From positions 41,947 through 105,946 of the forward strand of contig JAKAEB010000004.1 of the NCBI GenBank assembly GCA_021818445.1: DNA of 64,000 nucleotides. The letters are read 5' to 3'. The number at the start of each line of letters is the position of its first letter. Position 1 is the first letter of the stretch. The position numbers and the translations under genes were made by a program. The notes under the pieces were generated by a model, which worked only from the letters and a program-made list of their open reading frames with translations, did no database searches and was not told where the DNA came from. This DNA is from Planctomycetota bacterium (lineage in GTDB: Bacteria; Planctomycetota; Phycisphaerae; WQYP01). Below, piece after piece: positions 1-64,000 of the stretch.

Positions 1-720
1 TGCGAAGACCCACGTCTGGTGCAGCGGGACGATGGACTGTTTGTGCTTACCTTCACCATGTGGAACCACCAGTTGGCCAGATTGGGCGTGGCGACATCCA
101 AAGATCTGCTCCATTGGACGCACCATGGCCCGGCCTTCCGCACAGCCCGCCATGGACAATTTCTTAATACGTGGAGTAAATCCGGTGCGATCGTCACCAG
201 ACAGGTGGGAGACCAGATTGTGGCAACTGCCATACGCGGTCGCTATTGGATGTATTGGCATACCCAAGGCCAGACTTACCTTGCGCAATCGCACAACCTG
301 ATTGACTGGGAGCCGGTCGTAGATCGCCACGGCAAATTGCTGTGCGTCCTGCCGAAGAACCGACCGGGATATTTTGATACGCGGCTTACCGAATCGGGCC
401 CGCCGGCATTGCTTACCGATCATGGCATCGTCTTTTTTTATAATGGCATGAGCGACGGCCACATTATGCACGGCCCGCGCATCCCAGCCTACCGCTATTC
501 TGCCGGACAGGCATTATTCGCTGCCGAAAGTCCGGCAAATTTAATACATCGGCCTGCGGAGCCTTATTTCTGGCCGACGTTGCCCTGGGAGAAAACCGGT
601 CAATATAAAGCCGGTACCACTTTTACCGAGGGTTTGGTATGGTTCCGACGGCGCTGGCTGCTGTTTTATGGTGCCGCGGATACGTTTGTTGGCATGGCGT
701 CGGCGACGGCGTCCACTTGA
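1..720 (+). CDS. GH130-family glycoside phosphorylase/hydrolase-like protein, 5' end truncated by window edge
   Basis: Frame is open from base 1 (CEDPRLVQRDDGLFVLTFT...); EDPR motif and C-terminal TTFTEGLVWFRRRWLLFYGAADTFVGMA resemble GH130. Confidence 0.75.
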   Translation, partial: CEDPRLVQRDDGLFVLTFTMWNHQLARLGVATSKDLLHWTHHGPAFRTARHGQFLNTWSKSGAIVTRQVGDQIVATAIRGRYWMYWHTQGQTYLAQSHNLIDWEPVVDRHGKLLCVLPKNRPGYFDTRLTESGPPALLTDHGIVFFYNGMSDGHIMHGPRIPAYRYSAGQALFAAESPANLIHRPAEPYFWPTLPWEKTGQYKAGTTFTEGLVWFRRRWLLFYGAADTFVGMASATAST

Positions 721-783
721 TGCGCGGGCCGCTTCGGTAATTTTCGCCGCGCTTCGGCGGTGTCATGGCAACCGCACTGACGT

Positions 784-808
784 CCGTCGCAAGGCGACGG
801 CGCTAAAC
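784..808. repeat. REP-like hairpin CCGTCGC-AAG-GCGACGG followed by CGCTAAAC
   Basis: Perfect 7-bp stem; near-identical element at 54027-54051. Confidence 0.55.
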
Positions 809-892
809 TTAAATTACCAAAATCGGTTGGGCAACGTCGGCGGATAAATGCCGCGGGGGCGGCCTGTTCGCGGCCGATGAGTCGGCCCGTGT

Positions 893-2038
893 CTATTTCT
901 GCATCAGCAGTTTGTCCATGTCCTTGCCCATCGCCAGCCCGACATTCATGTAGGTTTGTGCGTTGCCGTTGTAATGACCATTCGACGATCCCCCCAGCGA
1001 CAAGGGATGGGCATACACGGTTGCGACATTACCTTTAAATTCTGGATAAATTTTGGGGTTGGCAACCGCAAACTGACCTCGCATGACGTAACCGTCATTG
1101 CCGCGGGTTACGCCCTTGATGTCCTGTCCAAGGGTGGCCAGAACAAACGGAGCATCGGGAGCATGAAAAGCCTTGCGTACAGACTTGATAAACGCGGCGA
1201 GATTTTTCTGGTAATGGCGAGCGAGGCCGGGGTCGTACCGGTCCTTATCACCTTGCCAGAAGAAGAAGCCCATAATTTTATAACTGTGGGCACCCGGATA
1301 AAACCTGGATAAATTTGCCAGAACATATTTGGCATAGGTGATGTCGTAGTCATACTCTTTGCCGGCATACCAATTCACGGGCCGCCGATCGGCTTTGGGC
1401 GTGCCCTTAATCCATTTCATCGGTGTTTGGCCGTAGGCTGCATATTCCCACGTCCGCCCCTGTTTGTCGGTATAGAATTCATTTTTGCTGCCGGGGGGAA
1501 GCAGGTCCCATCCGATGCTGCGATTGCCAATGCAACTTTTCAGCAACAGCACAGGCCCATGAACAACCTTGCCCAACTCATGGCCAATGCCAAATTCGGG
1601 GCCGATGATGTTATGCCCCTTAACGGTAAGCCATTGATTGTGAAGAATTCTCATAAAGGCGGGGGCTTTGCCTTTAAGCGAGTGGGTCCGCCAGTAAGCA
1701 TCCCATTGTTTTTTAAATATCGGACCACCTCGTCCGGGCATGACGTGTACCAGGCGATACCCCTTCTGCACCGCCCATTTACCAGATTTATTAACAAGAT
1801 ACGTGTAAAGGTGCTTTTTCTGAATCGCATACTCAAGTGATTTGGTGGCATGCGCCGGCCCCACGCGGCCGAGACCGAACATGTTCGACTGGCCCAGCAA
1901 AATGAACACCTTAACCGGGCCTCGCACCGCCGCCGCCACCGAACGGGCGGTGAACAGGGCTGCCCCGGAAATAGCCACCACCAACGTAGCCATTACGCCA
2001 CGTTTAACCACTTGAGATAACCGCATGAAACACCTCAC
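893..2038 (-). CDS. SGNH/SASA-type carbohydrate (sialate O-acetyl-) esterase, secreted
   Basis: Signal peptide; VFILLGQSNMFGLG block typical of SASA family. Confidence 0.75.
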   Translation of the reverse strand: MRCFMRLSQVVKRGVMATLVVAISGAALFTARSVAAAVRGPVKVFILLGQSNMFGLGRVGPAHATKSLEYAIQKKHLYTYLVNKSGKWAVQKGYRLVHVMPGRGGPIFKKQWDAYWRTHSLKGKAPAFMRILHNQWLTVKGHNIIGPEFGIGHELGKVVHGPVLLLKSCIGNRSIGWDLLPPGSKNEFYTDKQGRTWEYAAYGQTPMKWIKGTPKADRRPVNWYAGKEYDYDITYAKYVLANLSRFYPGAHSYKIMGFFFWQGDKDRYDPGLARHYQKNLAAFIKSVRKAFHAPDAPFVLATLGQDIKGVTRGNDGYVMRGQFAVANPKIYPEFKGNVATVYAHPLSLGGSSNGHYNGNAQTYMNVGLAMGKDMDKLLMQK

Positions 2039-2248
2039 TTATACCCCGCTTAGCCGTGGATAATACCCGGCCACAAGCAACCACCAGAGCCTAGTGCAAG
2101 TTAGCGTCAAGTGTCAAGAGGGCATGGCACGGAACCTGCCGATGGTTTGTCGCATCAGAACGGCAGCGCCGTGAGGACGGTTGGCGGATATCACGCAATC
2201 ATCAGTTGTACCGATTGATCAATGCCAACTATCGGTTAATATTATGGC

Positions 2249-3127
2249 ATGAATCGCAACCATGTCGCGTTGTTTCTTGCTGTGGCCAAAGCGGGGTCGT
2301 TCAGTCGTGCTGCGGAGCGGCTGCTGATTGGTCAGCCGGCCATCTCCATGCAGGTGGCAGAACTTGAAAAACAATTGGGTGTACGGCTGCTGGAACGAAG
2401 CCGGGCGGGGGTAACCCTGACCCGCGCCGGTAAAATATTATTTGATTATGCCAACCGCATTGACGGTATCGAGTCGGCGGCACAAAAGGCGCTGGATGAT
2501 TTCAAACGTGCAGCCGCCGGCGCAATGGCCATTGGTGCCAGCACCACCATCGGTGCCTATTTGCTGCCGGATATCCTTGCGCCATTTCGCCATCGCTGGC
2601 CAGCTATTGCGGTGAGTGTAGAACTGGGCAACACGCGTGCTATCGAGCAAAAAATTGCCGATGGGTTACTGGATATCGCGCTGGTGGAGGGTTTGGGTTC
2701 AGATTTGCCGGGATCGGTTATTTTTCACCACGACGAACTTGTGGCCATTGGGCCTGCGACCGGGGCGCTGGCCCGGAAGACGATCAGCATTGCCGAATTG
2801 CTCAATGGGCCGCTGATCCTGCGCGAACCTGGGTCCGGTACGCGTGCGGTTTTTGATGATTTTCTCGCTACGCGCGGCCTCAAGGCCACACCCGCGTTTG
2901 AACTGACCAATGCCCACGCCATTAAAGAATTTGTACAACATGGTTTTGGCAGGGCCATTATTTCTGCCCTTGTATGTAAAGATGAATTGGCAAGCGGTGC
3001 GCTGATACAAATAAAAGTTACGGATATGGCGATCAATCGGCCGCTGCATCTGGTCAGGTCGGGTGGGGAAAATCCGGCGGCGGACGCATTTGCGTCGCTC
3101 GTTTTGCGCAAGGGGCGTAAAGGTTAA
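2249..3127 (+). CDS. LysR-family transcriptional regulator
   Basis: N-terminal HTH FLAVAKAGSFSRAAERLLIGQPAISMQVAELEKQLGVRLLER; LysR substrate-binding C-terminus. Confidence 0.93.
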   Translation: MNRNHVALFLAVAKAGSFSRAAERLLIGQPAISMQVAELEKQLGVRLLERSRAGVTLTRAGKILFDYANRIDGIESAAQKALDDFKRAAAGAMAIGASTTIGAYLLPDILAPFRHRWPAIAVSVELGNTRAIEQKIADGLLDIALVEGLGSDLPGSVIFHHDELVAIGPATGALARKTISIAELLNGPLILREPGSGTRAVFDDFLATRGLKATPAFELTNAHAIKEFVQHGFGRAIISALVCKDELASGALIQIKVTDMAINRPLHLVRSGGENPAADAFASLVLRKGRKG

Positions 3128-3233
3128 TACGAACACCCTGCTGCCGTAAACGCCCTCGGTAAACGGATGTAACCGCATACTTTTTGCGCCCGTCTCGCAT
3201 ATACTGCCAGCGAGTTGGCAGCTTAAGGTCAGG

Positions 3234-5294
3234 ATGGCCATGGTGCGTGTTCGCCTATTTTTTCTTTTATCCGTCGTACTGCTGGGCATGCTTATTATCG
3301 CGGTGCGGCTGGCGCAGCTTCAGGCATTTGAATCCACGCAGTGGCGGGATAAATCGCGCAGTTTTGCCTACCGCCACTACATCATCCCGACCATGCGCGG
3401 GCCGATTGTAGACCGCTTCGGCCGGATACTGGCCGTGGATGAGCCATGTTACAATTTATCCATCAATTACCAGGCGATGAATCGCGACCGCCAATGGATA
3501 ACCGACACCGCGCTGCGCCGATTGGAAAAACAATATAAAACGCGATCGGCCATCATTGCCCATTTAGGATCTGAACGGCGCAGGATTGTCCATCGCCTGG
3601 TGCTTATGCCGCAGCGGATTGCCGCCCTGTGCAAGCTGCCGTTGTCCACCGTGCTTTCCGCGTTTGACACCATCCGCGCCCGGATGCAAATACTGCGGCA
3701 GGATGTCTGGGTTTATCGTTACCGGCAAAAACACGCCCATTTTGGGGGTTCGCCTGCCGATTTGGACATGCAACTGGCGCAAGCCAACAGTCTGGATCTG
3801 GCCGAGGACCGCGAGGCCCACACCATCGTGCCGGATATCTCGCGCCAAGTGGCTTTTTATCTGGCCAAGCATGCACGCCAATACCCCGGCATTGTGATTG
3901 TCTCGAGCACGCATCGGGTGTATCCGTTTAATTCCATCTCGGCCCAGATGATCGGCTCGATGCAACCGGTGACCGCACCGGCCGTGCGGTCCGACCCGTT
4001 CCGCCTGCCGCACTTTTTAACCGGTTCACTGCGTGACTCGAAGGGCAATTTAAGTGGCTATCTGCCCGGTGATTTAATGGGCGGATCGGGGGTGGAGGCG
4101 GCGTGCGAAAAGCAACTGCGCGGAACGCGCGGCGTGGGTGTTGTGGACCTTGACGGCAAACCACTTAATATGGACTACCGCAAACCGATTCCCGGCCACC
4201 GAGTTACGTTGACAATCGACGCCGATCTTGAAAAACAACTCGTGCAGCAAATTATGAACCCCGCCCATCCCATGCTGCTTATTAATGGCCAGATTCACCC
4301 CATGGCACTCGTGGCGATGTCGATTCATACCAATCGCGTGCTGGTGATGCTTTCGCTGCCGTCATACAACCTGAACGGTTTTCATCGCCATTATGCCAAA
4401 ATCCTGCGGCAGCCCAATCATCCCCTGCTGGACCGCGTGGATTCCGGCGTGTTTCCGCCCGGCAGCATTGTCAAGCCGTTGGAGGCGGCCTTTGCCCTGA
4501 CCCACCATATCATCACGCCGCAAACGATTATCGACTGTCGGGGCTATTTATTTCCCGGTCATCCCAATATCTTTCGGTGCTGGGCGTATCCGTATGGGCA
4601 CGGGCCTATTGATGTGGTACACGCCATTGAAGAATCCTGCGATGTCTATTTTTACACCGTGGGTATGAGGCTGGGATTTAATCAGGTGGTGCACACCTAC
4701 CGCAGCTATGGGCTTGGGTCCCCCACCGGTATTGGTCTGCCGGACGAATCGGCCGGCATGCTGCCAACACCGCGGCTGGGCCCTGAGACGCAGACCCAGC
4801 GCATCAATTCCATATTTATGGGCATTGGGCAAGGCCCCATGGCGGTGACGCCGCTGCAGATGGCCAACGCCTACACCGCCATGCTGCGCGGCGGAATCTG
4901 GATGCCACCGATTCTTATCCGCGGCATGCGGCACCCCAAGCCGCGCCGTTTTTATTTGAACCCATCGGCACTCACGGCGGTGCGGCAGGGGATGTATCTG
5001 GTGACGCATGGTGCCCGGGGAACGGCCCCCGTGGTCGGCGGAAGTGGTATTGACGCATCGGGCAAAACCGGTACTGCCCAGACGCGCGAAGCAAAAAAAG
5101 TGAACGGTAAAATGACGATCATTAAAGGCGACGACGGGTGGTTTGTGGGTTTTGCCCCATCCGGCGACCCCCGTTACGTTGTGGTGGGAATGGTGGAAAT
5201 GGGCGGCGAAGGCGGGGCCACCGCCGCACCCATCGTCCGGCAGTGCATGCTCGATATGCAGGCACGCGGATATTTACCTCGGATGAGGCATTGA
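3234..5294 (+). CDS. mrdA: Penicillin-binding protein 2 (peptidoglycan transpeptidase)
   Basis: N-terminal TM, MRGPIVDRFGRILA, FPPGSIVKP (SxxK), ASGKTGTAQ (KTG). Confidence 0.92.
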   Translation: MAMVRVRLFFLLSVVLLGMLIIAVRLAQLQAFESTQWRDKSRSFAYRHYIIPTMRGPIVDRFGRILAVDEPCYNLSINYQAMNRDRQWITDTALRRLEKQYKTRSAIIAHLGSERRRIVHRLVLMPQRIAALCKLPLSTVLSAFDTIRARMQILRQDVWVYRYRQKHAHFGGSPADLDMQLAQANSLDLAEDREAHTIVPDISRQVAFYLAKHARQYPGIVIVSSTHRVYPFNSISAQMIGSMQPVTAPAVRSDPFRLPHFLTGSLRDSKGNLSGYLPGDLMGGSGVEAACEKQLRGTRGVGVVDLDGKPLNMDYRKPIPGHRVTLTIDADLEKQLVQQIMNPAHPMLLINGQIHPMALVAMSIHTNRVLVMLSLPSYNLNGFHRHYAKILRQPNHPLLDRVDSGVFPPGSIVKPLEAAFALTHHIITPQTIIDCRGYLFPGHPNIFRCWAYPYGHGPIDVVHAIEESCDVYFYTVGMRLGFNQVVHTYRSYGLGSPTGIGLPDESAGMLPTPRLGPETQTQRINSIFMGIGQGPMAVTPLQMANAYTAMLRGGIWMPPILIRGMRHPKPRRFYLNPSALTAVRQGMYLVTHGARGTAPVVGGSGIDASGKTGTAQTREAKKVNGKMTIIKGDDGWFVGFAPSGDPRYVVVGMVEMGGEGGATAAPIVRQCMLDMQARGYLPRMRH

Positions 5295-6511
5295 TGAAGC
5301 GGGAAAAACGGGAAAGCATCATTGCCCCTCCGCTGGCCGGCACCGTATCTGCGGATGGTTCCGGCAACGGCCCGCCACCGACGCTTCTACAAAAAGTCTA
5401 TACCCAGGTGGTGCCGCGACTGGTCGCCAGCCGCGTCGCATGGCTTATGCTCCTGACGATCCTCATTCTCTGTTCCGCGAGTCTGGTTGCCGTCCATATT
5501 TGCGGGCGGGGGCTGCTGTGGCGGCAGGAAATCCACATCCTTGTGGGGCTGGCGGTATTGCTGCTGGCGATGGTGCCCAAGCCCCGGCAGATTGTCACCT
5601 GGGCACCGGCCATCTTTGCGTTTACGGTTCTGCTGCTGGTGGCCGTGCGTTTTGCCCCCGCCATTAAGGGAAGCCATCGCTGGTTTATTCTGCCCGGAGG
5701 TTTTGATATCCAACCCAGCGAACTGGCGAAGATCGGTTTTGTTCTGGTCATATCATGGTATGTACGCCATGGGCGCGATATGCAGAAGATCAATTCGCTG
5801 CTGGTGCCGTTTATGCTTATGGCGATCCCGGTGGGCCTGATTGTCATAGAGCCGGATCTAGGCACCGCGCTCATGTTCCCCGTGGTGCTTTATGCCATGC
5901 TGATATCGGCCGGTGCCCGCCTGCGCCATCTCGTCGCCATCGCCCTGATCGCCCTGGCTGTCGCGCCCGGCTGCTACCCATTCCTGCATCACTATCAGCA
6001 GCAGCGCATCTTGTCCATGTTCACCTTTCACAAACCCACTGCCCATCAGCTTAACGGCAACCTTTACCAGAAGCAGCAAAGTGAAATTGCCGAAGGCAGC
6101 GGTGGCCTCACCGGTCAGGGCTTGCGGGGTACCACGGCCATCCGCCACGGACTTTTGCCCGAGGCGTCCAATGATTTCATATTTGCGGTGGTGGCAAGCC
6201 AGTTTGGCCTTGCCGGCGGGCTGATTATTATTGTGCTTTACACCCTGTTTTTTGCCGCCTGCCTGGAAATCGCCGATAACAGCAACGACGCCATGGGCCG
6301 GGTGATGGTGGTGGGACTAAGCACCATGATCATTACTCAAGCCACGATTAACATCGGCATGACGACCGGCATCATTCCCGTTGTCGGCATTACGCTGCCA
6401 TTTATGTCGTACGGCGGCAGTGCCATGGTGGCGGATATGCTGGCCACATCGCTGATACTTAATGTTGCCCTGCGCGACCGGCGGTTGATCCTTTCTTCGC
6501 GGTCCGAATAG
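5294..6511 (+). CDS. rodA: Rod-shape-determining peptidoglycan polymerase RodA (SEDS)
   Basis: Start ATG overlaps mrdA stop (TGATG); multi-TM; GSHRWFILPGGFDIQPSELAKIGFVL and LPFMSYGGSAMV SEDS motifs. Confidence 0.92.
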   Translation: MKREKRESIIAPPLAGTVSADGSGNGPPPTLLQKVYTQVVPRLVASRVAWLMLLTILILCSASLVAVHICGRGLLWRQEIHILVGLAVLLLAMVPKPRQIVTWAPAIFAFTVLLLVAVRFAPAIKGSHRWFILPGGFDIQPSELAKIGFVLVISWYVRHGRDMQKINSLLVPFMLMAIPVGLIVIEPDLGTALMFPVVLYAMLISAGARLRHLVAIALIALAVAPGCYPFLHHYQQQRILSMFTFHKPTAHQLNGNLYQKQQSEIAEGSGGLTGQGLRGTTAIRHGLLPEASNDFIFAVVASQFGLAGGLIIIVLYTLFFAACLEIADNSNDAMGRVMVVGLSTMIITQATINIGMTTGIIPVVGITLPFMSYGGSAMVADMLATSLILNVALRDRRLILSSRSE

Positions 6512-6564
6512 CCGCGCCAAGACGGTTATGGGCGGTGCGACCATCAAATGTAAATATTTTTTTC

Positions 6565-6593
6565 TTGACGCCTCATTGGCCCGTGCGTATTGT
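6565..6593 (+). promoter_or_regulatory. Sigma70-like promoter TTGACG-17-TATTGT for PEP-CTERM gene
   Basis: Box match and 17-bp spacer; about 320 nt upstream of the start at 6923. Confidence 0.5.
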
Positions 6594-6603
6594 ATGCATT
6601 CGT

Positions 6604-6915
6604 ATGGAAGCGAGAACGCCACGGATGCGGCCGTCAGATGCCCGTCTTTTACGGGGTCGGCAAATCTCACACAGCGCTTCCGAGTTTGAAAACCACGGCG
6701 GCCACGGAATGCGATTTAATAGATCGCCAGCGGGTGCCGTCGGTTATGCCATGATAGAACCGCACGCAACGGGCGCGGCATATTTTTCGGGCGGGGGTGG
6801 CACCGCCGAAACGCGGTCGATTGGCGACGGTTTCTGCAATTTTCTCAAAACGCTTCGGCGGGTGGGGGCACCCGCGACCGCGGGGGTGCCCGGCAGGTTA
6901 CCTGTTTGAATGGAG
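6604..6915 (+). ncRNA. Structured 5' leader of PEP-CTERM gene (candidate cis-regulatory RNA)
   Basis: GGAAGCG(6606-6612)/CGCTTCC(6675-6681) closing stem; CCCGT-CTTTT-ACGGG hairpin 6641-6655; GGGCACCCGC/GCGGG..TGCCC hairpin 6866-6891. Confidence 0.35.
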
Positions 6916-6922
6916 ATTTAAG

Positions 6923-7774
6923 ATGTTTATGTCATCCAGCAAAAACATGTCCGCACGGCGATACCGAACAATGCTGGCGGCCGGCCTGCTGGCAGCCAGC
7001 GGGGCAAGCCTGTGGAATACCGGTGCGGCGGCGGCCGACAATCTGATGGCGCAATATTATCTGCCCAGCACGGCCGTGGGCGATGCGCACGACATTACCG
7101 GCCGGGCATTTTTTACCTACCTGACCAGCAGCGCTGATGGTAATTTGCAGGTGGAATTGATCAATGATTCCACACCCGATTCGGTTAATGATTTAATCAG
7201 CGGTGTTAGCTTCAGCATAGCCACCGCCGGCCAGACGCCGCTGGTTGCTGCGCCGCACGGGCCAAGTGCGGCAGCCGGGCAGACGTCCGCCCCCTATGTG
7301 TGGAGCTTTTCGGGCAGCGGGCTGACGGGGCCGACACAAGTTACCGGTCTGTCCCCCTTTTCAACTTCCACCGGATCACCGGAGTTGGCGTCGCAATTGC
7401 CGTTTCCATGGACGATAAGCCAGACCGGCGGGCAGTATGCTCTGGTCAGCGATGCAGGAGCGACCGGCCCCGGCGACCGCCTGGGCCCGGCGGCCGACGC
7501 CTCTGGCTATCAATATTTTTCCAATACAGGCAGCGTATCGGGTGCAGACCCCGTGCTGGCCGGGCCGATATTTTTTGATTTCACCATCCCCGGCCTGCAA
7601 AGTTCAGACGCCATCAACGGGGTATCTTTTGGTTACGGCACGGGTGGCGGCACGGTTTCCGGTGCGCCGGCCGCGGTTGCCGCCCCCGAACCAGCCCCAT
7701 GGCTGTTGCTGTCTTTAGGTGTGCTGGCGGGCTTGGGCCTGAAGCGCCTAACAGTTGGAAGAACACGGAATTAG
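6923..7774 (+). CDS. PEP-CTERM sorting-domain protein
   Basis: ORF 6797-7774, likely start ATG 6923; signal peptide; C-terminal APEPAPWLLLSLGVLAGLGLKRL: PEP, TM, basic tail. Confidence 0.7.
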   Translation: MFMSSSKNMSARRYRTMLAAGLLAASGASLWNTGAAAADNLMAQYYLPSTAVGDAHDITGRAFFTYLTSSADGNLQVELINDSTPDSVNDLISGVSFSIATAGQTPLVAAPHGPSAAAGQTSAPYVWSFSGSGLTGPTQVTGLSPFSTSTGSPELASQLPFPWTISQTGGQYALVSDAGATGPGDRLGPAADASGYQYFSNTGSVSGADPVLAGPIFFDFTIPGLQSSDAINGVSFGYGTGGGTVSGAPAAVAAPEPAPWLLLSLGVLAGLGLKRLTVGRTRN

Positions 7775-7863
7775 GAATGCATACGCGGTGCGATGGCGGG
7801 CGCTGGCAACCGTTATGGGCAGGCGGGCGGGCAGGAAATGGGAAGAAAAAATAAAGATTTTTC

Positions 7864-7892
7864 TTGAATCGTCGCGGTAGATGAGTTATACT
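7864..7892 (+). promoter_or_regulatory. Sigma70-like promoter TTGAAT-17-TATACT for second PEP-CTERM gene
   Basis: Box match and 17-bp spacer; about 317 nt upstream of start. Confidence 0.55.
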
Positions 7893-7899
7893 CTATTTT

Positions 7900-8050
7900 G
7901 CTGGATTGGTGGCTACCGTGGGTAACGGTGGCCAAGCCGGCCAGTAGTGAGAGCAAGGATTGGTCATACAACAAGGAAGTTAAACCGGGTGAGCCGGGTG
8001 ACGGCTCCAACCGGTGCTGACCCCGCAGGTGGGTTGGCGGGTTTTACGCC
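7900..8050 (+). ncRNA. Structured 5' leader, candidate riboswitch/attenuator
   Basis: 9-bp stem GGCTACCGT/ACGGTGGCC (7911-7933); ACCGG-gt-GAGCCG-ggtga-CGGCTC-caa-CCGGT (7984-8015); CCCGC..GCGGG-TTTTA (8022-8045). Confidence 0.4.
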
Positions 8051-8215
8051 TTGGCCGGGTTTAATGGTCGGGCGCGGCCTTGTTGCTAATGACACTCACT
8101 TCTGAAACATTTTTTTAGTACGACGTTTGGTGCGGCCTTTTTTGGCAGGCTTCGCCTGCTGGGGTCGCTGTGCCGTCGGCTATGCCGCCGCGGAAAATTT
8201 ATACAGGAGAGTTTT

Positions 8216-9031
8216 ATGGGCAAGCACACAAAAGTTAGTCTGCGTAAACATCCAACCCATTGTCTGATGGTGGCTATTGCGGCCGCCGGTTTGTCTCTCG
8301 CCGCAGCGGGGCAGAATGCGGAGGCGACCGTGATCAGCTACGGTGCCATCAACCCTGCCGGCTCGGCGGGGTTTGAGGCCTACGCTGTTTTCAATGTGAG
8401 TGCCTCGACGATAGCCGTCACGCTTAACAACATCACCCCCTCCACCACTTCCGATCTACAGGAAATCTACGGCATCGACTTTACCGTGCTGGACTCAAAC
8501 GGCTCGCCGGTTTCATTCAGTAGCGGCCCCACCATTACGGGAGCCAGCGGGACCGAGGTGACCTTGGTGGAGGATACCAGCAAGGGGAGCCCCACCTACA
8601 AGGACTACCTTATCGGCACCGCAGGCTTTCCGAACAAGGCCATCACTTCCAACACGGATTTATCGAAGCCTTGGATAACCAGCTCGGGCGGTACCGGAGA
8701 GGTGGCGCTGACAATCGACACTTCGCAACCCAATGATATGATCATTGCCCCACCACCCACACCAAACAACTACGGGAGCGCCGGTGGCCTGAACAGCACG
8801 ACGAACTTTAACCCGCAGCTCGAATCCGGAGCGACGTTCACCCTTAGCATCGGCGGGCTTGCGTCCGGCGACACCATCGGCGACGTGACCCTTCTTTACG
8901 GCACGGGTCCGACCAGCACTTCAACGGTGCCGTTCAATAATGGCACCCCCACGCCGGAACCCAGCATGTTGGCGTTTTTGGGCATGGGGGCCGTTGGCTC
9001 GCTGCTGATGCTGCGTAAAAGAAAAATTTAA
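8216..9031 (+). CDS. PEP-CTERM sorting-domain protein
   Basis: Signal peptide; C-terminal TPTPEPSMLAFLGMGAVGSLLMLRKRKI. Confidence 0.88.
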   Translation: MGKHTKVSLRKHPTHCLMVAIAAAGLSLAAAGQNAEATVISYGAINPAGSAGFEAYAVFNVSASTIAVTLNNITPSTTSDLQEIYGIDFTVLDSNGSPVSFSSGPTITGASGTEVTLVEDTSKGSPTYKDYLIGTAGFPNKAITSNTDLSKPWITSSGGTGEVALTIDTSQPNDMIIAPPPTPNNYGSAGGLNSTTNFNPQLESGATFTLSIGGLASGDTIGDVTLLYGTGPTSTSTVPFNNGTPTPEPSMLAFLGMGAVGSLLMLRKRKI

Positions 9032-9071
9032 CGCCCCAAGAGCCTGACAATATCTGAATCTCCCCCTCCGG

Positions 9072-9101
9072 CGGCGGCAGCGATGCCGCCGTCCTTTTTT
9101 T
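9072..9101 (+). terminator. Rho-independent terminator
   Basis: CGGCGGC-AGCGAT-GCCGCCG followed by T-tract, downstream of 9031 stop. Confidence 0.75.
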
Positions 9102-9199
9102 GCCCATGCCGAATCGCGTCCGTGCCCGTAGAATAACATGAGTTCGCGATAGGAAGTCATGGTTAACAAATGTTTCTGGCGATGTCTCAAGTTAACCAA

Positions 9200-9271
9200 G
9201 GTGACACAGGCATTCTTGCCTGTGATTTGGCTCGGAATAAAGCTCCACAGACAAGAATGTCTGTGCCACCA
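9200..9271. repeat. REPIN-like element: two inverted hairpins
   Basis: GGTGACACAGGCATTCTTGCCTGTG (9200-9224) and inverted CACAGACAAGAATGTCTGTGCCACC (9247-9271), each itself a 7-bp hairpin. Confidence 0.7.
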
Positions 9272-9378
9272 TGAATATGACAACTTGTATAAACAAAGCT
9301 ACGCAATTCCTTATCCCGAATTCACGTTAGAATAGGGGCGGGAAAGGACTTTTGTCTTTTCCGGTATTGGAGGCAGCC

Positions 9379-9852
9379 ATGACGACCAGTCACGATACGC
9401 ATCTTCCACAAAGCACCATTCTGGTGGTGGATGACAACCCGCAGAATGTGGAGCTGATGCAGGCATATCTCGAGTCGCTTAATTGCACCACGGAGGTGGC
9501 CAGCGACGGCGTTGAAGCCCTTGCCAAGGTGCCGCGCATCCGCCCCGACCTGATTATTCTGGATATCATGATGCCCAAATTAAGTGGCTTTGAGGTTTGC
9601 CGCCGCCTGAAGGCCGACCCTAAATTTGCCGACATCCCCATCCTGATGGTGACCGCCCTGAACGAAATGGGGGATATTGAGCGCGGGGTGGAAAGCGGCA
9701 CGGATGATTTTCTTTCCAAGCCCATTAATAAATTGGAATTGCTTACCCGGGTAAAAAGCCTGCTGCGGGTGCGCCATCTCAAGGGGCAACTGGAGCGGAC
9801 ACTTGCGTACCTGAACGAAATTGATTCGGCCGATTCGCGCCGCCACGGTTAG
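9379..9852 (+). CDS. Response regulator receiver-domain protein (CheY/PleD-type)
   Basis: ILVVDDNPQNVELM, DLIILDIMMPKLSG, DDFLSKPI motifs; no output domain. Confidence 0.9.
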   Translation: MTTSHDTHLPQSTILVVDDNPQNVELMQAYLESLNCTTEVASDGVEALAKVPRIRPDLIILDIMMPKLSGFEVCRRLKADPKFADIPILMVTALNEMGDIERGVESGTDDFLSKPINKLELLTRVKSLLRVRHLKGQLERTLAYLNEIDSADSRRHG

Positions 9853-9939
9853 CGGCTGGCAACCTGCGGCCTGCCGACGCGCCGGCCACAGCCCCTGCGG
9901 CGGGTTTATTTGACGGCAGCCGCATTTTTTGAGGCCCCC

Positions 9940-11241
9940 ATGCCACCCAAAAATTGCATCATCCACGCTGCCGCCATTCTTGCCGATGCCGAAACGCTGA
10001 TCACCGATGGTGCCCTGTGCCTGCGGGATGGAAAAATCGCCGCGGTCGGGCCCATGAACGCCATGCGGCGGCGGTACCCGGCGGTGTCGATATGCAGTGC
10101 TGGCCAAAGCCTCATCACCCCCGGCCTGATTAACATTCATACGCACCTGGAATTGGGGCACCTGCGTGGCAAAATCCCCAGCCGCCATCCTGATCCGATA
10201 CCCTTTCCCGATTGGGTTTGCCAGCTTTTCGCCCTTACCCCCCCACCGGAGTTGCTGCCCGATGTTGTTGCAAAAAGTGTTTACAGCGGCGTTGAAGAAT
10301 GCTTGCAGTTTGGCGTCACCGCCGTGGGCGATATCACCCGCCACCCCCTTTTGACGCGCTGCGCCCTTGCTGATTCTCCGCTGCGGGGCATCAGCTTTGG
10401 GGAAATAACAGCCATGGGTAAGGCCCGCCACCTGCTGCCGGAGCGGATGGCCGCCGCCCAAGCCCCCATCGCCAATACAAATAGCCATCTGGCGGTCGGG
10501 CTTTCGCCGCACGCCCCCTATTCGGTGGAAGGGCCAGCGCTGCAGGCTATTGTCGACTGCGCCGCCACCGCCCATCAACCGCTGGCCATGCACCTGGCGG
10601 AACTGCCGGACGAGGCGGATTTTTTGCGCGATTTTTCCGGCCCGCTTGGCCGCACATGGGCTTTGCGCCGGATGATTGACGTATTGGATGACCACATTCC
10701 CACCTATGCCCATGGACCGGTCGGCTGGGCCGATCAGTGGGGATTGCTTAACCACGCCCAACCCTTGGTGCTGGCGCATGTTAATTACGCCAGCGGTGAC
10801 GACATCCGGCGGCTTGCCGGGCGACCGCACCTTTCGGTGGCCATGTGTCCGCGCACGCGCCATTATTTTGGTCATGATTCCATATCAGCACATCCCTGCG
10901 TAGCCATGCTGAAGGCCGGTATCCGTGTTTGCCTTGCGACCGATTCCCTTGCTAGTTCGCCGGACTTGAACTTGCTGGCGGAAGCGGCCGCCGCCCATCG
11001 CGAATTGCCATCGCTGCCATTTTCCACCCTGTTCCGTATGATGACGCAGTGGCCGGCGGAGGCGTTTAACCTGCCTTCCGGAAGGCTGATACCCGGGCAT
11101 TTTGCAGATGTGGCGGCCTATCCGCTGCCGGACAAGCCGCATGGTGCCGAAGCTGCCATCGCCGATTTAATTCAGCGCTGCCCCCCTGCCAGTATGGTGA
11201 TGATTGGATCGCAAGTGGTTTCGGGTAAATTAGATGCTTGA
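9940..11241 (+). CDS. Amidohydrolase / metal-dependent deaminase family (SsnA/MtaD-like)
   Basis: LITPGLINIHTHLELGHLRG, SPHAPYSV, MHLAE, CLATDSLASSPDLNLLAE. Confidence 0.85.
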   Translation: MPPKNCIIHAAAILADAETLITDGALCLRDGKIAAVGPMNAMRRRYPAVSICSAGQSLITPGLINIHTHLELGHLRGKIPSRHPDPIPFPDWVCQLFALTPPPELLPDVVAKSVYSGVEECLQFGVTAVGDITRHPLLTRCALADSPLRGISFGEITAMGKARHLLPERMAAAQAPIANTNSHLAVGLSPHAPYSVEGPALQAIVDCAATAHQPLAMHLAELPDEADFLRDFSGPLGRTWALRRMIDVLDDHIPTYAHGPVGWADQWGLLNHAQPLVLAHVNYASGDDIRRLAGRPHLSVAMCPRTRHYFGHDSISAHPCVAMLKAGIRVCLATDSLASSPDLNLLAEAAAAHRELPSLPFSTLFRMMTQWPAEAFNLPSGRLIPGHFADVAAYPLPDKPHGAEAAIADLIQRCPPASMVMIGSQVVSGKLDA

Positions 11242-11294
11242 ACATCCGGCGTGTTTTGAGCATAGATATTGACAGGCACTTATTGGAGACCGCT

Positions 11295-12200
11295 ATGGCA
11301 TCCACCCAACGATCTGGCAACACGGTTTTTTTGATCGGCGGCAAGTACAGCCGCCCGGGTGCTGCATTGGGAAAATTACTGGTGTTTGTCATTATTGCGC
11401 TCATTGTGGTGGTGGCGGGCTATTACATGTTTTCCAAACCGAAGCCCAACCCTGCCGAGGCGTATCCCACCAGCGCTAAAAAGATGATCAATCAATTCTT
11501 CCAGCTTATTTCCACCGGTACCACATCCGCCGACCAGAAGGCTTTCAAATTGCTTTCTTTGCCGATCCGCAAAATCCATCACAAGCATCCCGGGCGCTAT
11601 TGGCAGCGATTTGAGGATATGAATGTGTATCTGACCGATGTGTTCGGCACCACCTGGCCGGCCAATATTCGCATTGTTCATTCCACGAATCCGGAAAAGC
11701 CGGATGAATACATCGCGCATGTGCGAACCGAAGTGTTTCATATCACGGTGGCCAATCAGAACCGCTACGCCAGCGCGTTGCCCCATCCCCATTACGGCCT
11801 GGTGGCGATAAAAGAATTTTCCTTTTCTGGCGGTGCCCAGGCCCAGCGGGCGGCGGCCGGTTCCAGTGTGCTTGGGGCAATGGGGTTGCAGGGGGCGGCC
11901 AACAATGTGGCGGGCATATCGGCGGCGTACAGTGCGGTGGATAACCTCAAGCCGTGGCAGATCAAGCATCGCCTGCTGCCGGTGGTGCTGCATCCCCATG
12001 CTGCGGCCCTGCGGCAGTGCATATATCAGCTTTGGCCGGTGCGTAAAGACCCCACCGTCCGCATGGTGCTTAAGCAGATTGCCCACGACCCTCAATACGC
12101 GGTTAATATCCAGCAGGAAGCCCGGCATGTGCTGGCCGGGCATGTGTCAGATTCCACATTGATCGCCAATCAGGTGACGCACATTCATCCCAAATACTAG
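11295..12200 (+). CDS. Hypothetical membrane-anchored protein
   Basis: Long ORF with single N-terminal TM; no recognised domain. Confidence 0.7.
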   Translation: MASTQRSGNTVFLIGGKYSRPGAALGKLLVFVIIALIVVVAGYYMFSKPKPNPAEAYPTSAKKMINQFFQLISTGTTSADQKAFKLLSLPIRKIHHKHPGRYWQRFEDMNVYLTDVFGTTWPANIRIVHSTNPEKPDEYIAHVRTEVFHITVANQNRYASALPHPHYGLVAIKEFSFSGGAQAQRAAAGSSVLGAMGLQGAANNVAGISAAYSAVDNLKPWQIKHRLLPVVLHPHAAALRQCIYQLWPVRKDPTVRMVLKQIAHDPQYAVNIQQEARHVLAGHVSDSTLIANQVTHIHPKY

Positions 12201-12236
12201 ACGCGTATTAACCATCATGCCGCGGGCGTCATAAAG

Positions 12237-12254
12237 CCACCGGCTTGCCGGTGG
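12237..12254. repeat. REP-like palindrome CCACCGGC-TT-GCCGGTGG
   Basis: Perfect 8-bp stem bordering repeat array 1. Confidence 0.5.
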
Positions 12255-12257
12255 TTG

Positions 12258-13231
12258 GCACGCTTCGCGGTGAACCAAGGTAACTATTTGCACCGCTGAG
12301 CGCCAAGGACGCGAAGACCAGCCAATCTGATTATTTCATATTTTTGTAATGCTATCCGCGGCTCTGCGCGAGATCGTAACTCTTCTCTGTGCGAGTTAAG
12401 GTGTCATGCCGTTGGCATGATGGAAGCTGTTTTTTTGGCGCGCAGAGAAAAGGAGCCACAGGGGTTAAGTCACGGAATCGTCCCCACCGTAGTGGCCAAA
12501 TCATGACAATTAGGCAGGTCCATATCCAATGTGCTTGGCGTTTCTTGGCGTCCTCTGCGATCTTTGCGGTGAACCAAGGTAACTATTGGCACCGCCAAGA
12601 GCGCCAAGGACGCAAAGACCGGCCAATCTGATTATTTCATATTTTTTTGTTTATCTTTGTATCTCGGTGGCTCTGTGCGAGGTATTAAGACCTCTCCGTG
12701 TGATATTAGGTGTCATGCCGTTGGCATGATGAAAGTTGCTTTTTTAGCGCACAGAGAAAAGGAGCTACAGGGGTTAAGTCACGAAATCGTCCCCACCGTA
12801 GTGGCCAAATCATGATAATTAGGCAGGTCCATATCCAATGTGCTTGGCGCTTCTTGGCGTCCTCCGCGCTTTGCGGTGAACCAAGGTAACTATTGGCACC
12901 GCCAAGAGCGCCAAGGACGCAAAGACCGGCCAATCTGATTATTTCATATGTTTTTAATTATTTCTGCGTCGCTGTGGCTCTGTGCGAGGTATTAAGACCT
13001 CTCCGTGTGATATTAGGTGTCATGCCGATGGCATGATGAAAGTTGTTTTTTGGCGCGCAGAGAAAAAGAGCCACAGGGGTTAAGTCACGGAATCGTCCCC
13101 ACCGTAGTGGCCAAATCATGACAATTAGGCAGGTCCATATCCAATGTGCTTGGCGTTTCTTGGCGTCCTCCGCGATCTTTGCGGTGAACCAAGGTAACTA
13201 TTGGCACCGCCAAGAGCGCCAAGGACGCGGG
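12258..13231 (+). repeat. Tandem repeat array 1, three palindrome-bearing units of about 308 bp (type-1 internal segment)
   Basis: TCATGCC-N3-GGCATGA at 12404, 12713, 13020 (spacing 309, 307); conserved flanks ...CTTGGCGTCCTC..TTTGCGGTGAACCAAGGTAACTATTGGCACCGCCAAGAGCGCCAAGGACGCAAAGACCGGCCAATCTGA. Confidence 0.93.
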
Positions 13232-13257
13232 GGATTTTCATTGGCAGGAGAAGCGCG

Positions 13258-13272
13258 CCGGGACAAGCCCGG
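13258..13272. repeat. REP-like palindrome CCGGG-ACAAG-CCCGG
   Basis: Hairpin at the other side of array 1; same sequence at 63337-63351. Confidence 0.5.
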
Positions 13273-13357
13273 TGGTTGGCGCGTTCGCCGATGGCGGACA
13301 CGCGGCGATAGGCGCTGGCGCTTATATATCGCCGGCCGCACCGCCCCGCAACGGCGT

Positions 13358-15340
13358 CTATTTCTCACCGATCCGCAAAATGGTCAGAGACCGTGCGGGA
13401 AACACGTAATGGAACTTGGCACCCGGAACGCCAAAGTGCGATATTACTGGTGCCACTGCCATTTCATGATTGCGGGTGTTAAGACTGGTGAAGTGCGGCC
13501 CGGTCAGGGTGATCGCCTCACCAGCGGCAGACAGACCGCTCGCGCCCGTCAACGACAGATTAACACCAACCTTATGTGCTGTTCCGTTCACAACCTTGAT
13601 AATGATGGTGTGTTGCGGATCGTTGACGCCAGCAATTGCGGTGAACCGCCCGGGCACCGCCGCCGTCCGAACCTGATTGGTCGTACCGGGACGATCGGTC
13701 AACTGCAATGGCAGCATGCGTGTGGCACGGTTATTGGAGAACATCTCCTGTACCCAGTAAGACACAATTCCCCAGGCATGATTGGTGGTGAATTTAATTA
13801 AATCAGGATTCCACTGGCTGCCGTTACGGTTTACAAAAAGTGGTGCGTACGACGCCATTACCACCAGATCGCTGTTCTTTTCAAGGCCGGTCATCCATGC
13901 CGCCTCGGCAAGGGCGGCCCGCAGATCGCCTTTGCCGGCATGGCGGGTATCGGCATATTCACCTACAAATACTTTGGGGCCGTTGCGGTTTTGATGATCG
14001 TACCGGTTGCGATTTTGCCAAAACCACTGCGGGCTTTGATAAAAATGTTCATCCACGATGGGGGCATAGTGGGGGGCGAGATTGGCAACGCCGGCAAAAA
14101 TTAATTTTACATGGGGATACTTCGCATGGAGCCGACTGAAGTAGGCATTGTAATAATGCGGATACATCGGCGTAAGCATCCAAAACCCTTCATTGCCTAC
14201 CTCCAGCATATGCATGTGGAACGGGGCGGGGTGTCCGTATTTTGCCCGCAAAGCGCCCCATTTATTACTGGTCGGTGCATTGGCGAATTGAATGGCATGG
14301 GAAATACTTTTCACCCATGGCCCGAGTTGGTCGTACGGTACCCGATCGTTGGCACCCAGCGAAAAGCCGCAATTAAAGCCGTAAAGAGGCCGTGCGTGTA
14401 ACTCCTGGCACATCTGCAGCATTTCCAGATAGCCGAAGCCGTCTGTCACCCAGTAACCCCAGGGGTCCCAGTGTCCCGGTCGTTTCGACACGGGGCCAAT
14501 AGATTTATTCCAGTAAAAGCCATTGGAGAGGTTATTGCCCTCGGTGTAGTTGCCGCCGGGAAACCGTACAAACGATGGGTGCAGGCGAACCAGCATTTTC
14601 ATCAAATCCGGCCGCAATCCATTAATTTGATGTTGATATGTATCAACTGGAAACAGATCGACAATATTGAGATACAACGTTCCCAGGCCTACCGGCACAA
14701 ACGCCAGCACGCCGTGGTGGGCAGTGGCGTTGGCCCGCAGGGTGATGTGAAACTTTTTCCAATGTTCACTTAAGCCATGAAGTGTGGCATTGGCCAGCAC
14801 GCGGCGCTCACCGGCACTTTCCAGCCGGACAATCAGGTCTGAACTCATGCCGGGGCTGCGCCGGGCGTAAAACGACAGCCGATATCGCTTGCCATGCACA
14901 AACCGCATTCCCCAATATCCGGTGTTGACCAATTGAACGGCACCGGGCTGAGAACCCCAGTGCATATCCACGCGGCCGCTGACGACATTTTCCTTGTTTA
15001 ACGGGTGATTAAAATCCACCCACAGGCTTGCATTACCCTTGTGTGGGGTGACAATCAGATGCCAGCCTACGGGATAATTCTGGTTCGCCACCCATTTAAA
15101 TGTGCCATTCTTTACCATCTCGGCATACAGGCCCCCCTGACCGGCGTAATTGATTTCCTCAAAAAATATGCCCCACAACTTTGGACTTATGTGTATGCCC
15201 GGTCGTCCGACCGCGATGCGCATGCCAGTTGCGGCATTGGCCAGACCCGCCTGTGATGCGGCGGCCAGCACGACGGCCAGCGCCAGCAGGCCGCGGCAAA
15301 CATGGCTCCAGAGAGATGATTTCAGTCTGCAATCCACCAT
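13358..15340 (-). CDS. Alpha-L-arabinofuranosidase, GH51, secreted
   Basis: ISPKLWGIFFEEINYAGQGGLYAEMVKNGTF, RFPGGNYTEGNN, EVGNEGFW. Confidence 0.9.
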   Translation of the reverse strand: MVDCRLKSSLWSHVCRGLLALAVVLAAASQAGLANAATGMRIAVGRPGIHISPKLWGIFFEEINYAGQGGLYAEMVKNGTFKWVANQNYPVGWHLIVTPHKGNASLWVDFNHPLNKENVVSGRVDMHWGSQPGAVQLVNTGYWGMRFVHGKRYRLSFYARRSPGMSSDLIVRLESAGERRVLANATLHGLSEHWKKFHITLRANATAHHGVLAFVPVGLGTLYLNIVDLFPVDTYQHQINGLRPDLMKMLVRLHPSFVRFPGGNYTEGNNLSNGFYWNKSIGPVSKRPGHWDPWGYWVTDGFGYLEMLQMCQELHARPLYGFNCGFSLGANDRVPYDQLGPWVKSISHAIQFANAPTSNKWGALRAKYGHPAPFHMHMLEVGNEGFWMLTPMYPHYYNAYFSRLHAKYPHVKLIFAGVANLAPHYAPIVDEHFYQSPQWFWQNRNRYDHQNRNGPKVFVGEYADTRHAGKGDLRAALAEAAWMTGLEKNSDLVVMASYAPLFVNRNGSQWNPDLIKFTTNHAWGIVSYWVQEMFSNNRATRMLPLQLTDRPGTTNQVRTAAVPGRFTAIAGVNDPQHTIIIKVVNGTAHKVGVNLSLTGASGLSAAGEAITLTGPHFTSLNTRNHEMAVAPVISHFGVPGAKFHYVFPARSLTILRIGEK

Positions 15341-15509
15341 ATCGATACACTCCTCGTTTTATGCCGGTAACCAGATGCCCCGCAGCCGACTGTTATTTGC
15401 CGCACCCAGAGAACCACCTGATTTTCGTTATAATGTTTACGATTGTCAACCCCCTCGTGTTTCGGGCGGCGCTTTGCAACTGGCATCGCAGGCCGCATAC
15501 TCTCCATTT

Positions 15510-16055
15510 ATGCGATGGATCACGTTCTTTGCCTTGCTTTACATTGCCGCGGCATTGCAGGCCGCCCATCTGGGGCAACTGAATTTAACCGGATATTTTC
15601 ATTTGGAATTTATTCCATTGCTGGCGATCTTCTACAGCCTGTACGCTGAACGCGACTCGGCCATGCTTGCCGCCCTGCTTTGCGGCCTGGTTTACGATCT
15701 GACGAGTCCATCACTGCTGGGGTTGGAGATGGTGCTGCTGGGTTTGCTTTCCATGGGCATTACCAATATTCGCGCCCACGTGTTTCGTAACAATTTTATC
15801 AGTCAGATGGTGATTACCTTTTTAACCGTCACGCTGTTTCTGTATGGACGGATGATCATCAGCAATCTGCTTTTGTGGACGGCCGGCAAACATGCCCTTG
15901 TACCGACAAATCTTGCCATTTGCCTGATTATTTTAAGTTCGGCGATTTATTCCGCAGCCGTCGCACCGTTGTTGTTTCGCGCCCTGTTTTTTCTCGGTGC
16001 CCTGCTGGGTTTTGACAGCCATACCGGACGGGCCGGGCGGCTGGCGCGAAAATAA
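15510..16055 (+). CDS. mreD: MreD-like rod-shape-determining membrane protein
   Basis: 182 aa, about 5 TM; FIPLLAIFYSLYAERDSAMLAALLCGLVYDLTSPSLLGLEMVLLGLLSM resembles MreD. Confidence 0.6.
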   Translation: MRWITFFALLYIAAALQAAHLGQLNLTGYFHLEFIPLLAIFYSLYAERDSAMLAALLCGLVYDLTSPSLLGLEMVLLGLLSMGITNIRAHVFRNNFISQMVITFLTVTLFLYGRMIISNLLLWTAGKHALVPTNLAICLIILSSAIYSAAVAPLLFRALFFLGALLGFDSHTGRAGRLARK

Positions 16056-16100
16056 CCGGTGGTTCGGCATCCACATTGCTGCCCGCATTGCCGTCTGTGG

Positions 16101-17291
16101 TTACGGCCGGGCGCGGCTGGCCAGGTTATCAAGGATGCTCATAAAGTTCATATAGGCATGAAATGGCGATTCATAGGTGCTGAAATCGGGAGTTGACGCA
16201 TCGCCAAGGTGCCGGGTGTTCATGTAAAAAAAGTGGTCACTGGTAGTCAGCCTCCGCCAGTCGCTTAGCAGCACTTCATCGTTTCCAGCCTTGATGGCGT
16301 TTTCCAACCGGTAAAGTTCCTGCATGGCATTGGATTGCATGGCGTTGCCCAGCCAGCAGGATAGATCGCGATGGGTGTCCGTCCAGCCGATATTTCTCGG
16401 CACGCTGATCTCCCGTAGCGGCTTGACGGCATCGATGATTTGCGACGGTGTAACCAGCGAACCGCCCAGGGCGAAAATGTATTCCGGCAGGGCCATGAAA
16501 AAATCAAAAATGCCGGTCTCTTCGCCGTGGCGCTCGCCGAGATTTTCCAGATCAAGACCGACAAGCCCATAATCCCCATGAAGTCCCATGAGCCAACGGG
16601 CGTATTTGTCTGCCATCAGCGGCCACTGGGACCACGTTCTGGCGGAAAATCGCATCGAGATATCTTCACTTAGCCGGTAGTGCCGCAGCAGCAAACGAAG
16701 GTTTTCGCGCATGCCGGTGTAGACGTGTGTGGGCGCATTATGGTCACCGAGGACGCCTTCCCATCCCTCGATGATGGCGGCTTCCACGCGGGTGGAACTT
16801 AGCATGCGCCCCACCTCGTTGGAATAAATGAGGTTGGAATTGCGGAAGACACGCGGATTTTGGCCGAAGTATTTTTTTATAATGTGGCGATGCAGTCGAA
16901 CCTGCTGCCGGAATTCATCCGGCGAATAGAGAAATGCCAAGCTGTGGTGGGATGGTTCGCAGAGAAATTCCACACAGCCGGTTTTGGCCAAACCCTGCAA
17001 TTGCAGCAGCACATCGGGGTAATAGAGTTCAAACTGTTCAATCGCGGTACCGGAAATACCCAGCGTAAGGCGAAATGCCTCGCCATAGCGTCGTGCCATT
17101 TGACTGAATAAGTCGATTGACGGCAGATAACTGCTTCGCGCCACTTTATGAATGAGCTGATTATTCAGATGAGAATCAAAGTATTCCGGTTCAGAATCAA
17201 ATGCGCTGTAACGCCGCAGTCTGAATGGCTGATGAATCTGAAAGTAAAGGCAAATCGCAACCATAATCGCTAACTTGCAGGCCTCCGCCAC
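16101..17291 (-). CDS. Glycoside hydrolase family 57 protein
   Basis: VAICLYFQIHQPFRLRRYSAFD; FLCEPSHHSLAFLYSPDEFRQQV; DLENLGERHGEETGIFDFF. Confidence 0.88.
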   Translation of the reverse strand: MAEACKLAIMVAICLYFQIHQPFRLRRYSAFDSEPEYFDSHLNNQLIHKVARSSYLPSIDLFSQMARRYGEAFRLTLGISGTAIEQFELYYPDVLLQLQGLAKTGCVEFLCEPSHHSLAFLYSPDEFRQQVRLHRHIIKKYFGQNPRVFRNSNLIYSNEVGRMLSSTRVEAAIIEGWEGVLGDHNAPTHVYTGMRENLRLLLRHYRLSEDISMRFSARTWSQWPLMADKYARWLMGLHGDYGLVGLDLENLGERHGEETGIFDFFMALPEYIFALGGSLVTPSQIIDAVKPLREISVPRNIGWTDTHRDLSCWLGNAMQSNAMQELYRLENAIKAGNDEVLLSDWRRLTTSDHFFYMNTRHLGDASTPDFSTYESPFHAYMNFMSILDNLASRARP

Positions 17292-18031
17292 ACCCCGAAT
17301 AACCTGGAGTATACCGGTATGGGCCAGATGTGGCCATCAAATCCGCATGATGCAGGCAATTGATCTCCGCCTGCAAATTGCGATTCACCAATCTCATCGG
17401 GGCGGGCGCGGATTGTAGATGCGTCAGTCGAGCGGGCAGATCGGCAGGGTCGCATGTGGGCCGTGGCCGACTCTCAGAGCCCATCTGGCAATCCCGCCGG
17501 GAGCGCCTTGGGGCGGCATGTGGGGCAATTCCGCCCGCCGCAACACGCTCGATCCATCGGCATCATCGCCATCGGCCAGTATCCTAAGCCAGTGAACCGT
17601 CACTTCAACTGCCACCCGATTGTACCATCCGATGTGTGTATTTTCACAATGCACCGGCGAACTTGCCGGAAGCGGCGCGTGATATTAGCCCCGCCATCCG
17701 CCGATGCCAAAGTCCTTGCCATGGTTGCAAGTTGCTTTGGGATATCTTTGCGATATCCATACCATTTGCGATGTACGTTTACATCGGACCGGCACCTACC
17801 GGGAAACGCTGGATATCGTGGGTTTTTCGGTGTTTTCACCGCCGCCGAGAAAAATGGCCACGCCCATTTTTTTTTTCGCGTTCCGCCCGACGTGCACCAT
17901 GCTCAATTGTTGATATGATGCGTGCGATGGTACCGTCGTGGTTGTCGGCGTGGCCCAATTGACGGGCGTATAAACGGTACCGTGCCGAAATTAAGGCCCT
18001 TGTGGCCAGCGCGACATTTGGGGTAACGGTC

Positions 18032-18955
18032 ATGGATGAGAACCATATTTATCAGCGCGATTGCATTGAAGGCCTCGCGGAATTGCCTGAGGGCAGTGTC
18101 GATCTGGTATTCGCCGATCCACCGTTCAACATCGGTTACAAATATGATGTCTACGAAGACAAAAAAGCTGCTGACGACTATCTGAACTGGACGCGGCAAT
18201 GGGGGGCTGGGGTGTATCGCGCGCTGAAACCGACCGGTACGTTCTGGCTGGCGATCGGCGATGATTTTGCCGCTGAATTAAAAATTCTGTTTCAGCGCGA
18301 GCTGGGGTTTATCTGTCGCAGTTGGGTGCTGTGGTATTACACATTTGGCGTTCATTGCAAGTTCAAATTTGCCCGCAGTCATACGCACCTGTTTCACTTT
18401 GTGAAGGCCGCGGCGGGATTTACATTTAATGATGCTGAAATTCGTGTACCGTCAGCCCGGGCCCTCGTCTACGCCGATAGCCGCGCAGACCCCGCCGGTC
18501 GCCTGCCGGACGATACATGGATACTGCGTCCTCAGGATGCCCCGCAGGCATTTAAGCCCGACGAGGATGTCTGGTATGTGCCGCGCGTGTGCGGAACCTT
18601 TAAGGAGCGGGCCGGTTGGCATGGCTGTCAAATGCCGGAGCAAATTCTCGGTCGAATTATCAGGGTATCATCAAACCCCGGCGAACTGATCGTTGATCCG
18701 TTTGGCGGCAGCGGGTCAACACTGGTAACGGCCAAAAAGCTTGGTCGTCGCTACATCGGGTTTGAATTATCCCCGGAGTATGCCGCCCGCATTGCCACCC
18801 GGCTGGATGAAACGCGAACAGGTGAGCCACTCCTTGGGTCGGTGGAACCACTCACATCCGCACCGTCCACACGCGACGGCAAAACCATCCGGACTAAACA
18901 TACTGCCCCAACGGAAGCCGCGCCGCCCGAACTTTTCGCCAATGCCGAATCCTGA
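18032..18955 (+). CDS. Orphan DNA methyltransferase, beta-class N6_N4_Mtase
   Basis: [12 protein letters not shown] (motif IV) precedes [25 protein letters not shown] (motif I), i.e. beta-class order. Confidence 0.9.
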
Positions 18956-18997
18956 AAAAAATCCGCAGGACGCTGGGCAGCCCAGCGTATTAATTTT

Positions 18998-20569
18998 TTA
19001 TCGCACAGGGCTGAGCCTTCTCCGCCAACTGCTTCCCGAAGGGGAATCCTGAACCTGAGCGCCGAGGGCTTCAATTTCCTGGCGCAGTTGATCGCTGCGG
19101 GCAAAATCCCTGTTTCTTCGCGCTGCCGACCTCTCGTGCATCAAAGCATCGATTTTGGCCGATGTTTCCGGCTTTAATGGATGCAACGGAGCAAAAATAA
19201 TGTCCAGCACCACATCCACCTTCTTCAACAGCGAAGTGATGGATTTGGCCTTTGCAGCAGGGATATTTTTCGCCCGGCCCACTTCTGCGGTCCACGCGAA
19301 AAGATGTCCCAGCGCACCGGCCATATTAAGGTCATTTCCCAGTTCGCCAACAAAATCGCGCAGTAATGTCTCTTCCCGCTTTTCCATCACATGCGATTGA
19401 ATGTTTCCCTCACCATCCGCATTGGCCGCGTTTGCCGATCGCTGGGCTAAATCACGCAGCGACTCAACGGCCGCAGCCGCATCGTGCAGAGCCGAGAGAC
19501 TGAAATTCATGGATTCCCGATACCTCGTTGCCAGCAGGGCATAGCGAATGGCAAGAGGATCAAAGCCCTGATGCGTCAGGTCGCGAATGGTATAAAAGTT
19601 GCCCTTGGATTTTGACATTTTTTCCCCGTCCACCATGAGGTGCCGGGTGTGCATCCAAAACCGGGCAAAGGGCTTATCCGTGCAGGCCTGCGATTGGGCA
19701 ATTTCGCATTCGTGGTGTGGAAAAATGTTGTCTTCACCTCCGGTGTGGATATCCAGCGTGGTGCCCAGTATTGCCATCGCCATAGCGCTGCATTCGATAT
19801 GCCACCCCGGGTAGCCTTCGCCCCACGGGCTGGGCCATCGCATCACATGATTGGAATCGGGCTTCCATAAAAAGAAATCGGCGGGATTGCGCTTAGCCGC
19901 CTGTTCCGCCGTGCGGCCACCTGCGCCATGGCTTAATCGGTCAATCGAATTGCCCGATAGCCGACCATATTCCGGAAAACTGCTGATGTCGTAATACACC
20001 ACGCCGTCGGAACCGATATAGGCGTGCCCCCGGGCGATGAGAGTCTCGATCATTTTAATAAATTCGCCAATATGCCGGGTTGGGCGGGGCATAATAGCTT
20101 CGCGGTCCGGTTCCGCAGCGGCATCATGGCGCTGCAGGACCCGCAGCCGCATGGCCCGGCCGTCGGCGAGAAATTCCCTCGCAAAATAATCGGCCACCTG
20201 AAACGGATCGCCCGGATCATCCACCGGTGCCCGTCCGGTCTTTTTCGACGCCTTCATTTTTTCCACGGCCACCGCCAGTTTGTCCTGCCCGCCACCATCC
20301 GCCCGGTCATCCTCCGTCATGTGGCCCACATCCGTCATATTCATGACCTGCATCACCTCGGCACCGCAGAGTTCTAAAAAGCGGCACAACACATCGGCAA
20401 AGACGAAGGCCCGAAAATTACCGATATGGGCATAGTCGTAAACCGTCGGCCCGCAGGAATACACGCGGCAGATTTTTCCTTTTAATATGTCGTCCGGAGC
20501 GGTGCTGTCCGATGCGGCGGCAAATTCGTCCAACTGGTGATGCAGAGTATTGTAGAACGTGATACGCAT
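18998..20569 (-). CDS. cysS: Cysteinyl-tRNA synthetase
   Basis: CRVYSCGPTVYDYAHIGNFRAFVFADVLCRFLE; GWHIECSAMA; KMSKSKGNF. Confidence 0.96.
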   Translation of the reverse strand: MRITFYNTLHHQLDEFAAASDSTAPDDILKGKICRVYSCGPTVYDYAHIGNFRAFVFADVLCRFLELCGAEVMQVMNMTDVGHMTEDDRADGGGQDKLAVAVEKMKASKKTGRAPVDDPGDPFQVADYFAREFLADGRAMRLRVLQRHDAAAEPDREAIMPRPTRHIGEFIKMIETLIARGHAYIGSDGVVYYDISSFPEYGRLSGNSIDRLSHGAGGRTAEQAAKRNPADFFLWKPDSNHVMRWPSPWGEGYPGWHIECSAMAMAILGTTLDIHTGGEDNIFPHHECEIAQSQACTDKPFARFWMHTRHLMVDGEKMSKSKGNFYTIRDLTHQGFDPLAIRYALLATRYRESMNFSLSALHDAAAAVESLRDLAQRSANAANADGEGNIQSHVMEKREETLLRDFVGELGNDLNMAGALGHLFAWTAEVGRAKNIPAAKAKSITSLLKKVDVVLDIIFAPLHPLKPETSAKIDALMHERSAARRNRDFARSDQLRQEIEALGAQVQDSPSGSSWRRRLSPVR

Positions 20570-20621
20570 GGGTTAATAAGTCCTTGTGAGATTACATGCC
20601 GACAACGCGGCGACGGTCGTA

Positions 20622-21824
20622 TTAAGTGCCCCTCGGCATCAGCTTACGTATTTCATCCACCACCCGTTTGGACGGCGACCGGGCTTTGGCGAAGGTCAGC
20701 ATCGGACTGGTCAACTCTGAGAGTTGCCGCGATATTTCCTGCCGCTGGCTGGCATGAGCTATTAGATCCAGAAGCCGATTGACCACTGGGTCCGGCGATC
20801 CGTAAAACGGCATAAATTCGGGCGTAAGTTCCCGATTGGCCAGAATATTCACCAATGACATGTATTTGGTCTGGATCAGATACCGCCCGGCCAGATTCCA
20901 TTTCCATCCTGCCACCGCATAGATGATAATCATGGGCTTATGATAGCGGGCGATTTGCAGCGTCGCCGTCCCGCTGACGGTAAGAACCAAGTCGGCCCAG
21001 CGAATGATGTCGTCCGCGCACCCGGCACGGATATCAATTTTAACCGATGCTTTGCGTGCTTCCTGCCGAATTTGCCAAAGTCGGTCTGAATCAGCCGCCG
21101 CCGCCGCAAAGACCGTCCCCGGATGACGACCCTGCGCCACAATAATGCTGCGCAGCATGACGGGCAGATTGGCGTCGATCTCGGACCGGCGGGACCCTGG
21201 AAACAGGGCAATTTTAATATTTCCGGTCGGCAGCGGAGGGGTTAAAACGTCGCCGGACGGTTTGCTTTCAAAAATGGGGTGGCCCACGTAAACCGCATTG
21301 ACGCCGCGATTACGAAAATATTCCTCTTCAAATGGCAGCACGCAACAGAGGGTATCGGTGCGGGCCCGCACCTTATTAATTCGCCACGGCGCCCACGCCC
21401 ACAATTGCGGTGCCACATAGTAGCAAACCGGAATCTTTAAATCCCTTGCCGCCCGCGCCACACGCAAATTTACCGGTGGCGAATCGATTGGGATCACCAC
21501 AGCCGGACGCTCCGTCTCCAGTTGACGCCGAATCTCCTTAAGCAGCCTCAACCAAAAGCCGACCTGCCGCGCGGCACCAAGCAGCATGGCGGAATGCCGG
21601 GTCGGATCCGCCAGAATGCGGCAACCGGCTTTGGTCATTTTCGGACCGCCAACCCCAATGAAACGCGCTTTCGGAAAACTGGAGCGCAGCGCCTCAATCA
21701 GTGACGCCCCCAGTGCATCGCCACTATGCTCCGCAGCACACAGAAAAAAGGTCGGACCGTCGATACCTAACTCCCGGCATGGACTTACAGCATTGGCTCG
21801 GCTGCCAACAACCCCCGGTCGCAA
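20622..21824 (-). CDS. lpxB: Lipid-A-disaccharide synthase
   Basis: FFLCAAEHSGDALGASLIEALRSSFPKARFIGVGGPKM; LLPFEEEYFRNRGVNAVYVGHP; FPGSRRSEI. Confidence 0.9.
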   Translation of the reverse strand: MRPGVVGSRANAVSPCRELGIDGPTFFLCAAEHSGDALGASLIEALRSSFPKARFIGVGGPKMTKAGCRILADPTRHSAMLLGAARQVGFWLRLLKEIRRQLETERPAVVIPIDSPPVNLRVARAARDLKIPVCYYVAPQLWAWAPWRINKVRARTDTLCCVLPFEEEYFRNRGVNAVYVGHPIFESKPSGDVLTPPLPTGNIKIALFPGSRRSEIDANLPVMLRSIIVAQGRHPGTVFAAAAADSDRLWQIRQEARKASVKIDIRAGCADDIIRWADLVLTVSGTATLQIARYHKPMIIIYAVAGWKWNLAGRYLIQTKYMSLVNILANRELTPEFMPFYGSPDPVVNRLLDLIAHASQRQEISRQLSELTSPMLTFAKARSPSKRVVDEIRKLMPRGT

Positions 21825-22410
21825 TTGTAAAGATGGTTTGATTCATCGCAAGCACGCCGAACGCCGCGACCGCCATCCCGCCACCAGAAGCCTGTCCGAG
21901 TAATAACAGGGACGGCGACGGGATGGATTTTGGCGGGCATCAAGAGGCGGCGACTTGGGCGCATCGGATGATACGCCGAGGAAGCCGCTCTGCAGAGGCG
22001 GGGCGAAAGCTGCGCCGCCCGGAGGGCGTGCCGCCCTCCCGTCTGCGGCGTTGTTGGACTCATCTTCATCAGAGTCGCCTGCGGCCGGACGCCTTGCATC
22101 CGGGGCATTTCCGGCACATCGCTATTCTGCTATTACTTTGGATAGACTCCGGGCTTGGTGGGGGGAGACAGAAACTGTAATCTGTTGGCTAAATTAAATC
22201 GTAAAATATTTTACTATAGTGGTTTATGCCGTATATACAATGTGTTAGAGCGGCCTGAATTACGCAATTATCAATATTGGCAGTTTGCGTAAACTTTCGC
22301 CGGGGTAAGGTTCGATAACAGTAACTGGTACGGAGGTGACCCTGCGTCCCGCCGCCCGGTGGAGCGATGGGTCTGTTTAAATTTTTTGAATCATCTGGAG
22401 CGCCGCTTCC

Positions 22411-22860
22411 ATGTCGGAAATCGAACGTGAACTGATCCTTTCTGTTTTGCACGATATGAAAAGCGATGGGGTCATTCGTCGCCATAATCGCAAAAACGTC
22501 GGAGCCAGCCTTTGGGTTAAACGCTTGCCGCGGGAAGGACTAAGTCGCCCAAAAAAGTTTAAGGTTGAAACTGAGGATGTGTCGCTCCGTGGAATCGGAT
22601 TCGTTTCGGTTCGTCGACTGTATAAAAATGAACGCCTCGTCATCAGCGTCCCCTATAAGGAAGGTGGAGGCATGCTGGTTTTGAGCCGCGTCTGCTTTTG
22701 CCGCAAACTTCCGATGGGCGGGTATCGCTACGGTGTAGAATTTGAAGACCAACTCGCCAACCCTGAAGGCCTGACGAGCATTCCCGATCAATGGCTGAAG
22801 ACCGCCAGCGATGCGAAGCTATCAGACGAAATTCTGGGTTCATCGGCAGTGGCAAAATAA
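22411..22860 (+). CDS. PilZ-domain-like protein
   Basis: EDVSLRGIGFVSVRRLYKNERLVISVPYKEG...YRYGVEFED. Confidence 0.6.
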   Translation: MSEIERELILSVLHDMKSDGVIRRHNRKNVGASLWVKRLPREGLSRPKKFKVETEDVSLRGIGFVSVRRLYKNERLVISVPYKEGGGMLVLSRVCFCRKLPMGGYRYGVEFEDQLANPEGLTSIPDQWLKTASDAKLSDEILGSSAVAK

Positions 22861-22902
22861 AGCCCGTAAAGCCCGCAGAGCCTCACGATTATTAACGCAA
22901 AG

Positions 22903-22939
22903 ACGCGGTTGGCATAGCATCTGTGCTTGGCCGCGTTTT
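22903..22939 (+). terminator. Possible terminator after PilZ gene
   Basis: ACGCGG...CCGCGT followed by TTT. Confidence 0.3.
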
Positions 22940-23205
22940 CCCCTTTGCTTAGGTTCCCGCCCGTCGCCACTTCTGCACACCGCAGATGGGGCCAACTATG
23001 CCCATCAAATCGCCGCTTCCTTCGCCGCTATTGCGTCGGCATGCCGCTTGCACATCCAACCCGTGCGGAGTACGCCTGTACCTGTCGGGATAATGCGCAA
23101 AAAGGATGCAGCCAATCCCAAAAACGTGTAGGCTGATGCCGTTGAATAACCAGTACGCTGCGCACCCAGGCAGCGAGGATTTTATTTTGGGAGGATGCCC
23201 CACCA

Positions 23206-26200
23206 ATGACCGACCAAACCGCCAACAACTTGCCGAAAGTAAACCGCGATCGAGCGGAACTTCAAAGCATGATTCGCCTTCAGCTAATGGCGTTGGGTTA
23301 CGACACCGGCCCGGTAGCTGCCGGTACGCTGCTGGCAAAAAATATCCTTGCCAATTACCGCGAAACGATTCGGCTTTTGAAGGATTATCGCTGCCCGATT
23401 GACCGTCGCATTGAAAATTTTCTCGCGGATGCCTGCCGGCAAGCCGGCGTTTCGGCGTCCGCCCGGTTGCCCTCGGATACATTTGTCCTTGCCACGGCCG
23501 GAATGGCGCGCGAGTTGGCGCTTCCGCTGGAGTCCGATTATTTTGAAACCCGCTGGCTCAAATCCTATCGGGTTCGCAATGGGGTATTGCATAATCCCCG
23601 CAGCGATCGCCGCACCACGAAAGGCACGTTCCATGTCGCGGATGTAGGCTTACCAGTTCCGGCCGACAAAATTGCCGTTCCCATGTCGGCCTTTATCGCA
23701 TTGTTCAACGAGGCACTGAAGCCGCCATCCGAATTAGCCCTGTTGCCTTATACCGCCCGCTTTGGCAACCCAGCGCACCTGTTTTGTTCATTACTCCTGC
23801 GACCACTGGTATGCCCCGCCACCCCCGCCGATCCGGTGGAAAAACGCATGGAGATCAGATTCTTCGCCCCCGGTTCACTTATATCCAATCTGGATTTCGT
23901 GGAAGAAATTTTCGGTAATGCCGGCGACCCCATGCTGCCTGAAAATGATGCGGGACTGGATGTGGAAGGCTGGTCGGGCCACACCGGCTGTGTGATTCTT
24001 GCGCCGCACCTTGTTGGCCTGACGAAAAAACATATCGGGCTTCCACATTGGGACCAGGCCACCGACCGACAGCGGGCAGACGGCGTGTGCTGGAAATCAC
24101 CTGATGAACTCTACAACAACGGCAGCGCCTTCAAACTTACCTGCCGATCCGATGCCGGTGTAATGGTTACGCTTATTGCCGATAACTATTACGGCTACTG
24201 CAAAAAAGAGGTTAAGACGCAGATCAGTTTTGCCAGCAACCTCTTTGGCAACAGTGAAGAGGAACACGCCGGCGGAGCACTCGCCTTCCCCAGTTATTCC
24301 CATGGCATGGAATATCATCCCAGTGCCGACGCGCCAGGCCAGAAAGCCATTGAATTGCTGGCCGCGGAAAACTCCGGGATCATGGACCTGCAGCCCGGCG
24401 GGTACGCCATTGATAAAAATTATCCCTTTATCTATTACGTTCCGCATACCGCCCGTTTTGATCTTTCAACCGGAACCATATCGTGGACGATTAACAAAAA
24501 AACAATTTCCATTCCGCTGCTCTCTGACAATGTATACATGACGGCCAGTGGACAGCGATTTTTTCTTACCAAACACCCCGGCACAGGGCGATACCGCGTC
24601 ACCACCACCGTGCCCGACGGCGTATTTTGTCATAAGCCATGTACCGTATCGGGCGGCGGGAAAAGTGAAATCAGCAAGTCTCTGCTGGATTACATGATCT
24701 ACGGCCCCATCTACGTCAGCGATCTGCAAAAAGACCTGGGCAGCGCCGCTGAGATTATTGACCGCGATTACGCTATTCGCTGGCGGCCCGGTAAACAACC
24801 CCACGACTACAACCGGACGCCGTCCCGGTCGATACTCGATCAGCGCCGGTCGCTCGGCAGTGTCATTAAATTATTAACACCGTCGCCGGATTACACCGAT
24901 GAATTCAATGAATGGCTCAAAAATATCCCCGCTGAAACGCTGGCACTCGTCTTTCTGATTAAGCGCTTCTACCAGCCTGACTGGGGAAATGACTGGCGGT
25001 CGCATTTTTCCGTCGACATCATCAATGGCGAACCTGGCCATGAATTGAAAGTTGATGGCCGCAAGGCCGGCGGCACCTACCTGCGGGTGGGCCTGCTTAA
25101 AAATGGTGGCTGGCGTACATTCAAGTTGCGCCAGGATTTTTATCCCGCCGCCAAGGTGCAGACCGAGGATGACATTACTGCCTCCACCGTCGCCCCGATT
25201 TCAACCATGCCGCATCTCGCCGGTGCGGTGCCGGGGCAAAGCGTCAAGATTGCCCTTAATTGTGAATACAAACTGTTCCAGCGTCCCGATGAAGCCATCC
25301 ATCCGGGGTTTGACGCCCAGACCGAATACGATCTGTCGCTTAACCACAATTTTATAACCAATTTTGAACCTCTCAAGCGACCCGACATACAGGAAATCGT
25401 CAACAATGTCGCGGCGTTTGATGCCTTCACCGATCCGATGAAACAATTTCTCTCCGCCGCCGCCGAGGCTGATGGCTACTACGTGTGCTCGGCGCATCCA
25501 CGGATGGTTGACGGCAAACCGTCAAAAAACCCCCGCTATCTCCAGACGCGCCCCGATCTGACCCGCCCGCAGGAGCGGTATCTGGCGGAAGTCGGTGCAC
25601 GCTTATTGCGCGGTATGAAGTTGGATGCGCCGATTGAATTTGGCGTGGGTGCCGTGCTCATGGGCCGGCGCAACAATCCGCCTGAACCGGGCATCCGCAC
25701 CTTGGCTGTTTACAACCCGATCCATTATCAGGAATTGCCGGAACTGTTCATGGAACTTATCTGTTCTCTCACCGGCAAAAGCCCTTCCACCACCGGTGCC
25801 GGCAGCGAGGGCGCTTTAACCAAAGGGCCTTTCAATGCGTTACTCCCGGCGGCCGATCTCAATGCCGCCCTTATCAGCTTCATCCTTACCGGCCTGGGGG
25901 GCTTTTCAACTTCCGCCGGCTTCATCGGCCCGCATGTCCGTGTCGATCATGACATCAGCCTGCTTGTGCCGGAAATCTGGTGTCGGCTTACCCGGCAGGA
26001 ACGCGATCCTCTCTTCCTTATCTCGAACGGCTATATGGATCGATTGGAAGATTTTGACTTTGAAGCACGGCGCATTCCTGCCAGCCGGCTTGGCTATCGC
26101 ATCAACTACAATTTTGTGCGGACATTTTTAGGCCGCATTTTTGACAATCCCGCCCGCGTGTTTGATCAATCCATGCTCCGACCGGAGTCGCAGGGTATGA

Positions 26201-26637
26201 GCGACTATGTGGACGGAATCATGAATATTGTTGAAACACAAAAACGCGTTGCACTCGGTTATTTTGCCGACGGCAGCTATGAACAAGCCTGCCCACCGCT
26301 TCAGGCCCTTCTTTCAATTATGGCCCACGGACATCACGACGGGCGTGATGCGCATCATCCCGATGTCCGTCGCATGTTCACTCGAGAGTATCTGCTCTCC
26401 AGCGATTGGTACCAGCGTCGGCTGCAAACGCGTCAGAAACGTGATATCGCACTTTGGCAACGTCATGTGGCCTATTTGCAACGATGGATGGAAGACCACC
26501 CCGACTCCCGGGCCCAATCGCGGCTTAAAATTCCTTACCGTCTGGCGGTATCACAAAGGCGACTTGCACTGGTCCAAAGCGACGACTATCTGCATAGTTT
26601 GTCCGGTTATGTGGGTGCCGACCCGCTTGGCGCTTGA
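23206..26637 (+). CDS. 1143-aa protein, candidate PPi-type phosphoenolpyruvate carboxykinase
   Basis: Full-length ORF; size plus ADNYYGYCKKEVKTQISFASNLFGNSEEEHAGGALAF, TVSGGGKSEISKSL and LTGKSPSTTGAGSEGALTKGPFNALLP recalled as PPi-PEPCK-like; unverified. Confidence 0.55.
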   Translation: MTDQTANNLPKVNRDRAELQSMIRLQLMALGYDTGPVAAGTLLAKNILANYRETIRLLKDYRCPIDRRIENFLADACRQAGVSASARLPSDTFVLATAGMARELALPLESDYFETRWLKSYRVRNGVLHNPRSDRRTTKGTFHVADVGLPVPADKIAVPMSAFIALFNEALKPPSELALLPYTARFGNPAHLFCSLLLRPLVCPATPADPVEKRMEIRFFAPGSLISNLDFVEEIFGNAGDPMLPENDAGLDVEGWSGHTGCVILAPHLVGLTKKHIGLPHWDQATDRQRADGVCWKSPDELYNNGSAFKLTCRSDAGVMVTLIADNYYGYCKKEVKTQISFASNLFGNSEEEHAGGALAFPSYSHGMEYHPSADAPGQKAIELLAAENSGIMDLQPGGYAIDKNYPFIYYVPHTARFDLSTGTISWTINKKTISIPLLSDNVYMTASGQRFFLTKHPGTGRYRVTTTVPDGVFCHKPCTVSGGGKSEISKSLLDYMIYGPIYVSDLQKDLGSAAEIIDRDYAIRWRPGKQPHDYNRTPSRSILDQRRSLGSVIKLLTPSPDYTDEFNEWLKNIPAETLALVFLIKRFYQPDWGNDWRSHFSVDIINGEPGHELKVDGRKAGGTYLRVGLLKNGGWRTFKLRQDFYPAAKVQTEDDITASTVAPISTMPHLAGAVPGQSVKIALNCEYKLFQRPDEAIHPGFDAQTEYDLSLNHNFITNFEPLKRPDIQEIVNNVAAFDAFTDPMKQFLSAAAEADGYYVCSAHPRMVDGKPSKNPRYLQTRPDLTRPQERYLAEVGARLLRGMKLDAPIEFGVGAVLMGRRNNPPEPGIRTLAVYNPIHYQELPELFMELICSLTGKSPSTTGAGSEGALTKGPFNALLPAADLNAALISFILTGLGGFSTSAGFIGPHVRVDHDISLLVPEIWCRLTRQERDPLFLISNGYMDRLEDFDFEARRIPASRLGYRINYNFVRTFLGRIFDNPARVFDQSMLRPESQGMSDYVDGIMNIVETQKRVALGYFADGSYEQACPPLQALLSIMAHGHHDGRDAHHPDVRRMFTREYLLSSDWYQRRLQTRQKRDIALWQRHVAYLQRWMEDHPDSRAQSRLKIPYRLAVSQRRLALVQSDDYLHSLSGYVGADPLGA

Positions 26638-26829
26638 ATCGCCCCGCCCGGCGTCGCCAATTACGCCGGTTTGCCGATGGTACGCACGCCGTTCGGTTGG
26701 GCCGATCGGTCCATCGTTGTGCTCTTTGGTGCGCCCCTGGGATGGTGGCGAGCGCAGACACCAGTGGCATTTGCCATTATGTTGCCAGTGATTGAAAAGT
26801 ATTGATATTGGGTATTAAATGGAGACTAC

Positions 26830-28497
26830 ATGCAATTTGCTGATATTGACGCGGACCGCCCAACACGCGAGGGCCTCTCCGCCCGATACGCGGAATTATT
26901 CGCCCTGATGGACGGTGGTGACGCGCCAGATGCTGTGCGCCGCTGGGAGTCAATGCGCCGGGAGACCGATACATGGTTTTCGCTCACGCATCTCCGGTTT
27001 TCACAGGATACGGCCAGCGCTCAATACAAGGCGGAACGTGAATACGCCGATCAAATGGGCCCGGTAGTGACAGAATATGAAACCGGGATGAAACGCAGAA
27101 TTCTCGCCGCGGAGCAGGGCCAAGGCTCGGCACCCGTGCCGACACACCTGCAGGCTTTGTGGCGTATGGACATCTCAACGTTTGATCCGGCAATCGCCGC
27201 CGACCTCGAAACTGAATCCGGACTTGAATCCCGCTATACCCAGTTGCTCGCCAGTGCGAAGATTGCATTTGAAGGGCGTGAATTCAATTTGGCGGGGTTG
27301 CAGCCATTCCTGCAAAATTTGAATCGGCCGACGCGCCATCAGGCCGCCGCCGCGATGTGGAATTTTTTCCAATCGCACGGGGAGGAATTGGATAGTCTGT
27401 ATGATCAACTGGTTAAACTGCGCACCAAAATCGCCCGGGTGCTTGGTGACGCCGTATTTACGCCCCTTGGTTATCGCCGCATGCGGCGGGTGGATTATGG
27501 CCCGGCCGAGGTGGAAACTTATCGAACGGAGGTGCTCACGCATGTCACACCGCTGGTAAGCCGCCTGATGGAGAGAAGAAAGCGCGACAATAATCTCGAC
27601 GACTTATACGCATGGGATGAACCGGTTATCGATCCGGCCGGCAATCCAACGCCAGCGGGGGACAGGCAATTTTTAACCGGCGCTGCGCAGGGAATGTTTG
27701 AACAGATACATCCTCTTCTCGCCGACTTATACCACCAGATGCTTGATGGCGGATTTATGGATCTGGACAATCGACCGACCAAAGCGGGTGGGGGCTTTTG
27801 CACGTCGTTTCCAAAATTTGGCATGCCGTTCATTTTCGCCAATTTCAACGGAACGCATCATGATATAGATGTTTTTACCCACGAAATGGGACACGCGTTT
27901 CAGAATTACCAAAGCCGCAACCAACCCATTCTGGACTACTTCTGGCCGACAATGGACGCGGCGGAAATTCACTCCATGAGTCTGGAATTTCTGGCCTATC
28001 CGCATATATCGTCTTTAATGGGCGACCATGCCGAGCGGTACCGCAGGATGCATCTGCAGGCGGCATTGGAATTTTTGCCTTATGGCGTGTGCGTTGATCA
28101 TTTCCAGCATGAAATATACAACCATCCCCAACTGTCCCCGCAGGATCGCAATCAAACTTGGCGCAGGCTTGAAGGCCTTTACATGCCGTGGCGCCAGTGG
28201 GGCGACCTGACATATCCGGCATCCGGTACCCGGTGGCAGGCGCAGCAGCACATTTACCGCTCGCCATTTTATTATATTGATTATACATTGGCTCAATGTG
28301 TGGCCCTGCAGTTCTGGCACCTTTCGCGTCAGGATTATGCCTCGGCAGTTGGGCGGTATGTCGGCTTATGTTCACAGGGTGGGTCGGCACCCTTTACGTC
28401 GCTGCTGTCATCGGCGGGTCTTCAATCACCGTTTGAACGCGGATCGTTGGCCGGGGTTGTACGGGAAGCCGCCGCATATTTGAATATTAGAACCTGA
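26830..28497 (+). CDS. M3-family oligoendopeptidase
   Basis: VFTHEMGHAFQNYQS (HExxH); IHSMSLEFLAYP. Confidence 0.92.
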   Translation: MQFADIDADRPTREGLSARYAELFALMDGGDAPDAVRRWESMRRETDTWFSLTHLRFSQDTASAQYKAEREYADQMGPVVTEYETGMKRRILAAEQGQGSAPVPTHLQALWRMDISTFDPAIAADLETESGLESRYTQLLASAKIAFEGREFNLAGLQPFLQNLNRPTRHQAAAAMWNFFQSHGEELDSLYDQLVKLRTKIARVLGDAVFTPLGYRRMRRVDYGPAEVETYRTEVLTHVTPLVSRLMERRKRDNNLDDLYAWDEPVIDPAGNPTPAGDRQFLTGAAQGMFEQIHPLLADLYHQMLDGGFMDLDNRPTKAGGGFCTSFPKFGMPFIFANFNGTHHDIDVFTHEMGHAFQNYQSRNQPILDYFWPTMDAAEIHSMSLEFLAYPHISSLMGDHAERYRRMHLQAALEFLPYGVCVDHFQHEIYNHPQLSPQDRNQTWRRLEGLYMPWRQWGDLTYPASGTRWQAQQHIYRSPFYYIDYTLAQCVALQFWHLSRQDYASAVGRYVGLCSQGGSAPFTSLLSSAGLQSPFERGSLAGVVREAAAYLNIRT

Positions 28498-28535
28498 TAA
28501 ACCGGGTTATGCCCCTGTTCCTGCGCATCAGGGGG

Positions 28536-29660
28536 TTATTCCGTACAGTGCTCGGGCAGGCCCTGTCGATTGGCCGCCACAATTCCGAAGCGTTCCACCA
28601 GGCCCGACCACGCCATCAGCAGGCAGCCGTTGATAACCAGATCCAGCCAAACCAGGCCTACACCAAACCAGCGTGTGGTTTCGCTCATGATGGCAGACAC
28701 ATGTCCAATCTCGGCCGCCAGCACCAAACCGCATCCGCCCATGACGACAATGGCGCTGCTTGAAAGGAATCGGGCAGTGATATTACGCAGCGGGGAATAT
28801 TTATCTCCGCCGTCAAGGGCACTGATGAGGCCGGCCAGACAGCCCATCAGGCTCGCACCGGCGAATGCTGCTGTCACCCAGGAGCCACCCGCCGTCTGAA
28901 GCACCTGCCGCATCGCGACACCGTGTATCGATTCATACGCCGGCAGCGACCAGAGCGCTGCGGACGTCAGCCCGGCAAACAACTGCCAATGCCTCAGACA
29001 TCGCACGTTCGGATCCAGCGTGCGGGCGCGAAGTACTGCATTAAGTATCACCATGGCGGCCAGGCCAAATAGCGGCATAACCACCAGCGGTACTCCAACG
29101 GTCCGCTGTTCAAGAAGTGAAACGATCAGCAGGGCACCGAGGCTGAGGCTAAGACTCAACGCGAGGCGACCGCGATTCTGGGTTTTTAGAAACGGAATTA
29201 CGAGTATGCCAACCACGCCCACGACAACCTGCCAGTGATTTAATAATGATGGAAAGATCGACACCGCCGACCCATCTCCCGAAACGTGCCACCAGCTTGT
29301 CGCGAACTGATTTCCCGGCATGAACAATCCACCTACCAGCAGCATGGCGCCGGCCAATAAAACCATCGCCAGATTCATCAACCGTACATGCGCCGGAAAT
29401 GCTGCAATCGGATTGGCGAAGCGTGCATGCTCAACCGCATCGATGTCGCAATCGGGCGTGTCAAAGGTGACATTGACAGGATGTGCAATACGCGTCTGGG
29501 CAAATGGGATGATCAGGGGCACATTTGCTTCGGCCGTCTTACGCCCCCGAATTACCGATGCATCCGATGAACATTTCATATATTGAGTCCGCACTTGATC
29601 CTCCCGAAAAATTCGGTACCGAACAATCTCGTATCGATCTGACGGCCCTGCTCGACACAT
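28536..29660 (-). CDS. Hypothetical multi-spanning membrane protein
   Basis: Several hydrophobic TM segments; likely internal start near 29582. Confidence 0.65.
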   Translation of the reverse strand: MCRAGPSDRYEIVRYRIFREDQVRTQYMKCSSDASVIRGRKTAEANVPLIIPFAQTRIAHPVNVTFDTPDCDIDAVEHARFANPIAAFPAHVRLMNLAMVLLAGAMLLVGGLFMPGNQFATSWWHVSGDGSAVSIFPSLLNHWQVVVGVVGILVIPFLKTQNRGRLALSLSLSLGALLIVSLLEQRTVGVPLVVMPLFGLAAMVILNAVLRARTLDPNVRCLRHWQLFAGLTSAALWSLPAYESIHGVAMRQVLQTAGGSWVTAAFAGASLMGCLAGLISALDGGDKYSPLRNITARFLSSSAIVVMGGCGLVLAAEIGHVSAIMSETTRWFGVGLVWLDLVINGCLLMAWSGLVERFGIVAANRQGLPEHCTE

Positions 29661-29798
29661 GCCCCAGACTTCACTGGTATCGGTAGGCAGGCCGGGCGGC
29701 TTGATGCACTTGCCGAAGGTCTCGCGTTGAACCGATAAAAAACGCTTCTCCGACCAGCTATGCGGCCCTCCGATTATTTTGGGGCGTTGTACGGTTGG

Positions 29799-31637
29799 TC
29801 AGTGCGCCAGCGTGATCGCTTGAATTGCTGTCCGTTGCGGTTCGGTCGACGCGTGGGCAAGCGATTTCGCCGGCGGGACTCTCACGCGATAAAGGGCCAT
29901 CGTCATGGTTCGGGCCGCATCCTGTTGATGGTTCCAAAAGCCGCCGGGACGACGTCGCCGTTGGATCAGAATCTCGTGCCAGACCGATAACTTGGTAACT
30001 TTTAAGCCGTCGGCATCCGGGATAGCCGGCCACGTATCGCCGTCCGGCAGCACATAGTATGTGGCTTTGTGTCTTGCTTCGGCCCGGCGAATGATGGAAA
30101 TTTCAATCTTGTGATACTGCGCAAGCTGCAATGGAACTTCCGCCCCCGACGGCAACCGGCGTCCAAGTAGCTTTAAGTAAGCGAGCACACGGGCCTTCTG
30201 GAGCGGGTGCGGCCCCGGTGTTCGGGATAGCTTTATGCATTGACGAAAAAATACTGGCGAAAATATCTGCAGGTTATACAGTCGGTAATCGGTCGTGCTG
30301 CCAAGGTAATTGCAGACAGGCGCGTCGGCGAATATCACCGCACCCGGTTTGACGTGCTGGCGCAAGGCGCGTGCCGCGGTCGCAAGATCCAGCTTGGTGG
30401 CATGCATTTGCTCCAGCGCCGGCACACTGCGCGTCAGGCAATAAGCCCCCGCCAATGCCGAAAGTGCACCGACTGCCAACGCTCGCATGGTGGTGTGCGT
30501 GCCAAAAATGCCGCGCATCGCCCAGAGCGCACAAAGGACCATGGCTGGCATAATATCAATAAAAAATCGCAGGTAGCCGACGGTATTGAGTCGATTGGGT
30601 GCCCAGTAATAAAGCAGATAAACGCCCGCACTTGGTACGATCCAGGCTGTCAGCAAAAGTGCCCACCTTCGTTTATCCGCCATTAATTGCCCCAGCCCAA
30701 GCACAACCAATGGAAATATGAGAAATAAGCCAAAGTTTTCGAATTGTCCCAGCGCGGTGATCCAGTTTCCCTGATAATTGGATGTTTGATCACCTGAGAC
30801 GAAATACCGCCAGCTAAATCCGCCCTGCTCCCCGCAATACCAGTAGCCCGTGCGCCATGGATACCCGAAACTGATCCAATTAATTCCCATCAGGATGACG
30901 ATTGGCAAGGCGTAAGCGGCGGCGGTAAGCCAGATGTCTCTCCAGGGCCGTCGGTCCTTGAACCGGGCAATTAATAGCGCCAGCAGCAGTGGGATACACC
31001 ACAACGCCTCGGTGTAGCGCATGAAGGGGCAAAAACCCAGTACCAGTCCGGCCGCCATCCCCCAACGCCAGCCGCCACGGCGCAGCCAAATCAGCAGCAG
31101 ACAGAAGCCGACAACCGTGAAGCCGAATGCCGCCCCATGCGAATTGGCGTCATCCGAGAACTGTAAAATGACCGGATTGGTCACCAGCAGCAATACGCCG
31201 ATGAGTGCCAAAAATTCATCTACCAATTGACTGAATAAAAAATACGCCGCCACCATCCCCGCCACCATGCAAATGGGGTCTACGGCATAAATGGCGTCGC
31301 GTCCGCCCATCTGCCACGCCAAGGCGGCCAACATGCCAACGCCGGGGGGATACTTGGCATAAACCCGGCCATCGGGCAGTTGCACCATCATGGCACCAAT
31401 AAATTGATACGGATTGTGTGGAATGAAATAAAGCCGCCCATGCTGGGCCAATTCCCGTCCCGTGGTCATGTAGCCGTTTTGATCCACGCCCTGATGTGCC
31501 GGAACAAAAAAGGTCATCAACAACAGGCCATAAGCGGAAATAATCGCCACAGCCGTTAAATGCGCTCCGACGCGGCCCACCCCGGGCTTCTGGGTGGCGG
31601 GCTTACTGAGATCGGCAGTCATAAAGGCGGTTCTCAT
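29799..31637 (-). CDS. GT39/PMT-like membrane glycosyltransferase
   Basis: About 10 TM; QNGYMTTGRELAQHGRLYF..GRVYAKYPPGVGMLAALAW. Confidence 0.7.
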   Translation of the reverse strand: MRTAFMTADLSKPATQKPGVGRVGAHLTAVAIISAYGLLLMTFFVPAHQGVDQNGYMTTGRELAQHGRLYFIPHNPYQFIGAMMVQLPDGRVYAKYPPGVGMLAALAWQMGGRDAIYAVDPICMVAGMVAAYFLFSQLVDEFLALIGVLLLVTNPVILQFSDDANSHGAAFGFTVVGFCLLLIWLRRGGWRWGMAAGLVLGFCPFMRYTEALWCIPLLLALLIARFKDRRPWRDIWLTAAAYALPIVILMGINWISFGYPWRTGYWYCGEQGGFSWRYFVSGDQTSNYQGNWITALGQFENFGLFLIFPLVVLGLGQLMADKRRWALLLTAWIVPSAGVYLLYYWAPNRLNTVGYLRFFIDIMPAMVLCALWAMRGIFGTHTTMRALAVGALSALAGAYCLTRSVPALEQMHATKLDLATAARALRQHVKPGAVIFADAPVCNYLGSTTDYRLYNLQIFSPVFFRQCIKLSRTPGPHPLQKARVLAYLKLLGRRLPSGAEVPLQLAQYHKIEISIIRRAEARHKATYYVLPDGDTWPAIPDADGLKVTKLSVWHEILIQRRRRPGGFWNHQQDAARTMTMALYRVRVPPAKSLAHASTEPQRTAIQAITLAH

Positions 31638-31894
31638 GCAACTTTAGGCACAACGAAGCAAGGCGTAAATCGTTGCGGATTACCAATGTCTATTTGGAAA
31701 AATAAATCCGCACACCTCGCGCGGGGTGCAACTATCCCATCTCTGGCGCGTAAGGCTCAGCAGTGGATTAATATCGCCGACAGGCGGAGAAAACCAAAGT
31801 TGATGGCAGGCTGGTCAGCGATGCGAATGACTGCAAACCAGCATTGACCGTGCGGTTGATGGGTTTGCAGATGGTGTTTTTCAGGAGTGTAAAT

Positions 31895-32233
31895 ATGTTC
31901 ACCTCACGGAAGCCTCTGGTCATTGTGACGCTTACGGCAGCCATGGGTGCCGGGTTCATCGCCGGTAACATTTTTAACAGCCAATCAAGGACGGCACAGG
32001 CCGTTACGGTCCCCGTCGCGCCGATCACCATGATGACTGATAAGCGCAAGGATATTCATCTGATATTCATGGCTGCGCGGCGATTGCACATGGCCGCCAA
32101 AATTCTCGCCCGTGGTGAGGCCGAATATGGCGGGCACCGGGTGGCGGCTCTTGCGGCCACCCGCCAGGCACTGGAGCAGTGCAAGGCTGCCGCAATTTTC
32201 GTCAAGACTCATCACCCGCGGCACGGTGGCTGA
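31895..32233 (+). CDS. Small exported hypothetical protein
   Basis: MFTSRKPLVIVTLTAAMGAGFIAG signal/TM; followed by terminator. Confidence 0.5.
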   Translation: MFTSRKPLVIVTLTAAMGAGFIAGNIFNSQSRTAQAVTVPVAPITMMTDKRKDIHLIFMAARRLHMAAKILARGEAEYGGHRVAALAATRQALEQCKAAAIFVKTHHPRHGG

Positions 32234-32247
32234 GGTTAAGCGATTCA

Positions 32248-32291
32248 GGCGTCCGGGAGAGAGATAATCTGTCTTCCGGACGCCAATTTTT
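32248..32291 (+). terminator. Rho-independent terminator
   Basis: GGCGTCCGG...CCGGACGCC then ATTTTT. Confidence 0.65.
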
Positions 32292-32303
32292 GCTCCTGCG
32301 TAT

Positions 32304-32888
32304 TTATTCCGGTATGTGGTTTTGTCGCTTTAACATCAAATTTAAAATATGCGCCGCCACGGACTCAGGCGATCTGTCGGCGGCGACAACAACGTCGGCA
32401 ACCGATGCATAGATATCCTTGCGTTGGGCAAGCAACGCGCTGACCTCGCTCAAGCCGCCCGCTGACGTAAGATTCGGACGCGAGGATTGTGATGCCGTAT
32501 CGGCATTGATCCGTGCCCACAGAACCTGAGCCGGGGCGTCAAGCCAGATAACCCACCCGCAATCCCTGAGTCTCCTGGCATTCTCCGCTGCCAGCACCGC
32601 TCCGCCACCGGCACTGATAATCGCCCCGGGGATGTGCGTCGCCTGCCTGACCGCCTCCGACTCGAGCTTTCTGAAAAGCGACTCACCGCCACGATCAAAT
32701 ATATCTTTAATGGTCTCGCCTGCCGCATGTGTGATCATCACATCCGTATCAATAAACGGTCGGCCGAGTTGCTGCGAAAGCAAGCGCCCCACTGTGCTTT
32801 TGCCGCTGCCGCGAAAACCGATCAGCACGATTGAATCCGGCGATGGCTTATCCGCATCCGAGGTGACGGTATTTTTGTTCATCAGCAA
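32304..32888 (-). CDS. aroK: Shikimate kinase
   Basis: IVLIGFRGSGKSTVGRLLSQQLGRPFIDTD. Confidence 0.93.
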   Translation of the reverse strand: MLMNKNTVTSDADKPSPDSIVLIGFRGSGKSTVGRLLSQQLGRPFIDTDVMITHAAGETIKDIFDRGGESLFRKLESEAVRQATHIPGAIISAGGGAVLAAENARRLRDCGWVIWLDAPAQVLWARINADTASQSSRPNLTSAGGLSEVSALLAQRKDIYASVADVVVAADRSPESVAAHILNLMLKRQNHIPE

Positions 32889-32954
32889 TCCTGCAATTAT
32901 CCGCGCCCGGGTTCACATGGTGCCGCTCCCGGCAGCGTGTGGGCCAGCGGCGGC

Positions 32955-34466
32955 TCATGACACCGGCAACTTTGGTACTTCGGGTTTGCCGCCCGCTACT
33001 CGACTCATTGGCCAGATACACCGCATGGTGGTGCCGATGTTTACCTGGCTTTCCAACTCAACAACGCCGCCCATACCCGCCACCGCATGTTTCACGATCG
33101 CCAAACCCAATCCGGTACCCCGATCTGATCCACCGCGGCTGCGATTAACCGTGTAGAACCGCTCGAAAACCCGCTGCCGGTCTTCCGGCGGTATGCCGCA
33201 CCCGGTATCTTTGACCTCTAATATTAAAAATTCCTCACGGTCCGTGCCTCCGGCGTTGCCCGTCCGTAGCGGCAGACCACGCTGCCCGGCAGCCGCGCGC
33301 ATCTGCCGGTAAGACCGCACGGTAACCGAGCCATGACTGGTAAATTTAATACTGTTGTCGACCAGATTTTTAAGCGTCAGTAAGATGAGCCGCTCGTCGC
33401 CGCGCATTACCGCCGCATCCGGCGCGATATCAAACCGAAGTTCAATTCCCTTCTGGGCGGCAATGGCACTGAAAATATGGGTCAGCACGTTTTGTAATTC
33501 CGCCAGTTTGATCAGGTCAGTCCGTACCAGCGCATTGGGGTCTTCGGTGCGCGACAGGTCGAGCAGGTCCTGTACCAGCAACTGTAATCGCGATACATGA
33601 CCACCAATGATATCCATGCACCGTTTAACCGTGGCTTGATCGTCAATGCCAGCGTCGAGTACGGTTTCAACTGCGGCGCGAATGCTGGCTAGAGGCGTGC
33701 GCAGCTCGTGGCTGGCATTGGCGGAAAAATCGGCCTTCATCTGGGTGCTGGCGATCCATTCCGTCTGGTCACGGAAGGTTAAAATAATGGGTGTTTGCGC
33801 CTGGCCGGCGACCACGCCCGAGGCGAGTACCTCAACGGATCGCTGGCGTCCATCCACCACCAGCTTGATGTGCCGCGTGCACCCCAGACCGGTTTCCCGT
33901 GTGGTGCGTATCAGTTCGCTCACACCCGTATCACGCAGAAAGTCTCCCAGATTTTCGTTTTTGGCCTCGCCCGGCGGCCTGCTTGCGCCCTCTCCATTTG
34001 ACAGCGTATGTCCGCGACCAATGTCTCGCAGCCAGGCAATCAGACGCGCGTTGCAGCAGATGATCCGGTTCTGGACGTCAACAATTGCCACCGGCTGGTC
34101 GATGTGTTCCAGCGTGGCATCCAATAATTTAGCCCTGAATTCCGTGTCCTGCCGCTCTTTGTCGCGTTGCTGAATCAGGCCGGCAAACAGATCGTAAATT
34201 TCTCGCAAATCGTTATCTGCCCAGCGCCGCAGCACAACGGCTTGGGCACCAATTCCGGCCGCCTGGGCCTCGGCAAATTTGCGCAGGGCCTGCAAATCAC
34301 GTCGCCGCCGACGTTCATCCGCAATCAGGCTCGCGGCCAGAATGGCCAGACCGGCCGCCAATAGCCCCACGATAATGATTAAAACGCTTGAAATTGGCAT
34401 AATTCGCCTGAAAACTCCCGCAATCGTCCGCAATCCTTTGCCCGTCACCGATACCACCATTATCAT
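32955..34466 (-). CDS. Sensor histidine kinase (PAS-HisKA-HATPase, PhoR-like)
   Basis: ADFSANASHELRTPLASI; DTGCGIPPEDRQRVFERFYTVNRSRGG..GTGLGLAIVKHAV. Confidence 0.95.
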   Translation of the reverse strand: MIMVVSVTGKGLRTIAGVFRRIMPISSVLIIIVGLLAAGLAILAASLIADERRRRRDLQALRKFAEAQAAGIGAQAVVLRRWADNDLREIYDLFAGLIQQRDKERQDTEFRAKLLDATLEHIDQPVAIVDVQNRIICCNARLIAWLRDIGRGHTLSNGEGASRPPGEAKNENLGDFLRDTGVSELIRTTRETGLGCTRHIKLVVDGRQRSVEVLASGVVAGQAQTPIILTFRDQTEWIASTQMKADFSANASHELRTPLASIRAAVETVLDAGIDDQATVKRCMDIIGGHVSRLQLLVQDLLDLSRTEDPNALVRTDLIKLAELQNVLTHIFSAIAAQKGIELRFDIAPDAAVMRGDERLILLTLKNLVDNSIKFTSHGSVTVRSYRQMRAAAGQRGLPLRTGNAGGTDREEFLILEVKDTGCGIPPEDRQRVFERFYTVNRSRGGSDRGTGLGLAIVKHAVAGMGGVVELESQVNIGTTMRCIWPMSRVAGGKPEVPKLPVS

Positions 34467-34504
34467 ACTACCGCATGGTAGTTGTCAGCAGGAACGCAAA
34501 AGAC

Positions 34505-35392
34505 ATGGCGAAGCGGATTTGGTTAGATGGCAAGTTGGTTGATTCACAGCAGGCATCCGTCAACGTGTTTGATCACGGGGTGCTTTACGGCGATGGGGTC
34601 TTTGAGGGCCTGCGCCAATATGCGGGGCGTGTTTTCAAGCTGGATGAGCACCTCCGCCGCCTGTTTGATTCAGCCAAGTCCATCCGATTGGCCATCCCCT
34701 ACACCCGTGAAGAACTCGCCCACGCGATCCTTCAGACCACCGCCGCCAACGATCTTACCGACAGTTACATCCGTTTAATTGTGACCCGCGGAATTGGGGC
34801 CTTGGGTATTTCGCCACTTAACTGTGCCAAGCCCACCGTGGTGATCATCGCCGACCTTATCAAGATGTACTCTGAAGAAACCTATCGCACCGGCATGGCC
34901 ATCATTACCGCGAGCACCATTCGCACCAGTCCGGCTTCGCTGTCGCCCAAAATTAAAAGCCTCAATTACCTCAACAACATCATGGCCAAATGGGAGGCCA
35001 TCGACGCTGGCGTCTCGGAGGCCGTCATGCTTAACCAGCTCGGCTATGTGTGCGAGTGCACGGCTGATAACATCTTCATCGTGCGCGACGGCGTGCTTTT
35101 TACGCCGCCGGAAGAAAGTGGCATCCTGCTGGGTATTACCCGCGGAACGGTGATCGAATTGGCAACGAAAAATGAAATTCAAGTTCGACAGGTCAACCTG
35201 ACCCGGCACGATCTGTACACCGCCGACGAATGCTTCTTAACCGGTACCGGTGCCGAGATTGTGCCGGTGACCAGTATCGACCGCCGCGCTATCGGCAACG
35301 GGTATGTCGGCCCCGTGACTCAATCGCTTACCGCTGCCTTCCATAGAGAGGTGCGATCCGCATCGGATATTCCTTTGCCGGCGGCTCTTTGA
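34505..35392 (+). CDS. ilvE: Branched-chain amino acid aminotransferase
   Basis: FDHGVLYGDGVFEGLRQYAG; IKSLNYLNNIMAKWEA; GAEIVPVTSIDRR. Confidence 0.93.
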   Translation: MAKRIWLDGKLVDSQQASVNVFDHGVLYGDGVFEGLRQYAGRVFKLDEHLRRLFDSAKSIRLAIPYTREELAHAILQTTAANDLTDSYIRLIVTRGIGALGISPLNCAKPTVVIIADLIKMYSEETYRTGMAIITASTIRTSPASLSPKIKSLNYLNNIMAKWEAIDAGVSEAVMLNQLGYVCECTADNIFIVRDGVLFTPPEESGILLGITRGTVIELATKNEIQVRQVNLTRHDLYTADECFLTGTGAEIVPVTSIDRRAIGNGYVGPVTQSLTAAFHREVRSASDIPLPAAL

Positions 35393-35412
35393 CCGCTTGT
35401 GGGCTGCAGACA

Positions 35413-36294
35413 TTAAAATACCTGGCGCAGAAACGCCAGACTTTTTCTGGCGGCCTCCAGCGGCCTGGCGGTATGGGTATAGAGTTCCACCGTGGCGAAA
35501 CGGTCGTACCCAGTGCGTTGCATCGCCCGCACAATAGCCGCAAAATCGACTGTTCCCTCGCCTGGTATCATGTGGTAATGCTTACGCCCCGGCAGGTCTT
35601 CCAGATGGCAATTCCATATTCGCCCACGCAGCATCTGCAGCACCTGCGATGGCTTTTCACCCAGCACAATGCTGTGCCCCAGATCCAAATTGGCACCTAA
35701 ACGCCCGCTTCCCACCTCATCGATCAGTGCGCGTAATTCGTGCGCCCATTCAATGAGCAACAGCGGCTCGCATTCAATACCCACATCAATGCCCAGATGT
35801 TCCGCCCTGGCCATGATCGGCTTAAGTGATTCGACCAGACACGTCAGCGCTTTTTCCGGCGGCATCTCTGGTAAGGCCTTGCCGCTGGTGATGCTGATGT
35901 TTCTTGCGCCCACCTGGTGGGCGAAGTCTAACGTATGCAGAATTAATGAAATGCGATCGCGACGCAGTGCCGCCCGTGGCGATACGAGTGATGGTTCAAA
36001 AAATGGCTCCGGCGGAGGACTTTTCCAATAGCCGAAGGTGCAGTTGGCATTTACGTTTGACACCTGCAATTGAGCCTTTTCCAGCGCACGCACAATGGCG
36101 CTTACCTCGCGCCCGGGCCTTTTCGGATACCAGTGAGGCGCGTCGGCCAGGATTTCAATCCCCTCATAACCCGCGGCGGCAATGTCAGTTATTGCCCGCA
36201 GCAGCGTGTAGCGGGTAAAACCGTTGCTGGCATAGGCCAATGGGATGGGCTTCTTCATGGCTGCAAATATACCCGCCGACACTTTTCTTCGCAT
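35413..36294 (-). CDS. Sugar phosphate isomerase/epimerase (xylose isomerase-like TIM barrel)
   Basis: GYEGIEILADAPHWYP; LGANLDLGHSIVLG; VTVELYTHT-type end; likely start near 36258. Confidence 0.85.
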   Translation of the reverse strand: MRRKVSAGIFAAMKKPIPLAYASNGFTRYTLLRAITDIAAAGYEGIEILADAPHWYPKRPGREVSAIVRALEKAQLQVSNVNANCTFGYWKSPPPEPFFEPSLVSPRAALRRDRISLILHTLDFAHQVGARNISITSGKALPEMPPEKALTCLVESLKPIMARAEHLGIDVGIECEPLLLIEWAHELRALIDEVGSGRLGANLDLGHSIVLGEKPSQVLQMLRGRIWNCHLEDLPGRKHYHMIPGEGTVDFAAIVRAMQRTGYDRFATVELYTHTARPLEAARKSLAFLRQVF

Positions 36295-36378
36295 GAGATT
36301 GTCGCAGTGGGATGGGCGAATTGGTTACTTTACAACTTGCCGCTAAAATTTGACGCACTGTGCGGAAAGGATACTTTG

Positions 36379-37257
36379 ATGGATCGACTTTTTGAACTGC
36401 CCCTGACGGATTGGAATCAACCATTGGATTCGGCTCGCCAGGAACTGGCTACCGACGCGATGGAATCGGGCAAGGCGGTTTTTTTACCGCAACTCGCCTT
36501 TCAATTTCATGATGAGGAAAAAAAATTCCTCACACCATCTTGGAGTAACGGAGCCGCCAAAAACATCAGTTATGACTCCTCCACCGGAAAAATACAGGGT
36601 ATGGAGGGGGAATCGGCTGACAAGGCCGCTCTGGCCAGCATGCTTCAGCGTTATGCGGATTCCACCACCTCTCTACTGAATAATATATTTCCCCGCTATA
36701 AGCCAGCCTTAATTCGCGGCCGCACCAGTTATCGCCCCGTGGAAATCAAGGGCCGGGCGGCCAAGGTCACCAAAGATGACACCCGACTGCATCCGGATCA
36801 ATTTCCGGCTCGGCCAGTGCAGGGCAAACGAATCATCCGGGTATTCTGCAATGTCAATCCGCACGGCAAGGGACGCGACTGGCGCATTGGCGAACCGTTC
36901 GCCGCATTTGCCCAGAAGTTTTTTCCGCAGTTGAAGGCTCCGTTTCCCGGCGTGCTTGGTTTGCAGTATTTGCTGCGTATCACCCGCCGGCGCCGCACCC
37001 TTTACGATCATTACATGCTGCAATTACATGACCGGGGCAAGATGGATGATCACTATCAAAAAACCGCGTTGCAGAGCCCCTTTAGTTTTCCTGCCCAATG
37101 CACCTGGCTGTGCTTCACCGATGAAGTGTTGCACGCCGTGGATGCGGGCCAATACCTGCTCGAGCAAACCTATCTCCTGCCGGTTGGAGCGATGCGCGAT
37201 CCGGAAAAATCGCCACTGCGGGTGCTGGAGCGAATGGCCAATCGGGCGCTGGTTTAA
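36379..37257 (+). CDS. Kdo hydroxylase family protein (KdoO-like dioxygenase)
   Basis: 292 aa; TRLHPDQFPARPVQGKRIIRVFCNVNPHGKGRDWRIGEPF and QCTWLCFTDEVLHAVDAGQYLLEQTYLLPV. Confidence 0.75.
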   Translation: MDRLFELPLTDWNQPLDSARQELATDAMESGKAVFLPQLAFQFHDEEKKFLTPSWSNGAAKNISYDSSTGKIQGMEGESADKAALASMLQRYADSTTSLLNNIFPRYKPALIRGRTSYRPVEIKGRAAKVTKDDTRLHPDQFPARPVQGKRIIRVFCNVNPHGKGRDWRIGEPFAAFAQKFFPQLKAPFPGVLGLQYLLRITRRRRTLYDHYMLQLHDRGKMDDHYQKTALQSPFSFPAQCTWLCFTDEVLHAVDAGQYLLEQTYLLPVGAMRDPEKSPLRVLERMANRALV

Positions 37258-37361
37258 CCATCATTTTGCCAGCGCGTGCCGACGGTAAACAGTAATCGGT
37301 TATCATTCAGGTCACTTGCGGGGGTGGTGGCGTGAACAGTGGCTTATAGGATTGGGCCAAA

Positions 37362-39083
37362 ATGAATTTTAATACCGCCAACCAGACTTGGCGCCAGCTA
37401 TTTGGCAACGGGACGACCTACATCGTCCCTCGGTTTCAGCGCGATTACAGTTGGAAACAGGACCAGTGGGACGACCTTTGGATGGACATTCAAGAGGTGT
37501 CATCCGCCGGTGGAGATGCCAGCCATTACATGGGCTACCTCGTTCTCCAGGCACAGGACCCCAAATCATTCACGGTCATAGATGGCCAGCAAAGGCTTAC
37601 AACACTGAGTATTCTGGCTTTGGCGGTTATAAAAGTTTTATTGGAACTCGCCGACGGGGGTGTGGCTGCGGATATGAATCGGCGGCGGGCGGAACAACTG
37701 CGGAGCATCTATATTGGCTTTCTGGACCCTGTAACGCTGGTTGCCCGGCCTAAGTTGAATTTGAACCGCAACAACAATGCATTCTATCAGGATAAACTTG
37801 TTCCATTGGAAAAATTGCCGCAGCGAAATCTGCGATCGTCCGAGCATCTGCTTCGTAAGGCGTTTGAATGGTTCGTGAAGAAAGTACGAGAAACAGGCGG
37901 CAAGGATCGCAACGGTGAAATCTTCGCCAAATTTATTGACGATCTCTCCGACCGACTATTTTTTACAGTGGTGACCGTAACCGACGAACTCAACGCCTTT
38001 CGAGTTTTCGAGACTCTCAATTCGCGGGGGGTCAGGCTCTCGCCGACAGATCTGCTCAAAAATCACCTTTTTTCAGTAGTGGCCGGTGGAACCGTGCACG
38101 AGAGTGACATCGAGGCGCTCGAGCGCCGGTGGGATCACATGGTCGGCATGCTGGGCAGTGAGGACTTTCCCAATTTTCTCCGCGTGCACTGGAATAGCCG
38201 AAATAAGCTCGTCCGCGAAGTGGATCTTTTCAAGGTAATACGCGAGAGCACAGGTGACCGGGCGGCGGTTTTTGAGTTGGTTCGCCAGATGGAGGGGGAC
38301 GTTGGACTCTACACCGCCTTACCAAATCCAGATGGCGATTATTGGGAGTCCGACGGGGCGAAATTGGTTCGGCTACTGAAAATGTTCAACGTTCGCCAGC
38401 CCTGGCCATTGCTGCTCGCAGTGGGCCGATCCATTGCAGGCGGCGAATCTAATCCCGCCAAGGAAGAGGAATTTATAGACATTTTGCGTGCCTGCGTAGT
38501 TATCTCATTTCGGTACAACGTGATCTGCGGGCTGGCGACGAACGAACAGGAGCGAACTTACAACGCGGTTGCGCAGAAGGTCAGTAATGCTGAACTGACC
38601 AATTCGGCCCAAATTATACGCGCATTGTCTGATATCTACGTTACTGACAGGCAATTTGTGGCGGCGTTTGAGGAAAAGAGATTCAAGACCGACTCCGCTA
38701 GAAATGCCCAAGTTGTCAAATATATGCTTTTCGAGATTGAGCGGCACCTCGCGGGACGCGATTTGGACAGCGCAAGTGCCCGCTACAACCTCGAGCATAT
38801 CCTTCCGCAAAACCCATCCCCGCAATGGGCCGACATCCCGGATGCGGACGACGCTGCTGACTTGCTCGGCAATATGACCCTGATGGAAAAGTCCGCCAAT
38901 AGTGCCATCGCCAATGCCGATTATCCGGCCAAGCGCGCTGCCTACGCCCGGAGCGCGATATCGCTGACAACCCGCGTCGCGGAGGAAAACGAAACATGGG
39001 CACTGGAAAATATTCGGCGGCGACAACACTGGCTTGCCGAGCAGGCCAAGGGCATCTGGCGGCTGGCCCAATTTGATAAATAG
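37362..39083 (+). CDS. DUF262 + DUF1524 (GmrSD-like) protein
   Basis: YIVPRFQRDYSWKQDQWDDLW, FTVIDGQQRLTTLS, NSRGVRLSPTDLLKN, C-terminal YNLEHILPQ (HNH-like). Confidence 0.88.
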   Translation: MNFNTANQTWRQLFGNGTTYIVPRFQRDYSWKQDQWDDLWMDIQEVSSAGGDASHYMGYLVLQAQDPKSFTVIDGQQRLTTLSILALAVIKVLLELADGGVAADMNRRRAEQLRSIYIGFLDPVTLVARPKLNLNRNNNAFYQDKLVPLEKLPQRNLRSSEHLLRKAFEWFVKKVRETGGKDRNGEIFAKFIDDLSDRLFFTVVTVTDELNAFRVFETLNSRGVRLSPTDLLKNHLFSVVAGGTVHESDIEALERRWDHMVGMLGSEDFPNFLRVHWNSRNKLVREVDLFKVIRESTGDRAAVFELVRQMEGDVGLYTALPNPDGDYWESDGAKLVRLLKMFNVRQPWPLLLAVGRSIAGGESNPAKEEEFIDILRACVVISFRYNVICGLATNEQERTYNAVAQKVSNAELTNSAQIIRALSDIYVTDRQFVAAFEEKRFKTDSARNAQVVKYMLFEIERHLAGRDLDSASARYNLEHILPQNPSPQWADIPDADDAADLLGNMTLMEKSANSAIANADYPAKRAAYARSAISLTTRVAEENETWALENIRRRQHWLAEQAKGIWRLAQFDK

Positions 39084-39102
39084 GCCCGCGCATCCGCAAA
39101 CG

Positions 39103-40638
39103 TCATTCAAACATTTTTAACTGGTGCCGCTCGAGACCAAACTTACTTACCGAGTTGTCAACGGGGATGGGATATTTGCCCGACCAGCAGGCCGTGCAGT
39201 AATGATGGGCGGGTTGGCCCAAGGCCCCCAGCATCCCCTCCAATGAGAGGTACGCCAAAGAATCAACTTCAATAAATTCACGTATTTGATCCACGGTGCG
39301 GCCGTTGGCAATCAGTTCCGTCGGTGTTGGAAAATCAATACCAAAAAAGCAGGGATACCGAATGGGGGGGCAACTTACCCGCATATGAATTTCCTTGGCA
39401 CCCGCCCGCCGCAGCGCCAGGATTTTACCCCGCGTGGTGGTGCCGCGCACAATGGAATCTTCCACCACAATAATGCGTTTTCCCCGCACCACTTCGGGTA
39501 TCACGATCAATTTCATCTGCACAGCCAGATCGCGCATCGCCTGTGACGGCTGGATAAACGATCGCCCCACATACCGGTTGGGCACGATACCCTCTTCAAA
39601 CGGTATGCCGCTCTGTTTGCTGTACCCCAATGCCGCCGACCTCCCGCTGTCGGGGATCGGTATGACAATATCGGCATCCACCGGGCTTTCAATGGCAAGC
39701 TGGCGTCCCATTTTTTGCCGCACGCTCACGACGGTATCGCCAAAAAGATGGCTCGACGGGCTGGCAAAATAGACATGCTCAAACGCACAATGAGCCGGTT
39801 GCGATCGCGATGAGGTAAAGTAGCGGCTGCTGAGTTTGGTGCCGGTGATATCGATGGTGACAATTTCTCCCGCTTCCACCTCGCGGACAAAAGACGCCTG
39901 AATGCTGGATAGCGCACAGGTCTCCGATGCCACGCAATAATATCCATCGCGCGTTTTGCCGATTACCAGCGGACGAAAACCCCACGGGTCGCGGGCGGCC
40001 TCCAAACGGTCACGAAACAAAAACACAAAGCTGAACGCCCCTTGCAGATGGTTAAGCACATGGGCCAGCGGATCGGGTTTTTCCTGGTGGGTCGGCTTGG
40101 CCAGCATGTGAATGACAATTTCAGTGTCGCTGGTGGAATAAAAAATGTGTCCAAATTTTTGATATTCAGCCCGCAACAGCGAAGCATTGATCAAATTGCC
40201 ATTGTGGGCCACCGCTACCTGCCCGTCAATGTATTCTTCCAAAATAGGCTGAGCATTGCATTTTCGGTTGGACCCGGCCGTGGAATAACGCACATGACCA
40301 ATGGCACCGGCGCCCGTGAGTTCTCTGAGCACAGATTTATTAAATACATCGGCTACCAGGCCCAACCCAGTATGGGCGGAGATGGTTTGGCCATCGGTGG
40401 CCGCGATACCGGCAGATTCCTGCCCGCGATGCTGCAGGGCGTAAAGGCCGTAATAGCAACGCTCTACGGCGTCCGTTGGGCCCATAACACCAAAAACGCC
40501 GCATTTTTCCTTTTTTTCATATTCCGTCGTGCCGGTGAGATTCTCACCCGGGTGGATGAATGGTTCCAAAGACAGGCTTTTGTGAGATACGCAAGGGGAA
40601 TCTGGCATCTCGTGGGCCATAATCAAAAACCTCCGCAA
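39103..40638 (-). CDS. purF: Amidophosphoribosyltransferase
   Basis: KCGVFGVMG (N-terminal nucleophile Cys domain), VVEDSIVRGTTTRG (PRPP motif). Confidence 0.96.
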   Translation of the reverse strand: MRRFLIMAHEMPDSPCVSHKSLSLEPFIHPGENLTGTTEYEKKEKCGVFGVMGPTDAVERCYYGLYALQHRGQESAGIAATDGQTISAHTGLGLVADVFNKSVLRELTGAGAIGHVRYSTAGSNRKCNAQPILEEYIDGQVAVAHNGNLINASLLRAEYQKFGHIFYSTSDTEIVIHMLAKPTHQEKPDPLAHVLNHLQGAFSFVFLFRDRLEAARDPWGFRPLVIGKTRDGYYCVASETCALSSIQASFVREVEAGEIVTIDITGTKLSSRYFTSSRSQPAHCAFEHVYFASPSSHLFGDTVVSVRQKMGRQLAIESPVDADIVIPIPDSGRSAALGYSKQSGIPFEEGIVPNRYVGRSFIQPSQAMRDLAVQMKLIVIPEVVRGKRIIVVEDSIVRGTTTRGKILALRRAGAKEIHMRVSCPPIRYPCFFGIDFPTPTELIANGRTVDQIREFIEVDSLAYLSLEGMLGALGQPAHHYCTACWSGKYPIPVDNSVSKFGLERHQLKMFE

Positions 40639-40740
40639 GCACCAAGGGGCGTCACCGACAGACTAACATTATAGTCAGGCTTCAGCTATCGCAAACATAA
40701 ACTTCGCGCCGCGCTCACAATATGTTTGCCATCGCCACCC

Positions 40741-40850
40741 GCGGCACCGCCATCTACATGGCACCGGGCTTGCCAGGTGTTCGCGCACATGCAAAACGCG
40801 CCGGCGTCAATCGCGGCCCGTCCGCCATCCGAGTCGAGGCCATCGGATGC
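40741..40850 (+). repeat. Dispersed repeat of about 105 bp, copy 1
   Basis: gcaccgccatc..acatggcaccgggcttgcc..ggtgttcg..gcaaaa..tcaatcgcggc.cgtccgcca matches 45265-45370. Confidence 0.6.
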
Positions 40851-41025
40851 CCCACATCCCCCATTAACACAACGATTGGACAAAGCGGATAAACCCGTGT
40901 TAGCCTTATCCATATGCCCCTTGGCCTACGACGGCCGCATGAACGGGGTGGCGGGTGGCCCGTTTGATGGTGTGGTGTCATAGCTTGGGCGTATGGTGGC
41001 GACGGATGAATGGTGGCAGGGTGGT

Positions 41026-43140
41026 ATGACTGAAGTAGAACTGAATCCTGTCGTCTCGCCGGTCTCGCAACCATCGGAGTCGTTGGCGCGGTTTTTTAAT
41101 CGTGATTTAAGCTGGCTGGATTTTAATTATCGCGTTCTTCACGAAGCGACTGATTCCCGCAACCCTTTGCTGGAAAGATTAAAATTTCTGGCCATATTCG
41201 CCAGCAACAATGACGAATTTTTCATGAAGCGGATGGCCGGCCTCAAACATCAGGCGATGCTGCGCCCGGCCGAGGCCGCTATGGACGGCCTCACACATCG
41301 TCGGCAGTATGAACTCATCCGCCAGCGCGTGGCCGAATTGCTTCAACTGCAGGACAAAATCTGGAAGCAGCAGATAAAGCCGCAACTCCATCAGCATGGC
41401 ATAATTATTCAGGATGCAGGCGAACTTTCGCCGGATCATGCACAAAAAGCCGCCGATTACTTCCGGCAATATGTATACCCGGTGCTTACGCCCCTGGCGG
41501 TTGACCCGGGGCATCCTTTTCCATTCATCAGCAATTTGAGTCTTTCAGTCGGCGTATTGCTGTCACAGCCCGGTCAGATCGATCCACTTTTTGCACGCGT
41601 CAAAGTGCCCCGGCTCTTTTCCCGCTGGTATCAAATTGACGACAACGGTCATAGCGTGTTTGTACCGCTTGAGAGCCTTATCGAAAGCCAGCTCGGACTG
41701 CTGTTTCCCGGCATGCGGATTCATGAAACCTGCCGTTTTCGCGTGACGCGCAACGCCATTGTCGCCAAAGACTCCGACGACGCCGAAGACTTGCTTGAAG
41801 AGGTACAGGAGCAGTTGCGAGCCCGTCGCTTTGCCGAAACCGTCCGGGTTGAGGTATCGGCAAACATGTCGGCCGAAATGCGCCAGTACATCATCGACGG
41901 CCTTGAGATAACCGGTCAGGAGCTATTTGAGGTTCCCGATCCTTTGGGCGTTTCTGACCTGATGCAGATGGCCTCCGTGCCCCGGCCGGACTTAAAATTG
42001 CCTCCGTGGAAACCGGTTTGCATGCCTCCATTGGCCGATGAAGATGCCAATATATTTGCCATCATCCGTCAGGGTGATGTGCTGGTTCACCATCCGTACG
42101 AGGGTTTCAGCAGTTCGGTCGAGCGATTCATCCTCTCGGCGGTGGATGATCCCAGGGTGCTGGCGATTAAAATGACACTGTACCGCACCAGTGGTGATTC
42201 CCCCTTTGTTGCGGCGCTGGCCCGGGCGGCGGAATCGGGCAAGCAGGTCGCGGCGCTGGTTGAACTCAAGGCCCGGTTTGATGAAGAAAGCAATATCCAG
42301 TGGGCGCAGGCGCTGGAAAGTGCCGGTGTGCACGTGGTCTACGGCATGCTGGGACTGAAAACGCATACTAAAATTGCATTAATCGTCCGGCAGGAAGATG
42401 ACGGATTGCGTTCCTACGCGCATATTTCCACCGGTAACTACAACAGCCGCACCGCCCAACTCTACACCGATCTGGGACTCTTCACCTGCCGCGAGGATAT
42501 CTGCGCCGATGTTGTTGACCTGTTTGCCTATCTGACCGGTCGATCGCTGAAGACCGACTACCGCAAACTGCTGGTGGCACCGGTGAATATGCGGCGGCGC
42601 TTTTTGGAATATATTGACCGTGAAATTCAGCATGCCAGCCATAAGCGTCCCGCCCGCATCATCGCCAAGATGAATGCCCTCGAAGATACGGAAATTATTG
42701 AGGCACTTTATCGCGCCAGCCAAGCCGGTGTGGATATCGACCTTATTGTACGCGGGTTCTGCTGTCTCAAGCCCGGTGTGGAGGGCCTGAGCGAACGCAT
42801 ACGAGTTTGCAGTATCATCGGGCGCTTTCTGGAACATTCACGAATATTCTGGTTTTCCAACGACGGCCAGCCGGATGTTTTCATGGGTTCCGCCGACTGG
42901 ATGAGCCGCAACCTTTCTCATCGCGTGGAGGCCGCCACACCGGTCGAAACGCCCGCTCTGGCCCGCCGCATCGAGGAAATCCTCAACATCATGCTCGCCG
43001 ACCAGCGGCAGGCGTGGGACCTGTCGGGCGACGGCATGTGGACCTTGCGCCAGCCCCGGGAGGCATCCTCCCAAATCGGTACCCATGGCCTGCTGATGCA
43101 ACTTGCAGAACACCGGCAGCATGCGGGATTAAAAGCGTAA
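41026..43140 (+). CDS. ppk1: Polyphosphate kinase 1
   Basis: FFNRDLSWLDFNYRVLHEA; MTLYRTSGDSPFV; TGNYNSRTAQLYTDLGLFT. Confidence 0.97.
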   Translation: MTEVELNPVVSPVSQPSESLARFFNRDLSWLDFNYRVLHEATDSRNPLLERLKFLAIFASNNDEFFMKRMAGLKHQAMLRPAEAAMDGLTHRRQYELIRQRVAELLQLQDKIWKQQIKPQLHQHGIIIQDAGELSPDHAQKAADYFRQYVYPVLTPLAVDPGHPFPFISNLSLSVGVLLSQPGQIDPLFARVKVPRLFSRWYQIDDNGHSVFVPLESLIESQLGLLFPGMRIHETCRFRVTRNAIVAKDSDDAEDLLEEVQEQLRARRFAETVRVEVSANMSAEMRQYIIDGLEITGQELFEVPDPLGVSDLMQMASVPRPDLKLPPWKPVCMPPLADEDANIFAIIRQGDVLVHHPYEGFSSSVERFILSAVDDPRVLAIKMTLYRTSGDSPFVAALARAAESGKQVAALVELKARFDEESNIQWAQALESAGVHVVYGMLGLKTHTKIALIVRQEDDGLRSYAHISTGNYNSRTAQLYTDLGLFTCREDICADVVDLFAYLTGRSLKTDYRKLLVAPVNMRRRFLEYIDREIQHASHKRPARIIAKMNALEDTEIIEALYRASQAGVDIDLIVRGFCCLKPGVEGLSERIRVCSIIGRFLEHSRIFWFSNDGQPDVFMGSADWMSRNLSHRVEAATPVETPALARRIEEILNIMLADQRQAWDLSGDGMWTLRQPREASSQIGTHGLLMQLAEHRQHAGLKA

Positions 43141-43285
43141 TACCATCGAGGGCGTTCCGGTTTATCGCCCGCAGCGTTATCGGCGGCGGTTAGGAAGCAA
43201 AAATAGTCAAAATCGGCAATTTATAAGCACATTTTCGGCTGATGAACCTAGTATCAGAGGAAGGGTTGGCGCTGTCCGGTGCCGT

Positions 43286-45256
43286 TTGGCCGGAGTGTTG
43301 CAGCCCATTGCCAAGGAGGCGGCTATGGAGGCGAGACGACAAATTTCTCCAGCACAACGGCGCAGGCGCGCCCGCTGGGGATTGGCGGTTCTGATTTTGC
43401 TGCTCTCGGCGCTTGCCGCCACGGCCATGCAGACCGTCCGCGATCTGGGCACTGCCCTCCACAGGCAGGAATCCATCAGTACCCGTGCGCACGCCATCAC
43501 CCATCTGCAAAGCGCGGCCATGCTTTTGACGCAAACTCCCCTTGGTGCCTATTCACCCCGCAGCCGCATAGCGCTCGATGCGCTGACCGCGCTTCGCCGC
43601 GATCTGGCGACCGTGCCGCAATCGCATCTCTCCGCCTCGCTTAGATTTCACCTCGCGCGGGCCGCCGATCTGATTCGTCACATCGCCCGTCCACCCGTCA
43701 GCCGCCACACCGCGTTGTACATACAACGGCGGCAAAATGAGTTGTTAATGGAGGTCAATACCATCAACGTGCAATTGCGGCAGTTGGTGGCACAAGCACA
43801 AAGCCGCTCGGACCAAGCCATCCGCGACGCCCGCTGGTGGGGAGCTGCATTCGGTGTGATGCTGGTTATCACGCTTGTGCTGTTTCTGCTTCGCATGCTC
43901 GCGCAAGCTACCGCGCAGCGCCATACCGTAAAAAATCTCGCGTTTGAGTTGCAACGCGATCCGCTCACCGGCTGGGCCAATCGCGCCCTGTTTATCGACG
44001 CCATGGACCGCGGACTCTCGCAGGCGTTGCGTGCGCAGCGCCACGCCGGGACGCTGTTTCTGGACCTGGATCGTTTCAAAATTATCAATGACCGCTTCGG
44101 CCACGCCGCCGGAGATGAAGTGTTGCGCCAGATTACCCATCGCTTTTCTGCGGTAATCCGCTCCGGCGACCTGCCGGCCCGCGTAGGCGGTGACGAATTG
44201 GCCATCTTCATGCCCGATCTGCCCGATGACGCCGCCGCCGCCGAACTCGCACGCCGCCTTGTGGAATGTCTCAATGAACCCCTGATGGTCAATGGGTCGC
44301 CCATCGACGTCGGATTAAGCATCGGCATCGCCATCTTCCCGGCCAATGGGCAGTCCGCTGCCGAACTTCTCAACGCCGCCGATCAGGCTATGTACCGCGC
44401 CAAGCAGCAGGGAGGTGGCTATGCCTACCACACCGCCGCCGTAACTGCGCACGTGGCCCGGCAGCAGCAAATGGCCAAAGACCTGCACCTTGCCGTACGC
44501 GAAGACCAATTGTTTTGTATCTTTCAGCCCATTTTCGACGCCAAAACGCGTTACCCGGTCGCGGTGGAGGCGCTGGCCCGATGGCGGCATCCGGATTTGG
44601 GCGTGGTGGCACCCGCCGATTGGCTTCCATTGGCACAGCGGGCGGATTTGCTCGCCGGCTTTACCTCAACGATCATCGACCATGCCATCAAGGAATTGCC
44701 AGCATGGAAAAAACTTGGATGGTCACCACGAGTATCGATTAATCTTTCCGCCAGCGAGTGCCTCAACCCCCAACTGCCGGCGATCATCGCCGAAACTCTG
44801 CAAAAATCGGGCCTCAAGGGATCAGATATCGAACTTGAAATTACCGACGATATCCTCACCATGCCGGTGGCGATCGAAACTATTTCGCAGGTGAAAAAAC
44901 TCGGTGTCGGCATGACGATGGACGACACCAGCGGTGGCTACCCCAGTTTGCCTTCCATGAATCGCCTGCCATTGAACCGCTTGAAGGTGGATCGAGCCGC
45001 CATCGGGCAATTAACACGATCGGCGCGTGAACTGGAATTGTTTGCTGCGTTTGTCGCTTTGGCCCATCGAATGAGGTTGCAGGTCATCGCCGAAGGTGTG
45101 GAGACCGAAGCGCAGGCCAGCGTCATTCTTGCCGCCGATTGCGATCTGCTCCAGGGGCATTACTACGCCCCGGCCCAGGACGCGGAATTACTTTTGCGCC
45201 ATGTTCAGCAATTGACCAGCCGCGGGCAGCCAACACCCGCCGGCCGCTGGTTTTGA
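43286..45256 (+). CDS. Membrane GGDEF-EAL domain protein
   Basis: RVGGDELAIFMPDL; EALARWRHPDLG; LKVDRAAI; VIAEGVETEAQ. Confidence 0.93.
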   Translation: MAGVLQPIAKEAAMEARRQISPAQRRRRARWGLAVLILLLSALAATAMQTVRDLGTALHRQESISTRAHAITHLQSAAMLLTQTPLGAYSPRSRIALDALTALRRDLATVPQSHLSASLRFHLARAADLIRHIARPPVSRHTALYIQRRQNELLMEVNTINVQLRQLVAQAQSRSDQAIRDARWWGAAFGVMLVITLVLFLLRMLAQATAQRHTVKNLAFELQRDPLTGWANRALFIDAMDRGLSQALRAQRHAGTLFLDLDRFKIINDRFGHAAGDEVLRQITHRFSAVIRSGDLPARVGGDELAIFMPDLPDDAAAAELARRLVECLNEPLMVNGSPIDVGLSIGIAIFPANGQSAAELLNAADQAMYRAKQQGGGYAYHTAAVTAHVARQQQMAKDLHLAVREDQLFCIFQPIFDAKTRYPVAVEALARWRHPDLGVVAPADWLPLAQRADLLAGFTSTIIDHAIKELPAWKKLGWSPRVSINLSASECLNPQLPAIIAETLQKSGLKGSDIELEITDDILTMPVAIETISQVKKLGVGMTMDDTSGGYPSLPSMNRLPLNRLKVDRAAIGQLTRSARELELFAAFVALAHRMRLQVIAEGVETEAQASVILAADCDLLQGHYYAPAQDAELLLRHVQQLTSRGQPTPAGRWF

Positions 45257-45264
45257 CGCGCAAG

Positions 45265-45370
45265 CCCGCACCGCCACCCCATACATAGCCGCCGGGCTTG
45301 CCCCGGTGTTCGTACGCACGCAAAATCCGTCACCGCCTATCGCGGCGTGTCCGCCAACCGCCAAGGCATC
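45265..45370 (+). repeat. Dispersed repeat of about 105 bp, copy 2, containing REP-like CCGGG..CCCGG
   Basis: Homologous to 40741-40850; inner part also matches 13286-13312 in inverse orientation (ggcggacacg..gcgataggcg). Confidence 0.6.
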
Positions 45371-45373
45371 AAT

Positions 45374-45389
45374 CACCGGCAAGCCGGTG
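45374..45389. repeat. REP-like palindrome CACCGGC-AA-GCCGGTG
   Basis: Perfect 7-bp stem adjacent to repeat locus 2. Confidence 0.5.
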
Positions 45390-45418
45390 GCTATATACCG
45401 CCCGCAGCGGGGCAGATA

Positions 45419-45650
45419 GCTACTTTGATTCACCGCAAAGGCCGCAGAGGACGCCAAGAAACGCCAAGCACATTGGATATGGACCTGCCCAATTGTCATG
45501 ATTTGGCCACTACGGTGGGGACGATTCCGTGACTTAGCCTCTGTGGCTCTTTTCTCTGCGCGCCAAAAAAGCAACTTTCATCATGCCAACGGCATGATAC
45601 CCTAACTCGCACGGGGAAGAGTTACGATCTCGCGCAGAGCCGCGGATACA
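45419..45650 (-). repeat. Repeat locus 2: single unit of the 308-bp family, inverted orientation, type-1 segment
   Basis: TCATGCCAACGGCATGA at 45581-45597; flanks are reverse complement of array 1. Confidence 0.92.
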
Positions 45651-45690
45651 ATTATAAATACAATATAACCACGCGGCAACGATTTAGCCG

Positions 45691-45704
45691 CCGGGCTTGT
45701 CCGG
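45691..45704. repeat. REP-like palindrome CCGGGCTTGTCCGG
   Basis: Borders repeat locus 2 on its right side; preceded by TTTAGCCG. Confidence 0.4.
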
Positions 45705-45706
45705 TG

Positions 45707-46150
45707 TTATCTAACCGGCGGAGGGACGGCCGGCGAGGGTGGACAATTGACGATATTATTTATTATTTCCACATTGGCGGGCGGCAGCGGCAACTGGCCC
45801 AGTTCCGCGATGGTTACCCAGCGCAATTCTGTGCTGGCCAGCGGCTGGGGCGTCCCACCGCAACAGAAACAGTCAAAGGGATGAAGCCGCACTATTCGAC
45901 AGTCATATTTATGTACAACCATCGGTCGGGGTTGAAGCAGGCGGATATCCACCCCCAGTTCTTCGCGCACTTCGCGCCGTAAGGCCGCCTCAAGTGTTTC
46001 GCCTGGCTCGCATTTGCCGCCGGGAAATTCCCACAGGCCCCCGACATGCTTATCTTCCGGCCGCCGGGCCAGCAGTACCCGCGTGCGGTCGGCGTTCCAG
46101 ATAATCGCCACGGCAACATCCAGCGTCGGCAATGTAGTATCCATGGGCAT
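45707..46150 (-). CDS. NUDIX hydrolase, MutT-like
   Basis: [31 protein letters not shown] (Nudix box). Confidence 0.95.
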
Positions 46151-46175
46151 CTCCCGACGTTTGGCCGCCCTGGCA

Positions 46176-47141
46176 TCACAATTGATTCATATCGGCCGCT
46201 GTGAGATTCAGCGCGTTGTGTGCGGCCTGCTGCAGATATTTATTACGGCCATGCTGCAGTTGGCTGAGTAAATTAATAATGGCCTGCCGCTGCGACCGTG
46301 AGGTGACGTTCCATCGTGCGTAACCCAGTTCATTGACGGCGGCGATTCGCCACGACAGGTCCTGATCATGCCGCACGATGTTGGCCATATCGCCGGGAAC
46401 CGGATTGATGGTATCCACCACGCGCAATTTGGACAGCCATTGGTGGGTGGTGGTGCGCAGATCGCGCCGGAAGCGGTCCACATCGTGCCGGACCGATCGA
46501 TTTTTCATTTTGCCCGAAGAATAAATCTGCCGCAGGCCGGTGATGGCACCCGACATGGCCCCCAGAGCGCTGGATCGGACATCTATTAATAAACCATGAA
46601 TCCAGAGGCGATAGCCACATGCCATTACCGCACTGAAAACCTTTTTCGCCTTATGCGGATGCTTTGTCACCAGATACGCTTCACCGAGATCACTCAGTGC
46701 GGTGGTGATAACTTCAAGCCGGCTCTTAATGACGTCTTTAATCGCCGGGGCTGGTATGGTTTTGGAAAAAAGAATGTACCGGCGTGATACCTTCTTTCGG
46801 GCAGCGGCCTCAATCATGGCGGCAAGGTGCAGGATAACCGGGTTTTTATTGGCGAACGGGTCCCTGTCAATTTTATCCATTGCCGCCCGGGATGGAGCGT
46901 GCTTGATGAGGTACTGATAGGCAGCGATATACAATTGTCCGGCACCGGCCCCCGTTGCGACCGGCATAAAGGCGTGCGGCGTTCGCGCCAGGCCGATCGG
47001 CTGCATAAAACGGATACCCGCGGTGGCCTCGGTGGGCGGGCCGATGTGCAGGCCTTTGTGCTCTTTAAGCCAGAACACAAGTCCGCCAATGATGACCAGC
47101 ACCACCACAATCACAATGCCAAGTTTGTATCCGGACATCAT
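46176..47141 (-). CDS. Hypothetical membrane-anchored protein
   Basis: Long ORF, N-terminal TM; no recognised domain. Confidence 0.7.
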
Positions 47142-47500
47142 TTAATATCCCCTGCAAGTTCACACCATGGTGTATCTTCACTGGGCGGCCGCATCTGTCA
47201 ACGCCGGGCGCGGCGGATGCCGGTGCATCCGTTGATTTAATTCAGTATGCCGCAACGGGCGTAGCCAATTCTCCAGGCGGAGCTGAAATCGCCGAAAAGC
47301 GGACTTTTTTCCACGTTTCCCGGCACATTCCCGAGGCGCTTAAGCGGGTGAGGCCGCGGTACCCGGAGAGATCGCCACCTAACTCAACCTTCGCACTTGA
47401 CCATCCCGTGCGGACAGGGTTAGGGTAATGGATAAGCGGGCGTGCGGCGGCCAGGACGCCAGGCCGGCAAAGCCCCACCGTTCTAAAGTGGAGAAAAATA

Positions 47501-48571
47501 ATGAAATACCTTTCGCGGTCGCGGGCATTTTTACTGGCGTGGCTATTCACATCTGCAATGGTTCTTCTACCGGCCCTGCATGTATGCGGATGCACCAGCA
47601 TTGCGTGGCAGACCAAATTGGGAGAAATCACCGGCCGCACCATGGACTGGTACACCAGCACCGAGGCGCGAATTTACGTTTTTCCCGCCGGCATCGGGCG
47701 GGATGGTGGCATGCTGCTGGGCAAACGCATCGTCAAGGGGCGCACGGTTAAGTGGACTTCCCGGTATGGCTCTATGGTGATATCGGTTTATGGCATGGGG
47801 GCCGTGGATGGTATTAATTCGCAGGGTCTTAATATATCGGCCAATTATTTTGACAGCGACTATGGACGGCGTAATGAAAAGATAAAGGGACTGCAAGTCG
47901 GATTGTGGGTGCAGTACCTGCTCGATGAGGCGGCGACGGTTAAACAGGCCGTGCAATTGATGCGTCACATTCAATTGGTTGATTTTGAGGCCCGGGGAAA
48001 AAAGGCGCACGTGCATCTGCATATTGCCGGTCCTCGTGGCGACTGCGCCGTGCTGGAATATTACCATGGCAGGCTGCACGCTTATCGGAGCGCATCTTAC
48101 CGGGTCCTGACCAACGCGCCGGCCTTTCCCGAGCAGCTTGCCAACCTGAAAAAGTTCAACTTTACCAACCCCAATCGGGATATGCCTCTGCCGGGCAATG
48201 TCAATCCTCTGGATCGCTTTGTTCGTGCATCGTATTACGTCAACATGCTGCCCCCGCCGAAGGATAATCTCCGGGCCATACTGGAGATGAATTCGGTACT
48301 TAATAATGTGGCCGTACCCATCGGGGCACCGTATCAGGCGATGGAGGGCTTTAATACCTACAATACCGAATACAAGGTTATCGCCAACCTGAAAACCAAA
48401 AAGTATTATTTCAAGTTCACCACCATGCCGTTTATGATCTGGGTATCCCTTTCCAGTTTTCAATTAAGACCGGGCGGGCCGGTCATGATGCTGAACCCGG
48501 AAAATAAATTGCTGTACGGCAACGTCGCGGGGCATTTCAAACCGGTGCCGTTGGATAAGGTTCCGTTTTAG
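47501..48571 (+). CDS. Linear amide C-N hydrolase, choloylglycine hydrolase/penicillin V acylase family, secreted
   Basis: Signal peptide then CGCTSIAWQTKLGEITGRTMDW (Ntn Cys). Confidence 0.85.
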   Translation: MKYLSRSRAFLLAWLFTSAMVLLPALHVCGCTSIAWQTKLGEITGRTMDWYTSTEARIYVFPAGIGRDGGMLLGKRIVKGRTVKWTSRYGSMVISVYGMGAVDGINSQGLNISANYFDSDYGRRNEKIKGLQVGLWVQYLLDEAATVKQAVQLMRHIQLVDFEARGKKAHVHLHIAGPRGDCAVLEYYHGRLHAYRSASYRVLTNAPAFPEQLANLKKFNFTNPNRDMPLPGNVNPLDRFVRASYYVNMLPPPKDNLRAILEMNSVLNNVAVPIGAPYQAMEGFNTYNTEYKVIANLKTKKYYFKFTTMPFMIWVSLSSFQLRPGGPVMMLNPENKLLYGNVAGHFKPVPLDKVPF

Positions 48572-48591
48572 CCCCCCGTGATGGTGGGGTT

Positions 48592-49854
48592 TTGAGATTG
48601 GAGGCTTGGGCGATGGGTTTAACCGATCGTTTTTTACCGGGCATGGGCGCAGCGCTTGCCCTTATGGTAAGTCTGTCTTCAGCAATATCTGCAAATGTAC
48701 TACCAGTAGGCCCGGGCCATCGATGGTCCAGTATCGCGGCGGCGGTGCGGGCCGCCGATCCCGGCGACATCATCAAGGTGTGGCCGCTGCCTCAGCACCG
48801 CGCCTATCGCCGCGTGGCGGTGCTGGTAAACAAGCCGCAGTTGACCATTGAATCAGCCATGCCTGGCAAACGAGTTCTAATCAACGGCACCGGGTTTAAT
48901 TATTCCGGCCGGGGGCCCATTCCCCGCGCCATCTTTCAATTTGATCCATCTGCCCGCGGCTGCACATTGAAAGGCTTCACACTCACCGGTGCCCACAACA
49001 GGTCGGCCAATGGGGCCGGGGTGCGCATCAATGCCGCCAACCATGTATCCATTTTAGACTGCCATATTTTTGGCAATGATATGGGCATTATGAGTAACGG
49101 CAGCTTTTCCCGCCGCACCGGGGCATTTCAGTTAATTAATAATTGCCACATAGCCAATAACGGCTCACTTCAGCACGCGGGTTACAACCACAACCTTTAT
49201 CTGGGTGGAACCAGCGTGGTGATAAGTAAGTGTGATATCGCCAGAAGCCTGACCGGCCACAATATTAAAAGCCGCGCCCATATTACGTGGGTGGAATACT
49301 GCATGATTCATGGGGCGGCCAATCGTGAAATTGACCTTGTCGATGCCCGGGGCGATACCGACCAACCCCACAGTGACGCGGTGGTGCTGGGCTGCATCAT
49401 TATTAAAAGGCGGTCCATGTCCGGCAACCATGAGGTTGTCAATTTCGGCAGTGATGGCGGTAGCAACCACACCGGCACACTTTACTTTGTACACAATACC
49501 ATTGTCACGCCCTACCCCACGGCGGCTTTTGTCCTGTCGGCACCGGGTGCTCATTTAATACTGCTGGATAATCGTATTATCAGTCGATCGCATCGGGCCA
49601 GCCTGTTCGCCTTTTTACACGGGGCATCGACGACCCATATTCGTGGATCGGGCAATGCCTTGTCGGCGTCGTATGGGGTTGCGGCCCGGCGTCTGGCCGG
49701 CCCGCCGGTGCCATGGCAACGTATTAAATTGCCATGGCAGCAACTGCCGATGGCACCGCAGCCGCTGATGCGTTTGCTGCGCCCGGGCAAGGTCATCCCC
49801 TGGCACCATCCGCAGGCGGGTGCCGGGCCAATGAAGATCCCGACGCACCAATAG
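48592..49854 (+). CDS. Right-handed parallel beta-helix repeat protein, secreted
   Basis: PGDIIKV..., repetitive NHVSILDCHIFGND..., ending at 49854; start may be 48592 or 48613. Confidence 0.75.
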   Translation: MRLEAWAMGLTDRFLPGMGAALALMVSLSSAISANVLPVGPGHRWSSIAAAVRAADPGDIIKVWPLPQHRAYRRVAVLVNKPQLTIESAMPGKRVLINGTGFNYSGRGPIPRAIFQFDPSARGCTLKGFTLTGAHNRSANGAGVRINAANHVSILDCHIFGNDMGIMSNGSFSRRTGAFQLINNCHIANNGSLQHAGYNHNLYLGGTSVVISKCDIARSLTGHNIKSRAHITWVEYCMIHGAANREIDLVDARGDTDQPHSDAVVLGCIIIKRRSMSGNHEVVNFGSDGGSNHTGTLYFVHNTIVTPYPTAAFVLSAPGAHLILLDNRIISRSHRASLFAFLHGASTTHIRGSGNALSASYGVAARRLAGPPVPWQRIKLPWQQLPMAPQPLMRLLRPGKVIPWHHPQAGAGPMKIPTHQ

Positions 49855-49894
49855 CCAGCGGTTTATTGCCAGGCCCGGCTCCTATAGCGCAGCG

Positions 49895-51390
49895 ATGGAA
49901 CAGGTGGATAAATCGCTGGGTGACTTCTGGGTGGGTATCAGCAGCCCGCTGATCACGAACACCGCCGGACGCCCCATTCCATCCGATGCCCAGCTTATGC
50001 TGGAATTTTTAACCAACGACATCGTCTACACCTGCGTCAACTGGAATGCCGCCGCAGTCGCCCGGGTGCCCCTGCGGCTTTATGCCATCGACCACACCGC
50101 CGGCGGGCCAGCGCGGGCGGCCGATGCCCGCACCACCGCGCGGCCGATGCCCGCACCACCGCGCGGCTTAAACATCATCCGCATCTGGGCAACCGCGTGC
50201 GGCAGGCCAGTTCCATTACAGAAGTACTAAATCATCCCTTACTGGACCTGCTGGATCGCGACAACGATGGCCTCGGCGGCTACCAGTTGCGATATATGAC
50301 CGGCGTGTACATGGAGGTTTTCGGTGGGGCGTACTGGCTTTTGGAGGATGACTGGCGGGGCGAGCCGACCCAGATTAAGGTGCTTCCCACCCAGCGTGTC
50401 ATGCCGCTGCGCAACGACGACCTTGGGGTTGTGGGATACAAATATTTTCCCGCACTGACCGGCAACTGGATATCGCTGGATAAGTCCGACGTACTGGACT
50501 TTCGCTTCCCGGCGGTGGAAGACCCCTACGGCGGGCGGCATGCCCCGCTGCGGTCTGCCTTTATGCAGGCGGAACTGGCCGCCAAATACGCCCTGTATGA
50601 AAACAGCCTGATGGATAACCGCGCCCGCATTGACGGCACATTTATCCCGCGTGATCAAATTACCCGCAAAGAGGCTGAACGGGCGGAATTGCTGTGGAAC
50701 GAAAAATTTTCACGCTCCGGCAATGGCCGGGTGCTGGTGGCGGAGCAGGCCGGTACGTTTGTTCCCGCCCGCTACCCACCCACGGATTTGGGGCCGATGG
50801 AAATCAGTCGTGAAACGCTGCGTCGTCTGGCACTCGCCTTTGGCGTGCCCGAAGCGCTGCTATCCAAGGATGCCACCTACGCCAACATGCAGGCGAGCGA
50901 AACGCTTTACGCCCGGCAGACGATTCTGCCACGCGTACTGATATTGGAGCAAAAACTTAATGAAATGCTTACGCCGCGGTTTGGCCGGCATCTGTTTCTT
51001 GCAGCCGATAACCCGGTGCCGGCGGATGAGGCATTTAATCTGCAAAAGGCCCAGGTGGCGATTGGGGCCGGCGCATTAACACGGGGGGAGATACGCCAAT
51101 TGGCGGGTTTTGATGCCCAACTGCCGACCTCCGTCAGTGCGGCACCCAACGCCATTACAGATACTCAAACACATGGGCCCGAGGCGGATAATCTGCGGAC
51201 GCAGCAGGAACTTGCCCTGCTTTTGCAGGTGAATCGGGCCGTGGCCGAAGGGCATATGGAACAGGCGGTCGGCATCAACACCGTCGCCCGCTTATTGGGG
51301 ATTGATCAGCCAACAGCGCGGCGGCTGGTGTCCCATGCTAAGGGACAATCGGCATGCGAAGACTCAAAGGAGACAATCGATGGAAGTTAA
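49895..51390 (+). pseudogene. HK97-family phage portal protein, frameshifted
   Basis: ORFs 49895-50230 and 50197-51390 join into one portal-like protein (ITEVLNHPLLDLLDRDND, AYWLLEDDWRGEPTQIKVLPTQRV) if one copy of a 23-bp duplication is removed. Confidence 0.8.
50117..50162 (+). repeat. Perfect 23-bp tandem duplication GCGGCCGATGCCCGCACCACCGC x2
   Basis: 50117-50139 and 50140-50162 identical; 23 is not divisible by 3. Confidence 0.97.
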
Positions 51391-52024
51391 AACATTTGAA
51401 GCCCGCATGCTGGAAGCTGCACCCGGCAAGCGAGAAATTGTTGCCTGCATCAGCACCGCTGCGGTAGACCGCCAAAATGAGGTTGTGCTGCCGACCGGCC
51501 TGCTGCGTAAAAACCATGCCGGCATGACGGTTTTTTACAACCACGACACCACACAGCCCATCGGTGTTACGCAATGGATCAAGCCGCACCATGGAAAGCT
51601 GCTGGCCAAATTTCGGTGTACGGATAAAACACCTTTTGCCCGCGACATATTTGCCTTGGCGCAGGATGGCGTGCTGCGCACCTACAGCATTGGATTTCGG
51701 CCATTGGCAGCATCGCCCCCCACCGCCGCCGAGATACGCCAAAATCCCACCTGGGCGGCGGCCACGCGCGTGCATCGCTCATGGGAACTGCTGGAATTTT
51801 CGCTGGTGGGTGTGCCGGCCAATCCTGAGGCTTTGATGCTGGCCATCAGCAAGGGTATCAGTGGTTCGGCGCGGGCGGCGATGGAGGCGATATTACCCCC
51901 ACCCCCAGTCGCGGCAGATTATGCGTGGTTGAGCGCTATCGTGTCACATCTGCGCCCGACGCCTTTGCACGATACCATTGAGGCGGCGTTCAGCCGCACG
52001 GCAAACCGCAAGCCACCAGCCTGA
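51380..52024 (+). CDS. HK97-family phage prohead protease
   Basis: VVLPTGLLRKNHAGMTVFYNHD...VLRTYSIGFRPL...WELLEFSLVGVPANPEALM; overlaps portal end by 11 nt. Confidence 0.85.
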   Translation: MEVKTFEARMLEAAPGKREIVACISTAAVDRQNEVVLPTGLLRKNHAGMTVFYNHDTTQPIGVTQWIKPHHGKLLAKFRCTDKTPFARDIFALAQDGVLRTYSIGFRPLAASPPTAAEIRQNPTWAAATRVHRSWELLEFSLVGVPANPEALMLAISKGISGSARAAMEAILPPPPVAADYAWLSAIVSHLRPTPLHDTIEAAFSRTANRKPPA

Positions 52025-52198
52025 TGGCTTGGTTGGCATTCATGCCAACGAACCGATGACGCGAACGGTGCCAAAGCCACACATGGCGTTCACGCCTGCC
52101 TTTCATCAGAAATAACGATCGCTGATGCCGGTTTACGAATTTTGGTGGCGGGTAAGGTGGTTGCGTCCCGCCCCCGGAACCAAAACCGAAATTGGCGT

Positions 52199-52226
52199 TT
52201 GTATCGCGGACCAATACTGGTATAAT
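52199..52226 (+). promoter_or_regulatory. Promoter for rho: TTGTAT-16-TATAAT
   Basis: Consensus -10; about 110 nt upstream of rho start. Confidence 0.5.
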
Positions 52227-52336
52227 CCTGCCATAGGGTCGGCTAAACGATTCATCTTTCCCAACTTTAGTCGAATCATCAGGTGACAGGCGGGTGTGGT
52301 GCTATGTGATGGCCCGCTATTTTTCCATGGAGATGT

Positions 52337-53473
52337 ATGTCAACCACCGTATCAGGCCTTTTGGAAATTAACGACAAAGGCATCGGCTTTTTAAGAAGTG
52401 AACAGCGAAAATATAAGGCGGTGCCGGCAGACCCCACTCTTTCGGTGGAGTTTATTGCTGAGAACCATCTCAAGGCCGGTCTGCAGGTGACGGCCGTTGC
52501 CAAGCCGGGCAATCGCGGCCCATCGCCGGTGGTCAGCGAGATAATCGACGTCAATGGCCGATCGCTGCAGGACTATTGGCAGATGACGTCATTTCCAGAT
52601 TTAACGGTGATTGATCCGCGTGTGAAGATTCAACTTGAAACGCCGGGCGGACCGGCATCGATGCGGATTATGGATTTGCTTACACCGATTGGTTTTGGCC
52701 AGCGAGGGCTGATTGTGGCACCGCCCAAAACGGGCAAAACCACGTTGCTGAAACAGATTGCCGAGGCCATTTCCATCAATCATCCCGATGTGACGCTGCT
52801 GATATTGCTGGTGGATGAGCGGCCGGAAGAGGTAACGGATTTTCGGCGATCGCTGAAGGCGGAGGTATGGGCGAGCAACAATGATGAAGATGTGCCATCG
52901 CACATCCGCACGAGCCGGTTGGTCATTGAGCGTTCCCGGCGTATGGTGGAATGCGGCCAGCATGTGGTGGTGCTGTTGGATTCCATCACCCGCATGGGCC
53001 GGGCGTTTAACCATTTTGTGGGCAATTCCGGTCGAACGATGAGCGGCGGTGTCGATTCGGCGGCGCTGCAGGAACCGCGGGCGCTTTTTGGGTCAGCGCG
53101 CAATATAGAAAATGGCGGCTCGTTGACAATTATCGCCTCGGCATTGATTGAAACCGGCAGCCGCATGGACGATTTGATATTTCAGGAATTCAAGGGCACC
53201 GGCAATATGGAATTGGTGCTTTCGCGCAAACTGGCGGAACGGCGTGTATGGCCGGCGATTGATCTGGGGGCTTCCGGTACACGGAAAGAGGAATTGCTGC
53301 TCGGCCCGCAGGTGGCCAAGCAGACCGGGCAACTGCGTCGGCAACTGGTCGGGCGCGATCCAGTGGTGTCCATGGATGCGCTGATCAAGGGTGTTAACCG
53401 CTACAAAACCAATCGCGAATTTTTGGCGTCATTCAGTTCCGGTGCCCGTCGGCCGGTGGCGCTGACCGATTGA
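52337..53473 (+). CDS. rho: Transcription termination factor Rho
   Basis: GFGQRGLIVAPPKTGKTTLLKQIA; LLVDERPEEVTDFRR; LLDSITRMGRAFN. Confidence 0.97.
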   Translation: MSTTVSGLLEINDKGIGFLRSEQRKYKAVPADPTLSVEFIAENHLKAGLQVTAVAKPGNRGPSPVVSEIIDVNGRSLQDYWQMTSFPDLTVIDPRVKIQLETPGGPASMRIMDLLTPIGFGQRGLIVAPPKTGKTTLLKQIAEAISINHPDVTLLILLVDERPEEVTDFRRSLKAEVWASNNDEDVPSHIRTSRLVIERSRRMVECGQHVVVLLDSITRMGRAFNHFVGNSGRTMSGGVDSAALQEPRALFGSARNIENGGSLTIIASALIETGSRMDDLIFQEFKGTGNMELVLSRKLAERRVWPAIDLGASGTRKEELLLGPQVAKQTGQLRRQLVGRDPVVSMDALIKGVNRYKTNREFLASFSSGARRPVALTD

Positions 53474-53563
53474 AGTGGTTGTGAGGCCGGTGGGTGTACC
53501 GCCCCCACTGGGCGTGCGCGCTGGCACTTGCCAATCGCGGATACGCCGGACTACACTGACACT

Positions 53564-53989
53564 ATGCCGGAAAGATTGCTGATCAAATTAAAAACGTGGC
53601 CCAACTCCATTGAACAGGAACATCTGGAGGCCTTGGGATTTTTTAATCAAAAAGGGTGGCGGATATTTTGCGACCCCGACGAACTCGCCACGCTGGTGGA
53701 ATGGCTTAAAGAACGGCATATAAGCTTCAGTGTGCACCAGAGCAACCGCACCGGCAAATATGAGGATTATTCGCGGCTCTCGGAGCAACTATTGCGGCCG
53801 GATGGGGGGTCGCCAACGGCCTGTGCCCTCTGTGGCCGGGATGACATTGCCTGCTATCAATGGCTTGAGGGGGATGACGCAGACCGCATCGAAGCCACAG
53901 CCCGCCGTTTTTATGTCTGCGGGCTATGTGTGCGTGAAAAGATACTACCACATGGGCGGCTGTATGCCCGCGCCGATGATGTCCTGTAG
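53564..53989 (+). CDS. Hypothetical protein with two CxxC pairs
   Basis: CALCGRDD and CGLCVRE, possible zinc ribbon; start 53528 or 53564. Confidence 0.65.
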   Translation: MPERLLIKLKTWPNSIEQEHLEALGFFNQKGWRIFCDPDELATLVEWLKERHISFSVHQSNRTGKYEDYSRLSEQLLRPDGGSPTACALCGRDDIACYQWLEGDDADRIEATARRFYVCGLCVREKILPHGRLYARADDVL

Positions 53990-54026
53990 CGGCGTTGCAG
54001 GCGGTATTTGCTGGCCCAACATACGC

Positions 54027-54051
54027 CCGTCGCAGGACGACGGCGCTAAAC
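54027..54051. repeat. REP-like hairpin CCGTCG-CAGGA-CGACGG followed by CGCTAAAC
   Basis: Near-identical to 784-808. Confidence 0.55.
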
Positions 54052-54189
54052 AGAGATTATCGGAATTGGTAAAGCGGGGGGTGTGACCGGCAATCGGTGA
54101 TTTTTCGCAGCGTTGCATCCCGTATCACGCCCGCCGGGGCGTGCACGGAAAAATGGCCACGCCATTTGATTTTATGCCGCGGCACCGGT

Positions 54190-54218
54190 TTGCCGTCCGA
54201 TTCGTATACGGTTATCAT
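54190..54218 (+). promoter_or_regulatory. Candidate rpsB promoter TTGCCG-17-TATCAT
   Basis: Box match and 17-bp spacer. Confidence 0.4.
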
Positions 54219-54303
54219 TTCCGATGCTGCTTTTGGGGCGAATGGACGGAACGGCCAGTGCTATTCTGTTACAGACGCCATTTTTGGGCGCAAGCCCTCC
54301 ATA

Positions 54304-54347
54304 AGCGATGGTAGGCCGTCTTTTCGCAGCGGACGGCTGAAATCGCT
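54304..54347 (+). ncRNA. Nested hairpin in rpsB leader (candidate autoregulatory element)
   Basis: AGCGAT-ggtag-GCCGTC-ttttcgcagcg-GACGGC-tgaa-ATCGCT, ending 21 nt before start codon. Confidence 0.45.
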
Positions 54348-54368
54348 GATATACAGGGGTCCTTTCCT

Positions 54369-55274
54369 ATGGCCAACACAGAGTTGGTGCGGTCGCTGAT
54401 CGACGCAGGTATTCACTTTGGGCATCGAACCAGCCGGTGGAATCCGAAAATGAAGCCGTACATCTACGGCAAACGGAATCTCATCCACATTATCGATGTG
54501 CGCGAAACGCTTAAAGGCGTGCTTGCGTCCCAACGCTTTTTGAAAATGGTGGTTGGAAGCGGCCGCGATGTGCTGTTTGTCGGTACCAAGCGGCAGGCGC
54601 GAGCGGTTATTGAAGATGTGGGTAAATTGACCGGCATGCCATTTGTGACCGAGCGCTGGCTTGGCGGCACGTTGACGAACTACCGTACGATCCGGTCGCG
54701 GCTCAAGCGTCTGGAAGAGTTGGAAGGTACGTTGCAATCGCCGGATGTGAATAAAAAGTTTTCCAAAAAGATGGAATCCAGTTTGAAGCGGGAATACCGC
54801 AAGATATTGCGAAATCTGGCGGGCATCCGCAGCATGGATCGTCTGCCGGGTGCGTTATTCGTGGTGGATGTGCGGCGCGAGGTAATTGCCATTCAAGAAG
54901 CCCGCAAACTTGGCATCCCGGTGGTTGGCATCATTGATACCGATAGCGACCCGGATTTGGTAGACATCGCCATTCCCGCCAATGATGACGCCCTGCGCGC
55001 CATTGATCTGATTTTGAAGGAAATTGCCCAAGCGGTTTTGGATGGCAAATCGGGACGAGTGGCCAAAGAGGAGATGGATCGCGTAAAAGAGGGTCAAACC
55101 GAGAGCCGGACTGAACGTCCTGCCGGTCGGCGGCGCGGCCGACGCGAAGAGCCAGCCGATGAAAAGCCGGTTTCTGCCGCCGAAGCTCGTGCGTCGGCGG
55201 AAAGCGCTCCTGCCGCACAAAAGCCCGCAGCGGAAACACCGGCTGGCGAGGCGCAGCCGGCGGTCAACGGCTAA
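54369..55274 (+). CDS. rpsB: 30S ribosomal protein S2, with C-terminal Ala/Glu/Pro-rich extension
   Basis: LIDAGIHFGHRTSRWNPKMKPYIYGKRNLIHIID; ERWLGGTLTNYRTI; extension after VLDGKSGRV. Confidence 0.97.
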   Translation: MANTELVRSLIDAGIHFGHRTSRWNPKMKPYIYGKRNLIHIIDVRETLKGVLASQRFLKMVVGSGRDVLFVGTKRQARAVIEDVGKLTGMPFVTERWLGGTLTNYRTIRSRLKRLEELEGTLQSPDVNKKFSKKMESSLKREYRKILRNLAGIRSMDRLPGALFVVDVRREVIAIQEARKLGIPVVGIIDTDSDPDLVDIAIPANDDALRAIDLILKEIAQAVLDGKSGRVAKEEMDRVKEGQTESRTERPAGRRRGRREEPADEKPVSAAEARASAESAPAAQKPAAETPAGEAQPAVNG

Positions 55275-55300
55275 GCGGATGAATGGTTCAAAAACATCGT

Positions 55301-55336
55301 GGGGACAGCCGGATATTCGGCTGTCCCCATTTTTAT
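55301..55336 (+). terminator. Strong rho-independent terminator after rpsB
   Basis: GGGGACAGCCG-GATATT-CGGCTGTCCCC then ATTTTTATTT. Confidence 0.93.
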
Positions 55337-55408
55337 TTGCAAAGACGGACAAAAGTTTATAGAACACTGATACATCTGGCACACGGATGCGCCGGACCTT
55401 TAGCATAG

Positions 55409-56260
55409 GTGGAAAAAATATTGACCGGGACCGACAGCCCTGAAACTGGCCAACCATTGGCTCAAACCGCCCCGCCCGAAACGGGCGTCTGGCGGAAGAA
55501 TGTTATCATCCTCACCATTGTCGCCGTGGCTGAAACGTTGCTGCTATGGAATAACGCGGCTTTGGATCGAACACTATGGCTGGCGACACGCTGGCTCATG
55601 GGTGATCAGCAGCCGTATAACTGGAATGCCGTCAAACTCAATCCGCAGGCGCACCCACATGCCCCATGGTGGAGGGTTATCACGCCCCCATTTCATTCGC
55701 AGTTGTATCACCATACCGAATCCACATGGCGGGCTTTACGCGATGTGGGCGTACCGGCGGAAGTAATCTTCATCTGTGTGGTGGTGGCTATTTACAGCCC
55801 GCACCGAATCCGGGCCGCCGGCGTCTTTTTGGGCAGCATACTGGGTGCGGGGGCCGTTTCAGAATTTTTCAAAAGCATATGTGGACGGGTGCGACCCATC
55901 GGCCGCCTGCCCAGCGGTGTGCTCAACGACGGACACAATGTGTGGCAGTGGTTCAGAGGGTTGCACACGCAGCACGATTTGAGCTTTCCCAGTGGACACG
56001 CCTGTGTGGCATTTGCCATGGCCGCGGCGCTGACGTATCTATCTCCCCGTGGACGCTGGCTGTTTTTAACCGTTGCCTGGCTCACCAGCATATCGCGGGT
56101 GGTGATGCAGGCGCATTTTTATTCCGACATTATTTTTGGCGGCACCATCGGATGGTTTTGTGGTTTTGGATGCGCCATGTGGGTGGGCGAGCGGCTCAAG
56201 GTGCCACAGGCTCGGCTGCCGGTGTCGCCGGAACCGCAAACGACCGCCGCTTTGACATGA
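55409..56260 (+). CDS. PAP2-family phosphatase, membrane
   Basis: KSICGRVRPIGRLPSG, SFPSGHACVAFAMA, SRVVMQAHFYSDIIFGG. Confidence 0.9.
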   Translation: MEKILTGTDSPETGQPLAQTAPPETGVWRKNVIILTIVAVAETLLLWNNAALDRTLWLATRWLMGDQQPYNWNAVKLNPQAHPHAPWWRVITPPFHSQLYHHTESTWRALRDVGVPAEVIFICVVVAIYSPHRIRAAGVFLGSILGAGAVSEFFKSICGRVRPIGRLPSGVLNDGHNVWQWFRGLHTQHDLSFPSGHACVAFAMAAALTYLSPRGRWLFLTVAWLTSISRVVMQAHFYSDIIFGGTIGWFCGFGCAMWVGERLKVPQARLPVSPEPQTTAALT

Positions 56261-57581
56261 CCACCAAGGCCACGACAAAGCACAGTGACGCCGAAACGTA
56301 ATAAACCGAAGCGGGGAATAGGTATTCAAAGAGTATACCGGCCAGAATCGGACCGGTAGCGCGGGCCAAACTGGCCATCCCCTGATTGGCACCCAAAATT
56401 TCACCCTGTTCGTCTGCGCTGCAGTGCCGCGAAATCAAACTCTGAATGCTCGGGTTGTACAGGCCGCCGCCAATGGCCAGACACACGCCGCCGGCCAAAA
56501 AGCCGGTCCATGCCCAGGCCCAATGAATGGGCAGGCCAATCAGCAGCAGACCGGCGGTGATAAACAGCGGCCCGGCAATGGCCAACTTCCACTCACCAAA
56601 GCGTTTGGTCAGCCGCTTGATCAGCCCCCCCTGCACGATCACGATCACAATGCCGATGGCACCGAACAAAAACCCCGAAGCGGCGCTGGCGTTGCTGTCC
56701 TGCTTTTTGCGAAAGGCTTCCAGATGGGTGGCGGCGGATGAGCCGGATATGGCGGCAACGCGGCCGGTTGATGGCCTGGCATTGCCCCCCGCACCACCAA
56801 CGACGGCGGCTTTTGTCGGCGTAAGCGGATAGAGTCGATGCTGAATGAGCAGGCTCAGCGTTTGCTCCATACCGGCAAATGCGAACCCGTTGACAAAAAA
56901 CAGAATAATCAGCATGCCCACCACCGGGCGTTTGAGGGCGTGTTCCAAACCGCGAACGCTGAAACGACGCTGAGCTGCGGCATTGTCGGTGGCCAGATTT
57001 CGGCTTTCTGCCAATCGCGTAATGGTCATCGTCAGGGCGACCGCACTGAACAGCACGGCGGCGAGCGGCACATACTCGAGGCCCAGGAATTTACTCACGG
57101 TACCACCAATCAGCGGGCCAAACATGAAACCCAGGCCGAACGCGGCACCGATGACGCCAAAGCCCTTGGCGCGGTTCTCGGGCGTGGTGATGTCGGCGAT
57201 GTAGGCGCTGGCGGTGGACAGATTGCCTCCAGTTATGCCATCAATCACACGTGATACAAATATCAGGATGATGCCGAGGGCCGAGGTGCGGAAAAAGATG
57301 CTCGCAAACAGCATCAGGTAGCCGATGATGGTGCCGATCTGACTGATGATCAGCACGGGGCGACGGCCCACCCGGTCGGACCAGCGGCCGAGCACGGGTG
57401 CGAAGATGAACTGGCAGAGCGAATAGGTTACGCCGATAAGGGTGAGATAGAAATAATTATTAATTCCGTATTGCTGCCCGTAAAGCTGCAGGTTGGGCAG
57501 CACAATGCCGAACCCGACAAGATCAACGAACACAATCAGAAATATGGTCAGCATGCTGGCTTTTTTCATTCCCAACCTCAT
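56196..57581 (-). CDS. MFS transporter (TetA/multidrug-like)
   Basis: 12-TM pattern; LIGVTYSLCQFIFAPVLGRWSDRVGRRPVLI. Confidence 0.93.
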   Translation of the reverse strand: MRLGMKKASMLTIFLIVFVDLVGFGIVLPNLQLYGQQYGINNYFYLTLIGVTYSLCQFIFAPVLGRWSDRVGRRPVLIISQIGTIIGYLMLFASIFFRTSALGIILIFVSRVIDGITGGNLSTASAYIADITTPENRAKGFGVIGAAFGLGFMFGPLIGGTVSKFLGLEYVPLAAVLFSAVALTMTITRLAESRNLATDNAAAQRRFSVRGLEHALKRPVVGMLIILFFVNGFAFAGMEQTLSLLIQHRLYPLTPTKAAVVGGAGGNARPSTGRVAAISGSSAATHLEAFRKKQDSNASAASGFLFGAIGIVIVIVQGGLIKRLTKRFGEWKLAIAGPLFITAGLLLIGLPIHWAWAWTGFLAGGVCLAIGGGLYNPSIQSLISRHCSADEQGEILGANQGMASLARATGPILAGILFEYLFPASVYYVSASLCFVVALVVMSKRRSFAVPATPAAEPVAP

Positions 57582-57683
57582 ATACGGTCAAAGACGTCAT
57601 TTCACGCGGGCGCACAGCCAAATGGCGGGCCAAAACCACTGCTACGATACAGCCACGGCGCATGTTCGCGCCCGGCGTTCGCA

Positions 57684-58928
57684 TTACGGCACCGATAGCG
57701 CCGCAAACACATCGGCAAAAATGGTATCCGAAATTGCAATACCTGCATCGGTCAGCACCATTAGCCCACGGCTTGCCCCCAGGCCATCGAGCATGCCGTG
57801 ATTTTGATATTTTTGTATTACGCCCGCAAGCTTATCCCCCGCCGGCAGCCCGGTGCGTGCTTCAAAGCCCGCCAGATCAACTCCTGATGCCAGACGCAAT
57901 TGCAGGACGGCGAGTTCAGCCGCGCGGATGGGCGGTGAAAGCTGTTCCATTTCCACCAGCGGCAGGCGGCCGTTCAGCATGGCATCACAAAAGCGCTGCA
58001 GACTGCTGACATATTTCCAGCGGACACCGTCGCAATGCCCCGATGCGGAAACACCCCATGCCACATGGTTGCGGGCATTCCAGTAATGCAGATTGTGACG
58101 GCAGGCGTGGCCGGGTTTGGCCCAGTTGGATATCTCATAGCGTTCATACCCGGCGCGGCGCAGGTGCTCCGCCACCATGCGCATCATCTCGAGTTCCAAC
58201 TCTTCATCCGTGCGCTTTACCAGGCCGCGCTGGGCACGGGCGGTCATGGGTGTGTTAGGCTCGTACATTAACCCATAGCAGGATAGATGGGGCGTACCCA
58301 ATGCCACCGCCCGAGAGAGATTTTCAGTAAGGGATTCCAGCGTCTGCCCCGGAATAGCATAGATCAGGTCGATATTCAGGTTCGTTATGCCCGCCTGCCG
58401 GGCCAATGTCAGCGCACGCTCGACACTCTGCGGGTCATGGTCACGATTCAGCATGACCAGTTCAGATTTTTGAAAACTTTGTGCCCCAAAACTGAGCCGG
58501 TTAACCCCCGCATCCGCAAGCACGGCGGCACGCTGAGCGTCAAACGTGTTTGGATTGGATTCCACCGTGAATTCGGTCAGATGGGATAAATTACAGTACC
58601 GGGCAATCATTTGCATCAAACGCTGCAGAAATGGCGGCGGAAGCAAGGTCGGCGTACCGCCACCGATAAAAATTGTATCGGGGGCAATGGGGCCGAAAAA
58701 ACCGACCTCTTGCTGCATCTGCCACTCAAGTGCACCCAGATAACTGCCAAACTTATCCTGATGGCCGGCCAGCGAGTAAAAGTCGCAATAATCACATTTA
58801 TACGTGCAAAAAGGGATGTGAATGTACAATGCCGAAAATGCGTTGCCGGTCCCGCGCAACTCGGTCGGCCAGTCGCGGTAATTGGGCATTGGTGGGGCAT
58901 GTGGCAGCGAGATGGAAGCGGTTGGCAT
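57684..58928 (-). CDS. hemW: Radical SAM family heme chaperone HemW
   Basis: SALYIHIPFCTYKCDYCDFYS (CxxxCxxC); TIFIGGGTPTLLP; ORF extends to 59018, likely start 58928. Confidence 0.92.
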   Translation of the reverse strand: MPTASISLPHAPPMPNYRDWPTELRGTGNAFSALYIHIPFCTYKCDYCDFYSLAGHQDKFGSYLGALEWQMQQEVGFFGPIAPDTIFIGGGTPTLLPPPFLQRLMQMIARYCNLSHLTEFTVESNPNTFDAQRAAVLADAGVNRLSFGAQSFQKSELVMLNRDHDPQSVERALTLARQAGITNLNIDLIYAIPGQTLESLTENLSRAVALGTPHLSCYGLMYEPNTPMTARAQRGLVKRTDEELELEMMRMVAEHLRRAGYERYEISNWAKPGHACRHNLHYWNARNHVAWGVSASGHCDGVRWKYVSSLQRFCDAMLNGRLPLVEMEQLSPPIRAAELAVLQLRLASGVDLAGFEARTGLPAGDKLAGVIQKYQNHGMLDGLGASRGLMVLTDAGIAISDTIFADVFAALSVP

Positions 58929-59020
58929 AAAAAACTTTCCCTTACGCGGGTTATGATATACGATACAGGGGGATAGCGAGAAGTTTTGTTGGCCGTGTTT
59001 TCTAGTGCGGAGGTACACCG

Positions 59021-59524
59021 ATGGAAATTACCCTCGTAATTTTCAAGGAGGACGGGCAGAGAAGAGAGTTTATGCTTCACAAGCGAATCACTACGGTCGG
59101 TCGTGGTGAGGATTGCGATCTGCAGATACCATTGCCAACGGTTTCGCGAAAGCATTGCCTTATTGAGGTGCAGGATAACAACCCCGTCGTGGTTGATCTG
59201 GAAAGTTCCAATGGAACTTATTGCAACAATCAGCGTGTCACAACGGCGCAGCCATTGCTGCCCGGCGATTTAATACGCGTGGGGCCGGTGAGTTTTACGG
59301 TTTTAATTGACGGTGAACCAACCCAGATTAAACCGGTGCGCACCATTCTGGGCGATCAGGGCGTCGAACCGGTAAGCACATCGAAACCACCGGTGTCGGA
59401 TCACCAGACTGTCGATGTGGAAAATGAACCGGCTCAAAACAGGCCACCCCCGCACCCGCAACCGGAAGAGGATGACCCGATCGCCGCGCTGGAGCGTTTA
59501 TCGCGTGAGCACGACGACCCATAG
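59021..59524 (+). CDS. FHA-domain protein
   Basis: TTVGRGEDCDLQIPLPTVSRKHCLIEV..VVDLESSNGTYCNNQRV. Confidence 0.95.
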   Translation: MEITLVIFKEDGQRREFMLHKRITTVGRGEDCDLQIPLPTVSRKHCLIEVQDNNPVVVDLESSNGTYCNNQRVTTAQPLLPGDLIRVGPVSFTVLIDGEPTQIKPVRTILGDQGVEPVSTSKPPVSDHQTVDVENEPAQNRPPPHPQPEEDDPIAALERLSREHDDP

Positions 59525-59634
59525 CCGACGCATAATCCTTTCAGATCGTGACATCTTCTGTCAGTCGGGAAATCGGCCACATCGCTTTTAATAAATGATG
59601 TCGCATATTTAGTGCCCTTGACGGTGAAGAAAAC

Positions 59635-60868
59635 GATTCTGCACCGCCGAGCGCCAGGAAAGTAAAGACCGGCCAATCTGATTATTTCGTATTTTTTTCA
59701 TTGCCTCCGCGGCTCTGTGGCTCTGTGCGAGATCGTAACTCTTCTCTGTGGGAGTTAAGGTATCATGCCGTTGGCATGATGAAAGTTGCTTTTTTAGCGC
59801 ACAGAGAAAAGAGCCACAGAGGTTATATCACCGGAGTATTCACACTAAATTGGCCCAATCACGACAATTGCGCAGGTCCGTAGCCAATATGCTTGGCGTC
59901 TCTTGGCGTCCTCCGCGATCTTTGCGGTGAATCAGGTTAACTGTTTGCACCGCCGAGAGCGCCAAGAACGCAAAGACCGGCCAATCTGAGTATTTCATAT
60001 TTTCTTAATCGTCTCTGCGTGTCGGTGTCTCTGCGCGAGATCGTAACTCTTCTCTGTGCGAGTTAAGGCTTCATGCCGATGGCATGATGAACGTTGCTTT
60101 TTTTTGCGCACAGAGAAAAGAGCCACAGAGGTTATATCACCGGATCATTCGCACCATATTGGCCAAATCACGACAATTGGGCATGTCCGTAGCCAATATG
60201 CTCGGCGTCTCTTGGCGTCCTCCGCGCTCTTTGCGGTGAATCAGGTTAACTGTTTGCACCGCCAAGAGCGCCAAGAGCGCGAAGACCGGCCAATCTGAGT
60301 ATTTCGTATTTTTTTAGTTCTCTCCGTGGCTCCGCGGCTCTGCGCGAGGTCGTAACGCTTCTCTTTGCGAGTTAATGTTTCATGCCGCTGGCATGATGAT
60401 GTTTGTTTTTTTTGGCGCGCAGAGAAAAGGAGACACAGAGGTTGTGGCACTGGATCAATCTCGCGATTTTGGCCGCATCACGACAATTGGGCATGTCCGT
60501 AGCCAATATGCTTGGCGTCTCTTGGCGTCCTCCGCGATCTTTGCGGTGAATCAAAGTAACTATTGGCACCGCCGAGAGCGCCAAGAACGCAAAGACCGGC
60601 CAATCTGAGTATTTCGCATTTTTTTCATTGCCTCCGCGCGAGATCGTAACTCTTCTCTGTGCGAGTTAAGGTATCATGCCGCTGGCATGATGATGTTTGT
60701 TTTTTTTGGCGCACAGAGAAAAGGAGCCACAGAGGTTGTGGCATTGGATCAATCTCGCGATTTTGGCCGCGTCACGCCAATTGGGCAAGCCCATATCCAA
60801 TATGCTCGGCGTCTCTTGGCGTCCTCCACGCTCTTTGCGGTGAATCAGGGTAACTGTTTGCACCGCGC
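59635..60868 (+). repeat. Tandem repeat array 3, four palindrome-bearing units (type-2, 2, 3, 3 segments)
   Basis: TCATGCC-N3-GGCATGA at 59763, 60071, 60380, 60674 (spacing 308, 309, 294). Confidence 0.95.
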
Positions 60869-60873
60869 TACCA

Positions 60874-61422
60874 TCAACCGCCGAAATAATTGGATAATAT
60901 CTGTTTGTGGCTGGTGGGCGGGTTTTGGCTAAGCAGTGCCTTGTCGGTGGTAACCACAATCAGCCCTGCCATGGAACCGGGAAAGCCATGCACACCGGGG
61001 CGGTGGGCTGGCTGGACCGAGCCATCATAAATTTTTGCCAAAATGGCGTGCACCGGGCAGTAATAATAGTAAAAGCCGGGGTGTTTGAATTTCACCTCAT
61101 AATAGTCAATCTTACCTTTGGGGCCGGTCGTGCCCTGTACCACGCCCTTCATGTAATGGGTTAGTTTGCCATTGAGTGGGTTGTAGCTGTCAATCATATG
61201 CATACCGGTATCTTCATTAACAAACACCACCGGCTCTCCGGGTTTAACCGCCACGACCGACTCGACAAAAGCGTTGGCACCATCCATGTGCACAAAGATG
61301 GCAGAGGGGCCGAACTTTTTCGGGGCGGCACCCGATTGGGGCGACAGCCAGACCAGCAGCCCTACCACAATCGCCGCCACAACCGCCAGAATCATGGGTG
61401 AATTTTTGGGTGTTTCCATAGG
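60874..61422 (-). CDS. Cupredoxin-like (plastocyanin/azurin-type) membrane-anchored protein
   Basis: N-terminal TM; VFVNEDTGMHMIDSYN and YYYYCPVHAIL type-1 Cu-like ligands; ORF extends to 61458. Confidence 0.65.
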   Translation of the reverse strand, partial: PMETPKNSPMILAVVAAIVVGLLVWLSPQSGAAPKKFGPSAIFVHMDGANAFVESVVAVKPGEPVVFVNEDTGMHMIDSYNPLNGKLTHYMKGVVQGTTGPKGKIDYYEVKFKHPGFYYYYCPVHAILAKIYDGSVQPAHRPGVHGFPGSMAGLIVVTTDKALLSQNPPTSHKQILSNYFGG

Positions 61423-61566
61423 TATTGAATTCCTTTCGATATTGTCATAACTCCACATGCCAGTAACGGCACCCGTTCATGGCCGCAGTCAGGCCAGCCA
61501 TCATCTCTACGACCAAAGGGCGTCTGATGTTTGAATGATACCTGCCAAGCGGCGGCGGGTATGGAT

Positions 61567-63096
61567 TCAGACCACCGCCAAGTCGGCATTTTGCAGCGCG
61601 GCAGCTTCCCGAATTTGTCTTCGCGAAAGCCACCATGCGTATATGGAACTGCCGCCCACATAAAAATAGCCGGTCATAAAGATGAACATAAACGGCACAC
61701 AACTGACATCGCGATCCAGGTAAAGGGCGGCGGCAATACAGGCAAGCAGGTAAAATCCCAGGGCCAGTTCGGCGGCCGGCAGCCAGGTGGTGCGATGCTT
61801 AAACGCGGAAGCCCGCCTTTTCCAAGCCTGCCCCGATTCGGCACCACTGACGCCATATTTGGGCGTGCGAATGAACTCGCTTTGATGCCCAAAAAGCCCC
61901 TCCAGTACCGCCACCGCGTTGGCCAGGCTGATCCCCATGCCCACGGCCATCAGCAGCGGCACCATCAGTATGCCGACGATGATATTTTCGCCCAGTTCCC
62001 GCTGGGCCACCACGTAAAACGTACCAGCGGAAAAGGTTAACAGCCCGAATAACCCCATCAAAGCCCACTGCCCAAAGATGGAGTGCACATCGAGCAGGTT
62101 TTGGCTGGTGAGCAGAAACGCGGGAAAAATTAAAATTGACAGCAGAACCGCCAATGGATAAACAATGCCCGAGGCGAGATGAAAGAACGATTCAACCTTC
62201 ACCCGCATGGGCAAATTGCCCCTGAGTATTCCGGGCAGGACTTTCAACGCCGTCTGAACGCTGCCTTTGGTCCAACGGTGCTGTTGCTGCTTGAAGGAGA
62301 CAATTTCCGGGGGCAACTCCGCCGGTGAAACGATTTCCGGCAGAAAGACCATCTTCCAGCCCAGTGCCTGGGCGCGGTACGATAAATCCATATCTTCCGT
62401 AAGGGTGTCATGCTGCCACCCGCCGGCCTCTTCAATCGCCTTTTTCCGCCAGATGCCGCCGGTGCCGTTAAAATTCATAAATCGGCCGGTGCGATTGCGG
62501 GCCGTGTGCTCGATGACAAAATGGCCATCCAAAAAAACGGCCTGGCAGCGCGTCAGCCACGAGTGCCGCCGGTTCAAGTGGCCCCAGCGGGTTTGTACAC
62601 ACCCCACGTCAGGGTTGGTGAAATGATGGATCACATTACGGAGCATATCGGGTTGCGGAATAAAATCGGCATCAAAAATGGCAATGAATTCCCCCCGCGC
62701 CAAAGCTAACCCATCTGCCAATGCCCCAGCCTTGAAACCGGTTCGCACCGTGCGATGGATATATCTGACGGGGTGGCCTTCCGCCTCCAGCGTTTCGCAT
62801 ATGGAGCGGCAAATATCGGCAGATTCGTCGGTGGAGTCGTCGAGTACCTGAATTTCCAGCAGGTGGCGGGGATAGTCGATGGCGCAGGCAGCGCGAATTA
62901 CCCGCTCGGCCACATACCGCTCGTTGTACATGGGCAACTGCACAGTGACGCGGGGTAAAAATTCAAATTTTCGGGGATGGGGAACGTTTTGCGACTGACT
63001 GCGATAAAAAAGAAACACCTGCCAATAGCGATGCAGGCCGAACACCGTCAGCCCCAGCATGCAGAGGAGATAGCCAATTTGCGGGATCAGCGTCAT
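61567..63096 (-). CDS. GT2 family processive glycosyltransferase (cellulose synthase-like)
   Basis: VQLPMYNERYVAERVIRAAC; IFDADFIPQ; GTGGIWRKKAIEEAGGW; QQQHRWTKG (QxxRW). Confidence 0.93.
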   Translation of the reverse strand: MTLIPQIGYLLCMLGLTVFGLHRYWQVFLFYRSQSQNVPHPRKFEFLPRVTVQLPMYNERYVAERVIRAACAIDYPRHLLEIQVLDDSTDESADICRSICETLEAEGHPVRYIHRTVRTGFKAGALADGLALARGEFIAIFDADFIPQPDMLRNVIHHFTNPDVGCVQTRWGHLNRRHSWLTRCQAVFLDGHFVIEHTARNRTGRFMNFNGTGGIWRKKAIEEAGGWQHDTLTEDMDLSYRAQALGWKMVFLPEIVSPAELPPEIVSFKQQQHRWTKGSVQTALKVLPGILRGNLPMRVKVESFFHLASGIVYPLAVLLSILIFPAFLLTSQNLLDVHSIFGQWALMGLFGLLTFSAGTFYVVAQRELGENIIVGILMVPLLMAVGMGISLANAVAVLEGLFGHQSEFIRTPKYGVSGAESGQAWKRRASAFKHRTTWLPAAELALGFYLLACIAAALYLDRDVSCVPFMFIFMTGYFYVGGSSIYAWWLSRRQIREAAALQNADLAVV

Positions 63097-63334
63097 GTGC
63101 ATGTGTCAAAAAACCCTTTGCACCCCGTATCCAATGCGCAACGCACGCCCAACTGACCGGTAAATCGAATCGATTGAAGCCCCGACGCGGCACTCCACAA
63201 ATGGTAGCATAAAGGGATGCAGGCCGCATTGCAATGAAATGGCCGCAGTGCCGCTGTCATTTTTATAGACGCGCGGTTCATCGCGGCCCGGTACATGTAC
63301 CGATGCCAGCGCGGTAAATGCCACCGCGCAGGCG

Positions 63335-63353
63335 CGCCGGGACAAGCCCGGCG
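63335..63353. repeat. REP-like palindrome CGCCGGG-ACAAG-CCCGGCG followed by GCTAAAT
   Basis: 7-bp stem just left of array 4. Confidence 0.55.
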
Positions 63354-63390
63354 GCTAAATGGCGGCATCGCCATATTGACCATTTTAACT

Positions 63391-64000
63391 GCTAACTTTG
63401 CGAATCTCGCGGTGAATCAGGTTAACTATTTGCACCGCCGGGAGCGCGAAGAACGCGAAGACCGGCCAATCTGATTATTCGTCTTTTTTTAATTTTCTCT
63501 GTGTCTTTTTGGCTCTGCACGAGATCGTAACGCTTCTCTTTGCGAGTTAAGGTATCATGCCGATGGCATGATGAAAGTTGCTTTTTTAGCGCGCAGAGAA
63601 TAAGGAGCCACAGAGGTTGTGGCATTGGATCAATCTCGCGATTTTGGCCGCGTCATGATAATTGGGCAGGCCCATATCCAATATGCTCGGCGTCTCTTGG
63701 CGTCCTCCGCGCTTTGCGGTGAATCAGGGTAACTATTTGCACCGCCGGGAGCGCGAAGACCGGCCAATCTGATTATTCGTCTTTTTTTAATTTTCTCTGG
63801 GTCTTTTTGGCTCTGCGCGAGATCGTAACTCTTCTCTTTGCGAGTTAAGGTATCATGCCGTTGGCATGATGAAAGTTGTTTTTTTAGCGCACAGAGAAAA
63901 GGAGCCACAGGGGTTGTTTCACTGGATCAATCTCGCGATTTTGGCCGCGTCATGATAATTAGGCAGGCCCATATCCAATATGCTCGGCGTCTCTTGGCGT
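63391..64000 (+). repeat. Tandem repeat array 4, at least two palindrome-bearing units (type-3), runs off window
   Basis: TCATGCC-N3-GGCATGA at 63555 and 63853 (spacing 298). Confidence 0.93.

What the first reader, a model, noticed from the sequence alone, without database searches (positions are those of the whole stretch)
12258..13231. Tandem 308-bp composite repeat family with nested dyads
Seen directly: units of about 295-309 bp recur in tandem here, at 59635-60868 and 63391-64000, and singly at 45419-45650. Each unit contains two imperfect dyads. One is CTTGGCGTCCTC..CTTTGCGGTGAA / CACCGCCAAGAGCGCCAAGGACGCAAAG. The other is CTTCTCTGTGCG / GCGCACAGAGAAAAGGAGCC, enclosing a short perfect palindrome. 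Intergenic repeats with similar GGCGTCCTTGGCG/CTCTGTGGCTC vocabulary are recalled from several bacterial phyla, but a long ordered unit in tandem arrays is unlike simple REPs. Function unknown; BIME-like roles or a transcribed structured RNA are hypotheses.
Basis: partly seen in the sequence, partly recalled or inferred. Interest (0 to 1): 0.75.

Follow-up and report, generated by a model that had tools for sequence, protein, structure and literature searches.

The report
Tandem two-palindrome intergenic repeats, genome-wide
This bacterium carries about 80 copies of a roughly 309-base non-coding DNA unit, each holding two imperfect palindromes, chained head to tail at about 40 places between genes; it is a large, unusually ordered repeat family of a known general sort, and about a quarter of the chains sit in front of detached tips of toxin-type (Rhs) genes.

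Summary
Three head-to-tail arrays (A 12256-13231, C 59608-60866, D 63396 to the contig end) and one short inverted copy (B 45399-45674) share a unit of about 309 bp with two dyads: R1 (CTTGGCG/CTTTGCG words) and R2 (CTCTGTG words around the near-invariant TCATGCC-NNN-GGCATGA). The family is genome-wide: 97 matches in 31 contigs, resolved into 41 arrays and about 80 units. In 60 relatives only diverged R1/R2 pieces occur, mainly in two of three congeners.

It is non-coding, has no Rfam match, and shows no compensatory covariation and no G-U over A-C excess, so a conserved RNA fold is unsupported. Units in an array are each other's closest relatives far more often than chance (22 of 47; 1.5 expected): local tandem amplification. 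Arrays without a shared leader lie mostly between convergent genes (11 of 17). Eighteen arrays share a leader that in 11 cases runs into a short orphan Rhs-core ORF.

Best reading: a DNA-level composite interspersed repeat (BIME/BOX-like), amplified by recombination and acting as dispersed homology. How new arrays are seeded is unknown. R1 words recur in repeats of many phyla; the ordered unit appears lineage-specific.

The parts
12256..13231 (+). Array A: three units (12256-12540, 12540-12849, 12851-13155) plus a terminal R1 (13155-13231); between convergent genes ending at 12200 (+) and 13358 (-)
12534..12621 (+). R1 dyad of array A (others 12843-12927, 13149-13229)
12656..12773 (+). R2 dyad of array A with inner palindrome TCATGCC-GTT-GGCATGA (others 12355-12464, 12963-13079)
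45399..45674 (-). Array B: one partial unit in reverse orientation (R2, spacer, half R1); between convergent genes ending at 45256 (+) and 45707 (-)
59608..60866 (+). Array C: four units plus a terminal half R1; between convergent genes ending at 59524 (+) and 60874 (-). Absent at the orthologous junction in relatives G001 and G003
63396..64000 (+). Array D: two units, running off the contig end; its left side shares the end of the leader seen at other arrays

Best explanation
The units are a non-coding, DNA-level composite interspersed repeat built from two imperfect palindromes (R1, R2) joined by conserved spacers. Arrays grow and shrink by unequal recombination or slippage between tandem copies, and some arrays were copied together with a flanking block (leader plus orphan Rhs tip). 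Dispersed copies are tolerated mainly where they do little harm, at gene 3' ends between convergent genes and ahead of detached Rhs tips, and act as portable homology for rearrangement. Shown: copy number, tandem order, local amplification, placement, lack of RNA-type covariation, absence of array C from the orthologous site in relatives. Inferred: the recombination mechanism and the effect on rearrangement. Unknown: how new loci are seeded.
For: 97 matches in 31 contigs, 41 arrays and about 80 units. The closest relative lies in the same array for 22 of 47 units (1.5 expected); mean identity is 83% within arrays and 77% between. In arrays with the leader, some units match units of other such arrays best (L040#2 with L041#1, L043#1 with L046#1), as expected of block copying. 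Eighteen arrays share the leader and 11 of them run into an Rhs-core ORF. 11 of 17 leader-less arrays lie between convergent genes, against 17 of 108 other gaps (binomial p = 7e-6) or 4 of 53 gaps of at least 100 bp (the split by leader was made by hand). Array C is absent from the orthologous convergent junction in G001 and G003. The gene left of array A is directly followed in G001 and G002 by genes from the right of array B, so arrays A and B bound a 32-kb block that is not at this place there.
Against: No recombination event is seen directly. By hand count, four of five arrays tested (A, B, L055, L061; array C is the exception) mark a synteny break against G001, but about 6 of 18 other gene junctions do too, so this is only suggestive. 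Convergent placement can reflect tolerance alone. The strong conservation of R2's inner palindrome may mean a bound protein, that is a function beyond homology. The assembly is a draft that often breaks at these repeats, so array lengths and counts are minimum values.
Confidence: 0.55

Rival explanations
1. Non-autonomous mobile element: a transposase in trans (RAYT/Y1, or another IS) recognises the palindromes and moves single units, which then expand in tandem.
For: Dispersed to about 40 loci and absent from an orthologous site in relatives. Two Y1_Tnp genes are present. In other phyla the R1 words lie inside repeats that look like MITEs, for example a Chloroflexi MAG with CAGGGCTGTTCAGTTCT ends.
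Against: The palindromes flanking the C1 Y1_Tnp gene are of another type, and neither Y1_Tnp locus matches R1 or R2 beyond a 14-base chance-level hit. No common terminal inverted repeat at array ends and no target duplication could be seen; the empty sites are too diverged to judge. Array ends vary.
Confidence: 0.2
2. BIME-like functional element: R1/R2 bind a DNA protein (gyrase, IHF-like or other) and manage supercoiling or chromosome structure between convergent genes.
For: Strong enrichment between convergent genes; TCATGCC-NNN-GGCATGA stem nearly invariant in 46 R2 copies while the three central bases vary; R2 kept in G003.
Against: No binding data; about a third of the leader-less arrays and the Rhs-linked arrays lie elsewhere; one congener (G001) has no detectable copy.
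Confidence: 0.17
3. Transcribed structured RNA or transcription terminator.
For: Stable hairpins; placement at gene 3' ends; a T-run follows the inner R2 palindrome.
Against: No covariation above shuffles; G-U and A-C cells about equal; no Rfam hit; terminator-like sites 1 against 1.4 expected in array A and 4 against 1.7 (sd 1.4) in array C. Recent copies give limited power.
Confidence: 0.07
4. Integron attC array or CRISPR-like array.
For: Tandem order with dyads and a shared leader on one side of 18 arrays.
Against: No gene cassettes between units; no integron integrase above cut-off (best 74 bits, cut-off 265); the stretches between dyads are conserved, unlike CRISPR spacers; unit of 309 bp.
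Confidence: 0.01

Closest known systems
Pneumococcal BOX elements (PMC3049150)
   Same: Modular non-coding repeat with a variable number of internal modules in tandem, dispersed between genes, predicted to fold.
   Different: There only boxB repeats between boxA and boxC ends; here the whole two-palindrome unit of about 309 bp is repeated, and the ends are not fixed.
REP/BIME families, including the GTAG and CGTC super-families (PMC3733652, PMC2817692)
   Same: Palindromic, extragenic, high-copy, in clusters, targets of IS110-type elements (PMC1525189); an IS110 sits inside an R1 here.
   Different: REPs are 20-40 bp palindromes, often inverted pairs; here long direct tandem units with two different dyads, and no RAYT with matching flanks was found.
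MITEs
   Same: Non-coding, dispersed, palindrome-rich.
   Different: No terminal inverted repeats or target duplications seen; tandem arrays.
Orphan Rhs C-terminal tips
   Same: Short ORFs with the Rhs core followed by unrelated C-termini.
   Different: Here 11 carry a shared leader and a repeat array in front; most Rhs cores in this genome have no array.

Membership tests
REP/BIME | Small (20-40 bp) extragenic palindromes in high copy | tested here: not met
   R1 about 88 bp and R2 about 119 bp inside a 309-bp unit; extragenic and multi-copy is met
REP/BIME | RAYT gene flanked by the same palindromes | tested here: not met
   Two Y1_Tnp genes; flanks do not match R1 or R2
BOX-like composite repeat | Ordered modules with a variable number of tandem modules, dispersed | tested here: met
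   R1-R2 order kept; one to about five units per array
BOX (pneumococcal) | boxA and boxC ends by homology | not tested
   No BOX model was run; the organisation differs
MITE | Terminal inverted repeats and target-site duplication | tested here: inconclusive
   Array ends vary; empty sites in congeners too diverged to read a duplication
Integron attC array | Integron integrase and gene cassettes | tested here: not met
   No match above cut-off; no gene cassettes between units
Structured non-coding RNA | Compensatory covariation | tested here: not met
   power limited by recent copies
Rfam families | Score above gathering threshold | tested here: not met

The most novel reading that the evidence does not exclude
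The arrays are a portable recombination module: shared leader plus array ahead of orphan Rhs tips gives long homology by which tips are copied to new places and exchanged, so that the repeats drive diversification of the toxin tips and larger rearrangements.
Probability: 0.12. Interest if true: 0.75.

Novelty: new variant of a known kind. Interest (0 to 1): 0.5.

Why it matters
Most bacterial dispersed repeats are short; a 309-bp two-palindrome unit repeated in tandem at about 40 loci, with near-absence in close relatives, is a good case for watching how such families arise, expand and reshape a chromosome. The repeated link with orphan Rhs tips offers a testable role in toxin-tip turnover. 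The cross-phylum R1 words in unrelated repeats are an open question: no paper naming them was found in the held library.

Tried and rejected
Rfam at gathering and E = 1: nothing. Plasmid and phage collections: nothing. RNA fold: conserved but not covarying. Integron integrase: none above cut-off. RAYT flanks as source of R1/R2: no match. Target duplication at the array C empty site: intergenic DNA too diverged. Coding role: stop-free runs up to 208 aa occur in the arrays, but only a few short, weak-scoring frames were called in them; treated as non-coding, by inference. Literature search by motif words: no relevant paper. Viral-contig scans gave no answer. The host's name was not obtained; its own records seem to be left out of the named collection.

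Full report
Observation. The reported repeats are real. TRF gives two arrays of period 309; blastn and nhmmer add the reverse partial copy at 45.4 kb and the array at the window end. The window ends at the contig end, so the last array is cut. Each unit holds R1, an imperfect dyad of CTTGGCG and CTTTGCG words, and R2, a larger dyad of CTCTGTG words around TCATGCC-NNN-GGCATGA. Folding of the single strand is well below shuffles for R1 (z -5.8, -4.6) and less so for R2 (z -2.9, -1.9).

Extent. In the host assembly (3.71 Mb, 124 contigs) one unit gives 97 matches in 31 contigs. After fetching these regions, an nhmmer profile resolves 41 arrays with about 80 units and 25 kb of array DNA. Several arrays touch contig ends, so the true number is probably higher. 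In 60 relatives, two congeners have clear diverged R1/R2 pieces (G002, G003), G001 has none, and a few others have one or two short matches. G003 shows R1-R2 composites of its own.

Growth. Among 61 near-full units, identity is 83% within and 77% between arrays, and 22 of 47 units in multi-unit arrays have their closest relative in the same array, where 1.5 is expected. This is local tandem amplification. Other units match a unit in a different leader-bearing array best, as expected if some arrays were copied as blocks.

Placement. With a simple hexamer-based gene caller, 11 of 17 arrays without the shared leader lie between convergent genes, against 17 of 108 other gaps, or 4 of 53 gaps of at least 100 bp. 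Arrays A, B and C of the window are all of this kind. The caller is mine and approximate, and the split by leader was made by hand.

Leader and Rhs tips. Eighteen arrays share a conserved left flank. Read away from the array it holds a palindrome GCCGGGCTTGTCCCGGC, a promoter-like TTGCAC-N17-TATGTT (by eye), and an ATG that opens a short ORF with the Rhs core (...YYVRNRYYLPTLGRWLTRDPIGYQGGINLYEYVQSSPV) and an unrelated C-terminus. In 11 of the 18 a TIGR03696 match follows; two run off the contig, others continue into another repeat or lack a full core. The genome has 43 Rhs-core matches, most without an array; one (C101) has the leader joined to a neighbouring gene with only half an R1 left. 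So the array is frequent but not required at orphan tips.

Relatives at the same sites. Array C is missing from the orthologous convergent junction in G001 and G003. The gene left of array A is followed in G001 and G002 by genes that lie right of array B in the window, so inverted arrays A and B bound a 32-kb block absent from that place. Arrays at L055 and L061 also have neighbours that are not adjacent in G001. By hand count four of five tested arrays mark breaks, against about six of 18 other junctions; this is suggestive only.

RNA test. On 46 R2 and 40 R1 copies, 94-95% of cells pair, but covariation equals the shuffles (R2: 410 of 500, R1: 235 of 500 shuffles reach the observed score). 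G-U cells (76) and A-C cells (65) are about equal, so neither strand is favoured. The dyads look like DNA symmetry. Copies within one genome give limited power.

Other kinds. No Rfam match, no plasmid or phage match, no integron integrase above cut-off. Two Y1_Tnp genes exist, but neither locus carries R1 or R2. One full IS110-type gene (C100) lies inside an R1, and a second array (C96) abuts a remnant of the same element at the same point, in line with IS110 elements that target REPs (PMC1525189).

Wider vocabulary. A degenerate R1 arm pattern found 135 sites in named genomes of many phyla before the scan hit its limit; 50 have an inverted partner nearby, 37 of these outside long frames, while 50 sites lie in long open frames and may be coding. 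Some lie in elements that look like MITEs. No paper with these words was found.

Verdict. A composite interspersed repeat of the BOX/BIME kind in the broad sense, but with a longer, ordered, tandem unit; a new variant. The recombination mechanism is inferred; how new loci are seeded is unexplained.

Noticed in passing
window 9196-9269: A separate pair of short palindromes (ACAGGCATTCTTGCCTGT and ACAGACAAGAATGTCTGT) with many copies in congeners G002 and G003.
   Followed up: no
L053, L065, L041, L056, L057, L043, L066 and others: Orphan Rhs-tip ORFs that start MVA... just ahead of the Rhs core, with varied C-termini; 43 Rhs-core matches in a 3.7-Mb genome.
   Followed up: partly
L059 (C100) and L068 (C96): IS110-type element inserted in an R1 dyad, and a remnant of the same element abutting the same R1 point in another array.
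   Followed up: partly
L062 3045 and L064 3002, right flanks: Both arrays end at the same 30-bp sequence TTGGCTATAGATAAGGGGATGAAAAAAGAG; origin not identified.
   Followed up: no
L040, L041, L048, L054, L056, L057, L059, L063: Another repeat of about 250 bp, starting ATGGTCGTAGTTAATG in several copies, found after Rhs tips or directly after the leader.
   Followed up: partly
L085, L110, L121 and other JAJRVO contigs: A Chloroflexi MAG has MITE-like elements with CAGGGCTGTTCAGTTCT ends and an R1-type palindrome inside.
   Followed up: no
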